From: Halorubrum sp. Hd13
Lineage (GTDB): Archaea > Halobacteriota > Halobacteria > Halobacteriales > Haloferacaceae
Assembly: GCF_002252755.1 (NCBI RefSeq)
Contig: NZ_NHOY01000050.1
Coordinates: 1-64,000 of the forward strand
Direction: 5' to 3'
Length of the DNA: 64,000 nucleotides
The notes beneath the pieces are model-generated. The model made no database searches, was not told where the DNA came from, and saw nothing but the letters and a program-made list of their open reading frames with translations. Made by a program: the position numbers and the translations under genes. Of the stretch, positions 1 to 64,000 are shown in pieces; position 1 is the stretch's first letter, and each line of letters opens with the position of its first letter.

Positions 1-171
1 GCCGGAGGGATTTGAACCCCCGATCGACTGATATCTCCGGTGCGCCTCGGAACTCCAGAGGGTCGTCAACGCGAGCGATGATCAGTCGCCCGCTCGGTAT
101 ATCAGTCTGGAGTGTCGTCCCGGGCACGAACCTCTGGAGTCAGTCGCCATGCCTGGCTTGGCCACAGCCCC
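1..171 (-). tRNA. tRNA-Trp (anticodon CCA) with intron, 3' end cut by window edge
   Basis: Read on the minus strand, the gene starts at 171 with acceptor strand GGGGCTG, followed by the D-arm and the anticodon arm ACTGA-CTCCAG. The CCA anticodon gives tryptophan. Exon 1 is about 171-134. An intron of about 101 nt (133-33) follows position 37, the usual archaeal site. Exon 2 (32-1) holds TCAGT, the T-arm with GGTTCAAATCC and most of the acceptor 3' strand; the last three acceptor bases lie outside the window. Haloarchaeal tRNA-Trp introns are known to be spliced at a bulge-helix-bulge and to contain a C/D-box guide RNA. Here the exon 1 segment CTCCAGAGG can pair with CCTCTGGAG in the intron to form that structure. 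Exact splice points are inferred. Confidence 0.93.
33..133 (-). ncRNA. tRNA-Trp intron, candidate C/D-box guide RNA
   Basis: The intron contains two CTGA tetramers (box D/D'-like; minus strand around 107-102 and 88-83) and a TGACGA element close to the box C consensus. Two internal segments, GACTGATAT (107-99) and CGACTGAT (88-81), are exact complements of the 3' anticodon-stem strand in exon 2 (ATATCAGTC and ATCAGTCG). In Haloferax volcanii the equivalent intron guides 2'-O-methylation of C34 and U39; that function is assigned here by analogy. Box C is imperfect, so the exact box assignment is uncertain. Confidence 0.6.
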
Positions 172-223
172 ACGCGGTATCGCATTAGGTGGTTGCCGAA
201 ACGCGGATAAAGGGGTTTCGATC

Positions 224-286
224 GCGAGCGATCGGGTGACGACAGGGCGACGCGAGCGATCGAGTGACGACAGGGCGACGCGAGCG
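224..286. repeat. 28-bp tandem repeat, two copies plus partial
   Basis: Two adjacent 28-bp copies (224-251 and 252-279) differ at one base and are followed by a 7-bp partial copy. They lie between the tRNA-Trp gene and the small zinc-finger gene. The unit is not a multiple of three and no gene covers it, so it behaves as a short intergenic minisatellite. The rest of 172-331 shows no gene. Confidence 0.85.
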
Positions 287-331
287 GCGCCGTTACCGAG
301 CGAGGTCCGACCGCTGTTCCCGGCGATAGCC

Positions 332-553
332 TCAGCGGTCGTCGTCGCTCCAGTCGCACTCCTGGCATTTGAACCCGGTGACGAACTCGGTGACGCTCGG
401 CATGTAGCCGACGGTGATGACGTCGCCGCCGCACTCGGGGCAGTCCCGCTCGGCGTCCGCGATGGACTCGGCTTCGAGCACCGACTCGCCTTCGACCAGC
501 TCCGCGAGCTTCTCGGGCGTCACCATTCGGCCCTGCACGACGCGATTGGACAT
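332..553 (-). CDS. Small zinc-ribbon protein, DUF5795-type
   Basis: A 73-residue acidic protein with two Cys pairs, CPECGG near residue 38 and CQECDW near residue 63, spaced as in a four-cysteine zinc ribbon. The N-terminal part (VVQGRMVTPEKLAELVEG) resembles small haloarchaeal DUF5795 proteins; the family name is from memory. Function is unknown: a zinc-binding adaptor or nucleic-acid-binding role is possible but not shown. The next gene on the same strand (629-1663) is upstream of it in transcription order with a 75-nt gap, so the two may be co-transcribed. Confidence 0.75.
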   Translation of the reverse strand: MSNRVVQGRMVTPEKLAELVEGESVLEAESIADAERDCPECGGDVITVGYMPSVTEFVTGFKCQECDWSDDDR

Positions 554-628
554 ACGTCGCGTAGACGGCGGAGCACCTAAACCCCGGCGACACGCCGGTG
601 TGGGGAGCCGCCGATCGCGACGCGACGC

Positions 629-1663
629 CTACAGCCAGGGCGCCCGGGAGTCGTCGTCGGTGAACGGGTCCGACTCGTCGTCGCCCGCGTCGCGGTCGCC
701 GCCGTTGGCCAGCACCGCCACGTCGTCGTCCACGATCGGTCCGGGCGCGTCCGGCGGGGCGTCGAGCGGCGGGTCGGTCGGCGCGGGATCTCCGTCCGCG
801 GGCGCCTCGTCGGAGCCTCCCTCCTCGTCGGCGTCTTCGTCGTCGCCGTCGCGGGGACCGTCGCCCGGCCCGTCCTCGTCGCCCGGCGAGTCGTCCCCGG
901 AGTCCGCGACGGGACCGGCGTTCGGGTCGTACGCGAACAGCGTGGTGACGGCGAGGACGGCCAGCGCGATGGGCGCCTCGGTCTGCATCAGGTCGAACGG
1001 ACCGAGCAGGATCGGGAGCGCGAGCACGCCGAGCGCGACCGCCGAGCCGAACCGGAAGCGGTCGATGTCGACGCGGCCCCGGAGGTGCGGCGACAGCAGC
1101 GCGACCGCGAGGGCGAACGAGACGCCGACGCCCGCCGCGGCGGCGCCGTTAACGACGTACTCCGGCGAGGTCATCTCGCCCGGGCGCACGGCGAAGCCGG
1201 CAGGGTCGAAGCTCGCGACGAACCCGAGCGCGATGATGACGCCCGGGCTCGGGAGGTACTCGCCGATCTCCGAGCTCGCGGTCTTGGCGGCGATCGTGAG
1301 GATCACCAGCCCCGCGAACCGCTCGAAGACGTGGAGGTCGAGGAACGCCTTGAACGTCGGCGCGAACGCCGCCTCGATCGCCGCGATGGGAACGACCACC
1401 GCGCCGATCAACAGCACGGAGGTCGCCATCTCCCGGCGGCTCCCGTCCATTTCGGCGAGGATCACGGCCGCGGTGGCCGACCCGCCGAAGATGAGGATCC
1501 CGGTCTCGACGACGCCGGTGGCGGTGCCCAACACGCCGGCGATGACTAACGCCGGGAAGATGCCGTCGATCAGCGGCAGCACCATGACGGTCGCGAGCAG
1601 CTTCGTCGCGCTGCCCACCTGCCGCTCTAAGCGGAGCGCTATCGGGTGGCGTGAAACGCTCAT
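629..1663 (-). CDS. Haloarchaeal membrane protein with acidic tail, DUF5794-type
   Basis: A 344-residue protein with about seven to eight hydrophobic segments between residues 18 and 245. A very acidic, Pro/Gly/Asp-rich cytoplasmic-looking tail follows (about 245-344), ending in DPFTDDDSRAPWL. The start is the ATG at 1663, giving MSVSRHPIALRLERQ. It resembles the haloarchaeal membrane family DUF5794; no substrate or catalytic motif is visible. It lies directly upstream of the zinc-ribbon gene on the same strand. No clear TATA box is seen within 40 nt, so it may be transcribed from further upstream in the gene-free stretch. Function unknown. Confidence 0.7.
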   Translation of the reverse strand: MSVSRHPIALRLERQVGSATKLLATVMVLPLIDGIFPALVIAGVLGTATGVVETGILIFGGSATAAVILAEMDGSRREMATSVLLIGAVVVPIAAIEAAFAPTFKAFLDLHVFERFAGLVILTIAAKTASSEIGEYLPSPGVIIALGFVASFDPAGFAVRPGEMTSPEYVVNGAAAAGVGVSFALAVALLSPHLRGRVDIDRFRFGSAVALGVLALPILLGPFDLMQTEAPIALAVLAVTTLFAYDPNAGPVADSGDDSPGDEDGPGDGPRDGDDEDADEEGGSDEAPADGDPAPTDPPLDAPPDAPGPIVDDDVAVLANGGDRDAGDDESDPFTDDDSRAPWL

Positions 1664-2073
1664 TCAGGGGCGATGTCCCTGACCGACGGGTACACGGTGG
1701 GAAGCAGACGACCCGCGATAGCCGAGGGCCCGGCGTGCGGAGTCGAAGCCGCGAGCGGCCCGACCAGCCCATGTAAAGAGTTTGCGCGGATTGCCGGCTG
1801 TAAAGGAGGCGCCGAGGGTGCGGATCGGCTGGCCGGCGGTGCGCGCGTTCACGGGACTGTCGGAGTCCATACTCTATATACGCGTTTCGGTTGCGTTAAA
1901 GGTTGTGTGAGACCTGTCCGCACGACACGGACGATCGCTGTATCTCATTTAAAAAGGCGGGTACGAACCGGTGACGAATCCCGGATTTCGCCGGCGATCC
2001 GTCGACGGCGCCGGCGTTAGAGCGCCGATCCGTGGGAGACGGCTCGCGGACGTGCCCGTCGAACTGTGACACG

Positions 2074-2127
2074 CGAGAGCCGAGGGCGGGTGATCGAAGG
2101 CGAGAGTCGAGTGCGGGTGATCGAAGG
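2074..2127. repeat. 27-bp tandem duplication
   Basis: Two head-to-tail 27-bp copies (2074-2100, 2101-2127), each containing GCGGGTGATCGAAGG, differ at two bases. They lie in the gene-free stretch upstream of guaB. Confidence 0.85.
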
Positions 2128-2251
2128 GAGGTCGCAGGCGCCTCGTCCGTGGAGAGCGCGAGGCTGGCACTCGCGCCGAACGCCTGACGAGCACCCGTGC
2201 CGGTCAGGTTCGATATCGGCTCCGCCGCGCGCGATATGATCCACGCCCGTG

Positions 2252-2261
2252 CATATATATA
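2252..2261 (+). promoter_or_regulatory. TATA box of guaB
   Basis: CATATATATAG lies 75-85 nt upstream of the guaB ATG at 2336. With initiation about 25 nt downstream this predicts a leader of about 50 nt, unlike most genes here. The GCACGTCCGTGCGG region in that leader can fold into a small hairpin. Confidence 0.65.
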
Positions 2262-2335
2262 GAACTCGAATGAGAATGAGGTGCACGTCCGTGCGGACTC
2301 GCAACGTTTTTGATGCGGCACTCACGACGGTTTAT

Positions 2336-3823
2336 ATGGAGACCAACTCCGGTCGATTCTCTGCGAAGCTCGACGTGCCGGAAGCGCTGACGTTCGACGA
2401 CGTGCTCCTCCGCCCCAAGGAGAGCCGGGTGGAGCCCGACGACGCCGACCTCTCCGCGCGCGTCTCGAAGAACGTCGAACTCACCGTGCCGGTCCTCTCG
2501 GCGGCGATGGACACCGTCACCGAGAGCGACCTGGCAATCGCGATGGCCCGGGAGGGTGGCCTCGGCGTCCTGCACCGCAACATGACCGTCGAGGAGACGG
2601 CCACCGAGGTCGAGCGCGTCAAGCGCGCCCACGAGCTCGTCATCCGCCGCGAGAACGTCGTGACGGTCTCGCCCGACGACACCGTCCGCGAGGCCGACGC
2701 CGTGATGGAGCGACAGGGCGTCTCCGGCGCCCCGGTCGTCGACGCGGAGGACGCCGTCCTCGGCATCATCTCCGGGACGGACATCCGCCCCTACCTGGAG
2801 GTCGGCGAGGACGACGCCGTCGGCGAGGCGATGACGGACGAGGTCATCACCGCGTCGGAGGACGTCGACGCGCGCGAGGCGCTCGAACTGATGTACGACC
2901 ACAAGATCGAGCGCGTCCCGATCGTCGACGGCGAAGACCGCCTCGTCGGGCTCATCACCATGCAGGGCATCCTCCAGCGCCGCGAGCACGAGGAGGCCGC
3001 CCGCGACGACAGGGGCCGCCTGTTGGCCGGCGTCGCCGTCGGCCCCTTCGAGGAGGAACGCGCGATCGCGGCCGACGAGGCCGACGTCGACGTGATCTTC
3101 ATCGACTGCGCGCACGCCCACAACCTCAACGTGCTCGACTCCGCCCGCGCGATCAAAGAGACCGTCGACGCCGACGTCGTCGTCGGCAACGTCGGGACTC
3201 GCGAGGCCGCCGAGGCCGCCATCGACTTCGCCGACGGGCTGAAGGTGGGGATCGGGCCGGGGTCGATCTGCACCACGCGCGTCGTGAGCGGCGCCGGGAT
3301 GCCGCAGATGACCGCGGTCTCGGAGGTCGCGGACGTGGCGTCCCAGCAAGGCGTCCCGGTGATCGCTGACGGCGGGATCCGCTACTCCGGCGACGCGATC
3401 AAGGCGCTGGCCGCGGGCGCGAACGCCGTGATGCTCGGCTCGTACTTCGCCGGCACCGACGAGGCGCCCGGGCGCGTCATCACGATGCAGGGGAAGAAGT
3501 ACAAGCAGTACCGCGGGATGGGCTCCGTCGGCGCGATGAAGTCCGGCGGCGGCGACCGCTATCTCAAGGAGGAGGACGAAGACGAGGAGTTCGTGCCCGA
3601 GGGCGTCGAGGCCGCGACGCCGTACAAGGGGAGCCTCGCCTCGGAGCTCCACCAGCTCACCGGGGGGATCTGCTCCGGCATGGGGTACGTCGGCGCCGCG
3701 ACCGTCCCCGAGCTGCACGAGCGAGCCGAGTTCGTCCGCGTCTCCAGCGCCGGGCAGACCGAGGGCCACCCGCACGACGTGATGATCACCGACGAGGCGC
3801 CGAACTACAGCCCGAACGAGTGA
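2336..3823 (+). CDS. guaB: Inosine-5'-monophosphate dehydrogenase
   Basis: Oxidises IMP to XMP with NAD+, the first committed step of GMP synthesis. The protein is 495 residues, the normal length. The (beta/alpha)8 core is split by two CBS domains (about 105-165 and 168-220). The active-site loop GPGSICTTRVVSG carries the catalytic Cys312, and the phosphate-binding GGIRYSGD and GSYFAGTDEAPG segments follow. The flap RGMGSVGAMKSG is present. An in-frame upstream extension to 2249 has an Arg/Met-rich non-haloarchaeal N-terminus, so the ATG at 2336, giving METNSGRFSAKLDVPEALTF, is preferred. It is monocistronic with its own TATA box. Confidence 0.97.
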   Translation: METNSGRFSAKLDVPEALTFDDVLLRPKESRVEPDDADLSARVSKNVELTVPVLSAAMDTVTESDLAIAMAREGGLGVLHRNMTVEETATEVERVKRAHELVIRRENVVTVSPDDTVREADAVMERQGVSGAPVVDAEDAVLGIISGTDIRPYLEVGEDDAVGEAMTDEVITASEDVDAREALELMYDHKIERVPIVDGEDRLVGLITMQGILQRREHEEAARDDRGRLLAGVAVGPFEEERAIAADEADVDVIFIDCAHAHNLNVLDSARAIKETVDADVVVGNVGTREAAEAAIDFADGLKVGIGPGSICTTRVVSGAGMPQMTAVSEVADVASQQGVPVIADGGIRYSGDAIKALAAGANAVMLGSYFAGTDEAPGRVITMQGKKYKQYRGMGSVGAMKSGGGDRYLKEEDEDEEFVPEGVEAATPYKGSLASELHQLTGGICSGMGYVGAATVPELHERAEFVRVSSAGQTEGHPHDVMITDEAPNYSPNE

Positions 3824-3900
3824 TCGCTCGCCGGATCGGCCGACGGTCGGCCCACGGTCCGACGGCGTTCGATAGCGGCGGCGTGGTCCCGAAGAGGTAT

Positions 3901-3909
3901 TTTAATATA
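3901..3909 (+). promoter_or_regulatory. TATA box of the HalX regulator gene
   Basis: TTTAATATA lies 53-61 nt before the ATG at 3962, predicting a leader of about 25-30 nt. Confidence 0.6.
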
Positions 3910-3961
3910 GTCCGCGAAGAGACCAAACGTGTGAGCGAACACGTCGTCGCTCCGAGAATCC

Positions 3962-4549
3962 ATGAGTGAGCAACCGCCGCTGGTCCTCGTGGTCGAGGAC
4001 GAACCAGATCTGGCCGACCTGTACGCCGCGTGGCTCGGCGACGAGTATCGCGTTCGAACCGCGTACGGCGGCCAGGAAGCGCTGGAGAACCTCGACGAAG
4101 TCGACGACGATGTCGATACGATCCTGTTGGACAGGCGGATGCCGGGGCTCTCGGGCGACGAGGTGCTGTCTGCCGTCCGCGAGCGCGGCATCGACTGCCG
4201 GGTCGCGATGGTCACCGCCGTCGAGCCCGACTTCGACATCCTGAAGATGGGGTTCGACGACTACCTCGTGAAACCCGTCACCAGCGACACCCTCAGGGAG
4301 ACGGTCGCGGGGCTGTTGCGACGGGGAGAGTACGACACGGAGATGCAGGAGCTGTTCTCGCTGACCTCCAAGAAGGCGATGTTGGAGACGGAGAAGAGCG
4401 CCACGGAACTCGCCGACAACGACGAGTATCAGCGACTCACCGACCGCATCAACGAGCTCCGGTCGCGGGCCGACGAGTCGCTGGAGGCGGTCACCGAGGA
4501 CGAAGACGACTTCGAGAAGCTGTTTCAGGACTTCGACGACGGGAACTGA
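3962..4549 (+). CDS. HalX-type response regulator
   Basis: A 195-residue protein. The N-terminal receiver domain (about 7-115) has the acidic pair Glu12/Asp13 (VVEDEPDL), the phospho-acceptor Asp57 in ILLDRRMPG, Thr in MVTAVEP and the conserved Lys in DYLVKPVT. The C-terminal about 75 residues form the helical, coiled-coil-prone HalX domain found after receivers in haloarchaea. There is no DNA-binding helix-turn-helix, so output is probably through protein contacts. No cognate histidine kinase is adjacent; the nearest in the window are at 53.0 and 58.0 kb. Partner and signal are unknown. Confidence 0.9.
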   Translation: MSEQPPLVLVVEDEPDLADLYAAWLGDEYRVRTAYGGQEALENLDEVDDDVDTILLDRRMPGLSGDEVLSAVRERGIDCRVAMVTAVEPDFDILKMGFDDYLVKPVTSDTLRETVAGLLRRGEYDTEMQELFSLTSKKAMLETEKSATELADNDEYQRLTDRINELRSRADESLEAVTEDEDDFEKLFQDFDDGN

Positions 4550-4626
4550 CGGCCCGAGGCGGCTCGGAACGCGACGCGACCGGCGTCCGGAACCGAAACG
4601 CGGCTCCGCTTCCGCCCCGCCGACTG

Positions 4627-4634
4627 TTTAAATA
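4627..4634 (+). promoter_or_regulatory. TATA box of the helicase gene
   Basis: TTTAAATA ends 25 nt before the ATG at 4659, a spacing that predicts a leaderless transcript. Confidence 0.7.
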
Positions 4635-4658
4635 CGGTCCGGCCGAACCGACGACCGA

Positions 4659-6626
4659 ATGCGCGTCAGCGACCTCCCGCTCGCCGAGCCGTACGTCGAC
4701 CACTTCGCCGAGCGGGGGATCCGCGAGCTGTACCCGCCGCAGGCGGCCGCCGTCGACGCCGGCGTCTGCGACGGCGCGAACGTCGTGGCCGCGATCCCCA
4801 CGGCCTCCGGGAAGACGTTCGTCGCCGAGCTCGGGCTGTTGACCGCGGACGGCCCGGGGCTGTACGTCTGTCCGCTCCGCGCGCTCGCCCGCGAGAAGTA
4901 CGAGGCGTTCGCGTCGCTCCCCGGCGTCGACGTCGGCATCTCCACGGGCGACTTCGACGCCACGGGCGAGGCGCTCGCCGGCAACGACGTCGTCGTCGCG
5001 ACCAGCGAGAAGGTCGACTCGGCGATCCGGAACGGCGCCGACTGGGTCGACGAGCTCGCCTGCGTCGTCGTCGACGAGGTCCACCTCCTCGGCGCCGAGC
5101 GACGCGGCCCGACCCTCGAAGTGACGCTCGCGACGCTCCGCCGCCGGAACCCCGACGTGCAGGTCGTCGCGCTCTCGGCCACCGTCGACAACCCGGAGGC
5201 GATCGCCGGGTGGCTGGACGCGACGCTCGTCGAGTCCGACTGGCGCCCGGTCGACCTCCGGACCGGCGTCGCCGTCGGCGGGCACGTCGACTTCGACGAC
5301 GGGACGGCGATCGACGTCGCTGTCGCGGACGAGTCGAACCCCGAGACCGACGGTGACGACGACGACGGCCTCGACGACACCGAGGTCACGGCCGCCCTCG
5401 TCGCCGACACCGTCGCCGACGGCGGGCAGTGCCTCGCCTTCGTCCGGTCGCGGACCGAGGCGGTCGCGCTGGCGGAGCGGCTCGCCGAGGACGGCCTCGC
5501 GGGCGAGATGGGGATCGGGTCGGCCGCCGAGGCCGCCGCCGACGAGGTCGAGGCCGTCGACGGCACGGTCACCGGCCGACAGCTCGCCGACTGCCTCCGG
5601 TCGGGCGTGGCCTTCCACCACGCCGGGCTCCGCTCCGGGCACCGGTCCGTCGTCGAGGCGGCGTTCCGCGACCGCGACGCCGCCTGCATCTGCGCGACGC
5701 CGACGCTCGCGGCCGGGGTCAACGTCCCCGCGCGTCGCGTCGTGGTCCGCGACCAGAAGCGCTACGCCGGCTCGGCGATGGAGTGGCTCCCGACGCTGGA
5801 GGTCCACCAGATGTGCGGCCGCGCGGGCCGGCCCGGGCTCGACCCGCACGGCGAGGCGGTGCTCGTCGGCGACGAGGACACCGAGGCCGAGCTCGTCGAG
5901 CGCTACGTGGAGGGCGAGCCCGAGGCCGTCGAGTCGAAGCTCGCCGACCCCGCGTCGCTCCGGACGCACGTCCTCTCCGCGATCGCGACCGGCTTCGCCG
6001 AGACCGAAGAGGAGATACTCGGCGTCTTCGAGGGCACCTTCTACGCGCGGGAGGCGGGCGCCGGCGGCCTCGCGGACGCCGTCGCGGTCGCCGTCGACGA
6101 CCTCGTCGCGGCCGGGATGGTCCGCCGGGAGACCGGCGGCGTCGACGCCTACCGGCTGGTCGCGACGCCCGTCGGCGAGACCACCTCGAAGCAGTACGTC
6201 AGGCCGGAGACCGGCGAGCGGATCGTCGCCGGCCTCCGGACGGCCGCCGAGATGGCGAGCGCGACGACGCTCACCGTCTTCGAGGTGATCTGCGACACGC
6301 CCGACATGCAGGACACCTACCTCGGCAACGAGGAGCGCGCCGAGATCTACCGCTTCGCCCGGGCGAACGCGGGACAGCTGACCACGGCGATGGGCGAGAC
6401 CGACGACTTCGAGGAGTGGCTGGAGTCGGTGAAGACCGCGCGGATCCTCGACGAGTGGATCGGCGGCGCGACCGTCGAGGCGCTCGTGGAGGCGTACCGG
6501 ATCGGCCCGGGCGACCTCGACTCGCGGATCGAGCGCGCCGAGTGGCTGCTGAGCGCGGCCGAGGCGCTGGCGGAGACGACCGGCCTCAGCGTGCCGGCGG
6601 TCTCGCGGGCGAGAGCGCGGCTCTGA
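4659..6626 (+). CDS. Hel308/Ski2-like SF2 DNA helicase, short form
   Basis: An ATP-dependent helicase, probably acting on branched or stalled replication structures. Motifs in order: Q-motif region LYPPQAAAV (about 25), Walker A AIPTASGKT (about 46), Ia CPLRALAREK, DEVH box (DEVHLLG, about 140), III LSATVDN, IV LAFVRSR, V TPTLAAGVNVPARRVV and VI QMCGRAGRPG. A winged-helix and ratchet region follows. At 655 residues it is shorter than typical Hel308 (about 700-800). It ends at LSVPAVSRARARL without a visible C-terminal helix-hairpin-helix or RxRAR autoinhibitory motif, so domain 5 seems missing. An acidic insertion (SNPETDGDDDDGLDDTE) precedes the second RecA domain. It could be the second haloarchaeal Hel308 paralogue. 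Confidence 0.85.
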   Translation: MRVSDLPLAEPYVDHFAERGIRELYPPQAAAVDAGVCDGANVVAAIPTASGKTFVAELGLLTADGPGLYVCPLRALAREKYEAFASLPGVDVGISTGDFDATGEALAGNDVVVATSEKVDSAIRNGADWVDELACVVVDEVHLLGAERRGPTLEVTLATLRRRNPDVQVVALSATVDNPEAIAGWLDATLVESDWRPVDLRTGVAVGGHVDFDDGTAIDVAVADESNPETDGDDDDGLDDTEVTAALVADTVADGGQCLAFVRSRTEAVALAERLAEDGLAGEMGIGSAAEAAADEVEAVDGTVTGRQLADCLRSGVAFHHAGLRSGHRSVVEAAFRDRDAACICATPTLAAGVNVPARRVVVRDQKRYAGSAMEWLPTLEVHQMCGRAGRPGLDPHGEAVLVGDEDTEAELVERYVEGEPEAVESKLADPASLRTHVLSAIATGFAETEEEILGVFEGTFYAREAGAGGLADAVAVAVDDLVAAGMVRRETGGVDAYRLVATPVGETTSKQYVRPETGERIVAGLRTAAEMASATTLTVFEVICDTPDMQDTYLGNEERAEIYRFARANAGQLTTAMGETDDFEEWLESVKTARILDEWIGGATVEALVEAYRIGPGDLDSRIERAEWLLSAAEALAETTGLSVPAVSRARARL

Positions 6627-6648
6627 AATCCGTCAGAAGAGTCGTCCG

Positions 6649-7716
6649 TCAGTCCGCGGGCTCGACGGCCCGGTGAAACGGGGTCCGGGAGATCGTCCGC
6701 CGGAGGTCGGCCAGCGAGTCGCGGCCGACCTCGCCGGCGACGGACATCACCGCGAACACCTCCTGTCTGGAGACTTTCACGCCGGTCTCGGTGAGCGCGT
6801 CCTCGGGCCGGGAGTTGAGCTCGCGGAGGGTGCCGACCGCGAGCAGGTACGGGACGGTCCACGCCTCCATCGTGTTCCCGTTCGAGAGGGGCATCGTCTC
6901 CAGGTACGCCTGCGCGTCGTCGAGGAACGACCGGGCGTACTCGGCGGTGCGTCCGACGACGCGGGCCGACGACTCGCGGTTCTCTGGGTGGACGACGCGC
7001 TCCTGCTCGACCCCCTCGTCGGCCAGCCACTCGGCGGGGAGGTAGACGTTGTTCTCCTCCGTGTAGTCGTCGTACACGTCCTTCGAGACGTTGACGAGCT
7101 GGAGGAGGAGCCCGAACTCCTCGGCGGTGTCGCGGAGGCGCCGCGCCCGCTCCTCGCCGACGTCGCCGCGGGTGAGGAGGTTCGTGATGAGGTTGCCGAC
7201 GGTGCCGGCGGCGTAGTAGCAGTACTGCTCCAGTTCGTCTCGGTCGTCGATGCGCAGCCCGCCCTCGGTGGCGTGGCGGTCGACGAACATCGCCATCCCG
7301 TCGACCATCTCCAGCACGGGCGGGACGATGGCCTCGCGGGCCTCGGGATCGAGGTCCTCGAACGTCGCCACGATCGTCGGGGCCTCGGCGACGACCTCCC
7401 AGTCCTCGTCGCGCTCGGCGGGCGCCGGGAGCCACTCGTCGACGGCGTCGCGGAACTCGGCGATGTCGACGTCCGAACCCGGGTCGACGGCGTCGCGGTA
7501 GGTGCGCAGTACGTCGCTTTGCGCCTCGGGAGGGATGTGACCCGCGTCCTCGACGGTGTCGGCGACTCGACAGAGGAGGTACCCGACGCAGATCTGCGAG
7601 GCCATCGGCTCCTCTAACACGTCGACCGTCAGCGCGAAGGTCCGAGAAACGCCCTGAACCGCCTCGTGACACCACGGAAGGTCGGGCTCGGCGGGACCGT
7701 GTGCTCGTCCGCTCAT
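6649..7716 (-). CDS. Squalene/phytoene synthase family protein
   Basis: A 355-residue trans-isoprenyl diphosphate synthase of the head-to-head condensing type, predicted to join two prenyl diphosphates (squalene or phytoene formation). The first Asp-rich region LCRVADTVED (about 52-61) resembles squalene synthase (DTVED) more than bacterial CrtB. The second, NVSKDVYDD (about 211-219), matches the NxxRDxxxD motif except for Lys in place of Arg. The start is the ATG at 7716, giving MSGRAHGPAEPDLPWCHEAV. A TATA element (minus strand CTTTTTATG, 7752-7744) lies 28 nt upstream, so the transcript is probably leaderless. It is convergent with the helicase gene, 22 nt apart. Squalene versus phytoene specificity cannot be settled from sequence alone. 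Confidence 0.88.
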   Translation of the reverse strand: MSGRAHGPAEPDLPWCHEAVQGVSRTFALTVDVLEEPMASQICVGYLLCRVADTVEDAGHIPPEAQSDVLRTYRDAVDPGSDVDIAEFRDAVDEWLPAPAERDEDWEVVAEAPTIVATFEDLDPEAREAIVPPVLEMVDGMAMFVDRHATEGGLRIDDRDELEQYCYYAAGTVGNLITNLLTRGDVGEERARRLRDTAEEFGLLLQLVNVSKDVYDDYTEENNVYLPAEWLADEGVEQERVVHPENRESSARVVGRTAEYARSFLDDAQAYLETMPLSNGNTMEAWTVPYLLAVGTLRELNSRPEDALTETGVKVSRQEVFAVMSVAGEVGRDSLADLRRTISRTPFHRAVEPAD

Positions 7717-7743
7717 TCGGTTACCGACACTTACGGCACAACG

Positions 7744-7752
7744 CATAAAAAG
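7744..7752 (-). promoter_or_regulatory. TATA box of the squalene/phytoene synthase gene
   Basis: On the minus strand CTTTTTATG lies 28 nt upstream of the ATG at 7716. Confidence 0.6.
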
Positions 7753-7914
7753 CCTCGTGGAACGAGCCGGGCTCTGCACCCCCGACGGGCGTCGATTCCG
7801 ACGGGGTTCGAGGGACGGGATCGACCGACTGCGCTCCGAAGGGCGGCGAGAAACCTCGCCCCCGTGTAGGATCGTGTAGAAACCGATAAGTCGCCGTGCG
7901 CGGGAGTGTACGGC

Positions 7915-9060
7915 ATGGACTTCGCGCTCTCCGAGGAACAGCGTCAGATCCGCGACACGGTCGCGGAATTCGTCGACGAGGAGGTCGTCCCACGGGCCGC
8001 CGAGATCGACGAGTCCGACGAGTTCCCGGCCGACCTGATCGACGAGATGGCCGAACTCGGGCTCATGGGAATGCCGTTCCCCGTCGAGTACGAGGGCGCC
8101 GGGCTCGACTACCACAGCTACGCGATCGGCCTCGCCGAGATCTCGCGCGGCTCGGGCGGGCTCGGGACCGTCGTCGCCGCCCACACGTCGCTCGCGGGGA
8201 ACATGCTGTACGAGTTCGGCGACGAGCGACAGAGGGAGGAGTACCTCACCGCCTTGAACACGGGCGAGGACGTCGGGGCGTTCGCGCTCTCTGAGGCCGA
8301 GGCCGGCTCGGACGTGCCAGCCATGACGACCACGGCCGAGCCCGACGGCGACGGCTACGTCGTCGACGGGGGGAAGCTCTGGATCTCGAACGGCTCCGTC
8401 GCCGACACGATCACCCTGTTCGCGAAGACCGACCCCGACGCCGGCCGGAAGGGGATTTCCTCGTTCGTCGTGCGCCCCGAGGAGGACGACGGGTTCATCG
8501 TGGAGGGGACGGAGGACAAGCTCGGCGATAAGGGGTGTCCGACCGCCGAGCTCCGCTTCGACGACATGTGGATCCCCGAGGACCGGCGGCTCGGCGAGGA
8601 GGGGGAGGGGTTCGTGCAGGCGCTGAAGACGCTGAACGGCGGCCGGATCACGATCGCGGCGCGGTCCGTCGGCATCGCGCGGGCCGCGCTCAACGAGGCG
8701 AAGTCGTACGCGCAGGAGCGGGAGCAGTTCGACCACGCCATCGCCGACTTCCAGGCGATCCAGCACAAGCTCGCCGACATGGACACGAAGGCCCGCGCCG
8801 CGGAGCTGTTGATGCACGAGGCCGCGGACCTGAAGATGCGCGACGAGGACTACATCAAAGAGGCCGCGCAGGCGAAGCTGTACGCCTCGGAGATCTCCCG
8901 CGAGGTCGCGAACGAGGGAATCCAGATCCACGGCGGCTACGGCTACACGAAGGACTTCCCCGCCGAGCGCTTCTACCGAGACGCGAAGCTCTCGGAGATA
9001 TACGAAGGGACGAGCGAGGTCCTGCGGAACACCATCGCTCAGCAGTTGCTCGACGAGTAG
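7915..9060 (+). CDS. Acyl-CoA dehydrogenase
   Basis: A flavoprotein catalysing alpha,beta-dehydrogenation of acyl-CoA (beta-oxidation or branched-chain amino-acid breakdown). The 381-residue length is standard. The N-terminal helical domain (MDFALSEEQRQIRDTVAEF), the middle beta-domain with the FAD/substrate signature ALSEAEAGSD and WISNG, and the C-terminal helical domain with IQIHGGYGYTKDFPAER are all present. The catalytic base is Glu364 in YEGTSE, the short/medium-chain position. The ATG at 7915 is preferred over an in-frame GTG three codons earlier because ACADs begin MDF(A/S)L; AACCGATAAG about 25 nt upstream may serve as the promoter. Acyl substrate not predictable. Confidence 0.95.
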   Translation: MDFALSEEQRQIRDTVAEFVDEEVVPRAAEIDESDEFPADLIDEMAELGLMGMPFPVEYEGAGLDYHSYAIGLAEISRGSGGLGTVVAAHTSLAGNMLYEFGDERQREEYLTALNTGEDVGAFALSEAEAGSDVPAMTTTAEPDGDGYVVDGGKLWISNGSVADTITLFAKTDPDAGRKGISSFVVRPEEDDGFIVEGTEDKLGDKGCPTAELRFDDMWIPEDRRLGEEGEGFVQALKTLNGGRITIAARSVGIARAALNEAKSYAQEREQFDHAIADFQAIQHKLADMDTKARAAELLMHEAADLKMRDEDYIKEAAQAKLYASEISREVANEGIQIHGGYGYTKDFPAERFYRDAKLSEIYEGTSEVLRNTIAQQLLDE

Positions 9061-9078
9061 GCGGCCGCGGACGCCTCG

Positions 9079-11148
9079 CTACTTTTCGTCGCCCGCGGAT
9101 CCGCCGTCGCTCTCGGCCGGATCCTCCGCGCTCTCCTGGTTCGACGTCCCTCCATCCGACGTCCTCTCCTCGCCGGTCTCCTCGTCCGACGTCCTCTCCT
9201 CGCCGGTCTCCTCGTCCGACGTCCCCTCGTCGGCCTCTCCGTTCCGTCCGCCCCGCTGATGGGCCACGTCGGCGTCCGAAGGGAACCGGTCGACGGCGTA
9301 CTCGCCGGTGTCGATCCGCTCCGCGGGCTCGGAGTAGTCGCGGTCGGTCGTGGAGAAGTCCGGCCGGACCACCCCGTCGTCGGGGATCGCGGGTTCGTCC
9401 TCGGCGTCGACGGGGTCGGAGTCGGCGTCGGAGCCGGAGTCGGAGGAATCCCCGCTCTGGGTGTCGCCGCGTTCGGCATCTCGGTCGGCGTCGGGGATCC
9501 CGGCGTCTCTCGCGGTCGCGGCGTCGTCGTCTCCGGTGTCGGCGTCGTTGCCAGCCCCGGCCCGTCCGGCACCGGCGGCCTCTTCGGCGTCTGCGACGTC
9601 CACCCCGTCGGCGTCGTCGTCGGGACCCGCCTCGACCGCCTCGTCGACGTCGCCCTCGAACCACTCGAAGCGGTCGCGGCGGTTCCGCTGGGTGGTGAGC
9701 GCCGACTGGAGCCGCTCCTGTAACGCCTCTCTGAGCTCGATCGCCTCGTCGAGCTCGAAGTCGACGGCGGCCGCCGACGTGCCGCTGAACGAACTGCTCC
9801 CGGCGGTGTCGGCGACGATCGTCGCCACGTTCCACCGGCGCTGGAATATCGTCCGGCTGTCGATGACGGTCTGGATCCGGTAGTAGGGGACGACGGTCAC
9901 CGTTCGGCTCCAGAACCCGTTGCGCGTGAGCAGGTGGTCGTCGCCGAGCCAGTAGCCGCGGTGCTTCCACTTCAGGTGCGCCGCCGGCGGCACCGCAAGC
10001 AGGAGGACGGCGGGGCCGTACCACGGGAGGTCCGGAGTCACGAACCAGTCGACGGCGAAGGCGACCCCGACGAGGACCGCGACGGCGATGACGTACCGGA
10101 AGACGTAGCGCCACCGGATCCGCTTCGGCGGCCGGGAGAACGTCGGCGTCCCGAACGACTCCACCTCGTGGGCGAGCCGGTAGACGCGGTCCGTCGTCGC
10201 GATGGGGACCGCCGCCTGACTCCCCCCGTCTCCGGACTGGCCGGGGGCGTAGCCGGCGGTCTCGATCGAGAGGCTCGCGTACCCGAGCACCCGCTTCGCC
10301 GGGTTGTCGGAGACCGTCAGCGTCTGGACCTTCTCGGTCGGGATCGAGCCGCTGTATCGCCGGAACAGGCCGCGCTCGTACCTGAGCTCGTCGCCGGCGC
10401 GCGAGAGGCGGAAACCGTAGTAGTTCGAGAACGCGACCCCCGCGCCGAGGATCCACGACACGAGGAACAGCCCGCCGACTGCGACGATGGCGGTCGCGGT
10501 GAGCGCGGTGGCGGACGCCTCGGGGATGAAGCCCGAGAGCACCGGGACCGATCCCGAGCTCAGAAAGACGAGCAGACCGATGAGCCGGCCGTCGAACGAC
10601 AGTGCGCCGACCAGGGCGAGTTCTCCCGGCGAGATGGCGAACAGCTCCTCCTCCGCCGGACCGACGGCGTCGCGGTCGGCGCCGTCGGCGCTGCCCTCAG
10701 TCGCGCTCGCCTCGCCGGCCGACGAGCCGGACTTGCGGCGCTGGACCTCGCGGCGGAGCCGGGTCGCCTCCGCCGGCTTGACGAAGCGGATCGACCCCTC
10801 GGTGGAGGAGCCGCCGGCGGTCTCCAAGTCGACCGCGGCGATCCCGATCGCCCGCTGGATCACGCTCTGGCTCACGTCGACGTTCTGGATCCGGCGGTAG
10901 GGGATCTCCCGCTCGCGCCGCGAGATGACCCCGGAGGAAATGTCGAGGGTGTCCGCCGTGAGCTCGTAGTCGAAGCGCCGGTAGTAGGCGGTCTCGTACG
11001 CGAGCGCCGCGATGAGGATCGCGCCGCCGGCCGCCGCCGCCGCCGGGAGCCCCCAGTCGTTGCTGTTCGCGACGAAGAAGGCGACCACGACGAATCCCGA
11101 CACCTTCTGGAGCGCGCGGTACGGGACCGACTGGGGCGCGAGCTTCAC
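9079..11148 (-). CDS. Membrane protein with three bPH2 domains (YdbT-like)
   Basis: A 689-residue membrane protein starting at GTG 11148, which overlaps the stop of the upstream gene (GTGA). Paired hydrophobic helices alternate with three bacterial PH-2 (DUF304) domains, recognisable by the repeated pattern IPYRRIQNVDV (about 75), IPTEKVQTLTV (about 255) and VPYYRIQTVID (about 430), each followed by a ...IETAG or VADTAG strand. After about residue 485 the protein is a long, very acidic, low-complexity tail with exactly repeated segments. The layout matches Bacillus YdbT, whose partner YdbS matches the adjacent gene. In Bacillus this pair has been linked to protection against antimicrobial peptides; the role in archaea is unknown. 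Confidence 0.85.
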   Translation of the reverse strand: MKLAPQSVPYRALQKVSGFVVVAFFVANSNDWGLPAAAAAGGAILIAALAYETAYYRRFDYELTADTLDISSGVISRREREIPYRRIQNVDVSQSVIQRAIGIAAVDLETAGGSSTEGSIRFVKPAEATRLRREVQRRKSGSSAGEASATEGSADGADRDAVGPAEEELFAISPGELALVGALSFDGRLIGLLVFLSSGSVPVLSGFIPEASATALTATAIVAVGGLFLVSWILGAGVAFSNYYGFRLSRAGDELRYERGLFRRYSGSIPTEKVQTLTVSDNPAKRVLGYASLSIETAGYAPGQSGDGGSQAAVPIATTDRVYRLAHEVESFGTPTFSRPPKRIRWRYVFRYVIAVAVLVGVAFAVDWFVTPDLPWYGPAVLLLAVPPAAHLKWKHRGYWLGDDHLLTRNGFWSRTVTVVPYYRIQTVIDSRTIFQRRWNVATIVADTAGSSSFSGTSAAAVDFELDEAIELREALQERLQSALTTQRNRRDRFEWFEGDVDEAVEAGPDDDADGVDVADAEEAAGAGRAGAGNDADTGDDDAATARDAGIPDADRDAERGDTQSGDSSDSGSDADSDPVDAEDEPAIPDDGVVRPDFSTTDRDYSEPAERIDTGEYAVDRFPSDADVAHQRGGRNGEADEGTSDEETGEERTSDEETGEERTSDGGTSNQESAEDPAESDGGSAGDEK
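9155..9214. repeat. In-frame 30-bp tandem repeat in the bPH2 protein tail
   Basis: Two identical 30-bp copies (9155-9184, 9185-9214) and a 15-bp partial third encode a repeated 10-residue acidic unit (TSDEETGEER) at the C-terminus of the bPH2 protein. The period is a multiple of three, so copy number can change without frameshift. Confidence 0.9.
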
Positions 11149-11609
11149 ACCGCGTCCTCCCCGTCCGCGCGGATCGCCAGTCGCTTCAGCTCCTCGCGGA
11201 GGTCGCTCGCGCCGTCCGGCGTCAGTCCCGGAATCCGGACGTCCGCGCCGCGGGAGCCGGCCGTGTAGACGACGCAGGAGGCGAGCCCGACGCCGCGCTC
11301 GACCGGGCCGCGCCGGGAGTCTACGTGTTGGATCCGCACCAGCGGCACCGTCGTCCGGACCTGCGTAACCACGCCGCGGTCGAGGTACAGCGCGTCCTCG
11401 CGGATCTCGTAGCTCCACCGTCGGTACTTGAGCACGGCGTGGACCACGCCGAGCGCGAGGACGACGCCGCCGGCGGCGAAGGGCGCCCACATCGGGAGGC
11501 GGCCGATGTAGAACCCGCCGGCGAAGGGGAGAGAGAAGACCGCCGCGACGATCACCGCGCGGAGGATCCACACGATCCGAATCCGGGGATGCAGCGACTG
11601 TGCCGTCAT
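11145..11609 (-). CDS. Small bPH2-domain membrane protein (YdbS-like)
   Basis: A 154-residue protein with two N-terminal transmembrane helices (about 12-55), followed by one bPH2 domain that includes YEIREDALYLDRGVV and VPLVRIQHVDSRRGPVER. The start is ATG 11609 (MTAQSLHPR). Its TGA overlaps the GTG of the larger bPH2 gene, so the two are translationally coupled and probably form one membrane complex, as YdbS and YdbT do. A TATA-like CTTATA lies about 55 nt upstream on the minus strand (around 11670). Function unknown. Confidence 0.85.
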   Translation of the reverse strand: MTAQSLHPRIRIVWILRAVIVAAVFSLPFAGGFYIGRLPMWAPFAAGGVVLALGVVHAVLKYRRWSYEIREDALYLDRGVVTQVRTTVPLVRIQHVDSRRGPVERGVGLASCVVYTAGSRGADVRIPGLTPDGASDLREELKRLAIRADGEDAV

Positions 11610-11818
11610 CGAGGCTCCCCCGCCGCGTGTCCGCGTATCATACGCCGTCGTTGTCGGCGCCGACGTATAAGTCCGGGCGAAACGGGTCGCCGTCAGGCCC
11701 CGGAGACGCCCGTGATAGTCCTCGCACTGAGGGCGCACTCGACGCATTTGAGAGGTACTCTCTACCGGGGTCAAGTATTGCCGAAACCGATATCACCCGG
11801 GCCCGAGTCGGGCCGAAT

Positions 11819-13129
11819 ATGGCGGACGATCCGTTCGAGAACATGCTGGCACAGATGGACCGCGCGGAGGAGTACGCCGACGTGGATCACGGCGTCTTCG
11901 AGCGGCTCAAACACCCCGAGCGGACGCTCAAAGTCACCCTCCCGGTCGAACTCGACTCGGGGGAGGTCGAGGTGTTCGAGGGGTACCGCTGCCAGTTCGA
12001 CAGCGCGCGCGGGCCGTTCAAGGGCGGCGTCCGGTTCCATCCGACCGTCAGCCAGCGGGAGGTCGAGGCGCTCGCGGGGTGGATGACCTGGAAGACCGCG
12101 CTCGTCGACCTCCCGTACGGCGGCGCCAAGGGCGGCGTGATCTGCGAGCCGAAGGACCTCACCCAGAACGACTTGGAGAGCCTCACCCGTCGGTACACGG
12201 AGGGCATCCGGCGGATGATCGGCCCCGAGACCGACGTGCCCGCGCCGGACATGAACACGAACCCGCAGACGATGGCGTGGATGATGGACACCTACTCGAT
12301 GTACGAGGGCCACTCCGTCCCGCAGGTCGTCACCGGCAAGCCGCTGGAGGTCGGCGGGACGCCCGGACGGGTCGAGGCCACGGGACGCGGCGTCTCCATC
12401 GTCACCGAGCGGCTCTTCGAGTACCTCGACCGCGACCTCTCGGAGGCGACCGTCGCGATCCAGGGGTTCGGCAACGTCGGGTCGAACGCGGCCCGACTCC
12501 TCGACGAGGCCGGCGCCCGGATCGTCGCCACCTCCGACGTGACCGGCGCCGCCTACGACCCCGACGGGCTCGACGTGAGCGCGCTCGCCGCGCACGTGAG
12601 CGCCGGCGGGCTGATCGAGGAGTACGTGGCCGGCGATCTGCGGGCGACGCCGGACAGCGGGCGAGCGACCGACGGCGGCGAGCGCTGGGACGACCCCGAC
12701 GCGATCGGCAACGACGAGCTGCTGAGGCTCGACGTCGACGTCCTGATCCCGGCCGCCGTCGAGGGTGTGATCACCGCCGACAACGTCGACTCCCTGCGCG
12801 CGTCGTCCATCGTCGAGGCCGCGAACGGGCCCACGACCGTCGCCGCCGACGAGGCGCTGACCGAGCGCGACGTGCAAGTGGTGCCGGACATCCTCGCGAA
12901 CGCCGGCGGCGTCATCGTCTCGTACTTGGAGTGGGTCCAGAACGCTCAGGAGTTCTCGTGGCCGCTTGAGACGGTAAACGCGGAGCTCGAACGCCGCATC
13001 GGGACGGCGTTCGACCAGACGATCGACCAGTACGACGAGAAGGGGCTCCCGGACCTCCGGACCGCGGCGTACACCCTCGCGCTCGAACGCACGGCGAGCG
13101 CCCACGAGTACCGCGGTCTCTTCCCGTAG
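11819..13129 (+). CDS. gdhB: Glutamate dehydrogenase (Glu/Leu/Phe/Val family)
   Basis: Interconverts glutamate and 2-oxoglutarate plus ammonia with NAD(P). At 436 residues it has the normal length for hexameric archaeal GDH. The dimerisation/catalytic domain has RGPFKGGVRFHP (Lys68), WMTWKTALVDLPYGGAKGG (Lys92, catalytic Lys104) and PAPDMNTN. The Rossmann domain has the GFGNVGSNAA nucleotide-binding turn (about 220). ANGPTT and DILANAGGVIVSYLEW close the active site. The ATG at 11819 (MADDPFENML) is the only natural start; a long upstream in-frame extension has non-protein-like composition. Haloarchaea have several GDH paralogues, so the gene symbol is tentative. Confidence 0.95.
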   Translation: MADDPFENMLAQMDRAEEYADVDHGVFERLKHPERTLKVTLPVELDSGEVEVFEGYRCQFDSARGPFKGGVRFHPTVSQREVEALAGWMTWKTALVDLPYGGAKGGVICEPKDLTQNDLESLTRRYTEGIRRMIGPETDVPAPDMNTNPQTMAWMMDTYSMYEGHSVPQVVTGKPLEVGGTPGRVEATGRGVSIVTERLFEYLDRDLSEATVAIQGFGNVGSNAARLLDEAGARIVATSDVTGAAYDPDGLDVSALAAHVSAGGLIEEYVAGDLRATPDSGRATDGGERWDDPDAIGNDELLRLDVDVLIPAAVEGVITADNVDSLRASSIVEAANGPTTVAADEALTERDVQVVPDILANAGGVIVSYLEWVQNAQEFSWPLETVNAELERRIGTAFDQTIDQYDEKGLPDLRTAAYTLALERTASAHEYRGLFP

Positions 13130-13234
13130 AGGGCCGGCGCCGCGGTCAGCGTCGTCGCGGTCGGCGCCGCCGTCGGTGGCCTCCCGGTCAGCGCCCCGGT
13201 CGGCGGCCTCTCGGGTGGCGCCGAGACTCCGAGT

Positions 13235-13921
13235 TCAGGCCCGCCGGAGCCGGTCCGCGCTCACGTCGACCGGCTCCGCGTAGTGGACGAGCGGCTCGCC
13301 CGCGGGGCGCTCGAAGCCGTTCGCCTCGAAGAGCGTGTTCTCTCGGAGATCGGCGGTTCCCTCTCGCAGCGTCCACGGCTCGTGGGCGATCTCGCCGCGG
13401 TAGAGGCGATTTCCGTCCGCGTAGAAGCGGTAGTTCTCGAGGAGGAACGCCGCGAGCGACCCCGGCTCGGCCGCGAACGGCTCGCCCGCCGGACCATAGG
13501 TGGCGTCGAAGCGGGCGTCCGTGACCCCCCGGTGCGTCCGACGGCTCCGGAACCGGACGGCCCCGTCGTCTCGACGGGTCGCGCTCATCTCGGCGCGGTA
13601 GTACGGCAGGGCGAACAGCCGCCGGGCGACCGCGACGCCGAGGCGGTCGTCGGCGTCGAGGTTGTAGAAATATACGCCGGGGCCGCTCGGCCCCTCGACG
13701 TACGTCCTGAGGTTGAGCTCCGGGAACGAGAGCCCGAAGGGGACGCCTCGCGGGCGGATGTCATCCATCACGAAGGCGACGACGCCGAGGTACGCGTCTC
13801 CGTCGTGCGTGGCGACCGTGAGCCGCTCGGGGAGCGTCTCGTCGACGACGGCCGGATCGACCGGCCAGTGGCAGAACAGCCCGTCGCGCCACGTCATCTC
13901 CAGCCAGCGGCGTCCGAACAT
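13235..13921 (-). CDS. DUF2071 (YqjF-type) protein
   Basis: A 228-residue protein starting MFGRRWLEMTWRDGLFCHWPVD, the typical opening of DUF2071/YqjF proteins (MxWxxLLFxHWPV). Later conserved parts include LNLRTYVEGPSGPGVYFYNLDAD and a C-terminal LVHYAEPVDV. The family is a beta-rich acetoacetate-decarboxylase-like fold, often encoded near stress genes; no enzymatic activity is established. It is 105 nt from the glutamate dehydrogenase end, in convergent orientation, and on the same strand as the damaged CDF gene upstream. Confidence 0.88.
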   Translation of the reverse strand: MFGRRWLEMTWRDGLFCHWPVDPAVVDETLPERLTVATHDGDAYLGVVAFVMDDIRPRGVPFGLSFPELNLRTYVEGPSGPGVYFYNLDADDRLGVAVARRLFALPYYRAEMSATRRDDGAVRFRSRRTHRGVTDARFDATYGPAGEPFAAEPGSLAAFLLENYRFYADGNRLYRGEIAHEPWTLREGTADLRENTLFEANGFERPAGEPLVHYAEPVDVSADRLRRA

Positions 13922-14060
13922 GCGATCGGTAGGGCCGCGAGGGGCAAAACCCGCACGACCGTCGAGGCGCGTTCCGGTTTCGGACGGGCGGTCCGAAGCG
14001 CGGTCGGATGCGTCCCCTCGCCGATCAGTCGCGCCGGTTCCCCGGATCGAGAGTGCGTCT

Positions 14061-14137
14061 GCTCCGTCGGGAGTCGCGTCGGTTCCGTCGGGAGTCGCGT
14101 CGGTTCCGTCGGGAATCGCGCCGGCTCCGTCTCCGAC
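14061..14137. repeat. 21-bp tandem repeat, three copies plus partial
   Basis: Copies at 14061-14081, 14082-14102 and 14103-14123 (consensus around TTCCGTCGGGAGTCGCGTCG, one to three changes) and a partial copy lie in the 253-bp gap between the DUF2071 gene and the damaged CDF gene. No gene is supported in that gap. Confidence 0.85.
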
Positions 14138-14174
14138 GGCGCCGCACACGGTCGTCGTCCCCGCCTGCGGGGGC

Positions 14175-15060
14175 TCAGGTACCGAGGTCGATCCCGTCGG
14201 GGGCGTCCTCGGCGTCCTTCCACTCGCCGAGTCCGGAGGGGTCGAGGTGAACGTGGACATCGCCGACGTCGTCCAGGTCGCGGAGGCCGGTGACGAGCGC
14301 CGTCTCGACCTCGTGGGCCTCGCGGAGCGTCATCCCGCCGTCGACCTCGACGTGGACCTCGACCTCCAGTTCGGTCCCGTCGTAATACACCGTCAAGTCG
14401 TGGACGCCTTCGACGGCCGGGGACCGCGCCGACGAGGTAGGTGACGTTCTCGCGACCGATCTCGACGCCCTGGTAGACGACGAGGACGCTGACCAGCGCG
14501 CCGGCGACCGGGTCGAGGACGGGGAACCCGAGCAGGGCGCCGAACACGCCGAACAGCGCCGCGACGGTGGTGTAGATGTCGTTGAGACAGTCGGCCGCGA
14601 GCGCGGTCAGCGCCGTCGACCCGAGGGTCGCGTTGACGCGCTCCGTGTACCAGTAGAGGAGGTACATGTCGATCAGCGCGAACAGCAGCGCCGCGACGAG
14701 GATCGGGCTGGCCGTGATATCCGGCGATCCGAGGAACTCCGAGACGGACTCCCGCAGCAGCAGCACGCCGAGCAGGACGATGACCGCACCGACGAACAGC
14801 GCCGTCAGCGGCTCGATCCGCTGGTGGCCGTGCGGGTGCGTCTCGTCGGCGGCGTCGTACCGGGAGCCCCCCCAAACGAACACGACCGCGCTGGCGACGA
14901 GGTCGGCGACCGAGTGCGCGGCGTCGGCGAGGAGCGCGACGCTGCCGAAGGCCAGTCCGGTCGCGCCGACGACCGCGATCTTCAGCGCGTTGCCGAAGAT
15001 GTTCACCCCTGCGGCCCGCTGGAAGCGGGCCTTCTCGCCGTCACCCCAGGGGCGCCACAT
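14175..15060 (-). pseudogene. Cation diffusion facilitator (CDF) transporter, frameshifted
   Basis: The membrane part reads from ATG 15060 (MWRPWGDGEKARFQ) through six helices, with HSVAD in TM2, HPHGHQR in the cytoplasmic loop and ADCLNDIYTT in TM5 (Asn where Zn-CDFs often have His), down to YLVGAVP at about 14425. The C-terminal ZT-dimer domain (VEGVHDLTVYYDGTELEVEV to GLGEWKDAEDAP, stop at 14175) is in another frame. Between YLVGAVP and VEGVHDL, CDFs normally have about 20 more residues, so a short deletion (not a multiple of three) rather than a single-base slip is likely. Read without correction, the first frame continues into an Arg-rich tail to 13894. Either a real recent pseudogene or an assembly error. 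Confidence 0.85.
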
Positions 15061-15306
15061 ACGTTCGGGTCGTCGCCGGCCGTTCTTAAGAGCCTCGCCG
15101 CGTCGCCCGGCGGGTCACTTCCTCCGGGGGCACGGACGGAGTGCGGGGGTGCCGCGAGCGCGCCGCGAGTCCGCGGACGGCCAGAGCGCCGAGACCGCCG
15201 GCGGCCGACGCGTCGGGCCCGAGCGGAGCCGATCGCCCCCCGTCGTAACGACTAAGAACGAAACGCTCCTCGGTACCGGTAATGAATCACGAGTTTTTCG
15301 CCCGGG

Positions 15307-16008
15307 GTGGTCTCCGTGGGCGTCGAGATTAAGGAAACGGAGGTGAGCGACGAGGACTTCGAGGAGATGATGGGGTTTGTGAGGGATTACCTCGCGGCCA
15401 GCGTCGAGAGCGAGGAGGACGGCGGGCGGATGCGCTGGTACCCCTGGCACTCCGCGGAGTACCGGTTCAACCACATCGTCAACGTCGTCGACCTCGCGAC
15501 CGAGATAGCCGAGGCGGAGGGCGCCGACGTCGACGTGGTCCGCGTGGCCGCGGTGTTCCACGACGTCGCGAAGCTTGAGGCGGAACAGGACGTGCACGCC
15601 GAGGCCGGCGCGCGGGTCGCCCGAGAGTATCTCCAGAGCCGCGGCAACTACCCCGAGTCGTTCATCGAGGAGGTGTGCGGGGCGGTCGTCGACCACTCGT
15701 ACACGGGCGATCTGGCGGACGTGCCGCTGGAGAGTCGGTGTCTGATCGAGGCCGACGTGCTGGACAAGGTCGGCGCCAACGGCGCCGTGCTGATGCTGCT
15801 GCGGATGGGGTACGAGTCCCGCACGCACATGGACGCCGCGAAGATGGTCGACCGGGTCCTCCAGCGCGCCCACGACCACACCGAGCGCGTTGTCTCCGAC
15901 AGCGCCGAGAGCATCGCCCACCAGCGCATCAAGCGCGTGAAGTGGCTGAAAGAGTGGCTCGAAGAGGAGGTCACGCGGATGGACGTCGAAGGCGTCACCG
16001 AACGCTGA
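15307..16008 (+). CDS. HD-domain phosphohydrolase
   Basis: A 233-residue metal-dependent HD hydrolase. Metal ligands are visible: His in WHSAEYRFNHI, the HD pair in VFHDVAKLE, His in VVDHSYTGD and Asp in EADVLDKVGANG. This order matches YedJ/YpgQ-type nucleotide-metabolising HD proteins; substrate unknown. The start is uncertain: GTG codons at 15307 and 15316 are in frame, and no ATG precedes the conserved part. An ATG at 15282 is out of frame. The 246 bp upstream (15061-15306) contain no recognisable gene. Confidence 0.85.
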   Translation: MVSVGVEIKETEVSDEDFEEMMGFVRDYLAASVESEEDGGRMRWYPWHSAEYRFNHIVNVVDLATEIAEAEGADVDVVRVAAVFHDVAKLEAEQDVHAEAGARVAREYLQSRGNYPESFIEEVCGAVVDHSYTGDLADVPLESRCLIEADVLDKVGANGAVLMLLRMGYESRTHMDAAKMVDRVLQRAHDHTERVVSDSAESIAHQRIKRVKWLKEWLEEEVTRMDVEGVTER

Positions 16009-16083
16009 CCGCCGGACCCCTCGTTCCCGGGCCACCTATCCCCCGAGAGGTCGTTCCCGGTCAGCCCCGGCTTCGCTCCAGGC

Positions 16084-16770
16084 TCACCCCTCGACATCGA
16101 CCCGCGGGAGCATCGCCTCCAGATATCGACGGGCGCCGCGACGGGTGTCGTCGGTCCAGTCCCGGTCGGCGGTCGTCGCCCAGCGGAGCATTCCCCCGGT
16201 CGCGAGCGTCTGAAGCGTCGAGGCCACCTCGATGGGGGGTATCGCGGACGCGTCGCCGCGCGGATCGGTCGAATCGTCCCCGTCGCGGTCGGCGTCGACG
16301 TCGGTGCCGCCGTCGATCTCCGCCGCCGCCTCGCGGACGGTCCGTTCGAGGAACGCCTCGAACACGCGGTCGCTGCGGTCGAAGTGGTCGCGGTAGGCGC
16401 CGTCGCTGGCGGCCTGCGCTCGGAGCTCGACGATGACGGTCAGGAACTGCGCGTCCGGCGCGTGCTCGTCGTCGACGGAGCCGGGGTCGGTCGTCGCCGA
16501 GAGGTAGATGTCGAGCCGTTCGTGGGGCGTCAAGTCGAACTCGCCCGCCGACACCGACGCCTCGAACCCGTCGAGCAGGAACCCGAGGAGATCGACGAGC
16601 AGCTCGTCTTTCCCGTCGTAGTGGTGATAGACGAGCGACGGGCTCTTGTCGAACTCCTCGCCGATCCGGCTGATCGTGAGGTCGGCGTACCCGTGCTCGC
16701 AGAGCGCGCGGAACGCCGCCCCCAAGATGGCCTGGCGAGTGTCGGCGGGCTCCGCGAACGGGTCGTGCAT
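16084..16770 (-). CDS. TetR/AcrR family transcriptional regulator
   Basis: A 228-residue repressor. The N-terminal helix-turn-helix (about 10-57) reads TRQAILGAAFRALCEHGYAD then LTISRIGEEFDKSPSLVYHH, a textbook TetR signature. The C-terminal ligand domain contains an acidic insertion (about 155-175). The start is ATG 16770 (MHDPFAEPADTRQAIL). It is divergent from the exported-protein/RND transporter operon, with a near-perfect 20-bp palindrome between them. The likely role is ligand-relieved repression of that operon and of itself. Confidence 0.93.
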   Translation of the reverse strand: MHDPFAEPADTRQAILGAAFRALCEHGYADLTISRIGEEFDKSPSLVYHHYDGKDELLVDLLGFLLDGFEASVSAGEFDLTPHERLDIYLSATTDPGSVDDEHAPDAQFLTVIVELRAQAASDGAYRDHFDRSDRVFEAFLERTVREAAAEIDGGTDVDADRDGDDSTDPRGDASAIPPIEVASTLQTLATGGMLRWATTADRDWTDDTRRGARRYLEAMLPRVDVEG

Positions 16771-16803
16771 GGTGAGTCCACCGCGGCCACGCACAAAACG
16801 CTC

Positions 16804-16823
16804 TTGATTGAACGTTCATTCAA
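16804..16823. promoter_or_regulatory. Palindromic operator of the TetR regulator
   Basis: TTGATTGAACGTTCATTCAA is a 20-bp palindrome with one mismatched pair and a perfect TGAACGTTCA core. It lies in the divergent promoter region, 34-53 nt upstream of the TetR start and about 35-55 nt upstream of the first plus-strand ATG (16857). Position and symmetry fit a TetR-dimer site blocking both promoters. Confidence 0.8.
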
Positions 16824-16856
16824 CACGCTTAACACGGGAGCGACCCACACGACCGT

Positions 16857-16943
16857 ATGACTCGACGCGACGCGTCCGGCGGTCGGTCCCCGATTCGGCG
16901 CCCCCACGCGGTCGATGGGAGAAACGGCGGAGGCGAGAGATGA
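16857..16943 (+). other. 28-codon leader ORF ahead of the transporter operon
   Basis: The first ATG downstream of the operator opens a 28-codon frame (MTRRDASGG...). Its TGA overlaps the ATG of the exported-protein gene (ATGA at 16940-16943). A TATA-like CGCTTAACAC lies about 25-30 nt before 16857. Composition is Arg/Gly-rich, so it may be a translated leader or chance. Confidence 0.35.
16929..16933 (+). promoter_or_regulatory. Shine-Dalgarno site of the exported-protein gene
   Basis: GGAGG lies 6 nt before ATG 16940 and supports that start. The next gene has a similar GGAGG at 18706-18710, 5 nt before its GTG. Confidence 0.6.
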
Positions 16944-18646
16944 GCCGGCCAGCGCGGGCGGGCGCGCTCGCTCTCGCGGTCGTCGCCGTCACGGCCCTCG
17001 TCGGCGCCGCCGCGTTCGCCGGGGCCGCGGCGCCGGTCGGACAGGCTTCCACGGCCGGGCAGGACGTCGACGGCGCGCGGACCGCCGCGGTCGGTCCGAC
17101 GGCGGACGGCGGTATCGCCGCGCAGACGACGGAGCGCCAGATCCGCGGCTCGCCCGCGCTCGATCTGTTCGCCTCCCAGCGGACGGTGCCGAGCGGCGCG
17201 GAATCGACGGTGACGCTGGACGTCCTCAACACCGGCGAGATGGAGTTCGGCAACCAGCTCGACCCGCGGGTGACGACGGCGCGCGGACTCACGCTCTCGG
17301 TCGACGACGGCGACGTGCCGATCGAGGTCGGCGACGGCCGGACGGTCGTCGGCGACGTGCGGACCGACGCGAGCCCCGTGCAGGTCCCGCTCGAGGTGAC
17401 GGTCCCCGACGACGTGCCGGACGGCTCCTACGAGGTCGAGGTGACGGCCCGCTACCGGTACACCTTCGAGATCATCCCCGAGTTCAACGACCACAAGGAC
17501 CGGCGCGGTACCGACCGGTTCGACGTCACGATCGTCGTCGACGACGGCGCGCGCTTCGCGATCGTCGAGACCGGCACCGAGGCGCAGGTCGGCGGGGGCG
17601 GCGAGGTCACCGCAACCATGCGGAACGTCGGCGACGAGGTCGCTCGCGACGCGGTCGTCACCGGAACGACGACCGGGAGCGAGGCCGTCATCGGAAGCGA
17701 CGGGAGCGCCGAGTCGTTCGTCGGCGACTGGGCGCCCGGCGAGAACCGAACGGTGACGTTCGAGTCGACGGTCTCGCCCGACTTCGGCGGCGGGGCGTAC
17801 GCGCTCGTCTCCACCGTCGACTACCGCGACGCGGACGGGATCGACGAGACCTCTCCCGCGTCCCGGGCCGGCGTGGTGCCGATCTCCGAGCAGTCGTTCT
17901 CGATCGACGGCGTGGAGGGGAGCCTGGAGGTCGGCTACTCCGGGAGCGTCAGCGGGACGCTCACCAACGAGGGGCCGCTCGACGTCGACGACGCGGTGCT
18001 CGTCGCCGACCCGCAGAGCGACCGGGTGACGGTCGGCGAGCGGCGGTACGCCCTCCCGGAGATCCCGGCGGGCGAGTCCGTCGACTTCTCGTTCGACGCC
18101 CAGGTGAGCGGGAGCGCCGACCCCGGCCCCCGGCAGTTCCGGTTCACCACCGAGTACACGAACGGCGACTCGGCCATCGCGGTCGAGGAGACCCGGCGGA
18201 TCGAGGTCGCGCCGCGGCAGCCCGAGTTCGAGCTCGCCGCCGACAACGCGACCGTCCCGGCGGGCGAGACCCGGCGGATCACCTTCGAGATCACGAATCA
18301 GCGCCCGGAGACGCTCTCGTCGATCAACGCCGGGCTGTACGCCGACAGCCCGCTGTCGGCCCCCGACGACGAGGCGTTCGTCGACGAGCTGGCGCCCGGC
18401 GAGTCGACCGAGATTGCCTTCGACGTGGCGGCCGCGCCAGGGGCGACCGTCGAGACCCACCCGATCGAGCTGGACTTCCGCTACGACGACGAGCGCGGTA
18501 ACGACCGGATATCGGACGTCACCCAGTACCCCGTCGAGGTGACCGAACCGACCGACGACGGCGGGCTCCCACTCCTACCGCTCGCCGTCGGCCTCCTCGT
18601 CGTGGTCGCCGGCGCGGGAGCGCTCGTCCGGTACCGGCGGCGGTGA
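16940..18646 (+). CDS. Exported CARDB/NEW3-like (COG1361) protein with C-terminal anchor
   Basis: A 568-residue secreted protein. A Sec-type signal peptide (residues 1 to about 38, ALALAVVAVTALVGAAAFAG) is followed by several repeated beta-sandwich segments with patterns such as VTLDVLNTGEMEFG, VTATMRNVGDEVARDAVV, VSGTLTNEGPLDVDDAVL and ITFEITNQRPETL, typical of CARDB/NEW3 or COG1361 S-layer-associated domains. It ends in a transmembrane helix (LPLLPLAVGLLVVVAGAGAL) and RYRRR. It is the first gene of the operon with the RND transporter, under the TetR operator. Likely an extracytoplasmic partner or adaptor of that transporter; this is inferred from the recurring gene pair in haloarchaea. Confidence 0.85.
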   Translation: MSRPARAGALALAVVAVTALVGAAAFAGAAAPVGQASTAGQDVDGARTAAVGPTADGGIAAQTTERQIRGSPALDLFASQRTVPSGAESTVTLDVLNTGEMEFGNQLDPRVTTARGLTLSVDDGDVPIEVGDGRTVVGDVRTDASPVQVPLEVTVPDDVPDGSYEVEVTARYRYTFEIIPEFNDHKDRRGTDRFDVTIVVDDGARFAIVETGTEAQVGGGGEVTATMRNVGDEVARDAVVTGTTTGSEAVIGSDGSAESFVGDWAPGENRTVTFESTVSPDFGGGAYALVSTVDYRDADGIDETSPASRAGVVPISEQSFSIDGVEGSLEVGYSGSVSGTLTNEGPLDVDDAVLVADPQSDRVTVGERRYALPEIPAGESVDFSFDAQVSGSADPGPRQFRFTTEYTNGDSAIAVEETRRIEVAPRQPEFELAADNATVPAGETRRITFEITNQRPETLSSINAGLYADSPLSAPDDEAFVDELAPGESTEIAFDVAAAPGATVETHPIELDFRYDDERGNDRISDVTQYPVEVTEPTDDGGLPLLPLAVGLLVVVAGAGALVRYRRR

Positions 18647-18715
18647 CCGGATGGGCGACACCAATGCCCGCGCGTCTCCGAGCGACCGGGGGGCCCTGAG
18701 TCGACGGAGGCGACG

Positions 18716-21214
18716 GTGACCGCGGCCGACCGGCTCGTCGAGCGGGTCGACGAGCTCGTCACGGAGCGACCGGTGGCGGTGATCGCCGTCTTCCTCCTGA
18801 TCAGCGTCGTCGCCGTCGGCGGGGTGGGGGGGATCACCACCTCGGCCGGCGCCGACCAGTTCACGCAGGACATCCCCGCCCAGCGCGCGCTCGACGACAT
18901 CGACGAGGAGTTCGAGACGTCGATCGGCGGGTCGGCGACGTCGGCGCAGGTGATCGTCACCGGCGACAACGTGCTCTCGCGATCGGCGCTGATACGGGTC
19001 CTAGAGACTCAGGAGCGGCTGGAGTCGCGGTCGACCCTGAGAGTGAGCTCGACGACGAGCCACGCCGACGCGGTCGCCCGACGGTTGGACCCGACCGCGG
19101 AGACGCCGGGCGAGCGCCGCGACGCGGTCGCGGAGGCGACGCCGAGCGAGCTGCGGACGGCCATCGCCGACGCCGACGCGTCCGGCGCCGTCGCGGCGCA
19201 GGTGTCTGTCGACTACAACCCGACAGCCCAGCGAGCCGGGGCCGCCATCGTCGGTGTCACCTACGACCTGCCCGAGGCGGCCACGACGGCCCGAGTGACA
19301 GAGCTACAGACGCGGAGCGTCGACGTGGTCGACTCGGTGCCGGGCAACGAGGCCGGCGAGAACGCGGTCCTCTTCGGCGACGGGATCCTCCAGTCGGAGG
19401 TCACGGCGCTGCTGACCGACACCGCGGTCATCGTGTTCCCCGCGGCGCTGCTCCTGATATTGGGCTTCCTCGTGTTCGCCTACCGCGACCCGATCGACAT
19501 GGGGATCGGCCTCGCCGCCCTGCTCATGTCGCTCCTGTGGACCTTCGGGTTTATGGGATACGCGGGGATCCCCTTCTCCGACTCCCTTATTACCGTCTTC
19601 CCGCTGCTGCTCGCGGTCGGGATCGATTTCGGGATCCACATCGTCAACCGCTACCGGGAGGAGCGCGGCGAGGGGCTCTCGATCGCGGCGGCGATGCGGA
19701 CCACGACCGATCAGCTGTTGATCGCCTTCCTGCTGGTCACGATCACCACGGTGTTCGGGCTCGCCTCGAACCTCGTGAGTCCCTTCGAGCCTAACCGGGA
19801 CTTCGGGCTCGTCGCCGCGGCGGGGATCACGTTCACGCTCACGGTGTTCGGCGTCTTTCTCCCGGCGACGAAGGTGGTGGTCGACCGCTGGCGCGAGCGG
19901 CTGCCGATCCCGGCGTTCGGCACGACGCCGCTCGGGTCGGGCGGCTCGCGGCTCGGGCGCGTGCTCCGCGTCGGGGTCGACCTCTCGAAGGTCGCGCCCG
20001 TGGCGGTCGTCGCCGTCCTGCTCGTCGGCGGCGCGGTCGGGGGCGCGTACGGGACCGGCGTGAACACCGAGTTCTCGGAGGAGGCGTTCTTCCCAGACGA
20101 GGACCGGCTGGAGACGTACTCGAACCTGCCGGAGCCGCTCGCGCCGACCGACTACACCTTCCTCCGGGTGCTCACGCTGTTCGAGGAGGAGTTCGAGCAG
20201 AGCTTCGTCGGGAGCGTGACCCTGTACGTCGACCAGTCCGTGCGCGACGACGACGCCCTGGAGCTGATCGACCGGACAACGCGCGATCCGCCGGACGCCT
20301 TCGAGACGACCGACGAGCGCCGGGCCGCCTCCACGAGCGTCGTGACCGTCATCGAGGACCGGGCGGCGCGCGATCCAGAGTTCGGCGCGCTCGTGGACCG
20401 CAACGACCGGCTCGGGACGGGCGTCCCCGACCGCAACGTCGACGAGGTGTACGACGCGCTGCTCGACTCGCCCGACCGGGACCGGGCGCGCGGGTACCTC
20501 GCCGCCGACCGCGGGAGCGCGCGGATAGATTACACGATCCGCCCCGGCGCCGACGACTCGGAAGCGGTGGCCGGCGTCCGGGCGCTCGCGGAGCGCACTC
20601 CCTTGCAGGCGGTTCCGACGGGCGACCTCGTCGTCAACGAGGCCGTGATCGACCGGCTGACCGAGTCCGCGATCCGGAGCCTGATCGCCGCGTTCGTGCT
20701 CACGGCCGTGTTCCTCGCGCTCTCTTACGCCTACTTGGAGGGGAAGGCCGTGTACGGCCTGCTCAACCTCGTGCCCGTCCTCGTCACGGTCGGCCTGCTC
20801 GTGGGTTCGATGCGGCTGTTCGACATCCCCTTGACGCCGATCAACGCGCCGATCCTCTCGGTCTCGATCGGACTCGGCGTGGACTACACCGTCCACTTCG
20901 TTCACCGGTTCGTCGACGAGTTCAAGGCCGGAAACGCGGTCGAGGACGCGCTCGACATCACAATCGCGGGCACGGGCGGCGCGCTCACCGGGAGCATGCT
21001 CACGACCGTCTGCGGGCTCGGCGTCCTGTGGCTCGCCGTGATCCCGCTCCTGCGGGACTTCGGCGTGCTGCTCGCGCTCGGCGTGCTGTACGCGTACCTC
21101 TGTTCGATCCTGCTCGTCCCGTCGCTGGTGGTCGTCTGGAGCCGGTACGGCGACCGCGTCGGTCTCGGGCTCGACGGGACCCTCTGCGACGAGCCGACGG
21201 AGCGGGCCGACTAG
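18716..21214 (+). CDS. RND/MMPL-family transporter
   Basis: An 832-residue RND-superfamily exporter with two MMPL halves. TM1 is at about 20-40, a first extracytoplasmic domain follows, then a five-helix bundle (about 235-395) with the proton-relay region LLLAVGIDFGIHIVNRYREE. A second large loop contains NTEFSEEAFFPDE, and a second bundle (about 660-815) has SIGLGVDYTVHFVHRF. The duplicated GxDFxxHxxxR / GxDYxxHxxHR segments are the usual MMPL signatures. It starts at GTG 18716 with GGAGG 5 nt upstream. Probably proton- or sodium-driven efflux of a hydrophobic compound sensed by the divergent TetR regulator; substrate unknown. Its TAG shares a CTAG with the stop of the convergent permease gene. 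Confidence 0.92.
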   Translation: MTAADRLVERVDELVTERPVAVIAVFLLISVVAVGGVGGITTSAGADQFTQDIPAQRALDDIDEEFETSIGGSATSAQVIVTGDNVLSRSALIRVLETQERLESRSTLRVSSTTSHADAVARRLDPTAETPGERRDAVAEATPSELRTAIADADASGAVAAQVSVDYNPTAQRAGAAIVGVTYDLPEAATTARVTELQTRSVDVVDSVPGNEAGENAVLFGDGILQSEVTALLTDTAVIVFPAALLLILGFLVFAYRDPIDMGIGLAALLMSLLWTFGFMGYAGIPFSDSLITVFPLLLAVGIDFGIHIVNRYREERGEGLSIAAAMRTTTDQLLIAFLLVTITTVFGLASNLVSPFEPNRDFGLVAAAGITFTLTVFGVFLPATKVVVDRWRERLPIPAFGTTPLGSGGSRLGRVLRVGVDLSKVAPVAVVAVLLVGGAVGGAYGTGVNTEFSEEAFFPDEDRLETYSNLPEPLAPTDYTFLRVLTLFEEEFEQSFVGSVTLYVDQSVRDDDALELIDRTTRDPPDAFETTDERRAASTSVVTVIEDRAARDPEFGALVDRNDRLGTGVPDRNVDEVYDALLDSPDRDRARGYLAADRGSARIDYTIRPGADDSEAVAGVRALAERTPLQAVPTGDLVVNEAVIDRLTESAIRSLIAAFVLTAVFLALSYAYLEGKAVYGLLNLVPVLVTVGLLVGSMRLFDIPLTPINAPILSVSIGLGVDYTVHFVHRFVDEFKAGNAVEDALDITIAGTGGALTGSMLTTVCGLGVLWLAVIPLLRDFGVLLALGVLYAYLCSILLVPSLVVVWSRYGDRVGLGLDGTLCDEPTERAD

Positions 21215-22284
21215 TCGGTCGACTCTGCTCCGGCGACGTCGTCGCCGCCGACGTCGGTGGCCTCGCCCGTCGCCCGCTCGGCGCCGTCGACGCGCTCGGG
21301 GGCCTCGTCGCCCGCCCGCCGCGACTGGGCCTTCCCGGCGAGCACCGCGACGATGTACACGCCGACGGCGACGAGAACGATCGTGCCACCGGCGGTCGTG
21401 TTGTAGTTGAACGACAGCGTGATCCCGGCGACCACGGCGATCTGCGCCAGTACGACCGACGCGAGCAGCGCCTCGCGGAAGCCGCGTGCGAGCTGGGCGG
21501 CGGCCGCGACGGGGACGACGAGCATCGCCGCGACGAGGATGACGCCCATGATCTGCATCGCGCCGACGACGACGAGGGCGGTCAGGGTCGTCATCAGGCG
21601 GTTGTACCAGGGGACGTTGATCCCGGCGACGCGGGCGGCCGTCTCGTCGAACGTGACGTACAGCAGCTGCTTGTACGTGACCGTGACGACCAGCGAGACG
21701 ATCGCGAAGAGCACGACCAGCAGGACCGCGTTCTCCCGCGAGACCGTCGAGAGGTTCCCGAACAGGTACTGGTTGATCCCGACCGCGAGCCCGCCGGTGT
21801 TCAGGCTGATGAGGACCGCGCCGAGCGCGAACCCGGTCGAGAGCACGATCGCCATCGACACGTCGTTGTACGCGTCGGTGGTCTCGGCGATCAGCTCGAT
21901 CGCCAGGGCGGCGATCACGGCGACGACGATCGCGGTGACGTACGGCGAGATCCCGGTCCCGAGCAGCGAGTTGACGAACAGCCCGACGGCGACGCCCGCG
22001 AACGCGGTGTGGGCGAGCGCGTCGCCGATGAGCGCGAGCTGCCGGTGGACGAGGAAGGTGCCGATCAGCGGCGCCATCACGGCGATGAGCGCGCCGACGA
22101 GGAACGCGTGGTGCATGAAGACGTACTCCAGCATCGCGATCCCGAGCCGGTCGCCGACCCAGCCGAGCCCGTCGCTCCACAGGCCGACGAGCCGCGAGAG
22201 GAGGTCGTACGGCGCGGAGAGGAGCGGGACGACGGCGGCGGGCGACGCCGCCGACGCGACGGCCGCGGAACCGGCGGGGGTCAC
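21211..22284 (-). CDS. znuB: Metal ABC transporter permease (ZnuB-like)
   Basis: A 357-residue ABC-3 family permease with about eight to nine helices. Typical segments are HRQLALIGDALAHTAFAGV, SMAIVLSTGFALGAVLI, TFDETAARVAGINV and VVGAMQIMGVILVAAMLVVP. An unusually hydrophilic acidic tail closes the protein (about 315-357). It starts at GTG 22284, inside the stop of the ATPase gene (GTGA overlap). It is the last gene of a binding protein-ATPase-permease operon. Family members carry Zn2+ or Mn2+; the metal is not determined by this sequence. Confidence 0.93.
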   Translation of the reverse strand: MTPAGSAAVASAASPAAVVPLLSAPYDLLSRLVGLWSDGLGWVGDRLGIAMLEYVFMHHAFLVGALIAVMAPLIGTFLVHRQLALIGDALAHTAFAGVAVGLFVNSLLGTGISPYVTAIVVAVIAALAIELIAETTDAYNDVSMAIVLSTGFALGAVLISLNTGGLAVGINQYLFGNLSTVSRENAVLLVVLFAIVSLVVTVTYKQLLYVTFDETAARVAGINVPWYNRLMTTLTALVVVGAMQIMGVILVAAMLVVPVAAAAQLARGFREALLASVVLAQIAVVAGITLSFNYNTTAGGTIVLVAVGVYIVAVLAGKAQSRRAGDEAPERVDGAERATGEATDVGGDDVAGAESTD

Positions 22285-23036
22285 GTGACGATCCCCCCTT
22301 CCTCGCGGCGGACGTTCGTCCCGTACGCGCGGTCGAGCGCGTCGCTCTCGGCGAACGCGGCCGGCTCGCCGTCGAAGTACACCTCGCGGTTGAGACAGAC
22401 GACCCGCGAGGCGTGCTCGATGACGGCGCCGATGTCGTGTTCGACGAGGAGGACGGTGATCCCGTCGTCGACGAGCTCGTCGAGCAGGTCGAAGAAGGCG
22501 TCGACCGACTCGGCGTCGACGCCGACGGTGGGCTCGTCCAGGACGAGCAGTTCGGCCTCGCCGGCGAGCGCCCGCGCGATGTACGTCCGCTGGCGCTGCC
22601 CGCCCGAGAGCGCGGTGATCTTCCGGTCGGCGAGGTGTTCGATGCCGACCGTCGCCAGGGCGTCGCGGACGCGGTCGCGGTCGGCGGCGGTCACCCGGCC
22701 GAAGCCGGCGTGCGGGAACCGCCCCATGAGGACGACTTCGCTCACGGTGATCGGCATGCGCTTCTCGTCTTCGGTCACGTCCTGCGCGACGTAGCCGACG
22801 CGCTCGCGCTCCGCGAACGCCCGGGCGGGGTGACCGAGCAGCTCGGCCGACCCCGCGTCGGGCTCGTGGAGGCCCAGAAGGAGGCGGAGCAGGGTGCTCT
22901 TCCCGGAGCCGTTCGGTCCGACGATCCCGACGTACTCGCCGCGGTCGACCCGCAGGTCCACGTCCTCGACGACCGGCGTCGCGGCGTAGCCGAACGTCAG
23001 CCCGCGGACGTCGACGAGGGGGGTGTCACCGCTCAT
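22281..23036 (-). CDS. znuC: Metal ABC transporter ATP-binding protein (ZnuC-like)
   Basis: A 251-residue ABC ATPase. Walker A GPNGSGKST (about 40), Q-loop YVAQDV (about 84), signature LSGGQRQR (about 142), Walker B LLVLDEPTVGVD (about 163) and the switch His in LLVEHDI (about 198) are all present. Its ATG overlaps the TGA of the binding-protein gene (ATGA) and its own TGA overlaps the permease GTG, so all three proteins are translationally coupled. Powers metal import. Confidence 0.95.
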   Translation of the reverse strand: MSGDTPLVDVRGLTFGYAATPVVEDVDLRVDRGEYVGIVGPNGSGKSTLLRLLLGLHEPDAGSAELLGHPARAFAERERVGYVAQDVTEDEKRMPITVSEVVLMGRFPHAGFGRVTAADRDRVRDALATVGIEHLADRKITALSGGQRQRTYIARALAGEAELLVLDEPTVGVDAESVDAFFDLLDELVDDGITVLLVEHDIGAVIEHASRVVCLNREVYFDGEPAAFAESDALDRAYGTNVRREEGGIVT

Positions 23037-24097
23037 GGCTCGAAGTTTCGACCGTAGTCGGCGAACGTCACGTCCTCGGGGTCGTCGAGACCGAGGAGGA
23101 TCCGGAAGGTGGGCAGGTTCACCTGACGGGCGATCTCGAAGTACCCCCACCCCCGCTCGACCCAGGACTCGGCGGTGCCGGCGTACGGCGTCACCGGGAA
23201 GTACGCCTCGACGTCGGTCTGCTCCAAGAGCTGTCTCGCCGGCCGGATCGGCTCGAACACGGCCGCGCCGATGTGTCGGATGTCGTTGGCGGCGATCGTG
23301 TCCTGCGCCCGCTGCATGTCGGCCGGCCGGACGTCGTTGCTGGCCGCGAGGTTCACCACCAGCGGCTCGATCGTCGCGCCGTAGCGCTCCGAGACGTAGG
23401 CGAAGGCGTTGTGTGCGGCGAGGAACGCCACGTCGCGCTCGGCGGCGTCGAAGACGGCCGTCCACTCCTCGTCGAGCGCGTCGAGCTCCGCGTCGATCGC
23501 GTCGGCGTTCTCGCGGATCGTCGCCTCGTCGTCGGGAGCGAGCGCCGCGAGCCCGTCCGCGATGTTCTCGACCGCGACCTTCGCGCGCTGGGGGTCGAGC
23601 CAGAAGTGCGGGTCCTTCGCGTCCTCGACCGCCTCGTCCTCGGTGAGCGAGTCGGCGAGGTCGAGCAGCTCGACCCCGGCGCGGGCGTTGATAAGCGCCG
23701 TCTCCGTCGTCTCCGCTTCCAGCGTGTCGATCGCGCGGTCGACCCACGGCTGGAAGTCGGGCCCGACGTGGACCAGGGCGTCGGCGTCGGTGATCCGCCG
23801 CTGGATCGACGGGTCCGGCTCCCAGCCGTGACCGTGGAGGCCCGTCGGCACGAGGTTCTCGACGTTCAGGACCGTCCCCTCGGCGAGCGTGTCGGCGAAG
23901 TCGTAGAACGTGAAGAAAGAGGCCACGACCGTGTACTCTCCGGCGTCGGCGCCCTCACCGTCGCTTCCGCCGCCGCCGTCTCCCGGATCGGCGGCGTTTC
24001 CCGTGCAGCCGGCGAGACCCCCCGCGAGGACGCCGGCGCCGATGCCGGCGAACCGCCGTCGAGAGAGGCCCGTGGCCTCGTTCGTGTCGGTGCGCAT
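23033..24097 (-). CDS. znuA: Metal ABC transporter substrate-binding lipoprotein (ZnuA-like)
   Basis: A 354-residue cluster-9 metal-binding protein. The N-terminus has a Tat signal (LSRRRFAGIGAGVL) with lipobox LAGC at about 29-32, so it is a Tat-exported lipoprotein. Metal ligands are visible as His in LVPTGLHGHGWEP, His in AKDPHFWLDP and His in FLAAHNAFAYV; there is no long His-rich loop. VFEPIRPARQL and VDAL-type helices complete the fold. Starts at ATG 24097, first gene of the operon, with an inverted-repeat operator candidate at 24136-24163 upstream. Confidence 0.93.
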   Translation of the reverse strand: MRTDTNEATGLSRRRFAGIGAGVLAGGLAGCTGNAADPGDGGGGSDGEGADAGEYTVVASFFTFYDFADTLAEGTVLNVENLVPTGLHGHGWEPDPSIQRRITDADALVHVGPDFQPWVDRAIDTLEAETTETALINARAGVELLDLADSLTEDEAVEDAKDPHFWLDPQRAKVAVENIADGLAALAPDDEATIRENADAIDAELDALDEEWTAVFDAAERDVAFLAAHNAFAYVSERYGATIEPLVVNLAASNDVRPADMQRAQDTIAANDIRHIGAAVFEPIRPARQLLEQTDVEAYFPVTPYAGTAESWVERGWGYFEIARQVNLPTFRILLGLDDPEDVTFADYGRNFEP

Positions 24098-24135
24098 TAC
24101 CAGCCGTTTGTCGGTGGGAACGTAATACGCTTTGG

Positions 24136-24163
24136 GTCTAAGAAAAAGATTAGACAAGTCTAA
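24136..24163. promoter_or_regulatory. Triple half-site inverted repeat upstream of the metal ABC operon
   Basis: GTCTAA (24136-24141), TTAGAC (24150-24155) and GTCTAA (24158-24163) form two overlapping inverted repeats: TTAGAC-AA-GTCTAA with a 2-bp spacer and GTCTAA-8bp-TTAGAC. They sit 39-66 nt upstream of znuA, in its promoter, and within an unusually AT-rich patch. This arrangement suits a metalloregulator such as a DtxR/MntR-type repressor; the regulator is not in the window. Confidence 0.65.
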
Positions 24164-24248
24164 CTCTAGCCGCGGACGGGAGAAGCGCCGACGGAGCGCC
24201 CCGACGCCGCCGATACGATTTAGTCGCCACACCGAGAGGACCCCCACG

Positions 24249-24677
24249 ATGGCGGAGTCCTCCCTGCGCGAGCGGTTCGAGCGAAACGCGAGCGAGATCG
24301 CGGGCACGGTCGTGACGGGCGCGTGGCTGGCGGCGCTGTTCCTCGGCTTTGAGTGGTGGCTCCCGCTCATGCTGTTCGGCTACGTCGTCGTCGTGCCGGT
24401 GGTCGGGATGCTGTTCGACGGGGACGAGGAGGCGGAGCGGGCCGAGGGACCCGCGGTCGACCGGACCACGGAGAGCGACGCGGTCGACGAGGAGCCGGCG
24501 GGCACGCGGGACGCGCTCGACCGGCTCCGGAGCCGGTACGCCGAGGGCGACCTCACCGACGAGCAGTTCGAGCGGAAGCTCGACCGGCTCCTCGAGACGG
24601 AGACGCCGGAAGACGCCGCCGAGTACGTGCGTCGAGAGCGCTCCCGGGAACCGGCGCGCGAGGTCGAACGCGAGTAG
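24249..24677 (+). CDS. SHOCT-domain membrane protein
   Basis: A 142-residue protein with two transmembrane helices (about 17-55, TVVTGAWLAALFLGFEWW and LMLFGYVVVVPVVGMLF), an acidic linker, and a C-terminal SHOCT motif (DALDRLRSRYAEGDLTDEQF, about 85-104). SHOCT modules are short oligomerisation helices in membrane-associated proteins; molecular role unknown. The start ATG 24249 gives MAESSLRERFERN. It is divergent from the metal ABC operon. Confidence 0.85.
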   Translation: MAESSLRERFERNASEIAGTVVTGAWLAALFLGFEWWLPLMLFGYVVVVPVVGMLFDGDEEAERAEGPAVDRTTESDAVDEEPAGTRDALDRLRSRYAEGDLTDEQFERKLDRLLETETPEDAAEYVRRERSREPAREVERE

Positions 24678-24779
24678 GGGGACCGCGGCCGATCCGGACG
24701 CGAGCGTCGCCCGCGGCTCCGAGCGGCCCCGTCGTCCGCGAACCTCAAGCTTCAACTGCCGCGACCGAGTGAACGACGT

Positions 24780-25025
24780 ATGAGCGATCAACAGCTCCGC
24801 AAGGAAGCGCACGACCTCGACGTCACCGTCTGGGTCGGGAAGAAGGGCGTCGACGCCGTCGTCGACGAGACGGCCGACCAGCTCGACGACGCCAAGCTCG
24901 TGAAGGTGAAGTTCCTCCGGGCGGCCCGAGGCGGGACCACGACCGACGAGCTCGCCGCGGAGCTGGCCGACGCCGTCGACGCCGAACTCGTAGAGACGCG
25001 AGGGAACACGGCGGTACTCCACTGA
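24780..25025 (+). CDS. YhbY/CRM-domain RNA-binding protein
   Basis: An 81-residue single CRM domain. The conserved GxxG loop appears as VWVGKKGVDAVV (about 17-28), with LVKVKFLRAARGG as the basic strand-loop and ETRGNTAVLH at the end. Bacterial YhbY associates with pre-50S ribosomal particles, so a ribosome-assembly role is likely. Its TGA overlaps the ATG of the MscS gene by one base (TGATG), indicating co-transcription. Confidence 0.93.
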   Translation: MSDQQLRKEAHDLDVTVWVGKKGVDAVVDETADQLDDAKLVKVKFLRAARGGTTTDELAAELADAVDAELVETRGNTAVLH

Positions 25026-25942
25026 TGAGCGCCGCGGGCGGTACGAGCGACGTCGTCGCCGTCGCGGGGACGCTGGAGCCGTTTTTGCGGCCGCTGACCG
25101 GGATCGTCATCGACGCCGCGATCTTCCTCGCCGTCGTTTTCGCGACGTACCTGCTGTATAAGGCGGTCATCGCGCCGCTCGTGCTGCGGCTCTTCGACAG
25201 GCAGGGCCTCGACGAGCACGCGCGGCGACCGCTCCAGAAGATCGTCGCGTTCCTCGTGCTGTTCGCGGGCGTCACGGTCGCGTTCGGGGCGGCGGGATAT
25301 CAGGGATTCCTCCGGTCGCTGGCGACGATCGCCGCGGCGGCGACGCTCGCCATCGGCTTCGCGCTTCAGGACGTGATCAAGAACTTCGTCGCGGGCGTGT
25401 TCATCTACACCGACAAGCCGTTCCGCATCGGCGACTGGATCGAGTGGCAGGGGAACTCGGGGGTCGTAGAGGACATCTCCTTTCGAGTCACCCGCGTCCG
25501 CACGTTCGACAACGAACTTCTCACGGTGCCGAACGCCGTGCTCACCGGCGACGTGGTGAAGAACCCGGTCGCGAAGAAGACGCTCCGGCTGAAGTTCGTC
25601 TTCGGGATCGACTACGAGGACGACGTCGAGAAGGCGACCGACATCATCGTCGAGGAGGCCGAGAAGAGCGACGCGATCCTCGACGACCCCGCGCCGTCGG
25701 TCAGGCTGACGGAGCTGGCGGACTCGTACGTCGGCCTGCAGTCGCGGATCTGGATCGACGACCCGTCGCGGGCGGACTTCGTGAAGGCGCGCGCCGACTA
25801 CGTGAAGGCCGTCAAGAAGCGGTTCGACGAGGAGGGGATCTCGATCCCGTTCCCGCAGCGCACCGTCTCCGGGCGGAACGAGTGGACGGACCCCACGTCG
25901 TTCGGCGGGGCGGCTGAGGCCGGGATCGGCGGGGACTCGTAG
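25025..25942 (+). CDS. mscS: Small-conductance mechanosensitive channel (MscS family)
   Basis: A 305-residue MscS homologue with three N-terminal transmembrane helices (about 20-45, 70-90, 95-130). The pore-lining TM3 region reads TIAAAATLAIGFALQDVIKN, then FVAGVFIYTDKPFRIGDWIE marks the start of the beta-domain, with the VVEDISFRVTRVRTFDNE signature and a C-terminal alpha/beta domain. It opens on membrane tension to release solutes on hypo-osmotic shock, which suits a halophile next to a K+-uptake cluster. One-base overlap with the upstream YhbY gene. Confidence 0.93.
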   Translation: MSAAGGTSDVVAVAGTLEPFLRPLTGIVIDAAIFLAVVFATYLLYKAVIAPLVLRLFDRQGLDEHARRPLQKIVAFLVLFAGVTVAFGAAGYQGFLRSLATIAAAATLAIGFALQDVIKNFVAGVFIYTDKPFRIGDWIEWQGNSGVVEDISFRVTRVRTFDNELLTVPNAVLTGDVVKNPVAKKTLRLKFVFGIDYEDDVEKATDIIVEEAEKSDAILDDPAPSVRLTELADSYVGLQSRIWIDDPSRADFVKARADYVKAVKKRFDEEGISIPFPQRTVSGRNEWTDPTSFGGAAEAGIGGDS

Positions 25943-26012
25943 CCCGCTCCTCCCGGCGACCGCGGCGACACCGATAGTAACGAACTTGAGGGTCGGGTAA
26001 CTCGTTGTGTCC

Positions 26013-27350
26013 ATGCATGTGGTCGTTATCGGGGCCGGCGAGGTCGGCACGAGCATCGCTGGGAGCCTCTCGTCGGACCACGAGGTCGTCGTCGTGGACG
26101 TCGACGAGGACCGCGCGGAACAGCTCAAGTACGAGATCGACGTGCTCACCATCGCCGGCGACGGGACGACCTCCGATATCCAGACGGCGGCGGAGGTCGG
26201 CCGCGCGGACATGGTCATCGCCTGCACCGACAACGACCAGACGAACCTCGTCGCCTGCGGCACCGCGAAGACGCTGGGCGACGGGTTCACCATCGCCCGC
26301 GTGAAGAGCACGGACTTCCTCCGGACGTGGGAGGGGAGCGAGGGCGCCTTCGGCGTCGACTTCATGGTGTGTACGGACCTGCTGACCGCGGAGAACATCG
26401 TCCGGGTCATCGGGCTCCCGGCCGCGATCGACGTCGACCCGTTCGCGAGCGGGATGGTCCAGATGGCCGAGTTCGAGATCGCGGAGGAGAGCCCCATGGC
26501 CGGGCAGACCGTCGCCGAGGCGGACCGCTTCGAGTCGCTCACGTTCGTCGGGCTGTTCCGCAACGGGGAACTGACGATCCCGCGCGGCGACACCGGGATC
26601 AAGGCCGGCGACCGCGCGGTGGTAATCGGGAGCCCGGAGAGCGTCCAAGCGTTCGCGACCGACGTCGACCCGCGCACGACGCCGGACGACGCGGACGACA
26701 TCGTGATCGTCGGCGGAAGCGAGATCGGGTATCAGACCGCCCGTCTCCTCGGGGAGCGAGAACTGCAACCCCGGATAATCGAGCAGGACCCCGACCGCGC
26801 GCGGTGGCTCGCCGAGCAGCTTCCGAAGGCGGTCGTCATGGAACACGACGCGACCGACACGGAGTTCCTCTCCCGCGAACACGTCGACGAGGCCGACATC
26901 GTCGTCACCGCGCTCCGCTCCGACGAGAAGAACCTCCTCGTGTCGGTGCTCGCCAAACGGCTCGGCGTCGACCGCGTGATCGCGGTCGTCGACAGCCCGG
27001 ACTACGTCACCGTCTTCGAGGAGATCGGGATCGACATCGCGATCAACCCGCGGACCGTGACCGCCGAGGAGATCACGCGGTTCACCTACGAGAGCGTCGC
27101 GGAGAACATCGCCGTGTTGGAGAACGACCAGGCGGAGGTCCTCGAGCTGGAGCTCACCGAGGGATGCGGGCTCGTGGGGCGACCGATCTCGGAGCTCGTC
27201 GCCGACACCGACGCCCGGTTCGTCATCGGCGCGATCACCCGCGATCACCAGCTCGTGACGCCGCGCGGGGACACGGTCCTCCGGCCGGGCGACCACGTGA
27301 TCCTGCTCGTGGACTCCGACTCCGTGGGCGAGATCGCGTCGATGGCGTGA
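26013..27350 (+). CDS. trkA: Trk K+ uptake regulatory subunit TrkA, double RCK
   Basis: A 445-residue peripheral membrane protein that gates TrkH channels in response to nucleotides. It has two tandem RCK units: Rossmann 1 begins MHVVVIGAGEVGTSIAG, with TrkA_C 1 at about 130-215; Rossmann 2 begins DIVIVGGSEIGYQTARLL (about 230), with TrkA_C 2 to the end. Length and duplication match classical TrkA (about 458 residues in E. coli). ATG 26013 is chosen over GTG 26007. The trkH gene follows after 7 nt, so they form one operon. Confidence 0.93.
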   Translation: MHVVVIGAGEVGTSIAGSLSSDHEVVVVDVDEDRAEQLKYEIDVLTIAGDGTTSDIQTAAEVGRADMVIACTDNDQTNLVACGTAKTLGDGFTIARVKSTDFLRTWEGSEGAFGVDFMVCTDLLTAENIVRVIGLPAAIDVDPFASGMVQMAEFEIAEESPMAGQTVAEADRFESLTFVGLFRNGELTIPRGDTGIKAGDRAVVIGSPESVQAFATDVDPRTTPDDADDIVIVGGSEIGYQTARLLGERELQPRIIEQDPDRARWLAEQLPKAVVMEHDATDTEFLSREHVDEADIVVTALRSDEKNLLVSVLAKRLGVDRVIAVVDSPDYVTVFEEIGIDIAINPRTVTAEEITRFTYESVAENIAVLENDQAEVLELELTEGCGLVGRPISELVADTDARFVIGAITRDHQLVTPRGDTVLRPGDHVILLVDSDSVGEIASMA

Positions 27351-27357
27351 GCGGTCC

Positions 27358-28860
27358 GTGACCACCGGGATCCGGGTCGGTTGGCGGGCGAGCTTGGGTC
27401 TCACCGGCGACGTCCTTGCCGCCCTCCCGGTTCCGCTCGCGTTCCCGCTGCTGACCGCGTTTTATTACGGCGAGTCGCCGCTCCCGTTCGTGGCGGCTAT
27501 CGCGGTCTCGCTCGCGCTCGGCGCTTCGTTCCGGTCGGTGCAAGACCCGGCGGAGGACCTCGGGCCGCGCGAGGCGTTCCTCGCGGTGGCGCTGATCTGG
27601 TTCCTCGTCGCCGCGGTCGGCGCGATCCCGTTCGTCGTCGCGGGCGTCGGGACGGTCGCGCACCCGGTGAACGCGATGTTCGAGGCGATGAGCGGGCTGA
27701 CGACGACCGGCGCGACCGTCCTCGTCGACTTCTCGCTCCACTCGCGCTCGGTCATGATGTGGCGACAGGTGATCCAGTGGCTCGGCGGGCTCGGAATCCT
27801 GATCCTAGCGACCGCGGTGCTGTCCGAGATCGGGGTGGGCGGGGCGCAGCTGATGGAGACGGAGTCGCAGACCCAGGACGTCAACAAGCTCACACCGAAG
27901 ATCTCCCGGACCGCGCAGCTCATCTGGGGGATCTACGTCGGGCTCACGGGGCTCGCGATCGCGGTCTACTTCCTGCTCGGGCTGGCGTTCGACCCGCAGA
28001 TGGACCTGTACAACGCGGTGGCGCACGCGTTCACGTCGGTCGCGACCGCAGGGTTCTCCCCGGAGCCGCAGAGCGTCGGCGCGTTTCACCCGGTCATCCA
28101 GTGGGCGGTGGTCCCGTTCATGGTGATCGGCTCGACGAGCTTCGTCCTCATCTACTTCGCCATCAACGGAGAGCCGATGCGCCTGTTAAAAAACGAGGAG
28201 TTCCACTTCTACCTCGGCGCGATGGGGACGCTCGCGTCGATCGTCGCCTTCGCGTTGTTCCTCGATCCCAGCGTCACGTTCGGCGCGGAGGGAACGGTAC
28301 GCCACGCCGTGTTCAACGTCGCGTCGATCGTGACGACGACGGGGTACGCCAGCACCGACTACGTGGCGTGGGCGCCCGCGGCGAAGCACATGCTGTTCAT
28401 GGGGATGTTCATCGGCGGGATGGTCGGTTCGACGACCTGTTCGATCAAGTCGCTGCGGTGGCTCGTCGCGCTGAAGACGTTCCGCCGGAACCTCTACACC
28501 GCCATCCACCCGGAGGCGGTTCGGCCGGTTCGAGTCTCGGGGAAACCGGTCGACGAGGGGGCGATCCGCGACATCTACGCGTACCTCCTCTTGAGCATCG
28601 TGATCTTCTTCCTGCTCACCGTCGTGATCGTCGTCGACGCGGAACGGGCGGGTCTCCGGGTGACCGAGTTCGAGGCGCTCGGCGCGGCGGCGACGACGTT
28701 CCTCAACATCGGTCCCGCCTTCGGCGAGGCGGGCCCGTACGGGACGTTCGCGTCGTTCCCGATGAGCACGCGCGCCGTGATGATCGTCCTGATGTGGATC
28801 GGGCGGATCGAGATAATCCCGGTACTCGTGCTGTTCACGAAGGCGTTCTGGACGTCGTGA
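27358..28860 (+). CDS. trkH: Trk K+ channel subunit TrkH (copy 1)
   Basis: A 500-residue K+ transporter with four M1-P-M2 repeats. The four filter segments read LTTTGATV (P1), VATAGFSP (P2), TTTGYAS (P3) and LNIGPAFG (P4), each with the conserved filter Gly; P4 is of the TrkH NxGP type. The start is GTG 27358, 7 nt after trkA. Probably assembled with the double-RCK TrkA upstream. Confidence 0.93.
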   Translation: MTTGIRVGWRASLGLTGDVLAALPVPLAFPLLTAFYYGESPLPFVAAIAVSLALGASFRSVQDPAEDLGPREAFLAVALIWFLVAAVGAIPFVVAGVGTVAHPVNAMFEAMSGLTTTGATVLVDFSLHSRSVMMWRQVIQWLGGLGILILATAVLSEIGVGGAQLMETESQTQDVNKLTPKISRTAQLIWGIYVGLTGLAIAVYFLLGLAFDPQMDLYNAVAHAFTSVATAGFSPEPQSVGAFHPVIQWAVVPFMVIGSTSFVLIYFAINGEPMRLLKNEEFHFYLGAMGTLASIVAFALFLDPSVTFGAEGTVRHAVFNVASIVTTTGYASTDYVAWAPAAKHMLFMGMFIGGMVGSTTCSIKSLRWLVALKTFRRNLYTAIHPEAVRPVRVSGKPVDEGAIRDIYAYLLLSIVIFFLLTVVIVVDAERAGLRVTEFEALGAAATTFLNIGPAFGEAGPYGTFASFPMSTRAVMIVLMWIGRIEIIPVLVLFTKAFWTS

Positions 28861-28966
28861 GAGCCGGCAGGCGGACGAATCGACAGTCCCGCGACGCCAC
28901 CGTGATCGGCTTTCCTTCGACAGTTTAATACAGCGAACGGGCCTCTCCAATAGCGATCCAACACAC

Positions 28967-30535
28967 ATGTCCTGGGGCGTCAACTGGAAGGCGAGCGTGG
29001 GGCTTCTCGGGGTCGGGATCAAGTACCTCGCCGTCACGATGCTGGTGCCGCTGGTCGTGGCGCTCGTGTACGGAGAGGACATCTGGGTGTTCCTCGTCTC
29101 GATGGCGCTCGTCGCCGCGATCGGGTTCGCGGTAGAGCGGGTCGACCCGGACCCGGACCTCGGGCCCCGGGAGGCGCTGCTTTTCGTCTCGCTCGCGTGG
29201 ATCGCGGCCGCGGCGATCGGCACCGTTCCGTACCTGCTCGCCGGCTACGGGACGGAGTCGACGATCGGGCTCCAGGTCGGGTCGGTCGGCGCGTTCACGG
29301 AGTCGGTGATCAACGCCCTGTTCGAGTCGATGAGCGGGTTCACGACCACGGGCGCGACCGTCCTCGGCGAGATCAGCACCGACCGCCACTCCCACGCCGT
29401 GCTGATGTGGCGACAGCTCACGCAGTGGCTCGGCGGCATGGGGATCATCGTCCTGATGATCGCCATCCTGCCGGAGGTCGCCGTCAACGGCGCCCAGCTG
29501 ATGGAGTCGGAGGCGCCCGGCCCCGAACTCCAGAAGCTCACGCCGAAGATCGCGGAGACCGCGCGCGCGCTCTGGCTGATCTACTTCGGCTTCACCGTGG
29601 TGTACATCGCCATCCTGTACGGGCTCCACCTCGCCGGGATGGCGCCGAACATGAACCTCTTCAACGCGATCGCCCACGGGTTCACCACCCTCCCGACCGG
29701 CGGGTTCTCGCCGCAGGCCGACAGCATCGCGGCGTTCTCGGCGATCGTGCAGTGGGTCGTCATCCCGTTCATGCTCATCGCCGGCGTCAACTTCGCGCTG
29801 TTCTGGCACGTGCTGCGCGGGGAGGCGGAGGTCATGCTGGAGAACGCGGAATTCCGTGCGTACGCCGGCGCCGTCGCGGTCGTGACGGCCGTTCTCGCGG
29901 TGATGCTGTTCCGCGGCGCGGCGCCGCCGATCGAACTGGGCGGTGCGACGCAGGGGGTGACCGAGAACTCGCTCCGGCAGGCGGCGTTCCAGATCGGGTC
30001 GCTGTTGAACTCCACCGGGTACGCGACTGCCGACTTCGTGCAGTGGGACACCGACGCGCAGATCCTCCTGATGTTCGCGATGTTTATCGGCGGTTCCGCC
30101 GGCTCGACCGGCGGGGGCGTCAAGATCGTCCGGTGGCTCATCGTCGGGAAGGCGATCCGCCGCGAGCTGTTCACCACGGCCCACCCCGACGTCGTGCAGC
30201 CGGTTCGCCTGAGCGGAAGCGTCGTCGACGAGGACGCCATCCGCGGCATCATGGCGTTCACGCTGCTGTACCTCGTCCTGTTCGGCGTCTCGGCGGTGTT
30301 CCTTTCGCTGGACACCACCCGGGTCGGTATCCAGCTGACGATGCTGGAGTCGACGAGCGCCTCGCTCGCGACGATCGGGAATATCGGGCCGGGGTTCGGT
30401 CGGCTCGGCCCGTTCGGGAGCTACCTCTTTTTCCCCGACACGTCGAAGCTGCTGATGGTGTTCCTGATGTGGATCGGCCGGCTGGAGATCGTCCCGGTGC
30501 TCGCGGTGTTCATCTCGGCGATGGACGGCCGGTGA
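28967..30535 (+). CDS. trkH: Trk K+ channel subunit TrkH (copy 2)
   Basis: A 522-residue paralogue of the preceding trkH. Filters read FTTTGATV (P1), LPTGGFSP (P2), NSTGYAT (P3) and GNIGPGFG (P4), again TrkH type. The start is ATG 28967 (MSWGVNWKASVG); GTTTAATAC about 35-45 nt upstream suggests its own promoter in the 106-nt gap. It may share TrkA with copy 1, giving channels of different affinity or regulation. Confidence 0.92.
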   Translation: MSWGVNWKASVGLLGVGIKYLAVTMLVPLVVALVYGEDIWVFLVSMALVAAIGFAVERVDPDPDLGPREALLFVSLAWIAAAAIGTVPYLLAGYGTESTIGLQVGSVGAFTESVINALFESMSGFTTTGATVLGEISTDRHSHAVLMWRQLTQWLGGMGIIVLMIAILPEVAVNGAQLMESEAPGPELQKLTPKIAETARALWLIYFGFTVVYIAILYGLHLAGMAPNMNLFNAIAHGFTTLPTGGFSPQADSIAAFSAIVQWVVIPFMLIAGVNFALFWHVLRGEAEVMLENAEFRAYAGAVAVVTAVLAVMLFRGAAPPIELGGATQGVTENSLRQAAFQIGSLLNSTGYATADFVQWDTDAQILLMFAMFIGGSAGSTGGGVKIVRWLIVGKAIRRELFTTAHPDVVQPVRLSGSVVDEDAIRGIMAFTLLYLVLFGVSAVFLSLDTTRVGIQLTMLESTSASLATIGNIGPGFGRLGPFGSYLFFPDTSKLLMVFLMWIGRLEIVPVLAVFISAMDGR

Positions 30536-30562
30536 CAGGAGGTCAAAAACTACAAGCGGTGC

Positions 30563-30580
30563 GTTTTCAGCGCCGAAAAC
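30563..30580. promoter_or_regulatory. Inverted repeat upstream of the UspA gene
   Basis: GTTTTC-6nt-GAAAAC (30563-30568 and 30575-30580) lies between trkH copy 2 and the UspA gene, just before a TATA-like GTTTAATTG (about 30594). It could be a regulator site or a weak terminator for trkH. Confidence 0.4.
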
Positions 30581-30641
30581 AGCTTCTAACCGCGTTTAAT
30601 TGCTCGGTTGTGCAGAGCGTATCTTCTTAACTGACGAGAGT

Positions 30642-31094
30642 ATGAATGTGGGTATGACGAGCACCGACCAACCGGAGGGAGGAGGCCTACTCGATCACGT
30701 TCTCCTGCCAGTGGCTCACGAGGAGGACGCGATGTCGACGGCGCTGGCGCTGGAACCGTATCGACCGGAGCGGGTCACGGCGCTGCACGTCGTCGAGAAG
30801 GGCGACGGCGTCCCCGACAAGACGCCCGTCGAACAGTCCGAGGAACTGGCCGCAGAGTCGTACGATGCGGTCCGATCGGTGTTCCCCGACGCCGGCGAGC
30901 ACACCGCCTACTCGCGGGACATCGTGGGCGCTATCTTCGACGCGGTCGACGAGGTCGATGCGAGCGCTATCGCCTATCAGTCTCGGGGCGGGAACCGGCT
31001 CGTCCAGTTCCTCTCCGGCGACCTCTCAGTGAAGCTCGTGACGGAGTCGCACGTGCCCGTGGTCGCGCTCCCGCGCGAGGGATCCACCGAATGA
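30642..31094 (+). CDS. Universal stress protein (UspA family)
   Basis: A 150-residue single-domain Usp: [20 protein letters not shown] at the N-terminus, central [10 protein letters not shown], and a C-terminal [18 protein letters not shown]. The usual ATP-binding G-2x-G-9x-G(S/T) is not clean ([16 protein letters not shown]), so nucleotide binding is uncertain. Starts at 30642 or 30654 ([11 protein letters not shown]) are both possible. Its TGA overlaps the ATG of the permease-Usp fusion (ATGA), so the two are coupled. Confidence 0.88.
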
Positions 31095-33466
31095 GCGACG
31101 AGGAGCTGGCCAAGGACCTCGGTCCCCTCGCCGCGCTCACGATCGGGATCGGGACGATGATCGGGGCCGGCATCTTCGTGCTCCCCGGGACCGCGGTCGC
31201 GCGGGCCGGTCCGCTCGCGGCGTTCACGTTCGTCCTCGGTGGCGTCATCGCCCTGTTCACGGCGCTTTCAGCCTCCGAGCTCGGGACGGCGATGCCGAAG
31301 TCCGGCGGCGCGTACTTCTACGTCAACCGGGCGCTCGGGCCCATGTTCGGCTCCGTCGCCGGGTGGGCGAACTGGCTCGGGCTCGCGTTCGCCTCCGCGT
31401 TCTACATGTACGGCTTCGGCGAGTACGTCAACGCGCTCCTCGGGCTCGGGCCGGTCGGGCTCGGCCCGGTGACGCTGGAGGCCGCCCAAGTGATCGGGCT
31501 CGCCGGCGCGCTGCTGTTCATCGCCGTCAACTACTTCGGCGCGAAGGAGACGGGCGGGCTCCAGATCGTCATCGTCATGTCGCTTTTGGGCATCCTCGCC
31601 GTCTTCACCGTCGTCGGGCTGCTGAACGCCGACATGGAGTCGCTGCGGCCGATCGCGCCGCCGGGGACGACGAGCCAGGTGCTCCCGGTGACGGGGATCA
31701 TCTTCGTCTCGTACCTCGGCTTCGTCCAGATCACCTCGGTCGCCGAGGAGATCAAGAACCCCGGGCGGAACCTCCCGCTCGCGGTCCTCGGCTCGGTCGT
31801 GATCGTCACGGTCGTGTACGCGCTGTTCCTCGTCGTGCTGCTCGCGGCGGTCCCGAACGAGCTCGTCGCGAACAACGAGACCGCGGTGGTCGACGCCGCC
31901 CGCCTCCTCTTCGGCAACTACCAGGTGTTCGGCTTCTCGCTGGGCGCCGTCGGCGCCGGGATGCTCCTGATCGGCGGCCTGCTCGCGACCGCCTCCTCGG
32001 CGAACGCCTCGATCCTCTCGTCGTCGCGGATCAACTTCGCGATGGGCCGCGAGAAGATCGTCACGCCGAAGCTCAACGAGATCCACGACCGCTTCGGCAC
32101 CCCGTACAAGTCGATCGCGCTCACAGGCGCGCTCATCCTCGTGTTCCTCGTCGCCGGCGGCGTCGAGTCGCTGTCGACGATGGGATCCGTGCTCCACCTC
32201 ATCGTCTACGGCCTGCTCAACATCGCGCTCATCGTGATGCGCGAGTCGGGGGTCGAGGGGTACGACCCCGACTTCGAGGTCCCCTTCTATCCGTTCGTTC
32301 CGATCATCGGAACGTTGTCGTCGTTCGCGCTGATCATCTACATCGAGCCGACGATCATCCTGATCTCGTTCGGCCTCGTCGCCTTCGCCCTGCTCTGGTA
32401 CCTGCTGTACGCCCGCCGGAAGGTGGAGGCGCGCGGCGTGCTGGGGGCGTGGATCCTCGACCGCTCCGACGAGCTGCCCAAGGCCGCCGTGTCGGCGGCC
32501 ACGTCGGTCCAGCCGAGCGGCGACGACTACCGCGTGATGGTGCCGCTCGCGAACCCCGCGACCGAGGAGCACCTGATCACGCTCGCGTCGGCCATCGCCA
32601 AGCAGCGAAACGGGACGGTCGTCGCGGTCAACATCGCGAACGTCCCGGACCAGACGTCGCTGGAGGCCGCCCGCGACCGCGGCGCCCACGATGCGGCGCA
32701 CAGTCTCCTCGATAAGGCCCGTGAAGACGCCGAGACGTTCGGCGTCGACGTGGAGACGCACGTCGTCCTCTCGCACCGCGTGTTCGAGGAGGTGTTCGAC
32801 GCGGCCCGGACCTACGGCGCCGACATGACCGTGATGGGCTGGGGCGAGGACTCGCACGGGTCGCCCGGGCGCGCGGAGACGGCGGTCGACGAGCTCGCGC
32901 ACTCGCTCCCGTCGGACTTCCTCGTGTTCCGCGACCGTGGGTTCGACCCCTCGCGGATCCTCGTGCCGACCGCCGGCGGACCGGCCTCGGACCTCTCCGG
33001 CGCGGTCGCCAAGATGCTCCAGACGGAGTTCGACGGCGAGGTCACGCTGCTGCACGTCGCCGACGACGAGAGCGCCGGACGGCGCTTCCTCATGGGGTGG
33101 GCCGCCGAGCACGACCTCGCCGACGCGACGCTCCGCGTCGAGAGCGGCGACATCGAGGAGTCGATCGAACGGGCCGCGCGCGACGCGACGATGGTTATCA
33201 TCGGCGCGACTCAGAAGGGGCTGCTCTCGCGGCTGGTGAGCGGCTCGCTCGTGTTGGAGGTGCTCGAAGACGTGGAGTGTTCCGTGCTGCTCGCGGAGAA
33301 GCGCGACGACCGCGGCGTCTGGGCTCGGCTGTTCGGGAGCGGGGCACGGGAGAACGCCCCTGACGATGTCACGGCCGACGCCGCTGAGGCGGGCGACGCG
33401 ACCGCCGAGGCGCGGGGTGACGGCGGGGTCGGACGGGCGGAAGCGGACGAACAAACGGAGGAGTAG
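31091..33466 (+). CDS. APC amino-acid permease fused to two UspA domains
   Basis: A 791-residue fusion. Residues 1-445 are an APC-family permease with about 12 helices and the typical TM1 [37 protein letters not shown], and [14 protein letters not shown] after TM6. Residues about 475-610 and 620-730 are two UspA-like domains ([34 protein letters not shown]...[19 protein letters not shown]). A 60-residue acidic tail ends the protein. The Usp part is probably a cytoplasmic regulatory module sensing nucleotides. The substrate is probably an amino acid or cation-amino acid; not determinable. The Usp half is closely similar to the next gene product. Confidence 0.92.
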
Positions 33467-33525
33467 CCGAACGGAGAAATGAGCGAACCGGACGAACGAG
33501 CGACCGGGCGGCCACCGAGGGCGTC

Positions 33526-34395
33526 GTGACCGCGTTCGGGGCGGCGAACGGGGTCGGAACCGACGGGCCGACGGTGATGGTCGCCGTGTCGAACCCGCGC
33601 ACGGAGAGCGCGCTCGTCACGCTGGCCGGCGCGGTCGCGAGTCACGAGGGGGGTCGCGTGCTCGCGACGCACATCGTCACCGTTCCGGACCAGACGTCGC
33701 TGGAGAAGGCGGCCGAGAACCGGACCGACCTCGACGACTCGTCCGAGGAGCTGTTGGCCGCCGCGGCCGCCGACGCCGAGGCGTTCGACGTGCCGATCGA
33801 GACGAAGACGATCCTCTCGCACCGCGGGATCGAGGAGGTGTTCGACGCCGCGCGGACGAACGACGCCGACACCGTCGTGATGGGCTACGGCGGGACGCGG
33901 TTCGTGGGCGGGCGCGTCGAGGGCTCGCTGGACGAACTCGCCCGCGATCTCCCGTGCGACTTCCTCGTCTTGGACGGCCAGCGGCTGGACCTCTCGAAGG
34001 TGCTCGTGCCGACCGCCGGCGGCCCCTCCTCCGACCTCTCCGGGGAAGTCGCGAGGGCGCTCCGAGACGAGATCGACGTGGACGTCTCGCTGCTGTACGT
34101 CGTCGACCCGGGAGACGAGGCGGCCGGCCGGGAATTCCTCACCGACTGGGCGGCGGGCCACGGCCTCGGCGACGCCGACCTGCGCATCGAGGCGGGCGGC
34201 GTCGAGGAGACGATCGGTCGCGTCGGCGAGGAGTACGACCTCGTTATCGTCGGTGCGACCGAGCGCGGACTGCTCTCGCGGATCGTCCGCGGGTCGCTGG
34301 CGTTCGAGACCATCGAGACCCTCGACACGCCGGTGTTGCTCGCGGAGCGCCCCTCGTCGCGGTCGCTCCGTGAGCGGCTGTTCGGGTGGCGCTGA
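33526..34395 (+). CDS. Double-domain universal stress protein
   Basis: A 289-residue protein with two UspA domains (about 15-150 and 155-280). It aligns closely with the C-terminal half of the permease fusion encoded just upstream: [24 protein letters not shown](D)[11 protein letters not shown](S)SDLSG and GATERGLLSRIVRGSL recur in both, so it arose by duplication of that region or the reverse. It starts at GTG 33526. A 16-codon ORF (33479-33529) ends with TGA overlapping this GTG. Probably a soluble partner or competitor of the permease Usp module. Confidence 0.88.
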   Translation: MTAFGAANGVGTDGPTVMVAVSNPRTESALVTLAGAVASHEGGRVLATHIVTVPDQTSLEKAAENRTDLDDSSEELLAAAAADAEAFDVPIETKTILSHRGIEEVFDAARTNDADTVVMGYGGTRFVGGRVEGSLDELARDLPCDFLVLDGQRLDLSKVLVPTAGGPSSDLSGEVARALRDEIDVDVSLLYVVDPGDEAAGREFLTDWAAGHGLGDADLRIEAGGVEETIGRVGEEYDLVIVGATERGLLSRIVRGSLAFETIETLDTPVLLAERPSSRSLRERLFGWR

Positions 34396-34463
34396 GGGCG
34401 GGGTCCCGCGCCTCTCGGCGGATTGCGGTAGGCTTTCGGTTGTCGCTCCTGAACCGCTGACAC

Positions 34464-35147
34464 ATGTATCTGATCGTCGTGGGCGCGGGCGATATCGGGA
34501 CGCCGCTCGTCAAGCTCGCGACCGAGAGCGGCAACGAGGTCGTCGTGATCGAGCGCGACGAGGAACGGGCGGAGCGGGCGTCCCGGGGGTACGACTGCCT
34601 CGTCATCAACGACGACGCGACTTCGAAGGAGACGCTGCTCGACGCCGGGGCCGATCGCGCGGACGCGCTCATTTCGACGACGGATCAGGACGCGACGAAC
34701 ATCATGGTCTGTCTGCTGGCGCAAGAGCTGTCGGTGCCGAACATCGTCTCGGTCGTCCACAACCCCGAGCACATGAACGTGTTCGAACAGATCGGCATCA
34801 ACACGATGCAGAACCCGCAGAGTCTGATCGCGGAGTACCTCTACCGAGCGGTGAGCCGACCGTCGGTCGTCGACTTCATGCACATCGGCGAGGAGGCGGA
34901 GGTGTTCGAGATCACCGTCGGTCCGGACGCGCCGATCGCCGGGAAGACGCTGCGCGAGGCCGACGAGGCGGATCTCATCGGCGGCGAGACCCTCATCATC
35001 GCCGTCGAGCGCGACGGGGAGGGGACGCCCATAACCCCCCGGGGCAACACGCGTATCGAGGCCGGCGACCTGCTCACGGTGTACTCGGGAGAGGGCGCGA
35101 CGCCAGAGGTGACGGACGTGTTCGGCCACCAGGAGGACCACGACTGA
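34464..35147 (+). CDS. Single-RCK K+ uptake regulator (KtrA/TrkA family)
   Basis: A 227-residue protein with one Rossmann RCK_N domain (MYLIVVGAGDIGTPLVKLA, VVVIERDEERA, about 1-130) and one TrkA_C domain (about 145-215). Length and single-unit layout match bacterial KtrA (about 220 residues) rather than double-RCK TrkA. It lies 1 nt before a TrkH/KtrB-type channel gene, so the pair forms a self-contained KtrAB-like system. An octameric ring gated by ATP/ADP is expected from the family. Confidence 0.9.
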   Translation: MYLIVVGAGDIGTPLVKLATESGNEVVVIERDEERAERASRGYDCLVINDDATSKETLLDAGADRADALISTTDQDATNIMVCLLAQELSVPNIVSVVHNPEHMNVFEQIGINTMQNPQSLIAEYLYRAVSRPSVVDFMHIGEEAEVFEITVGPDAPIAGKTLREADEADLIGGETLIIAVERDGEGTPITPRGNTRIEAGDLLTVYSGEGATPEVTDVFGHQEDHD

Positions 35148-35148
35148 G

Positions 35149-36843
35149 ATGTCCGAGCGGAACGGCGGCCGGCTCCCGACCGACCTGGGAGTCATCGCCC
35201 GCGACGTCGGCTCGCTCCTCCTGATGGAGGCCGGGCTGATGACGGTCACCGTTGTCGTCGCCCTCGCGTTCCGGGAGTTTCACGCCGCGCTCGGCTTCCT
35301 CGTCGCGGGCGGCGCGACGGCCCTCGTCGGCGGGCTCGCGAATCGGCGGTTCGCCGACGCCCCAGACCCGAAGATGAAACACGGCATGGTGATCGCCGCC
35401 GGCGGGTGGCTCATGGTCGCCGTCTTCGGGGCGCTCCCGCTGTTCCTCACGGCGTGGCTGACGCCGTCCGCCGTCATGGACGCGTTCGTCCCCGCCGCCG
35501 CGGACACGGCCTCGTGGGAGCCGATCGCCGTCGGAGGGACCACGACGGTCTCCAGTCTCGCCTACTTCCGCGACCCCCTGCATGCCCTCTTCGAGAGCAT
35601 GAGCGGCTGGACCGGGAGCGGGCTGACGATGGCCGTCCACGAGCCGTCATTGCCGCGGGCAGTGCAGTGGTGGCGGTCGTTCATCCAGTGGGTCGGCGGC
35701 GTCGGCGTCATCGTCCTCACCGTCTCCATCCTCTCGCGTCCGGGAAGCGGGAGCTACGCGCTCTACAGGAGCGAGGCCCGGGAGCAGAAGATCCACCCGA
35801 GCGTCGTCTCGACGGTCCGGACGGTCTGGAAGCTCGTGGTCGGCTACACCCTGCTGGCGTTCGCGATGCTGTTCGTCGCGATCCGAGCGAGCGAGAGCGA
35901 CTACGCCGAGTCGCTCTCGCTCGGCGAAATCGCCTGGCAGGCGCTCAACCACGCCATGACCGGCCTGACGACGGGCGGGTTCTCCGTCACCGACAACTCG
36001 ATCGCGACGTACGGCTCCCCCCTGGTCGAGGTCGTGCTGTTGCCGATCATGGTCCTCGGCGCGATCGCGTTCCCGGTCCACTACGTCGTGCTCAGGGACC
36101 GGAGCGTACGCGAACTGGTCGCAGACCTCCAGACCAGGTGGCTGTTCGCGCTGCTCGGGGCCGGCGTCGCCGTGCTCGCGATACAGAACGTCGCGTCCGT
36201 TCCGGTCGCCGCCGGCGCGTTCGCGACGGAGTCGTTCCTCTCGTTCCCGGTTCCGCTCCTCGACGGCGCGGGGCTCGACGCGGTCCGGGACTCGGCGTTC
36301 CAGTGGATCAGCGCGCTGACCGCCACCGGCTTCCAGTCGGCGCCGATCGGGAGCTGGGTCGCGGGCGCGAAGGTGTTGGTCGTCGTCGCGATGGTGCTCG
36401 GCGGCGCCGCCGGGTCCACGGTCGGCGGCATCAAGATCATTCGTGCGTACACGGCCGCTCGCGGAATCATCTGGCAGTTCTCCCGCGTGTTCCTCCCGGG
36501 CAACGCCGTCGTCACCGCGCGCATCGGCGACCGCACGCTGGACCGCGAGACGATGGAGCGGGAGTTCAGCGAGGCCGCCATCGTCACGCTGCTGTGGGTC
36601 GTCGCGCTCGTCGTCGGGAGCCTCGTGCTGGTCAACGTCGCCGGCTCGGAGTTCGGCTACGCCGACGCGCTGTTCGAGGTCGCGAGCGCACAGGGGAACG
36701 TCGGGCTCTCGTCCGGGATCACCGGCCCGTCGATGTCGCCGGCGGCGGAGGCGATGTTCCTCTTCCACATGTGGATCGGCCGCCTGGAGATCATTCCGGT
36801 GCTCGTGTTCCTCCGAGCCGGTATCTGGGGGCTGAACCCGTGA
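35149..36843 (+). CDS. KtrB/TrkH-family K+ channel subunit, divergent filter
   Basis: A 564-residue channel subunit with four pore repeats. Filters read WTGSGLTM (P1), LTTGGFSV (P2), TATGFQSA (P3) and GNVGLSSG (P4). P4 has the GxVGLS(S/T)G form seen in KtrB, unlike the NIGPxFG of the two TrkH copies earlier in the cluster, and P1 has Gly-Ser where the others have Thr-Thr. The start is ATG 35149, 1 nt after the KtrA-like stop. The gap between transmembrane segments 2 and 3 contains a 40-residue extracellular loop (TPSAVMDAF...AYFRDP). K+ (or Na+/K+) uptake is expected; selectivity is open. Confidence 0.9.
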   Translation: MSERNGGRLPTDLGVIARDVGSLLLMEAGLMTVTVVVALAFREFHAALGFLVAGGATALVGGLANRRFADAPDPKMKHGMVIAAGGWLMVAVFGALPLFLTAWLTPSAVMDAFVPAAADTASWEPIAVGGTTTVSSLAYFRDPLHALFESMSGWTGSGLTMAVHEPSLPRAVQWWRSFIQWVGGVGVIVLTVSILSRPGSGSYALYRSEAREQKIHPSVVSTVRTVWKLVVGYTLLAFAMLFVAIRASESDYAESLSLGEIAWQALNHAMTGLTTGGFSVTDNSIATYGSPLVEVVLLPIMVLGAIAFPVHYVVLRDRSVRELVADLQTRWLFALLGAGVAVLAIQNVASVPVAAGAFATESFLSFPVPLLDGAGLDAVRDSAFQWISALTATGFQSAPIGSWVAGAKVLVVVAMVLGGAAGSTVGGIKIIRAYTAARGIIWQFSRVFLPGNAVVTARIGDRTLDRETMEREFSEAAIVTLLWVVALVVGSLVLVNVAGSEFGYADALFEVASAQGNVGLSSGITGPSMSPAAEAMFLFHMWIGRLEIIPVLVFLRAGIWGLNP

Positions 36844-36901
36844 CCGGCTCGACGCCGACGGTCACCGCCGGACGGCGATCGAACCCACGGCGCGGTCGGG
36901 G

Positions 36902-37258
36902 TCACTCCCCGTCGGCGTTCACGCGACCGATGAACGACCAGTGGGTCTCGTGAGTTCCGTTCGGAAGGGTCTCTTCGGTGACGTGGTAGAGGTACGGCCC
37001 GTGCGGACAGTCGTCACAGCCCTCCTGACAGGAGTACTGTTTCACGACTTCGGTGTATCCCTCGTGTTCGGTGACGCGCAGGATGTCCTCGCCGGCCTCC
37101 GCGTCGACCGGGAGCTCCGTCTCCTCGTGGTAGTGCAGCAGCTCCTGCGCGTGGACGATCGCCTTACGGAGCTCCTCCGGTGTGCAGTTTTTCAGCTGCT
37201 TGACGAGCTTCGGCGGTAATCCTTCGGACGGCGTCGGGGACTCCGATGGGTCGGTCAT
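36902..37258 (-). CDS. Uncharacterised Cys-cluster protein (DUF6788-like motif)
   Basis: A 118-residue protein with a helical N-terminal half (LPPKLVKQLKNCTPEELRKA) and a C-terminal motif CQEGCDDCPHGPYLYHVTEE (about 78-97). The C-x3-C-x2-C followed by HGPY-aromatic resembles DUF6788-type proteins found widely in archaea; that match is from memory. Zinc or metal binding is possible. The ATG at 37258 is preferred over 37285 because CGTTATGAGG lies about 25-30 nt upstream as a TATA-like element. It converges with the channel gene and diverges from the mutase gene. Confidence 0.75.
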   Translation of the reverse strand: MTDPSESPTPSEGLPPKLVKQLKNCTPEELRKAIVHAQELLHYHEETELPVDAEAGEDILRVTEHEGYTEVVKQYSCQEGCDDCPHGPYLYHVTEETLPNGTHETHWSFIGRVNADGE

Positions 37259-37348
37259 GGGTGGGGATTGACTCCGAGCCCTCATAACGGTCGGTGGCGA
37301 TTCGGACCGCCGGCGAATCCGGCCGGCCGCGCGGCAAATTGTAATGAA

Positions 37349-37357
37349 TATTTATAT
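37349..37357 (+). promoter_or_regulatory. TATA box of the mutase-like gene
   Basis: TATTTATAT ends 23 nt before ATG 37381, giving a leaderless transcript. It is one of the strongest TATA boxes in the window. Confidence 0.7.
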
Positions 37358-37380
37358 GAGTCCGGCGGGTAGCGGGCGGC

Positions 37381-39081
37381 ATGTATGACGACGAGGAGCT
37401 CTCCGAAATCCGCGAGGCCAAGGAGTCGTGGGAGGCGGAGACGCTCGACCCGACCCTCGACCGGCACGGCGAGCGGAACGAGCGGTTCGCGACGGTGTCG
37501 AACCACGAGGTCGACCGGCTGTACACCCCCGCGGACGTGGCCGACCTCGACTACGGCGAGGACCTCGGCTTCCCCGGCGAGGAGCCGTACACCCGGGGCG
37601 TCTACCCGACGATGCACCGCGGACGGACGTGGACGATGCGGCAGTTCGCGGGGTTCGGCACCGCCGAGGAGACGAACGAGCGCTTCCGCTACCTCATCGA
37701 CGAGGGCCAGACCGGGCTCTCGACCGCCTTCGACATGCCGTCGCTGATGGGGCTCGACTCCGACGACCCGATGTCGCTCGGCGAGGTCGGCAAGGAGGGC
37801 GTCGCCGTCGACACGCTCCGAGATATGGAGGTCCTCTTCGACGGGATCGACGTCGGCGAGGTGTCCACCTCCTTCACCATCAATCCCAGCGCGCCGGTGA
37901 TCTACGCGATGTACGTCGCGATCGCGGACCAGCAAGGGGTCCCGCGCGAGGAGCTTCGGGGCACCCTCCAGAACGACATGCTGAAGGAGTTCATCGCGCA
38001 GAAGGAGTGGGTGATCCCGCCGGAGCCCTCCCTCGACCTGGTGACGGACACGATCGAGTTCGCCGCCGACGAGACCCCGAAATTCAAACCGATCTCGGTG
38101 TCGGGGTACCACATCCGCGAGGCGGGCTCGACCGCGGTCCAGGAGCTCGCCTTCACCCTCGCCGACGGGTTCGCGTACGTCGAGGCGTGTCTCGACCGCG
38201 GGCTCGACGTCGACGAGTTCGCCCCGCAGCTCTCCTTCTTCTTCAACTCGCACAACTCGATCTTCGAGGAGGTCGCGAAGTTCCGGGCCGCTCGCCGGAT
38301 CTACGCGCGGATCATGGACGAGTGGTACGACGCCGAGGCCGACGCCTCGAAGCAGTTGAAGTTCCACACCCAGACCGCGGGCCAGTCGCTGACGGCCCAG
38401 CAACCCCTGAACAACGTCGTCCGCGTCACGCTACAGGCGCTGGCGGGCGTCTTGGGGGGAACCCAGAGCCTCCACACCAACTCCTTCGACGAGGCGCTGG
38501 CGCTCCCCTCCGAGCGGGCCGTGCGGGTCGCGCTCCGCACCCAGCAGATCATCGCGGAGGAGTCGGGCGCGGCCGACATCGTCGACCCGCTGGGCGGCTC
38601 CTTCGCGGTGGAGGCGCTCACGGACGAGGTGGAGGCGGAGGCGACCGCGTATATCGAAGAGATCCGAGAGATGGGCGACGGGTCGGTCCGCGACGGGGTG
38701 CTCGCCGGGATCGAGCAGGGGTACTTCCACCGCGAGATCCAGCAGGCCTCCTACGAGTACCAAGAGCGGGTCGACGAGGGCGAGGAGACCGTCGTCGGCG
38801 TCAACGCCTATCAGGTCGAAGAGGACACGGAGCCGGACCTGCTCCGGGTCGACGAGACGACCCGGGAGCGCCAGCTCGACCGGCTCGAGTCGGTGAAGGC
38901 GGAGCGCGACGACGACGCGGTCGACGCCGCCTTGGACGACCTCCGCGACGCGGTCGACGCCGGCGAGAACGTGATGCCCGCGATCGTCGCGGCGGTGAAG
39001 GCGTACGCGACGATGGGCGAGATCATGGCGGTGTTCGAGGCGGAGTACGGGACGTACCGCGAGCGTATCGGGGTGGCCTGA
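37381..39081 (+). CDS. B12-dependent acyl-CoA mutase large subunit, non-canonical substrate residues
   Basis: A 566-residue homologue of the methylmalonyl-CoA mutase (MCM) TIM-barrel subunit. The B12-contacting [10 protein letters not shown] (Tyr243, His244) and LRGTLQNDMLKE are kept. Two substrate-defining residues differ: Phe89 in RQFAGFGTAEE where MCM has Tyr (Tyr89 of Propionibacterium MutB), and Asp219 in PSLD where MCM has the carboxylate-binding Arg (PSMR). Isobutyryl-CoA mutases have Phe and Gln at these sites, so this enzyme probably acts on another acyl-CoA. There is no B12-binding domain; it needs a separate small subunit not seen here. About 60% similar by eye to the paralogue at 42.3 kb. 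Confidence 0.88.
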   Translation: MYDDEELSEIREAKESWEAETLDPTLDRHGERNERFATVSNHEVDRLYTPADVADLDYGEDLGFPGEEPYTRGVYPTMHRGRTWTMRQFAGFGTAEETNERFRYLIDEGQTGLSTAFDMPSLMGLDSDDPMSLGEVGKEGVAVDTLRDMEVLFDGIDVGEVSTSFTINPSAPVIYAMYVAIADQQGVPREELRGTLQNDMLKEFIAQKEWVIPPEPSLDLVTDTIEFAADETPKFKPISVSGYHIREAGSTAVQELAFTLADGFAYVEACLDRGLDVDEFAPQLSFFFNSHNSIFEEVAKFRAARRIYARIMDEWYDAEADASKQLKFHTQTAGQSLTAQQPLNNVVRVTLQALAGVLGGTQSLHTNSFDEALALPSERAVRVALRTQQIIAEESGAADIVDPLGGSFAVEALTDEVEAEATAYIEEIREMGDGSVRDGVLAGIEQGYFHREIQQASYEYQERVDEGEETVVGVNAYQVEEDTEPDLLRVDETTRERQLDRLESVKAERDDDAVDAALDDLRDAVDAGENVMPAIVAAVKAYATMGEIMAVFEAEYGTYRERIGVA

Positions 39082-39149
39082 GCGGGGAAAAAGCGGGGAC
39101 GTCGAAGCGGACGGACCGACCGCGCGCGAAGCCGCATCGATCCGCCGCG

Positions 39150-39413
39150 TTACGCCGGATCGACCGGCCGCGCGGACTCCGCGCACCACGCGTTGCCCCG
39201 GCGACCAGCGCGCCGCAGGTCGAGCTCGACGACCGTGCCGGCGTCGAGCGACGACAGCTCGGCCTCCACGTCGGGATCGTCGTACTCGACGACGTACAGC
39301 GTCCCGTTCCGGGGGTATTCACGGAGCGTGATCGCCCCGTGGTCGTTGCACGCGTCCACGATCGTGTACTTGCCAGTGCGATCCATCCCGTGTGGCGCTA
39401 CGAAGTAACCCAT
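39150..39413 (-). CDS. Small conserved haloarchaeal protein
   Basis: An 87-residue acidic protein opening MGYFVAPHGMDRTGKYTIVD and rich in short strands (GAITLREYPRNGTLYVVEYD, TVVELDLRRAG). It looks like a small beta-barrel. I do not recognise the family beyond its haloarchaeal look. ATG 39413 is chosen; an in-frame GTG 11 codons upstream is possible. It is divergent from the CoA-biosynthesis gene with an 83-nt gap. Function unknown. Confidence 0.7.
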   Translation of the reverse strand: MGYFVAPHGMDRTGKYTIVDACNDHGAITLREYPRNGTLYVVEYDDPDVEAELSSLDAGTVVELDLRRAGRRGNAWCAESARPVDPA

Positions 39414-39467
39414 GTTAACGTTTGTGCGTACGGGTACCGGAGCCACACGGTGGCCGCGAACGGTCCA

Positions 39468-39475
39468 CTTTAATC
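39468..39475 (+). promoter_or_regulatory. TATA box of the phosphopantoate ligase gene
   Basis: CTTTAATC lies 22-29 nt before ATG 39497, consistent with a leaderless transcript. Confidence 0.6.
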
Positions 39476-39496
39476 GGCGCGCCGCCTCGCTCCGGT

Positions 39497-40261
39497 ATGA
39501 CGGAGACGGAGGTCCCGGAGGACCACCCGCGGTACGCCTCGCTCGTGACGCGCCACCGGATCGAGGAGGGGGTGAAGAAGGGGATCACATCGAAGCAGGG
39601 ACTCATCGCCCAGGGACGCGCGGAGGCCTTCGACTACCTCCTCGGCGAGCGGACCCTCCCGAGCGCCGACCGCGCCGCGCGCGCCGCCGCGGCGACCCTG
39701 CTGGCGGCCGACCGTCCGGTGATCTCGGTGAACGGCAACGTCGCGGCCCTCGCCCCCGCGGAGACGGTCGCGCTCGCCGAGGCGGTCGACGCCGACCTGG
39801 AGGTGAACCTCTTCAACCACACCGACGAGCGCGTCCGGCGCATCGCCGACCACCTCCGCGAGCACGGCGCCGACCGGGTCAAGGGCATGGCCGGCGACGG
39901 GGAGATCCCCGGCCTGTCGCACGCTCGCGGCGTCGTCGACGCCGACGGGATCGAGGCGGCCGACGTCGTGGTCGTCCCGCTGGAGGACGGCGACCGCGCG
40001 GCGGCGCTCGACGCGATGGGGAAGACGGAGATCGTGATCGACCTGAATCCCGGGAGTCGGTCGCCGCGGACCGCGGACGTTCCGATCGTCGACAACCTGA
40101 TCCGGGCGGTGCCGAACGTCGCGTCGCACGCGCGAGACCTCGCGGACGCGTCTCACGAGGAGCTGCGGGAGATCGTCGACGCGTTCGACGCCGACGAGGC
40201 GCTCGCGGCGGCGGAAGCGGCCATCCGAGAGGGGTCGTTCGAGACTCCGGCCGAGGCGTAA
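39497..40261 (+). CDS. 4-phosphopantoate--beta-alanine ligase (phosphopantothenate synthetase)
   Basis: A 254-residue archaeal enzyme (former DUF137) that joins 4-phosphopantoate and beta-alanine using ATP, replacing the bacterial pantothenate synthetase/kinase order in CoA synthesis. Typical parts: VPEDHPRYASLVTRHRIEEG at the N-terminus, KGITSKQGLIAQGRAEAFDY, VISVNGNVAALAP, EVNLFNHTDERV and IVIDLNPGSRSPRTADVPIV with VDNLIRAVPN. Length is normal. It lies between two acyl-CoA mutase genes, consistent with a CoA theme, although co-regulation is not shown. Confidence 0.93.
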   Translation: MTETEVPEDHPRYASLVTRHRIEEGVKKGITSKQGLIAQGRAEAFDYLLGERTLPSADRAARAAAATLLAADRPVISVNGNVAALAPAETVALAEAVDADLEVNLFNHTDERVRRIADHLREHGADRVKGMAGDGEIPGLSHARGVVDADGIEAADVVVVPLEDGDRAAALDAMGKTEIVIDLNPGSRSPRTADVPIVDNLIRAVPNVASHARDLADASHEELREIVDAFDADEALAAAEAAIREGSFETPAEA

Positions 40262-40423
40262 TCGGACGGAATCCCGCCCGAGACGTACTCAGACGAATCG
40301 CCTCGGCCGGCGTCTCGGGCGGAGATCGGCCGCCCGGCGCGTGGCCGGAGGTGTTGAGAATACAACCCGTAGCGACGTCGAAACGCCGGAACTGCAAAGT
40401 CCGCTCCCGACGTAGGCCCGGCC

Positions 40424-40873
40424 ATGGAACTCGACGAGACGGACCGCGCCATCCTCAGGATCCTCCAAGAGGACGCTCGGACGCCGTTCTCGGAGATCGC
40501 GCGGCGGATCGACATGTCGAGCGCGACCGTCCACGACCGAGTGGGGCGGATGGAGGAGGCCGGCGTCATCGAGGGGTACCACGCGGAGGTCGACCCCAAG
40601 GCCGTCGGTTACGGCGTCAGCGCGTTCGTCGGACTCCGCATCGAGCAGGGACGCGAGGAGGACGCGCTCGACCGGCTCCGCGACATCGACGGCGTCAGCG
40701 AGATCCACCTGACGACCGGCAAGTGGGACGTCATCTTGCGCGTCGTCGCCGCCGACACCGACAGCCTCCGCGATCTGATGTTCGACGAGATAGCGGAGAT
40801 GGACGGGTTCTCGCGGTCGCAGACCATGATCATCCTCGGCACCGACTTCGAGGCCGACGGCCCGCCGATCTGA
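40424..40873 (+). CDS. Lrp/AsnC family transcriptional regulator
   Basis: A 149-residue regulator. The N-terminal winged HTH ([20 protein letters not shown], then [20 protein letters not shown]) is followed by the AsnC ligand-binding alpha/beta domain with VGLRIEQG and [15 protein letters not shown]. Octamer-forming, amino-acid-responsive regulators of this type are common in haloarchaea. The target is not evident; neighbours are CoA and mutase genes. Confidence 0.95.
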
Positions 40874-40976
40874 GCGGGGCTCCGCGCCGCGTCGCGCCAT
40901 CGGGGACCCGTCGCGGACGACGACGAGGCGAGCCGGGACCGGAACGCTCAACTCGGGAACACTCCGAACGGGAGTC

Positions 40977-42131
40977 ATGAGCACACCGGTCGCCGGACGG
41001 ATCAGGCAGTCTCCGGAGCGGGCGTGGGCGGCGGTCGTCGGCGGGGTCGCGCTCCTGCTCGCGGTCGGATCGGTCGTCTTCCCGCGAGCCGTGTACGATC
41101 GGTTCGTCTGGCGGTACTTCTGGGGACCGGTCGTCGCCGACGGGCAGGGGGCGCAGTGCGCCGTCCGGGACGCTGGCGGCACGGAGTTGCTCGGGGGCTC
41201 GGGCGCGTGTCAGGCCGCCGTCGACGCTGGGGAAGTCGTCGCGTTCCCGGGGTACACCACCGTCTCGACGGTGAGCTACGTGGTCGTTCTGCTCGGGATG
41301 CTGATCGGCGTCGTCTTCCTGCTCCGCCGGTTGGATATCGGCGACGAGCTGCGGTTCTTCTACGCGCTGTTCCCGTTCATGCTGCTCGGCGGCGCGCTCC
41401 GCACCGTCGAGGACTCGGGGGTCGCCGCGGTCCGCGCCGGCACGGAGCCGCTGATCCCCTTCCCCGCGAGCGCGGTGCTGATCAGCCCGTTCATCTACTT
41501 CACCGCGTTCGGGGTCACCCTCGCCTGCGTCATCGCGGCGTACGCGCTGGCGGACCGCGGGGTCGTCGACGACTACGCCCGACCGCTGTTCGCGATGGGG
41601 ACGCTCGCCCTCGCGGCCTCGCTCGGCTACCTCTCGTACCTCGCCGCCGCGACCGACTACGTCGAGTTCTACCCGCAGGTGCTCGCGCTCACGCTGCTCC
41701 TCGCGACCGTCTCGACGGCGGCCACCTGGAAGCTCGCGACGGCGTACGAACCGACGGTCCGGCAGGGGACGGGGGCCGCGGGGATCGTCATCATCTGGGG
41801 CCACGCGATCGACGGCGTCGCCAACGTGATCGGGCTCAACTGGATGCCGGCGCTGACCGGGACCGCGAACCTCGTGCCGAAACACGTCGTCAACGCGCTG
41901 ATCGTGAACTGGACCGGGCGGCTCCTCCCGGACTCGGTCCTCGCCGTCACCGGCGACGCGTGGCCGTTCCTCCTCGTCAAGCTCGCGGCCGCGACGTTCG
42001 TCGTCTGGGTGTTCAACGGCGAGATGTTCGAGGAGTCGCCGCGCTACACGCTGATGCTGCTCATCACCGTGCTGGCCGTCGGGCTCGGACCCGGGACGCG
42101 GGACATGCTCCGAGCCACCTTCGGGGTCTGA
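40977..42131 (+). CDS. DUF63 family membrane protein
   Basis: A 384-residue protein with about nine to ten transmembrane helices. Typical DUF63 segments are [13 protein letters not shown] near the N-terminus, [49 protein letters not shown] and [13 protein letters not shown]. Conserved polar residues within helices (GxxRTVEDSG, WGHxxDG) suggest a transport or membrane-enzyme function, but none is known for this archaeal family. Starts ATG 40977. Confidence 0.9.
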
Positions 42132-42295
42132 GTACCGGAGGCCGACCCGTCTGACCCCGCCGGTCGCGTCGTCGCCGGCGGTCCGCCCCGGTCGCAGGCG
42201 GAGGGGTTCTCCCTCGCCCCGTCGCCGTCGTCGAACTGTCGGCGTTACGCCATTCCCGAAAAGGGTTAAGTCGTGTTCGGACGACTGGTTCACTA

Positions 42296-43972
42296 ATGTA
42301 CGATCCTGAGGAACTGGCCGAGATTCGGGAGGCCAAGGAGTCGTGGGAGTCCGGGACCTACGGCGAGACGGTCGACCGGTTCGGGGAGCGCAAGGAGACG
42401 TTCACCACCGACACGGGCGGCCAGGAGGTCGACCCGCTGTACACCCCCGCCGACGTCCCCGACCACGACTACCGCGAGGACGTCGGGAACCCGGGCGAGG
42501 AGCCGTACACGCGCGGCGTCTACTCGACGATGCACCGCGGCCGGCTCTGGACGATGCGCCAGTACGCGGGGATGGGCACCGCCGCGGAGACGAACGAGCG
42601 GTTCAACTACCTCATCGACGAGGGCTCCTCCGGGCTCTCGATGGCGTTCGACCTCCCGACCCAGATGGGGTACGACTCCGACGCCGCGATGGCCGAGGGC
42701 GAGGTGGGGCGCTCGGGCGTCGCCATCGACACCCTCGACGACTTCGAGACGGTCTTCGACGGGATCCCCTTAGACGAGGTGTCGACCTCGATGACGATCA
42801 ACGCCCCCGCGGCCGTCCTCCTCGCGATGTACGTCGCGATGGGCGACGAGCAAGGGGTTCCGCGCGAGGAGCTCCGGGGCACCATCCAGAACGACATCAT
42901 GAAGGAGTACATCGCGCGGAACCTCTACATCTACCCGCCGAAGCAGTCGATGCGGCTGATCACGGACATCTTCGACTTCTGCGCCGCGGAGACCCCCAGA
43001 TTCAACACGATCTCCATCTCGGGGTACCACATCCGCGAGGCGGGCTCGACGGCCGCCCAAGAGGTCGCGTTCACGCTCGGCGACGGGATCGAGTACGTGC
43101 AGGCCGCGATCGACGCCGGCCTCGACGTCGACGAGTTCGCCCCGCAGCTCTCCTTCTTCTTCAACGCCCACAACAACGTCTTCGAGGAAGCCGCGAAGTT
43201 CCGCGCCGCCAGGCGCATGTGGGCGAAGATCATGGAGGAGCGGTTCGACGCGGAGAACCCCAAGTCGAAACAGCTCAAGTTCCACACCCAGACCGGCGGC
43301 TCCACCCTCACCGCCCAGCAGATCGAGAACAACGTCGTCCGCGTCGCGTATCAGGCGCTCGCGGCCGTGTTGGGCGGAACGCAGAGCCTCCACACGAACG
43401 GGAAAGACGAGGCGCTCGCGCTCCCCACCGAGAAGTCGGTCCGGACCGCGCTTCGCACCCAGCAGATCCTCGCGCACGAGTCCGGCGCGGCCGACACGAT
43501 CGACCCGCTGGCCGGGTCGTACTACGTGGAGAGCCTCACCGACGGGATCGAGGAGGAGGCGTTCGAGATCCTCGACGAGGTCGACCGCCGCGGCGGAATG
43601 TTAGAGGCGGTCGAGAGCCAGTGGGTCCAGCGGCAGATACAGGACGTCGCCTTCGAGCGCCAGCGGGAGGTCGAGGAGGGAGAGCGGATCATCGTCGGTG
43701 TCAACGAGTACGCGGTCGACGAGGAGCCGGAGATGGACCTCGAAGAGGTGGACCCCGAGCAGGAGCAGAACCAGCGCGAGCGCCTGCAGGAGGTGAAGGC
43801 CGACCGCGACGACGACGCGGTGGCGGACGCGCTCGGGTCGCTTCGCGAGGCCGCGCGGGGCACCGAGAACGTGATGCCGCACGTCGTCGACGCCGTGAAG
43901 GCGTACGCGACGGTCCAGGAGATATCGGACGTGTTCCGCGACGAGTTCGGCGAGTACAAGCCGGGGCGGTAG
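42296..43972 (+). CDS. mut: Methylmalonyl-CoA mutase large (catalytic) subunit
   Basis: A 558-residue MCM alpha/large subunit without the B12-binding domain. It interconverts (R)-methylmalonyl-CoA and succinyl-CoA. MCM-defining residues are present: Tyr90 in RQYAGMGTA, Arg220 in QSMR (binds the substrate carboxylate), and the [10 protein letters not shown] His/Tyr pair. [12 protein letters not shown]-type and [15 protein letters not shown] segments are typical. The start ATG 42296 is about 25 nt after a TATA-like AAGGGTTAAG. Methylmalonyl-CoA epimerase is 1.3 kb downstream. In haloarchaea the small B12 subunit is encoded elsewhere. Confidence 0.93.
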
Positions 43973-43981
43973 GGCGGCGAC

Positions 43982-44296
43982 CTACCGAAGCCGCACCGCG
44001 GTCCCGTACGCGAGGATCTCCGCGCCGCTGTCGGCGATCGAGGAGGTCGTGTACCGGACGTTGATCACGCCGTCGGCGCCGAGCGCCTCCGCCTCCTCGA
44101 TCATGCGGTCCTGCGCCTGGTCCCGCGCGTCGGTCATCAGCTCGGTGTACCCCTTCAGCTCGCCGCCCGCGAGGTTGCGGAGGCCCTGCGTGATGTCGCG
44201 GCCGACGTTGCGAGCGCGGACCGTGTTCCCGCGGACGAGCCCGAGCGTCTCGGTCACTTCCTTGCCGGCGATCGATTCGGTGTTGGAGAGCTCCAT
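43982..44296 (-). CDS. YbjQ/UPF0145 family protein
   Basis: A 104-residue protein of the YbjQ (DUF74, heavy-metal-binding) family: SNTESIAGKEVTETLGLVRG at the start, then KGYTELMTDARDQAQDRM and EEAEALGADGVINVRYTTSS. It forms pentameric beta-rings in structures; physiological role unclear. Starts ATG 44296 with a strong TATA (44321-44330) at leaderless spacing. Confidence 0.93.
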   Translation of the reverse strand: MELSNTESIAGKEVTETLGLVRGNTVRARNVGRDITQGLRNLAGGELKGYTELMTDARDQAQDRMIEEAEALGADGVINVRYTTSSIADSGAEILAYGTAVRLR

Positions 44297-44320
44297 GTGA
44301 GGCCGATTCGTCGACCACCG

Positions 44321-44330
44321 ATATAAATCT
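44321..44330 (-). promoter_or_regulatory. TATA box of the YbjQ-family gene
   Basis: On the minus strand AGATTTATAT lies 25-34 nt upstream of ATG 44296. Confidence 0.7.
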
Positions 44331-44373
44331 CGACGACGGTCGACCGCTCCGGCCGCCGCCGCGCCGCCGGTCC

Positions 44374-45177
44374 TCAGTCCGCGCCGCGGACGACGTGACC
44401 GTACTTCAGCAACGCGACGAACACCGCGCCGCCGAAGGCGTTGCCGACCGTCGACAGCACGAGGAACCCGACGTAGTCGGACAGCGAGATCGCGTCCGAG
44501 ACGATCAGCCCGAACAGCACCTCGACGTTGCCCGCGATCGAGTGCGGGAGGTGGAGCAGTCCGATCGTCCCGGTGACGATCAGCACGAGGAGGATTCGGG
44601 CGGTCGTCTCCTGCGCCGCCGTCACGAGCCACGCCAGCAGGCCCATTAGCCAGCCGGCGAAGACCCCGCCGACGAACAGCCACGGGAGGTCGTGGTCGAC
44701 GAGCTTCAGGGCGATGGTCTCGAACGACTCGGGATCGACGACGCCGAGCTCCGGCATCAACAGGGTCACGAGCAGGGTGAACAGCAGACCGCCGGCGAGG
44801 TTCCCGACGTACACCCACCCCCAGAGCCGGCCCAACTGCCTGACCGACGCCTGCCGATCGAGCACCGGGATCACGGCCAGCGTCGTGTGCTCGGTGAACA
44901 GCTCCGAGCGGCCGAGGATGACGAACATGAACCCGATGGAGTAGACGCTCGCCAACAGCAGTTCGGTCCCGAGGTCGCCGAAGCTCCCCGGCGAGAGCGT
45001 CAGGATCACCGCCATCATCAGCGGGCCGAACCCGATGTCGAGCCCCGCCGACAGCCCGGAGAGCAGCAGCCCCGAGCGCTCCCGATTCATCTCGTGGAGC
45101 GCGCTCTCGAGCAGCGAGCCGAGGATGTTCCGCGACGTCATCTGCTCCGTCGCCGCGTCGGTCTGTGAGTCGCTCAC
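44374..45177 (-). CDS. Formate/nitrite transporter (FNT) family channel
   Basis: A 267-residue FNT-type pentameric channel subunit with six helices. Recognisable parts: GLSAGLDIGFGPLMMAV (TM1 loop), YSIGFMFVILGRSELFTEHT (TM2 with the omega-loop region), WGWVYVGNLAGGLLFTLLVT, WLVTAAQETTARILLVLIV and HLPHSIAGNVEVLFGL. Start GTG 45177 is chosen to include a short polar N-terminus; ATG 45141 is the alternative. Family members carry formate, nitrite, lactate or hydrosulfide; the substrate is unassigned here. Confidence 0.9.
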   Translation of the reverse strand: MSDSQTDAATEQMTSRNILGSLLESALHEMNRERSGLLLSGLSAGLDIGFGPLMMAVILTLSPGSFGDLGTELLLASVYSIGFMFVILGRSELFTEHTTLAVIPVLDRQASVRQLGRLWGWVYVGNLAGGLLFTLLVTLLMPELGVVDPESFETIALKLVDHDLPWLFVGGVFAGWLMGLLAWLVTAAQETTARILLVLIVTGTIGLLHLPHSIAGNVEVLFGLIVSDAISLSDYVGFLVLSTVGNAFGGAVFVALLKYGHVVRGAD

Positions 45178-45265
45178 TGGTAGAGTCGATCCCCGATTCC
45201 CGCGGGGCCTACCCAAACCTTTTGATTCCGGTGAGCGGAGCGAGGGACCCGACCGTCGCTCGGTT

Positions 45266-45273
45266 CTTATAAG
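45266..45273 (+). promoter_or_regulatory. TATA box of the epimerase gene
   Basis: CTTATAAG ends 24 nt before ATG 45298, so the transcript is predicted leaderless. Confidence 0.65.
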
Positions 45274-45297
45274 TCGGCGGCGCCGGATCCGAGTCGT

Positions 45298-45681
45298 ATG
45301 CGATTCGATCACGTCGGCGTCGCGACGCGCGACGCCGCCGACCTCGCGGACCTGTTCGAGGGCCTGCTCCACGCGCCGATCGCGCATGAGGAGACGTTCG
45401 ACGGGATGGACGTCGTCTTCCTCGAACTCGACGGCGGCTACTTCGAACTCCTCGAGCCCGACGACGGCGGCGCGATCGCCGACTACCTCGACCGGGAGGG
45501 GCCGGGGATCCACCACGTCGCGCTCGCGACCGACGACCTCCGCGGGGCGCTGGACCGCGCCCGCGACCTCGGCGTCGACCTCGTCGACGAGGAGCCGCGT
45601 CCGGGAGCGTGGGGCCACGAGGTCGCGTTCCTCCATCCGCGGTCGACGGGCGGGGTACTCGTGGAGTTCGTCGAGCACTGA
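45298..45681 (+). CDS. mce: Methylmalonyl-CoA epimerase
   Basis: A 127-residue VOC-fold enzyme that interconverts (S)- and (R)-methylmalonyl-CoA, feeding the mutase encoded at 42.3 kb. Metal ligands appear as His5 (FDHVGVAT), a central VFLELDGGYFELLEP strand, HHVALAT (about 72) and Glu in LVEFVEH near the C-terminus. Length and motif order match Mce. It begins MRFDHVGVATRDAAD at ATG 45298. Its presence supports a functional propionyl-CoA to succinyl-CoA route. Confidence 0.9.
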   Translation: MRFDHVGVATRDAADLADLFEGLLHAPIAHEETFDGMDVVFLELDGGYFELLEPDDGGAIADYLDREGPGIHHVALATDDLRGALDRARDLGVDLVDEEPRPGAWGHEVAFLHPRSTGGVLVEFVEH

Positions 45682-45717
45682 GCCCGAAGGCCCCTCTGCG
45701 GCGACGCCGACCGCGGT

Positions 45718-47889
45718 TCAGTCGCCGCCGTCCGCCGCCGAGTCGTGCGTCTCGTACCAGTCGAGGATCTTCTCCAGCCGGTGGATCGCCCGGTCCGGGT
45801 CGCCGATGTTGTGGTGCTCGTCCGGGTAGACGACCAGCTCGGCGTCGACCCCCTGCTTCCGGGCCGCGACGTACAGCTGCTCGGACTGGGAGGGCGGGCA
45901 CCGCCAGTCCTCGCCGCCGGCCATCACGAGCAGCGGCGTCTCGATGCTCCCGGCGTCGAGGATCGCGGTCGACGCGTCGTACGCCTCCGGGTTCTCCCAC
46001 GGGAGCCCGTACTCGGCCTCGAACCACGTGTGGGTGTCGTCGGTGCCGAACGCCGACCGGAGGTCGTAGATGCCGTGCTCCGGCGCGGCGGCGGCGAAGA
46101 GGTCGGGCTCTCGGGTGACGAGGAACCCCTGCGCGATCCCGCCGTACGAGAAGCCGTGACCGAACACGCGGTCGGGGTCGACCCAGCCCCGGTCCGCGAG
46201 CGACGCGACGCCCGCAGCGATGTCGTCGACCTCGGCGGTTCCCCAGGCGCCGGTCAGCTCCGCGGTGAACTCCCGGCCGCGGGAGGTGCCCCCGCGGTAG
46301 TTCGGTCGGAACACGAGGTACCCCCGGCTGGTCAGCGCGGCGTGCGCGAAGCTGAACACGGGCTCGTCGTACGACATCGGTCCGCCGTGGATCGCGACCA
46401 CGAGCGGGTGGTCGCCCCCGGTCGGCTCGATCTCGGGGTCGTGATACACGACGCCGTCGAGCGTCCAGCCGTCCGACTCCCACCCGACGCGCGTGGCCTC
46501 CGGCATCGCGAACTCGTCGATCAGCGACTCGTTGACCGCGGTGAGCCGCAGGAACGAGTTCGGTTCCGTCTCCGAATCGAGGTCGTCGACGTCGACCGCG
46601 TACAGGTCGGATCCGTCGATCGGGTCCGAGAGGATCATCACCGACGTCGACCCGTCGGCCGAGACGTCGAAGCCGGCCAGCGCGCGGTCGCGGCCCTGCG
46701 CCGCGAAGACGCGTTCGACGGAGCCGTCGGTCTCCACGCGGACCAGCCGCGTGTGGCTCTCGTCGGCGATCGGGACGTATATGGCGCCGTCGACCCAGCG
46801 CGGCGCGCCGCCGCGGGCGACCGTCCGGTCGAGGTCGACGGTGAGAGAGGCGACGCTCTCGGCGTCCCCCTCGCCGTCCGCGTCGCCGTCGACGAGGTAC
46901 ACCTCGGCCGGCGCGGGGGGGTCGTCGGGGTCGCCCGCGACCGTCACCAGCTCGCCGGCGCCGGGGCGCCACGTCGGGACGCCGTGAGAGCGGTCGCCGC
47001 CGGTGAGCCGCTCGGCGTCGCCGCCCTCGGGCGACACCGCGTAGACGTCGCGGACCGTGGTGTCGTCGGGGCGGTCGAGCCGGCAGGAGGTGAACGCGAT
47101 CCGGCCGTCGTCGCCCCAGTGAGGGTCCATCCCGGTCACGTCCTGGAAGGCGCCGCCGCCGTACGCGTCGTCGAGCCGGCGCGGGTCGCTCTCGGGATCG
47201 TCGAGGTCGACGACGAACAGGTACGGCGTCACCTCGTCGGTCCAGCCGACGCCGTTCAGCTTGTGCTGGAGGCGGGTCGTCTCGATCGGCCCGCCCTCCT
47301 CGCGCACTTGGTCGAGGTAGTCGGTCTCCTCGTCGGTCGGGTCGCGCGACTCGATCGCTAGCCGGTCGCCCGACGGCGACCAGTCGAAGTCGGCGACGCC
47401 CTCGTCGCGCTCCGTGACCTGCCGCGCGTCGCCGCCGAGCGCGAGGTCGAACAGCCACACCTGCGGCTTGGGCTCGTCGTCGCCGGGCGCGCCCTCGCCC
47501 TCGTCGTCGCCCGCCTCGTCGTCCTCGCCGGACGCGTCGTCGCCGGACGCGCCGTTCTCGTCGTCCGCCGTTTCGGCCTCGTCTCCGTCGCTCTCCTCCT
47601 CCCGGTCCCGCCAGCCGACGCGCCGCTCGGCGTCGCGGTCGCGGGCGGCCACGAACGCGAGGCGGTCGCCCTCGGGGCCCCACGCCGGCGCGGAGGCGCC
47701 GGACGCGCTCGTCAGGCGGTGCGGCTCGCGGGAGCCGTCGGTCGGGACGACGAACAGCGAGGCCACGGCCTCGTCCTCGCGCTGGTCGTACTCGGTGGCG
47801 GTGAAGGCGACGCGGTCCCCGGAGGGAGAGACGGCGACCTCGCCGATCTGCGTCAGGTCGTAGTAGGCGTCGAGCGGCAGTTTCGACAT
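45718..47889 (-). CDS. S9 family prolyl oligopeptidase-type peptidase
   Basis: A 723-residue acylaminoacyl-peptidase/dipeptidyl-peptidase-like serine protease. The N-terminal beta-propeller (about 1-440) carries WD40-like/TolB repeats and a very acidic insertion (about 95-145) typical of halophilic adaptation. The alpha/beta-hydrolase domain (about 460-723) has HGGPMSYDE (oxyanion region), the nucleophile Ser581 in HGFSYGG, Asp661 in AGGEDWRCPP and His in YPDEHHNIG. There is no signal peptide, so it is cytoplasmic and probably degrades peptides. Start ATG 47889 (MSKLPLDAYYDLTQIG). Confidence 0.93.
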   Translation of the reverse strand: MSKLPLDAYYDLTQIGEVAVSPSGDRVAFTATEYDQREDEAVASLFVVPTDGSREPHRLTSASGASAPAWGPEGDRLAFVAARDRDAERRVGWRDREEESDGDEAETADDENGASGDDASGEDDEAGDDEGEGAPGDDEPKPQVWLFDLALGGDARQVTERDEGVADFDWSPSGDRLAIESRDPTDEETDYLDQVREEGGPIETTRLQHKLNGVGWTDEVTPYLFVVDLDDPESDPRRLDDAYGGGAFQDVTGMDPHWGDDGRIAFTSCRLDRPDDTTVRDVYAVSPEGGDAERLTGGDRSHGVPTWRPGAGELVTVAGDPDDPPAPAEVYLVDGDADGEGDAESVASLTVDLDRTVARGGAPRWVDGAIYVPIADESHTRLVRVETDGSVERVFAAQGRDRALAGFDVSADGSTSVMILSDPIDGSDLYAVDVDDLDSETEPNSFLRLTAVNESLIDEFAMPEATRVGWESDGWTLDGVVYHDPEIEPTGGDHPLVVAIHGGPMSYDEPVFSFAHAALTSRGYLVFRPNYRGGTSRGREFTAELTGAWGTAEVDDIAAGVASLADRGWVDPDRVFGHGFSYGGIAQGFLVTREPDLFAAAAPEHGIYDLRSAFGTDDTHTWFEAEYGLPWENPEAYDASTAILDAGSIETPLLVMAGGEDWRCPPSQSEQLYVAARKQGVDAELVVYPDEHHNIGDPDRAIHRLEKILDWYETHDSAADGGD

Positions 47890-48060
47890 GGACGCACCGA
47901 ACGGCGGCCGGAGGAAATACGTTCTGGCCGCGGAAGTCGGGGGAGGCGCCGGCGGTCGGAGAACGGCGCCACCGGCCGGAAAACGGCGTCGGCGCGATCG
48001 AGAAACGAAGCCCGCGGTCGACGGACGGTGCCGCCGGGGCCGGGCGCCCGTTCGCCCGCC

Positions 48061-48068
48061 GTTTTAAG
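48061..48068 (+). promoter_or_regulatory. TATA box of the cyclase-family gene
   Basis: GTTTTAAG lies 25-32 nt before the GTG start at 48093. It supports that GTG as the start of a leaderless transcript. Confidence 0.65.
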
Positions 48069-48092
48069 CGTCGCCGCGTCCCACCCCGACCC

Positions 48093-48788
48093 GTGTTCCG
48101 CGACCTCTCGCGACCGATCGAGACGGGGATGCCGACCTACCCCGGCGACCCCGAGGTGACGCTCGCGCCCGACGCGACCCACGAGGCCGACGGCTACGCG
48201 ACGAGCGAGCTCCGGACCGGCACCCACGCCGGGACCCACCTCGACGCGCCGCGCCACACGCTCTCGGAGGGAGCGACCGTCGAGGAGATCGACCCGGGTC
48301 GGTTCGCGTTCGACGCCCGCCTCGTCGACCTCCGGCCGCTGAGGCCGCGGGAGGCGATCACGGCCGATGCGCTCGAGAACGAGGCGAGGTTCCTCGGGGA
48401 CGGAGGAGACGCGGTCGATCTCGGAGTCGACCTCCTCGTCCTGCGGACCGGTTGGGCCGCCCACTGGGGGAGCGACCGGTACCGCGACCACCCGTACCTG
48501 ACCGAGGCGGCCGCGGCGCGGTGCCGAGACCGGGGCGTCGGCGTCGGCGTCGACGCGTTCGGGCCGGATCCGACGCCGACCGCGGCGAGGACGAACGTCG
48601 CGCCCGCGAGCGACGAGCCCGACGGCACGCCCGCTCACGACGTCCTCTTAAAAGAGAGCCTCCCGATCGTCGAGAACCTGTGCGGGCTCGACGGGCTGCC
48701 GGCGCGGTTCCGGCTGTACGCGTTCCCGCTCCGCCTGCGCGGCGGGGACGGGTCGCCGGTGCGGGCGGTCGCGGAGTGGGAGGGATAA
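48093..48788 (+). CDS. Cyclase/kynurenine formamidase family hydrolase
   Basis: A 231-residue metal-dependent hydrolase. The signature HAGTHLDAPRH (residues 45-55) matches HxGTHxDxPxH of the cyclase/KynB family, and MPTYPGDPEVTL and TGWAAHWGSDRY are typical surrounding segments. Substrates in the family include N-formylkynurenine and other amides; with no tryptophan-pathway genes nearby the substrate is unassigned. It starts at GTG 48093, supported by the TATA spacing. Confidence 0.88.
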   Translation: MFRDLSRPIETGMPTYPGDPEVTLAPDATHEADGYATSELRTGTHAGTHLDAPRHTLSEGATVEEIDPGRFAFDARLVDLRPLRPREAITADALENEARFLGDGGDAVDLGVDLLVLRTGWAAHWGSDRYRDHPYLTEAAAARCRDRGVGVGVDAFGPDPTPTAARTNVAPASDEPDGTPAHDVLLKESLPIVENLCGLDGLPARFRLYAFPLRLRGGDGSPVRAVAEWEG

Positions 48789-48860
48789 CTGGCCGGGCGG
48801 CGCGCGGGTATCTCGACCGCTCCGCGGGCCCGATCGCCGGCCGGGAGCCAGACCAAACCC

Positions 48861-48868
48861 GTTTTAAG
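48861..48868 (+). promoter_or_regulatory. TATA box of the L44e operon
   Basis: GTTTTAAG lies 36-43 nt before the ATG at 48904, predicting a leader of about 12-15 nt. It is identical to the TATA of the preceding cyclase gene. Confidence 0.6.
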
Positions 48869-48903
48869 CGTCGGCGACGAACCGCGACTCAAGGTCGATA
48901 TCC

Positions 48904-49185
48904 ATGGAGATGCCACGTCGTTTCAACACGTACTGTCCACACTGTGACTCCCATCAGGAGCACGAAGTGGAGAAGGTTCGATCGGGTCGGGCGACCGGAA
49001 TGAAGCGAGACGCGCGCCAGCGACGCCGCGCGCTCGCGACGATCGGCAACGCCGGCGGGTACTCGAAGGTCCCCGGTGGCGACAAGCCGACCAAGAAGAC
49101 CCACCTGAAGTACCGCTGCGGCGACTGCGGCAAGGCCCACATGCGCGAGGGATGGCGCGCCGGCCGGCTCACGTTCCAGGAGTAA
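48904..49185 (+). CDS. rpl44e: 50S ribosomal protein L44e
   Basis: A 93-residue ribosomal protein with two zinc-knuckle pairs, [16 protein letters not shown] (about 10-25) and [10 protein letters not shown] (about 70-79), and the basic stretch [17 protein letters not shown]. It contacts 23S rRNA near the E site. First gene of the conserved archaeal operon L44e-S27e-aIF2alpha-Nop10-PAC2; S27e starts 2 nt after its stop. Confidence 0.97.
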
Positions 49186-49187
49186 GC

Positions 49188-49361
49188 ATGGCGGGAAGCT
49201 TCCACCGCGTCGCCTGCGGCGACTGCGAGAACGAACAGGTCGTCTTCGGCAAGGCCTCCTCCGTGGTGTCGTGTGCGGTCTGCGGCACGACGCTCGCGAC
49301 CCCGACCGGCGGGGAGGCGGAGCTCCACGGCGAGATCGTCGAAACCGTTGAGGCGCGGTAA
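49188..49361 (+). CDS. rps27e: 30S ribosomal protein S27e
   Basis: A 57-residue zinc-finger ribosomal protein: VACGDCENEQVVFGKAS (about 8-24) and VVSCAVCGTTLATPTGG supply the C-x2-C and C-x2-C ligands. It normally follows L44e in archaea. The 2-nt gap from L44e implies coupled translation. Confidence 0.97.
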   Translation: MAGSFHRVACGDCENEQVVFGKASSVVSCAVCGTTLATPTGGEAELHGEIVETVEAR

Positions 49362-49379
49362 CCGCCTCACCCACCCCGT

Positions 49380-50180
49380 ATGAAGTACAGCGGCTGGCCC
49401 GAACCCGGCGAGCTGGTGGTCGGCGACGTCGACGAGATCGCCGACTTCGGCGTGTTCGTCGACCTCGACGAGTACGAGGAGAAGCGCGGCCTCTGTCACA
49501 TCAGCGAGGTCGCCTCCGGTTGGATCAAGAACGTCCGCGACCACGTCCGCGAGGGACAGACGGTCGTCGCGAAGGTGCTCGAGGTCGACGAGTCCGCGAA
49601 CCAGATCGATCTGTCGATCAAAGACGTCAACGAACACCAGCGGAAGGACAAGATACAGGCCTGGAAGAACTCGCAGAAGGCCGACAACTGGATGCTGATC
49701 GCGCTGGGCGAGGACGTCGACGACGACCGCTACACCACGGTCGCCAACGCGCTCCTCGCCGAGTACGACTCGCTGTACGACGCCTTCGAGGCGGCGGCGA
49801 TAAGCGGGAGCGAGGCGCTCGAAGGCGTCGACCTCGACGACGACGCCCGCGAGGCGATCGTCGAGGCGGCCCGCGACAACGTCTCGGTGCCGTACGTCGA
49901 CGTGACCGGCTACGTGGACCTCGAGTCCGCGGCCCCCGACGGCGTCGACGACGTGAAGGCCGCGCTGGAGGCCGCCGAGGGCAACGGCGAGGTCCCGGAC
50001 GGCGTCGACCTGGAGGTCGGCTACGTCGGCTCGCCCGAGTACCGGATCAAGGTCCGCGCGCCCGACTACAAGACGGCCGAGGACCAGTTGGAGGCGGCCG
50101 CGGCCCGCGCCCGCGAGGCGATCGAGGGCCGCGGCGGCGCCGGCGACTTCCACCGCGAGCGCCGCGAGGACGACGAGTAA
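49380..50180 (+). CDS. Translation initiation factor aIF2 subunit alpha
   Basis: A 266-residue alpha subunit of the initiator-tRNA-carrying aIF2 complex. It has an N-terminal S1 domain ([20 protein letters not shown] to [19 protein letters not shown], about 10-90), a helical middle domain (about 91-170) and a C-terminal alpha/beta domain that contacts the gamma subunit ([33 protein letters not shown]). Length is normal. Follows S27e by 18 nt. Confidence 0.96.
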
Positions 50181-50205
50181 CCCCTCCGCGGACACCTTTC
50201 TACCC

Positions 50206-50388
50206 GTGAAATCCGACATTCGCGTCTGCGCGAACTGGGAGGCGACCCACGATCGGCCGGTGTACACGCTCGGCGACTGCTGTCCCGAGTGCGACGGCCC
50301 GACCGCCAACAGCGCGCCCGCGCCGTTCAGCCCGGAGGACCCCTACGGGGAGTACCGGCGGCGGGCGCGGCGGCGGGACTCGGAGTAG
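50206..50388 (+). CDS. nop10: H/ACA ribonucleoprotein protein Nop10
   Basis: A 60-residue component of the H/ACA RNA-guided pseudouridylation complex. The zinc-ribbon-like N-terminus with VCANW (about 8) and DCCPECDGPTANSAPAPFSP, then DPYGEYRR, matches archaeal Nop10, in which the PxxFSPxDxYxxYR stretch binds Cbf5. The start is GTG 50206. In its usual position between aIF2alpha and the PAC2 gene. Confidence 0.94.
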   Translation: MKSDIRVCANWEATHDRPVYTLGDCCPECDGPTANSAPAPFSPEDPYGEYRRRARRRDSE

Positions 50389-50464
50389 GCCGTCGGACGG
50401 TCGTCCGGCTCTCGCGCCGCCGGAATAGCCACCCTCTTGTGACCGCCGCCCCGACCAGTCCGGT

Positions 50465-51217
50465 ATGGACGACATCGAGATCGACGAGGTAGCGACGCCG
50501 GAGCTCGACGACCCGGTGCTCATCGAGGGCCTCCCGGGCGTCGGCCACGTGGGGAAGCTGGCGGCGGAGCACCTGTTAGAGGAGTTCGACGGGGAGCTGG
50601 TCCGCCGCGTGTACACCACGGAGTTCCCGCCGCAGGTGAGCGTCGACGGCGACGGGGTCGCGGAGCTGACCTGCGCCGAGTTCCACGCCGTCGAGACCGA
50701 CGGCGCCGACCTGCTCGTGTTGACCGGCGACCACCAGGCCGGCTCGAACGCGGGCCACTACACGCTCACGACGACGTTCCTCGACATCGCCGAGGAGTTC
50801 GGGGCGACGCGGGCGTACGCGCTCGGCGGCGTGCCGACCGGCGAGCTCGTCGAGGAGTACACCGTGCTCGGCGCGGTCTCCGACGCCGACCTCGTCGAGG
50901 GGCTGAAAGACGCCGGCGTCGAGTTCCGGCCCGACGAGCCGGCCGGCGGGATCGTCGGCGTCTCCGGGCTCGTGCTCGGGCTCGGCGGCCGCCGGGGCTT
51001 CGACGCCGCCTGCCTCATGGGCGAGACGAGCGGCTACCTCGTCGACCCCAAGAGCGCCCGGGCGGTGCTCGAGACACTCGAGGCGGTCCTCGACTTCTCG
51101 GTCGACTACGAGAGCTTAGAGGACCGCGCCGAGGAGATGGAGGAGGTGGTCGGGAAGATCCGCGAGATGCAGGACGGTCCCGCGGTGCCCGACGACGACC
51201 TGCGGTACATCGGGTAG
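50465..51217 (+). CDS. PAC2-family proteasome assembly chaperone
   Basis: A 250-residue PAC2 domain protein: LIEGLPGVGHVGKLAAEHL (about 19-37), LLVLTGDHQAG, YALGGVPTGE and GVSGLVLGLGGRRGFDAACLMGET are the conserved segments. Archaeal homologues (PbaA/PbaB-type) bind or assist the 20S proteasome and other substrates. A C-terminal helical segment (about 215-245) ends in the flexible RYIG, which resembles a proteasome-docking tail. Fifth gene of the translation operon. Confidence 0.92.
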   Translation: MDDIEIDEVATPELDDPVLIEGLPGVGHVGKLAAEHLLEEFDGELVRRVYTTEFPPQVSVDGDGVAELTCAEFHAVETDGADLLVLTGDHQAGSNAGHYTLTTTFLDIAEEFGATRAYALGGVPTGELVEEYTVLGAVSDADLVEGLKDAGVEFRPDEPAGGIVGVSGLVLGLGGRRGFDAACLMGETSGYLVDPKSARAVLETLEAVLDFSVDYESLEDRAEEMEEVVGKIREMQDGPAVPDDDLRYIG

Positions 51218-51297
51218 GACGCGGTCCGACCGGCTTTTTATACAGAGCGACCGCGCCTTCCGGCAGCGATAAACCGGACCCCGATTATCGTTCAGGT

Positions 51298-52464
51298 ATG
51301 ACCGACGCACGCGTCGCCGGAGTCGGGCTCACGCGCTTCGGGAGCCACGCGGACCGCGCGGGACGCGACCTCTTCGCGACGGCCGCGGAGCGCGCGTTCG
51401 AGGACGCCGGCGTCCCGCGAGAGGACGTCGAGGAACTGAACTACGGGAACTTCATGGGCGCGCTCGCCGAGCATCAAGGCCACCAGGCGCCGCTGATGGC
51501 CGAGGCCGCCGGCGTGCGCTGTCCCGCGACCCGGTACGAGTCGGCGTGCGCCTCCGCGGGCGTCGCCGTCCGCGAGGCCGTCCGGACCGTCGCCGCGGGC
51601 GACGCCGACGTGGTCCTGGCCGGGGGGATGGAGCGCATGACGAACCTGCCGACCGCCGAGGTGACGGAGGGGCTCGCGATGGCCGCCGACGACCTCTTCG
51701 AGGTCCGGTCGGGCGTCACGTTCCCCGGCGCGTACGCCCTGATGGCGACCGCCTACTTCGAGGCGTACGGCGGGGAGCGACGGGACCTGGCCCACGTCGC
51801 CTCGAAGAACCACGCGAACGCGCTCCCGAACGAGTACGCACAGTACCGCCGAGAGGTGTCGGTCGACGAGGCGATGGACGCACCGCCGGTCGCCGAACCG
51901 CTCCACCTCTACGACGCCTGCCCGATCACCGACGGGGCGAGCGCGCTGGTGGTCGTCTCCGCGGAGTACGCCGCGGAACACGACGTGGACGCCCCCGTCG
52001 CGGTGGCGGGGACCGGACAGGGGACCGACCGGATGGCGCTCGGCGACCGCGAACACCTCGCTCGAACGCCGGCCGCCGACGACGCCGCCGAGGCCGCCTA
52101 CGCGGCCGCCGGCGTGGGCCCGGACGACGTCGACGTCGCCGAGGTCCACGACTGCTTCACCATCGCCGAGGTGCTCGCCACGGAGTCGCTCGGGCTCTTC
52201 GAGGTCGGCGAGGGGGTTTCGGCGGCCCGCGAGGGGATCACGACCGCCGACGGCGACCTCCCGGTGAACCTCTCCGGCGGCCTGAAGGCGAAAGGGCACC
52301 CGGTCGGCGCGACCGGCGGGTCCCAGATCGCCGAACTGACGCGGCTGCTGCGGGGCGACCACCCGAACAGCGAACACGTCCCAGACGCCGAGGTCGGCGT
52401 CGCGCACAACGCGGGCGGAACCGTTGCCAGCGCGGTCGTCCACGTGCTGGAGGTGGCGGAATGA
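51298..52464 (+). CDS. Archaeal-type thiolase (acetyl-CoA acetyltransferase)
   Basis: A 388-residue SCP2-like thiolase. The nucleophile Cys84 is in ESACASAGVAV; NLSGGLKAKGHPVGATGG contains the catalytic His, and the HDCFTIAEV segment is typical. The second catalytic loop reads VAHNAGGTVAS, where bacterial thiolases have Cys; this is normal for archaeal thiolases. Its TGA overlaps the ATG of the DUF35 gene. The thiolase/DUF35 pair forms a complex in archaea that can channel acetoacetyl-CoA to HMG-CoA synthase, which is not in the window; a role in other acyl-CoA pathways is equally possible. Confidence 0.92.
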   Translation: MTDARVAGVGLTRFGSHADRAGRDLFATAAERAFEDAGVPREDVEELNYGNFMGALAEHQGHQAPLMAEAAGVRCPATRYESACASAGVAVREAVRTVAAGDADVVLAGGMERMTNLPTAEVTEGLAMAADDLFEVRSGVTFPGAYALMATAYFEAYGGERRDLAHVASKNHANALPNEYAQYRREVSVDEAMDAPPVAEPLHLYDACPITDGASALVVVSAEYAAEHDVDAPVAVAGTGQGTDRMALGDREHLARTPAADDAAEAAYAAAGVGPDDVDVAEVHDCFTIAEVLATESLGLFEVGEGVSAAREGITTADGDLPVNLSGGLKAKGHPVGATGGSQIAELTRLLRGDHPNSEHVPDAEVGVAHNAGGTVASAVVHVLEVAE

Positions 52465-52934
52465 GCGACGACGGTGCCGGCGACGACGGCGACGCGGGGA
52501 GCGACGGCGGCGACGCCGACGGGACCGGCCCCACGCCGACGCCGGTCAGCGACGCCGGCTACGACGAGTGGCTCGACGCGCTCGCGGCGGGCGAGGGGTA
52601 CGCGCTGGTCTGCCCCGACGGCCACGGGTCGCTCCCGCCGCGCCGGATCTGTCCGGACTGCGGGTCGGACGCGCTCTCGCGGGAACCGCTCGCGGAGACC
52701 GGACGCGTCGAGACGTTCAGCGTCGTCCACGTGCCCTCGCCGCGGTTCGCCGACGACGCCCCGTACGTCACCGCGGTCGTCGACCTCGGGCCGGTCCGAG
52801 CGACGGGGGTCCTGCGCGGCGTCGAGCCCGAGGGCGACGCGGTCGAGGTCGGACTGTCGGTGACGGCCGGCGTCGAGGAGCGAGCGACGGACGGGGAGCC
52901 GCTGGTCGCGTTCCGGCCGGATGACGGCGAGTAG
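52461..52934 (+). CDS. DUF35 Zn-ribbon/OB-fold acyl-CoA-binding partner of thiolase
   Basis: A 157-residue protein with a disordered acidic N-terminus (about 1-30), a zinc ribbon (CPDGHGSLPPRRICPDCGS, about 50-68) and an OB-fold (VETFSVVHVP to GVLRGVEPE). The first ligand pair is C-x3-H instead of the usual C-x2-C. In thiolase complexes DUF35 proteins hold the CoA arm between partner enzymes. Start ATG 52461 overlaps the thiolase stop (ATGA). Confidence 0.9.
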   Translation: MSDDGAGDDGDAGSDGGDADGTGPTPTPVSDAGYDEWLDALAAGEGYALVCPDGHGSLPPRRICPDCGSDALSREPLAETGRVETFSVVHVPSPRFADDAPYVTAVVDLGPVRATGVLRGVEPEGDAVEVGLSVTAGVEERATDGEPLVAFRPDDGE

Positions 52935-52989
52935 GAGCCGCGGATCCGCCCGCCCTAGGGTGGTCGATGTTTCCGCTGGCCGACCAAAT

Positions 52990-52998
52990 GGTTATACC
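52990..52998 (+). promoter_or_regulatory. TATA box of the hybrid kinase gene
   Basis: GGTTATACC ends 23 nt before the ATG at 53022, consistent with a leaderless transcript. Confidence 0.6.
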
Positions 52999-53021
52999 GT
53001 CGTCACCAGTACTCGGGATCA

Positions 53022-55769
53022 ATGAGAGACCGGATCCGCGTCCTCCTCGTCGACGACGACCCGGACCTCGCGGAGGTGACGGGATCGTTCCTCGAACGCG
53101 AGGACGAGCGGATCGCCGTCGAGGCCGCCCCGAACGCGACGGTCGGGCTGGAGCGGCTCGACGAGGGCGGGATCGACTGCGTCGTCTCCGACCACGACAT
53201 GCCCGGACCGAACGGGATCGAGTTCTTAGAGCGCGTCCGGGAGCGCGATCCCGACCTCCCCTTCGTCCTGTACACCGGAAAGGGGTCGGAGACCGTCGCC
53301 AGCGAGGCGATCTCCGCCGGGGTGACGGACTACCTCCAGAAGGGCGGGGGTACCGAGAAGTACGAGATCCTCGCGAACCGGATCGCCGACGCCGTCATGA
53401 AGCGCCGCGCCGAGCGCGAGGCCGAACGGACCCGGACGCACCTGCGCGCGATCACCGACAACTCGATGGACGCGATCGTCACCATCGACGCCGACAGCGA
53501 GATCCGGTTCGCGAACCCCGCCGTCGAACGGCTGTTCGGCTACGCGCCGAGCGAGCTGGAGGGAGAACCGCTGACGAAGCTGATGCCGGACCGGAAGGCC
53601 GCGGATCACACCGCTGGGGTCGAACGGTACGTCTCCGGCGGTGACCCGAAGATGGACTGGTCGGCCGTCGAGTTCCCGGGCCAGCACCGCGAGGGCCACG
53701 AGGTGCCGCTGTCGATCTCCTTCGGCGAGTTCGAGGAAGACGGTGAGCGCCGGTTCGTCGGGATCATCCGAGACGTGACCGAACGCGAGCGGCATCGCGC
53801 GTTCCTCGAGCGCTCCAACGACATCGTCTCGGCGCTCGACGCGGACGGGACGTTCCAGTACGCGAGCCCGTCCGTCGAGTCGCTCCTCGGCTACGAGCCG
53901 GCGGACCTCCTCGGTGAGGACGCGTTCGAGTACGTGCACCCGGACGACCGCCAACGCGTCCTCGAAGGGTTCAGGGAGTCGATCGCCGGCGACGCGGAGA
54001 ATCCGACGATAGAGCACCGGCTGGAGCGCGCCGACGGCGACTACCTGTGGGTGGAGTCTGTCGGCAGCAACAGGCTCGACGACAGCGGGATCGACGGGTA
54101 CGTGATCAACACGCGGGACGTCTCCGACCGGAAGGGGCGCGAGGAGAAGCTGGCCCGTCTCCGCGAGTGGACGCGGGACCTCAACTACACCCGCACGGTC
54201 GAGGAGACGACGCAGCTGGCGGTGGACGCCGCGTCGGCGATCATCGGCGCGGAGCTGAGCGGGATCCACCTAGAGAACGACGCCGGAGATGCGCTGGAGC
54301 CGATCGCGCTCGCGGAGTCGGTCCCCATGTTCTTCGACGAGCAGCCGTCGTACGACCGAGGCGGGCCGCCGGGGTCGCGCGCGGCCCTCGCGTGGGAGGC
54401 GTACCGCGGCGACGAGCCGCTCGCGATCGACGAGCTCTCCGAGTCTGACCGCCTCGACGAGGAGACGCCAGCGGAGAGTCTCGTGCTCCACCCGATCGAG
54501 GGGCACGGGCTGTTCGTCATCTCCGCGTCGGCGGCGAACGCGTTCACCGACACGGACGTCCTCATCGCCGAGATCCTGGCGAACCACCTGGAGGCCGCCC
54601 TCGACCGCGTCGACCGCGAGACGCGCTTGGAGCGGCTTCACGACGCGACGCGGAACCTGATCCGCGCGGATTCTCGAGAGGCGATCGCCGAGCGCGTCGT
54701 CGACGCCGCGGCCGAAGTGCTCGGCTTCTCCGTGACGACCGTCCGGATCCACGACGAGGACGCCGGCGGGCTGGTCCCGGTCGCCGTGTCGGAGGCCGTC
54801 GAGGCGACGCTCCCCGAGCGCGAGGTGTTCACGCCCGACGGCGGGAGCCTCAACTGGGCGGCCTACGAGGCGAACGAGGTCCGGGTGTACGACGACATCG
54901 AGACTCTCGACGCCGCCGACAACGGGACGGGGCTCCGGAGCCTGATGATCCTCCCGGCGGGCGAGTACGGGACGGTATCGATCGGCGAAACCGACCCCGG
55001 CGTCTTCGACGGGACCGACGTGTTCCTCGCGAAGATCCTCGCGACCGCCGCGGAGACGGCGTTCCAGTCGGAGGCCCGTACCGAGCGGCTCCACCGGCGG
55101 AGCGCGGAGCTAGAGCGGCAGAACGACCGGCTGGAGGAGTTCGCAAGCGTGGTCTCCCACGACCTCCGAAACCCGCTCAACGTGGCTCAGGGCCGGGTAG
55201 AGCTGGCCCGAGACGACTGCGACTCGCCGCACCTGGACGCCGCGGCCGGCGCCCATGAACGGATGGACGGACTGATCAGCGACCTGCTCACTCTCGCCCG
55301 CGAGGGGGAGCGCGTGAGCGACACGGAGCTCGTTGCCTTCGCGGCGGTCGTCGAGTCCTGCTGGCTGAACGTCGACACCGCGGACGCGACGCTCGCCGTC
55401 GAGACCGACCTGACGCTGCACGCCGACGAGAGCCGGCTGCAACAGCTGATCGAGAACCTGATGCGCAACAGCGTCGAGCACGGCGGCGATCGCGTCGCCG
55501 TCACGGTGGGCGGCCTGACCGACGGCGACGGGTTCTTCGTCGCAGACAACGGACCCGGAATCCCGCCCGACGACCGGGAGGACGTGTTCGACGTCGGCTA
55601 CTCGACCTCGCGGGAGGGGACTGGGTTCGGCCTCCGGATCGTCGAGCAGGTGGCGACCGCTCACGGCTGGGACGTGCGGGTCACGGACGACCCCGAGCTG
55701 GGCGGCGCCCGGTTCGAGGTGCACGGCGTCGACGTCGCGGAGCGAGCGGCGAGAAACGAGGGGCGCTGA
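53022..55769 (+). CDS. Hybrid sensor histidine kinase (receiver-PAS-PAS-GAF-GAF-HisKA-HATPase)
   Basis: A 915-residue cytoplasmic kinase without membrane segments. Order: receiver domain (about 5-120, acidic pair DDDPD, phospho-Asp in VVSDHDMPG, Lys in DYLQKGG); PAS 1 (about 140-255) and PAS 2 (about 265-375); two GAF-like domains (about 385-540 and 545-690); HisKA with phospho-acceptor His713 in VVSHDLRNPLN; and an HATPase with N-box ENLMRNSVEHG, G1 FVADNGPGIP, G2 GTGFGLRI. The N-terminal receiver position (input rather than output side) is typical of haloarchaeal multi-sensor kinases. Probable input: small molecules, redox or light through PAS/GAF cofactors; signal and partner unknown. Confidence 0.92.
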   Translation: MRDRIRVLLVDDDPDLAEVTGSFLEREDERIAVEAAPNATVGLERLDEGGIDCVVSDHDMPGPNGIEFLERVRERDPDLPFVLYTGKGSETVASEAISAGVTDYLQKGGGTEKYEILANRIADAVMKRRAEREAERTRTHLRAITDNSMDAIVTIDADSEIRFANPAVERLFGYAPSELEGEPLTKLMPDRKAADHTAGVERYVSGGDPKMDWSAVEFPGQHREGHEVPLSISFGEFEEDGERRFVGIIRDVTERERHRAFLERSNDIVSALDADGTFQYASPSVESLLGYEPADLLGEDAFEYVHPDDRQRVLEGFRESIAGDAENPTIEHRLERADGDYLWVESVGSNRLDDSGIDGYVINTRDVSDRKGREEKLARLREWTRDLNYTRTVEETTQLAVDAASAIIGAELSGIHLENDAGDALEPIALAESVPMFFDEQPSYDRGGPPGSRAALAWEAYRGDEPLAIDELSESDRLDEETPAESLVLHPIEGHGLFVISASAANAFTDTDVLIAEILANHLEAALDRVDRETRLERLHDATRNLIRADSREAIAERVVDAAAEVLGFSVTTVRIHDEDAGGLVPVAVSEAVEATLPEREVFTPDGGSLNWAAYEANEVRVYDDIETLDAADNGTGLRSLMILPAGEYGTVSIGETDPGVFDGTDVFLAKILATAAETAFQSEARTERLHRRSAELERQNDRLEEFASVVSHDLRNPLNVAQGRVELARDDCDSPHLDAAAGAHERMDGLISDLLTLAREGERVSDTELVAFAAVVESCWLNVDTADATLAVETDLTLHADESRLQQLIENLMRNSVEHGGDRVAVTVGGLTDGDGFFVADNGPGIPPDDREDVFDVGYSTSREGTGFGLRIVEQVATAHGWDVRVTDDPELGGARFEVHGVDVAERAARNEGR

Positions 55770-55772
55770 CGC

Positions 55773-56543
55773 CTACTCCCGGACGAGCAGTTCGATCTCG
55801 TGGCCGTCTTGATCCTTCGTGAACGCGTAGTTGTGGTCGCAGGAGGCGGGGTCGCGGTAGTCCGGCGCCTCGCGGGTCATCAGCGTCTCCCACGCCTCGT
55901 CGAGGTCGTCGACGCGGACGCAGAGGTGGCCCCAGCCGTCGCCCATCGTGTACTCGCGGCCGTCGTAGTTGTACGTGAGCTCCAGCTTCATCGCCTCCTT
56001 CGGGGCGTCCTCGGGAGCCATGAAGTAGTTCGAGAAGGTGTCCGCCTCCCAGCGGCCACCCGGCTGCTCCGTGTACTCGAACTTGCGGGTCCAGTAGCCG
56101 AGCGCCTCGTCGGCGTCCTCGACGCGGATCATCGTGTGGTCGATGCTCCACTTCTCGCCGTAGTCGCGCTTGACGATCTCGATCTCGTGGCCGTCCGGGT
56201 CCTTCACGAACGCGTAGCGGTTGCCGCACGACTCGGGGTCTCGGTAGTCCTCGACGCCCTCCGCCATCAGCTGGTCGTACGACTCCTGGAGAGCGTCCTC
56301 GGGGACGCGCACGGCGATGTGACCCCACGCGTCGCCGATCTCGTAGGTGCGGTCGCCGTGGTTGTAGGTGAGCTCTAAGAGCGCGCCGTCCTCGTGGACG
56401 TCCTCGGGGCCGAGGTAGACGTTGGTGAACGTGTCCGCCTCCCAGCGTCCCTTCTCCTCGTAGTTCAGGTGCGTCTGGTACCAGTCGAGGCTCTCCTCTA
56501 AGTCCTCGACGCGGATCATCGTGTGGTCGAAGGTTCCGTCCAT
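55773..56543 (-). CDS. Double-domain glyoxalase I-like (VOC) protein
   Basis: A 256-residue protein of two tandem glyoxalase/VOC units (about 1-125 and 130-256). Repeated segments DHTMIRVEDLEESLDWY / DHTMIRVEDADEALGYW, LELTYNHG / LELTYNYDG, WGHIAVRV / WGHLCVRV and DPDGHEIEIV / DQDGHEIELL show internal duplication and carry the His/Glu metal ligands. It probably detoxifies methylglyoxal; haloarchaea lack glutathione, so the thiol cofactor (for example gamma-glutamylcysteine) is open. It ends 3 nt from the convergent kinase gene. Start ATG 56543. Confidence 0.9.
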   Translation of the reverse strand: MDGTFDHTMIRVEDLEESLDWYQTHLNYEEKGRWEADTFTNVYLGPEDVHEDGALLELTYNHGDRTYEIGDAWGHIAVRVPEDALQESYDQLMAEGVEDYRDPESCGNRYAFVKDPDGHEIEIVKRDYGEKWSIDHTMIRVEDADEALGYWTRKFEYTEQPGGRWEADTFSNYFMAPEDAPKEAMKLELTYNYDGREYTMGDGWGHLCVRVDDLDEAWETLMTREAPDYRDPASCDHNYAFTKDQDGHEIELLVRE

Positions 56544-56772
56544 AGGGGACGGATCGGCCGCTCTCCTCAAAAGCGTACTGAAGGGGGCACGGAGGACTCG
56601 GGACGCCGCCGATCCGCCGGTGGGCGACGCACGCGAGATCGAATCGGCTCAGTCGGAGATAAAACGCCCACTATTATCAGTTTGTTTATTCATTTTATTA
56701 TGTATAAATAGGTTCGGTGGTTTGAGTATAGCTGGCGGGTGCCACCGACAGTCGGGGTGCCGGCCGCAAACA
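56544..56772. other. Gene-free AT-rich promoter region
   Basis: The 56658-56712 section is far more AT-rich than the rest of the window and contains TGTATAAATAG (TATA at 56702-56711) plus a further GAGTATAGC at about 56723. It precedes the UbiA-like gene (ATG 56773) and would give a leader of about 30-40 nt. No small gene is supported here. Confidence 0.6.
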
Positions 56773-57891
56773 ATGTCAAACAGGACAGATCCGCCGTCGG
56801 AGTTCATCGACGGCACCGACTCGGAGAATCACACCGAACAGTTCCCGTCCGAGACGCCGGCGCGCGCCTCGACGGAGTCGACGCCACCGCGTCGAGAGTC
56901 AGCGGCGCCGAAAGGCACGTCTCCGGCCGCGGTCGGGACGACTACCGACCCCGCGCGCCTCCTCGGCGCGTTCGCGTCGGGGGCCCCGTTCATCGCGCTC
57001 GTCGCGGCCGTCGAGACGCTCATCGCGACCGTTCTGCTGGGCGTCCGGCCGACAGCCGCCCCGGTGGTCGTCGCACTGGTCACCTTCGCGGTGTACACCG
57101 TCGACCACGTCGCCGACGCCGACGCCGACGCGGCCTCGACCCCGCAGCGGGCGCTGCTCGCCCGGCGCTACGGAGACCAGCTGATGGTCGCCGCCACGCT
57201 CGCGTACGGCACCGCGGTCGCGCTCGCGGTCATCGGCGGACCGGTCGCGCTCGCGGTCACGCTGCTCCCCGGTGCGTTCTGGGTCGTGTACGCCTCCGAC
57301 TGGCTGCCCGACCTCGGCCGGGCCGTCGGCGACGTCCTCGCGAGCGTCGCGCCCGACGACCAGCCCGTCGGGCGAGTCGGTGCGGGGGTCACCGACGGCG
57401 GGCACAGCTACGTCCCCCGCCTGAAGGACGTGCTCGTCGTCAACTCGATCGTCGTCGCCGTGGGGTGGGCGACCGCCCTCACGTTCCTCCCGATCGCGTT
57501 CGCCGAGGCGGCGGTAGGGCCGGCCGTCCCGGTCGTCTTCGCGTACTTCCTCCTCCGGTCGTTCGTCGACGCCGAACTCCCGAACGTCCGGGACGTGGAG
57601 GCGGACGCGGCGGTCGGCGTCGAGACGCTCCCCGTCGTGCTCGGCGTCGCCCGGACCCGGCGGGTGCTGTACAGCGTCGACCTGATCGTCGCGGGCGCCG
57701 TGACGGCCGCCGCCGTCGCCGGGTTGCTCGCGTGGCCGCTCGTCGGGGCGCTCGGCGTCGGCATCGCCGCGTCGGTCTGCGTCACCGCCCTCGCCGGCCG
57801 CGTCGACGACGCCGCGGTCCTCGGCGTCGCCCCGGACTGCACTTACCTCGTCGTCGGCGCCGCGATCGCGGGGGTGTCGCTGGTCGGCTGA
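56773..57891 (+). CDS. UbiA-family prenyltransferase-like membrane protein
   Basis: A 372-residue protein. The N-terminal 55 residues are disordered and Ser/Thr/Pro-rich; about eight to nine helices follow. Two Asp-rich regions are visible: YTVDHVADADAD (about 107-118), in the place of the UbiA NDxxDxxxD motif but without its Asn, and LPNVRDVEADAAVGVETLP (about 271-289), matching the second DxxxD motif. It should transfer a prenyl group from a prenyl diphosphate; the acceptor is unknown (quinone, lipid or carotenoid are possible). ATG 56773 is chosen. Confidence 0.8.
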   Translation: MSNRTDPPSEFIDGTDSENHTEQFPSETPARASTESTPPRRESAAPKGTSPAAVGTTTDPARLLGAFASGAPFIALVAAVETLIATVLLGVRPTAAPVVVALVTFAVYTVDHVADADADAASTPQRALLARRYGDQLMVAATLAYGTAVALAVIGGPVALAVTLLPGAFWVVYASDWLPDLGRAVGDVLASVAPDDQPVGRVGAGVTDGGHSYVPRLKDVLVVNSIVVAVGWATALTFLPIAFAEAAVGPAVPVVFAYFLLRSFVDAELPNVRDVEADAAVGVETLPVVLGVARTRRVLYSVDLIVAGAVTAAAVAGLLAWPLVGALGVGIAASVCVTALAGRVDDAAVLGVAPDCTYLVVGAAIAGVSLVG

Positions 57892-57949
57892 CCGACTCCC
57901 GCCGTCCGCCCGATCGCGGCGCGGATGTCGAATCAGGGAAACAAAATGA

Positions 57950-57958
57950 TTTATATTA
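57950..57958 (+). promoter_or_regulatory. TATA box of the 7TM kinase gene
   Basis: TTTATATTA lies 20-28 nt before GTG 57978, supporting that GTG as a leaderless start. Confidence 0.65.
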
Positions 57959-57977
57959 CCTTTACATGTAATTAAGT

Positions 57978-59726
57978 GTGATCGGGCTGAGTCCGCTCTC
58001 CATCGCGCTTCTCGCCGCGGTCGTGACCGGGACGTCCGCGGCGATCCTCGCGTGGCGGGAGCGGCCGGAGGCGGGGGCGACGTGGCTCGCGCTGCTCCTC
58101 GTCGGGCAGGTGTGGTGGACGACGTTCCTCGTCTTCGAGTTAGAGGCGTCGACGCTCGCCGCGAAGGCGCTCTGGTACGACGTGCAGTGGGTCGGCGTGG
58201 TAGTGGTCCCGGTCGGGTGGCTGCTGTTCGCGCTGGAGTACACGGGCCGCGACCGGTACGTGCGGCCGAGCGTCGTGGCGGCGGCCTGCGTCGCACCGGC
58301 GATAACCGTCCTCGTGGTCGCGACGGGCGACCCGTTGGGGCTCATCACCACCGACCGCGCGGTCGCCGACACCGCGGTCGGGTCGTTCCTCCGCGTCGAC
58401 GTCGGTCCCTGGTACTACGTCATCGCCGGCTACACCTACCTGATGGGGCTGATCGGGTCGGTCCCGATCCTCCAGCTCGTCCGCGACGACGCCCGTCCGT
58501 TCCGGGGGCAGAGCGCGGCGCTGCTCGTGGGGACGGCGGTGCCGTGGGTGAGCAGCGTCCTCTATCTCACCGGGGCGATCCCCATCCCCGGACTCGACCC
58601 GACCCCCGTCGCGTTCGCGGCCTCCGGGGTCGCGTACCTCCTCGCGCTGTCGCGGTTCCGGCTGCTCACGCTCACGCCCGCGCCGCGCCGCCGGGCGCGC
58701 CAGCTCGTCTTCGAGCAGCTCCACGACCCCGTGTTCGTCGTCGGCACCGAGGGCCACGTGCTCGACCTGAACCGCAGCGCCGCCGACGTGTTCGAGGTCG
58801 ACCGCCGAACGGCGGTCGGCGAGGCGGCCGGCGCGGTCGTGCCCCGCTACGACACGCTCGACGGTGAACGGGGCGACGTCGGGCCCCTCTCGATCGTGGG
58901 ACGGAACGGGCGCCGACCGTACGAGGTCACGGTGCGACGCGTGACCGACAACCACGGTCGGGCGGTCGGGCGGCTCATGGTCTTCCACGACGTTGGCGAG
59001 TACCTCGGCCAGCAGCAGCGGTTGAACGTGCTCAACAGGGTGTTCCGACACGACGTCCGGACCGAGACGAACCTGATCCACGGGTACGCCGACCGACTGA
59101 CGGCCGACTCCGGAGACGAGCGCGCGCTGTCGGTCGTCAAGGAGAGCGCATCGCGGATCCTCGATCTCAGCGAGCGGACCCGGACCGCGAGCGAACTGTT
59201 CGACCCGGTCTCGGAGCCGGAGCCGCCGGTCGCGCTGTCCGCGGTCGTCGAGGAGGCGGCGGCTGACCTCCGCGAGGAGTTCCCAGACGCTCGGGTGTCG
59301 ATCGACGGGGACGTGCCGGACGTGCCGGTTCCGTCGACCCTCCGCGTCGTCGCGGCGAACCTCTGTTCGAACGCGGTCGAGCACAACGACGCGGACGCGC
59401 CGTCCGTGTGGATCGAGGCGACCGTCGCGAACGGCTGGGTCGAGGTCTCCGTCGCCGACGACGGCCCGGGGATCGACCCGGCCGAGTACGAGGTCTTGGC
59501 GCAGGGCACGGAGACGCCGCTGGAACACGGCAGCGGGATCGGCCTCTGGATCGTGAAGTGGGGGATCGACGAGGTCGGCGGGAGCGTCTCCTTCGCGGAG
59601 CGGGAGCCCCGCGGGACGGTCGTCACGGTCTCCGTCCCCACCGGCGACGCGGCGCCGGCGGGCGGGGAGGAGTCGGCCGGCGCCGAGACCCACGCGTCCG
59701 CCGGCTCCGCGGGCACGGGTCGGTAG
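57978..59726 (+). CDS. Membrane sensor histidine kinase with 7TM input domain
   Basis: A 582-residue kinase. Seven to eight N-terminal helices (about 5-225) form a 7TM input module with the typical WYDVQWVGVVVVPVGWLLFALEYTGRD region. A PAS domain (about 240-345), an HisKA-like region with FRHDVRTETN (His358) and an HATPase (ANLCSNAVEHN, VADDGPGID, GSGIGLWI) complete it. No receiver domain; the downstream regulator is not in the neighbourhood. Start GTG 57978 is supported by the TATA spacing. The tail from 557 is low-complexity Ala/Gly/Ser. Confidence 0.9.
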   Translation: MIGLSPLSIALLAAVVTGTSAAILAWRERPEAGATWLALLLVGQVWWTTFLVFELEASTLAAKALWYDVQWVGVVVVPVGWLLFALEYTGRDRYVRPSVVAAACVAPAITVLVVATGDPLGLITTDRAVADTAVGSFLRVDVGPWYYVIAGYTYLMGLIGSVPILQLVRDDARPFRGQSAALLVGTAVPWVSSVLYLTGAIPIPGLDPTPVAFAASGVAYLLALSRFRLLTLTPAPRRRARQLVFEQLHDPVFVVGTEGHVLDLNRSAADVFEVDRRTAVGEAAGAVVPRYDTLDGERGDVGPLSIVGRNGRRPYEVTVRRVTDNHGRAVGRLMVFHDVGEYLGQQQRLNVLNRVFRHDVRTETNLIHGYADRLTADSGDERALSVVKESASRILDLSERTRTASELFDPVSEPEPPVALSAVVEEAAADLREEFPDARVSIDGDVPDVPVPSTLRVVAANLCSNAVEHNDADAPSVWIEATVANGWVEVSVADDGPGIDPAEYEVLAQGTETPLEHGSGIGLWIVKWGIDEVGGSVSFAEREPRGTVVTVSVPTGDAAPAGGEESAGAETHASAGSAGTGR

Positions 59727-59810
59727 CCGCCGGCCGACGGTCGCAGGTCGGTAAACTCCGTCCGGCGGTCGCGAGTCGGTAGCTGCCGGCCGTCGGTCGC
59801 AGGTCGGTAG
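59727..59810. repeat. Degenerate tandem repeat, three copies
   Basis: Three imperfect units of about 27-28 bp sharing CGGTCGCAGGTCGGTA (second copy CGGTCGCGAGTCGGTA) run from just after the kinase stop to the EamA gene promoter. They are intergenic and do not preserve a reading frame. Confidence 0.75.
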
Positions 59811-59840
59811 GCACTAGTTCGCCCCGGTCGACCCGCCGGT

Positions 59841-60272
59841 ATGGACGCTACGTATCTCCCCTACGCGCTCCTCGCGATGGGCGCGTACGCGCTCGTCTCG
59901 CCGCTGATGCGCGTCGCGACCACGGGACCGGACGCGGTCCCGAGCGACGTCGCCGTCGTGGTCTCTAACACCCTGCTCATCTGCATGGCCGTCGGCGTGC
60001 TCGCGTACACCGGCCAGGGGTTCGCCGTCCACCTCGGGTCGCCGAAGATCCTCCACGTGCTCGCGGCCGGAGTGTTCCTCGGGATCGGCATCCTGGCGCT
60101 GTACCGGTCGCTCGCGTTGGGGCCGGTGAGCGTCGTGACGCCCATCTTCGCGATGTTCCTCGTCTTCTCGTCGGTGATCGGCTTCCTCTTCCTCGGCGAG
60201 TCGTTCACCGCCCGCAAGGCGGTCGGGATCGTCTTCGCCGCCGCGGCCGTGTACCTCGTGTCGGGCGCCTGA
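59841..60272 (+). CDS. Small EamA/DMT-type transporter
   Basis: A 143-residue protein with one EamA unit of four to five helices, ending in the conserved LALGPVSVVTPIFAMFLVFS and GFLFLGESFTARKAVGIV segments. Half-size DMT proteins usually work as dimers. Substrate unknown. Start ATG 59841. Confidence 0.88.
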   Translation: MDATYLPYALLAMGAYALVSPLMRVATTGPDAVPSDVAVVVSNTLLICMAVGVLAYTGQGFAVHLGSPKILHVLAAGVFLGIGILALYRSLALGPVSVVTPIFAMFLVFSSVIGFLFLGESFTARKAVGIVFAAAAVYLVSGA

Positions 60273-60376
60273 GATCTGTCTCCGCCTCAACGTCGCGGTC
60301 GAGTCCCCCCGATCCGGAAACGACCGCCGCGTGACGAAATCCCTTTAGCGCCCACCGGGAAAGAGGCGTACTCGCA

Positions 60377-61879
60377 GTGGTCCGCCTCCCGAACCCCTTC
60401 CGCGCGCTCATCTTGTACATCGGCTTCGCCCTCGCGAGGGCGGGACTGATCGACCGCCACCGGGTGGTCCGGACGACGGACCTCGCGTGGCCGCGGATCG
60501 TCACGGGGATCGCTCGAATGTCGAAGAACGCAGTCGACGTCGCGATGGTGGGCGTCGCGGTCGGCACCAGCGCGGTCGCCGGCGTCGGGTTCGCCGGGCC
60601 GTACTGGGGGCTCTCGTTCGCGATCGGCGGCGGCGTCGCCGGCGGTACCATCGCCCTGGTCTCCCAGCGGTACGGCGCGGCGGCGTACGGCGAGCTCGGC
60701 GACGCCGTGCGGTCGAGCGCCCTCCTCGTCGTGCTCGTCACGCTCCCCGTCAGCTCGGCGTTCTGGCTGTACGCGCCGGCGTTCATCGACGTCCTGAGCA
60801 GCAACGAGGCCGCGATCGCGCTCGGGGCCGACTACCTCCGCGTCGTCGGGCTCGGGGTGCCGTTCGCCGCTCTCAACCTCGTCGGGAGCCGCGTCTTGGT
60901 CGGCTGCGACGACGCGTACACCGCGATGCAGGTGCGGGCGGGCGGCGCGCTCGCGAACATCGTCCTCAGCGCGCTGTTCATCTTCGGGTTCGGGTGGGGG
61001 GTCGAGGGCGCCGCGGTCGGCACCGTCCTCTCGAACGTCCTCGCCGTCGCCGGCTTCACCGCGGGGCTCGTGCGCGGCAGCGCACCCCTGATCGGCGAGT
61101 TCCCGGTCGCCGTCGACCCCTTCGGCTCCTACCTGAACCCGGACATGCTCCGCGACCTCGTCGAGATCGGGCTCCCGGTCGGCGCGCGCAACCTCGTGTG
61201 GACCGCCGCGGAGTTCCCGATGCTCGCCATCCTCGACGTGTTCGGCGAGAACACGGTGGCCGCGTTCGTCATCGCACGGCGCATCTGGGGGCTCATGAAC
61301 ACGCCCGGCTGGGGGTTCGGGCTCGCCTCCTCAAGCCTCGTCGGACAGGAACTCGGCGGCGAGGACCCCGGAGAAGCGGAGGCGTACGCCCGCGACATCA
61401 TCCGCTTCTCCGTGGCGACGTACGTCGTCTCCGCGGCGCTGATCGCCGCGTTCGCGACCGACATCGTGGTGCTGTTCGCGGAGAGCCCACAGAGCCCGGA
61501 GGTCCCGATCGCCGTGAACCTCGTGTACGCCGCCTGCGTCGCCGTCGTGTTCCAGGGCGTCTCCGGCGGGGCGGCGGGACCGCTCGACGCGGCCGGCGAC
61601 ACGAAGATCCCCTTCGCGAGCCAGTTTCTGGGAATGTTCTGCGTCTCGATCCCGCTCGCGTACGTCGGCGCTAACGACGTGACCCCCGCGCTCGACGTGC
61701 CCCTGACCGGGCTCACGCTCCCGGAGGTCGCGCTCCCTGCGATCGGGCTGTGGGGCCTCTACACGGCGTTCCTCGCGGAGACGACGATCCCCGCCGCGAT
61801 CAACTACTGGCGGTTCCGGTCGGGGAAGTGGAAGGGGATAAGCGAGGCGTATCGACCCGAGGCGACCGCGGACGACTGA
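60377..61879 (+). CDS. MATE-family efflux transporter
   Basis: A 500-residue multidrug/toxin exporter with about 12 helices in two MatE halves. The first half includes ARMSKNAVDVAMVGVAVG and ALVSQRYGAAAYGELG; the second includes LVEIGLPVGARNLVWTAAEF and ASSSLVGQELGGEDPGEAEA, both typical MATE positions. It starts at GTG 60377 with a CTTTAGCG element about 30 nt upstream. Sodium or proton coupling is expected from the family; substrate unknown. Confidence 0.92.
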   Translation: MVRLPNPFRALILYIGFALARAGLIDRHRVVRTTDLAWPRIVTGIARMSKNAVDVAMVGVAVGTSAVAGVGFAGPYWGLSFAIGGGVAGGTIALVSQRYGAAAYGELGDAVRSSALLVVLVTLPVSSAFWLYAPAFIDVLSSNEAAIALGADYLRVVGLGVPFAALNLVGSRVLVGCDDAYTAMQVRAGGALANIVLSALFIFGFGWGVEGAAVGTVLSNVLAVAGFTAGLVRGSAPLIGEFPVAVDPFGSYLNPDMLRDLVEIGLPVGARNLVWTAAEFPMLAILDVFGENTVAAFVIARRIWGLMNTPGWGFGLASSSLVGQELGGEDPGEAEAYARDIIRFSVATYVVSAALIAAFATDIVVLFAESPQSPEVPIAVNLVYAACVAVVFQGVSGGAAGPLDAAGDTKIPFASQFLGMFCVSIPLAYVGANDVTPALDVPLTGLTLPEVALPAIGLWGLYTAFLAETTIPAAINYWRFRSGKWKGISEAYRPEATADD

Positions 61880-61972
61880 CTCCGGCGCCGCGGTCGCACC
61901 GGATCGTCGGCCCGGCCGTCCCGGACGGCCGAAAGCGTCAGCGTTTATGGCTCGCTCCGCCTCTCCGCGACA

Positions 61973-62962
61973 ATGAGCGTTCCCTGCGTCGCCGTCGACC
62001 GCGAGCGCGGAGAGGCCGTCCGCGAGCGCCTCGCCGAGGCGGGCGTCCTCGACGGCGACCACGAGATCGCGGTCGAGGGCGACGCCATCTACATCCCCGT
62101 CACGGACCCGGAAGCGGTGCCTGCCGACCTCGACGCGTCCGTCGTCGAGCGCGACGCCGCCGAGCGCGACCGTCCGCGGACGCCGGCCGACATCCTCGGA
62201 TACGAGCCCTCGCTGGAGCGCCTCGGCGACATCGTCATCGTCGACGAGGACGACGACGAGCGCGCCCGCGAGATCGCCGACGCGGTGATGGCCTCCGACG
62301 TGCCCTGCGAGACGGTGCTCAACCGCGCGTCGCCGATCGAGGGCGAGCTCCGCGTCCGGCGGTGGGACGTGCTGGCCGGGAACGGCACGGAGACGGTCCA
62401 CCGCGAGTACGGCCACGAGTTCCTGCTCGACGTCGCCGAGGTGTACTTCTCGCCGCGGCTCGCCACGGAGCGCCACCGCGTGATCGATCGGGCCGAGGCG
62501 GGCGAGACCGCCGTCGACATGTTCGCGGGCGTCGGCCCCTACGCGGTGCCGTTGGCGTCCCGCGGCGCCGACGTGATCGCCTGTGACCTCAACGAGCGCG
62601 CCGTCGACTACCTCCGCGAGAACGCGGCCCGGAACGGGGTCGCCGACCGCGTGACCGCGATCGCCGGCGACGTGCGGGAGATCGCGGACGAGTACGCCGA
62701 CGCGGCCGACCGGCTGGTGATGAACCTCCCGCACTCCGCCGACGCGTTCCTCGACACCGCCGTTCGGCTGGCCGGCGACGACTGCGCGGTCCACTACTAC
62801 GACATTCAGCACGAGGACGACCCGTTCGGCCCCGGAGCGCGGGCGATCCGCGAGGCGGCCGGCGACGAGTACGCGGTCGACATCGAGACGGAGCGCGTCG
62901 TCCGGTCGTACGCGCCCCACGAGTACAACGTCTGCCTCGATGTCCGGCTGACGCGGCTCTGA
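61973..62962 (+). CDS. trm5: tRNA (guanine37-N1)-methyltransferase, Trm5 family
   Basis: A 329-residue class I SAM methyltransferase that makes m1G37 in tRNA to prevent frameshifting. Archaeal Trm5 domains in order: D1 (about 1-60), D2 (RTPADILGYEPSLERLGDIV, about 70-170, with YGHEFLLDVAEVYFSPRLATER) and D3 SAM domain with VDMFAGVGPYAVPLA, ADVIACDLNE and the catalytic MNLPHSA (NxP motif). The C-terminal VVRSYAPHEYNVCLDVRL is typical. It starts at ATG 61973, about 25 nt after GTTTATGG. Confidence 0.94.
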   Translation: MSVPCVAVDRERGEAVRERLAEAGVLDGDHEIAVEGDAIYIPVTDPEAVPADLDASVVERDAAERDRPRTPADILGYEPSLERLGDIVIVDEDDDERAREIADAVMASDVPCETVLNRASPIEGELRVRRWDVLAGNGTETVHREYGHEFLLDVAEVYFSPRLATERHRVIDRAEAGETAVDMFAGVGPYAVPLASRGADVIACDLNERAVDYLRENAARNGVADRVTAIAGDVREIADEYADAADRLVMNLPHSADAFLDTAVRLAGDDCAVHYYDIQHEDDPFGPGARAIREAAGDEYAVDIETERVVRSYAPHEYNVCLDVRLTRL

Positions 62963-63058
62963 AGCGCGGTTCGGTCGGTCGCGCCTGCGACGCCGGCGTC
63001 ATCACGTGTCGGTGACTCCCCGTCGCCAGCGCCGCCGGTGGTTTCGACAGAGTGACAA

Positions 63059-63067
63059 TTTTATAGT
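63059..63067 (+). promoter_or_regulatory. TATA box of the small gene pair
   Basis: TTTTATAGT lies 27-35 nt before ATG 63094, consistent with a leaderless transcript. Confidence 0.6.
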
Positions 63068-63093
63068 ACTGTGGTACGTGGTATCCATCGACT

Positions 63094-63315
63094 ATGAGCG
63101 ACACAGTCGACCCGGAGGAGCGCATCGACGAGACGACCACGTGGCCCGACCTCGCAATCGGGCTCTACGACCGGCTGACCGGCCGCAACGCAGAGATCGT
63201 GTACGAGTTCGAGGACATGAGCGTCGACGTCCCCAGCGGAACCGGCGACGACGTCGAGCACGCCAACTGGCGGCTCGACGGCACCGTGCGGGTCACGACC
63301 CGTGAGCGGGACTGA
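63094..63315 (+). CDS. Uncharacterised small acidic protein
   Basis: A 73-residue protein (MSDTVDPEERIDETTTWPDL) with the stretch LAIGLYDRLTGRNAEIVYEF and a C-terminal beta-like WRLDGTVRVTTRERD. No known family recognised. It overlaps the next gene by 14 nt and has its own TATA box, so the pair is probably an operon. The sequence is acidic and haloarchaeal-looking, which supports a real gene. Confidence 0.7.
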   Translation: MSDTVDPEERIDETTTWPDLAIGLYDRLTGRNAEIVYEFEDMSVDVPSGTGDDVEHANWRLDGTVRVTTRERD

Positions 63316-63691
63316 CGCGAGGGCGCCGCTCTCGGTCGTCACGGAGGACCTCACGCTCACCGTCGACGGCGTCGATCTCGACGTCCGCTCGACCGGCGAG
63401 CGGCTGTTCGTCGAGGTACCGACCGTCCGCGACGCGATCCGGGTCGTCCGGAGGCTACCGGAGAACGGCGACACACGCGCCCCCGCCGCGCTGTTGACCG
63501 CGACGCGCCTCACGACCGAGGTCCGGGTCCGCGGTCGGACGGTCGCGGTGATCGGCGCGGACGCGCGCCCGGGGCGCCTCTCCCGCGAGCTCGGCGTCGC
63601 ACCGGCGGAGGTGCGGGTCGCGGGCGCTCTCGGGGCCGGCGCGAGCGGTCTCTCGGCAATCGCGAGCGAGCCGCGGCGGCTCTTCGCCTAG
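63302..63691 (+). CDS. Uncharacterised protein overlapping the previous gene
   Basis: A 129-residue protein whose only start is GTG 63302, inside the last 14 nt of the upstream gene. The N-terminal half (LTLTVDGVDLDVRSTGERLF) looks beta-rich; the C-terminal half has hydrophobic segments GADARPGRLSRELGV and VAGALGAGASGLSAI. Family unknown. The overlap implies translational coupling and a shared function with the 73-residue protein. Confidence 0.65.
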   Translation: MSGTDARAPLSVVTEDLTLTVDGVDLDVRSTGERLFVEVPTVRDAIRVVRRLPENGDTRAPAALLTATRLTTEVRVRGRTVAVIGADARPGRLSRELGVAPAEVRVAGALGAGASGLSAIASEPRRLFA

Positions 63692-64000
63692 GGGCGCGGC
63701 GAGCGTCGGACGAGCGCCGCCCCTCGCCGAGTGGCTCTCGCACCGATAACTACCGAGGAGACCGGATGGACTGACCGACAGCGCGGCAGTCGTCCCGCCC
63801 GGGAACGAGCGGGTCGGGACGACACGGCCCGTCACATGACAAGAGTTCGCGGCCGTCGGAGCGTCGAGGTCAGAGGCGATTTCGCGCTTGACACGTCGGA
63901 GACGTGGGTGGACGACGGCCGCGGTGGATCGCTGATAGTGGTGACCGCCACGTCGGGTCGCCGTGGGGGAAGCGACCGACGAGAGTATCGGCACCCGGCA
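63692..64000. other. Terminal stretch, gene-free or start of an edge-cut gene
   Basis: It holds a strong hairpin (63789-63823) and a shorter inverted repeat CACGTC-3nt-GACGTG (63892-63906). An ATG at 63836 opens a plus-strand frame with no stop to the window end (MTRVRGRRSVEVRGDF...), but composition is mixed and no TATA precedes it; it may or may not be a gene continuing past the edge. Confidence 0.4.
63789..63823. terminator. Strong hairpin downstream of the small gene pair
   Basis: Arms GTCGTCCCGCCCG (63789-63801) and CGGGTCGGGACGAC (63810-63823) pair over 13 bp with a single bulged base and an 8-nt loop. It lies about 100 nt after the stop of the last gene. No poly-T tract follows, so it may be a processing or regulatory structure rather than a classical terminator. 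Confidence 0.45.

Follow-up and report, generated by a model that had tools for sequence, protein, structure and literature searches.

Both CDF and P1B transporters have been described in haloarchaeal metal homeostasis (PMC3600143). The closest described counterparts of the locus analyzed here are CDF proteins of the FieF/YiiP type (PF01545 and PF16916), with which it shares a six-helix Cation_efflux domain, an acidic/His site in TM2 and TM5, and ZT_dimer sequence. An intact relative of the gene (P0002) matches FieF/YiiP PDB chains with E-values down to 7.6e-22. PMC6465983 further describes numerous putative CDF proteins of several bacterial groups that lack the C-terminal domain (CTD) and whose function is unclear.

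The window, i.e. the whole stretch of 64,000 nucleotides that was analyzed, belongs to the 83,363-base contig C25 in a Halorubrum draft genome (130 contigs, 3.81 Mb, given as 100% complete). The CDF gene lies on the minus strand from 15060 to 14175, and its two domains are found in different frames. The following features were assigned:

14428..15060, minus strand: CDF transmembrane domain (TMD) with complete Cation_efflux (PF01545), HxxxD in TM2 and DxxxD in TM5 (Pfam; FieF/YiiP alignment of relative P0002)
14415..14427, minus strand: 13-nt junction where intact relatives have a linker of 60 nt; 47 nt net are lost (comparison with relatives)
14175..14417, minus strand: ZT_dimer remainder (PF16916) in the +1 frame, without the domain start, to the stop at 14175 (Pfam)
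13894..14414, minus strand: off-frame Arg/Pro-rich tail read through by the TMD frame (ORF, 388 aa in all)
14047..14131, plus strand: 21-bp tandem repeat, about four copies, between the CDF and DUF2071 genes, not implicated in the break (sequence)

The TMD frame was read from ATG 15060 up to the junction and matched Cation_efflux positions 4-198 of 198 (Pfam, E = 5.3e-40). All six helices of this membrane domain are complete and in a single frame. In the alignment of P0002, whose letters are identical to those of the window at these positions, HSVAD (TM2) and DCLND (TM5) align with DSFAD and HYKSD of FieF, and the H/D metal-site residues are present in both helices. The predicted metal site within 14428-15060 (minus strand), HxxxD in TM2 and DxxxD in TM5, is reversed compared to the DxxxD/HxxxD order of FieF. 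The C-terminal ZT_dimer is not in the same frame as the membrane domain. An ORF from TTG 14396 matched ZT_dimer profile positions 31-77 of 78 (Pfam, E = 2.9e-8), and in a six-frame search of the genome the match began at position 16. In the intact relative L002, both domains share one frame and ZT_dimer was matched from 4 to 77 of 78. The Pfam frames and L002 thus confirm the initial annotation, which had placed the membrane and ZT-dimer domains in different frames; its view that the remainder of the gene is intact and keeps the CDF metal-site motifs agrees with the complete Cation_efflux domain and the HSVAD/DCLND motifs. TTG 14396 is the earliest ATG, GTG or TTG in the ZT_dimer frame and lies within the domain, for which reason separate translation of the ZT half as a complete domain was rejected. 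Behind the TMD, the first frame continues for about 174 off-frame residues and overlaps the first 28 bp of the DUF2071 gene, whose ATG is at 13921.

Intact relatives have 60 nt (20 codons) between the motifs YLVG and VEGV, whereas the window has 13 nt. The net loss of 47 nt is not divisible by three and throws the ZT_dimer tail out of frame; it also takes away the beginning of this domain. A small deletion, as opposed to a single-base homopolymer error, had been claimed for the junction, and the 47 nt missing relative to intact relatives bear this out. Residues are indeed absent there, but the count is nearer 16, together with the frame change, than the full 20 that had been estimated. The suggestion that the 21-bp array could promote slippage nearby was rejected: the array is located ~284 bp from the junction, past the CDF stop codon, and the linker alone accounts for the junction. 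The spacer from GEWK to DUF2071 measures 295 nt in the window and 95-220 nt in relatives (8 of 9 relative loci, those with a start found; two locus pairs are from the same genome). Part of the extra length of the spacer from the CDF stop to DUF2071 (13922-14174), compared with the relatives examined, comes from the array.

A full-length, single-frame CDF was detected in 50 of 52 Halorubrum genomes (the window's own genome counted), including G066 and G060 with just 64-65% identity. The exceptions are the genome of the window and G010 (Halorubrum sp. CBA1125), in which the linker is likewise broken, at nine consecutive C (L041/L009). The CBA1125 split is a separate event and looks like a single-base homopolymer matter; a sequencing error or a slippage-prone site may lie behind it. 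Among 110 ortholog loci (window included), which were drawn from two collections with some genomes present in both, the CDF was split at the window and CBA1125 loci only. By script, 106 of the 110 loci had one full-length match; the other four rows are the window (L001), L009 and L041 from one CBA1125 contig, and L032, which has an intact CDF plus a spurious additional match. In a synteny scan of the window and the remaining contig against G008 and G004 (47 CDS-like ORFs in 52,839 bases and 67 in 69,099 bases, respectively), the CDF was the sole ORF flagged as split against both. Multi-frame flags were raised for 9 of 47 ORFs with G008 and 12 of 67 with G004, where stop-to-stop ORFs often cross gene borders and some of the non-CDF flags could still be real. 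The full-length gene in 50 of 52 genomes and the exclusive flagging of the CDF against both syntenic relatives indicate that the split is beyond chance.

Comparison of the window with five relatives yielded dN values of 0.034-0.082 and dS values of 0.17-0.37 for the TMD half, and 0.014-0.062 and 0.25-0.62 for the ZT half (of nine relatives in the set, the first five were used with the window for the pairwise values). The dN and dS of both halves fell inside or close to the interval spanned by intact pairs, and their dN/dS was similar, in line with the very recent event that had been proposed. Since both halves are constrained like intact relatives, most of the divergence accrued under constraint, and the break is either recent or an artefact. 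Neither half contains a further lesion or a sign of relaxed constraint, as expected for a very recent break and equally for an artefact.

We consider it probable that a recent net deletion of 47 nt affected the linker and the beginning of the C-terminal domain in the only CDF exporter detected in the genome. The lost 47 nt, the changed frame, the lack of a start codon ahead of the ZT domain in its new frame and the intact copies in nearly all congeners together lead to a loss-of-function reading. Most likely, the allele is a fresh pseudogene or a strain-level loss-of-function allele, i.e. an ordinary gene disruption, and our best guess from the sequence is a loss or strong reduction of CDF function. 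This call draws solely on the anatomy of the gene, since further lesions or relaxed constraint were not seen. The product would consist of the six-helix membrane domain followed by the off-frame Arg-rich tail, would have no dimerisation domain, and may be unstable or poorly active. At E 0.001, the genome yielded no second match to Cation_efflux (PF01545) or ZT_dimer (PF16916); the search for another intact CDF, raised in the initial annotation, was thus negative and a compensating second copy was rejected. Five heavy-metal P1B-type ATPases scored above the TIGR01525 cut-off in the genome. Loss of the CDF might be tolerated because these ATPases and other systems deal with metals.

An assembly or sequencing artefact, with an intact gene in the living strain, is unlikely. 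The draft state of the genome (130 contigs), the GC-rich linker, the resemblance of the other split copy (CBA1125) to a one-base matter in a nine-C run, and the lack of decay in either half would all fit such an artefact. However, base-calling errors do not usually amount to 47 nt, other contigs carry neither a second copy nor an alternative allele, and none of the other ORFs compared along the contig received the split flag against both G008 and G004. With its complete Cation_efflux domain and intact H/D metal-site positions, the protein could also be a working CDF in which the membrane domain transports and the tail is dispensable, and CDF proteins that are devoid of a C-terminal domain by nature are reported in PMC6465983. 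We regard a working protein of this kind as quite improbable, as the frame runs on into about 174 off-frame residues and the tail is retained in 50 of 52 congeners; of the seven C-terminal deletion mutants of rice OsMTP8.1, just one conferred Mn tolerance (PMC4995437). It is barely conceivable that programmed +1 frameshifting joins both halves at the C-rich junction. The second half does lie in the +1 frame exactly at the C run and is still well conserved, but this break occurs in no other genome compared and the frame change is not conserved among relatives. A frameshift during translation would give an abnormal protein anyway, because the start of ZT_dimer is gone and the joined product would still be defective.

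As for the origin of the probable deletion, a replication error in the GC-rich linker may have led to loss at a short C-rich homology or to a short inverted template switch. The latter, a deletion with a short inverted patch instead of a plain deletion, is compatible with the loss-of-function reading, and we put it forward tentatively. Junction references were the loci matching the linker pattern (103 loci, 65 distinct sequences), of which five were used for simulations. In reverse-complement orientation, all 13 nt of the junction match linker sequence of L011 exactly, and 12 of the 13 match in L119 and L033. When compared with five close references, the inverted patch left 0-1 mismatches and a single 47-nt deletion 2-4, counts that refer to the linkers of relatives. 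Shuffled junctions equaled the fit of the inverted patch in just 0-8 of 100 trials. The template-switch model, however, has additional free parameters, and plain deletions simulated together with one substitution fitted equally well in 12-79 of 100 cases (6-nt minimum patch) or 0-39 of 100 cases (9 nt). With the more distant L059, a plain deletion requires one mismatch only. An inverted patch is therefore possible and fits the junction slightly better than a plain deletion, but the comparison is not decisive. That a single template-switch step turned the only detected CDF of the genome into a CTD-less exporter that still works is very unlikely. A deletion between CCGGCC repeats, which occur in several relatives, was also considered and rejected: by itself it would remove 45 nt and keep the frame, and a loss of 47 nt needs a further change.

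For annotation, this means that a working CDF exporter may be absent from the genome and should not be ascribed to it. Should the break be genuine, the strain offers a natural test of a haloarchaeon living without its only detected CDF, and of a CDF membrane domain minus its cytosolic half. Among the titles and abstracts listed on CDF C-terminal domains, MmCDF3 and Halorubrum CDF, there was no description of this allele.

A CDF remnant consisting of the ZT domain only was observed in three Halorubrum genomes (G012, G004 and G064), with 64% identity to the CDF C-terminus:

L155:6536-6802, plus strand: ZT-only CDF remnant
L154:1189-1455, plus strand: ZT-only CDF remnant
G064:C13:37291-37575: ZT-only CDF remnant

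In G012 and G004, the remnant adjoins genes for a NikR-like regulator and a NicO-like transporter (just below the Pfam cut-off) and is located downstream of an apparent transposase fragment (no Pfam match). It is probably a CDF truncated by an IS element.

In contrast to FieF/YiiP-type CDF, the window has its two domains in different frames and lacks the start of the ZT domain. Site A is made up of H-D (TM2) and D-D (TM5) in the window and of D-D and H-D in the aligned FieF chain. With the CTD-lacking CDF proteins of PMC6465983, the locus has in common a membrane domain without a usable C-terminal domain; it differs from them in its single lesion with an off-frame tail.

Recent prokaryotic pseudogenes and genes disrupted at the strain level are a known general kind. 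The gene of the window differs in that it is without further decay as yet and is known from one assembly. It resembles them in its single disabling lesion relative to the intact orthologs (50 of 52 genus genomes), in a gene that is otherwise intact and is intact in its congeners.
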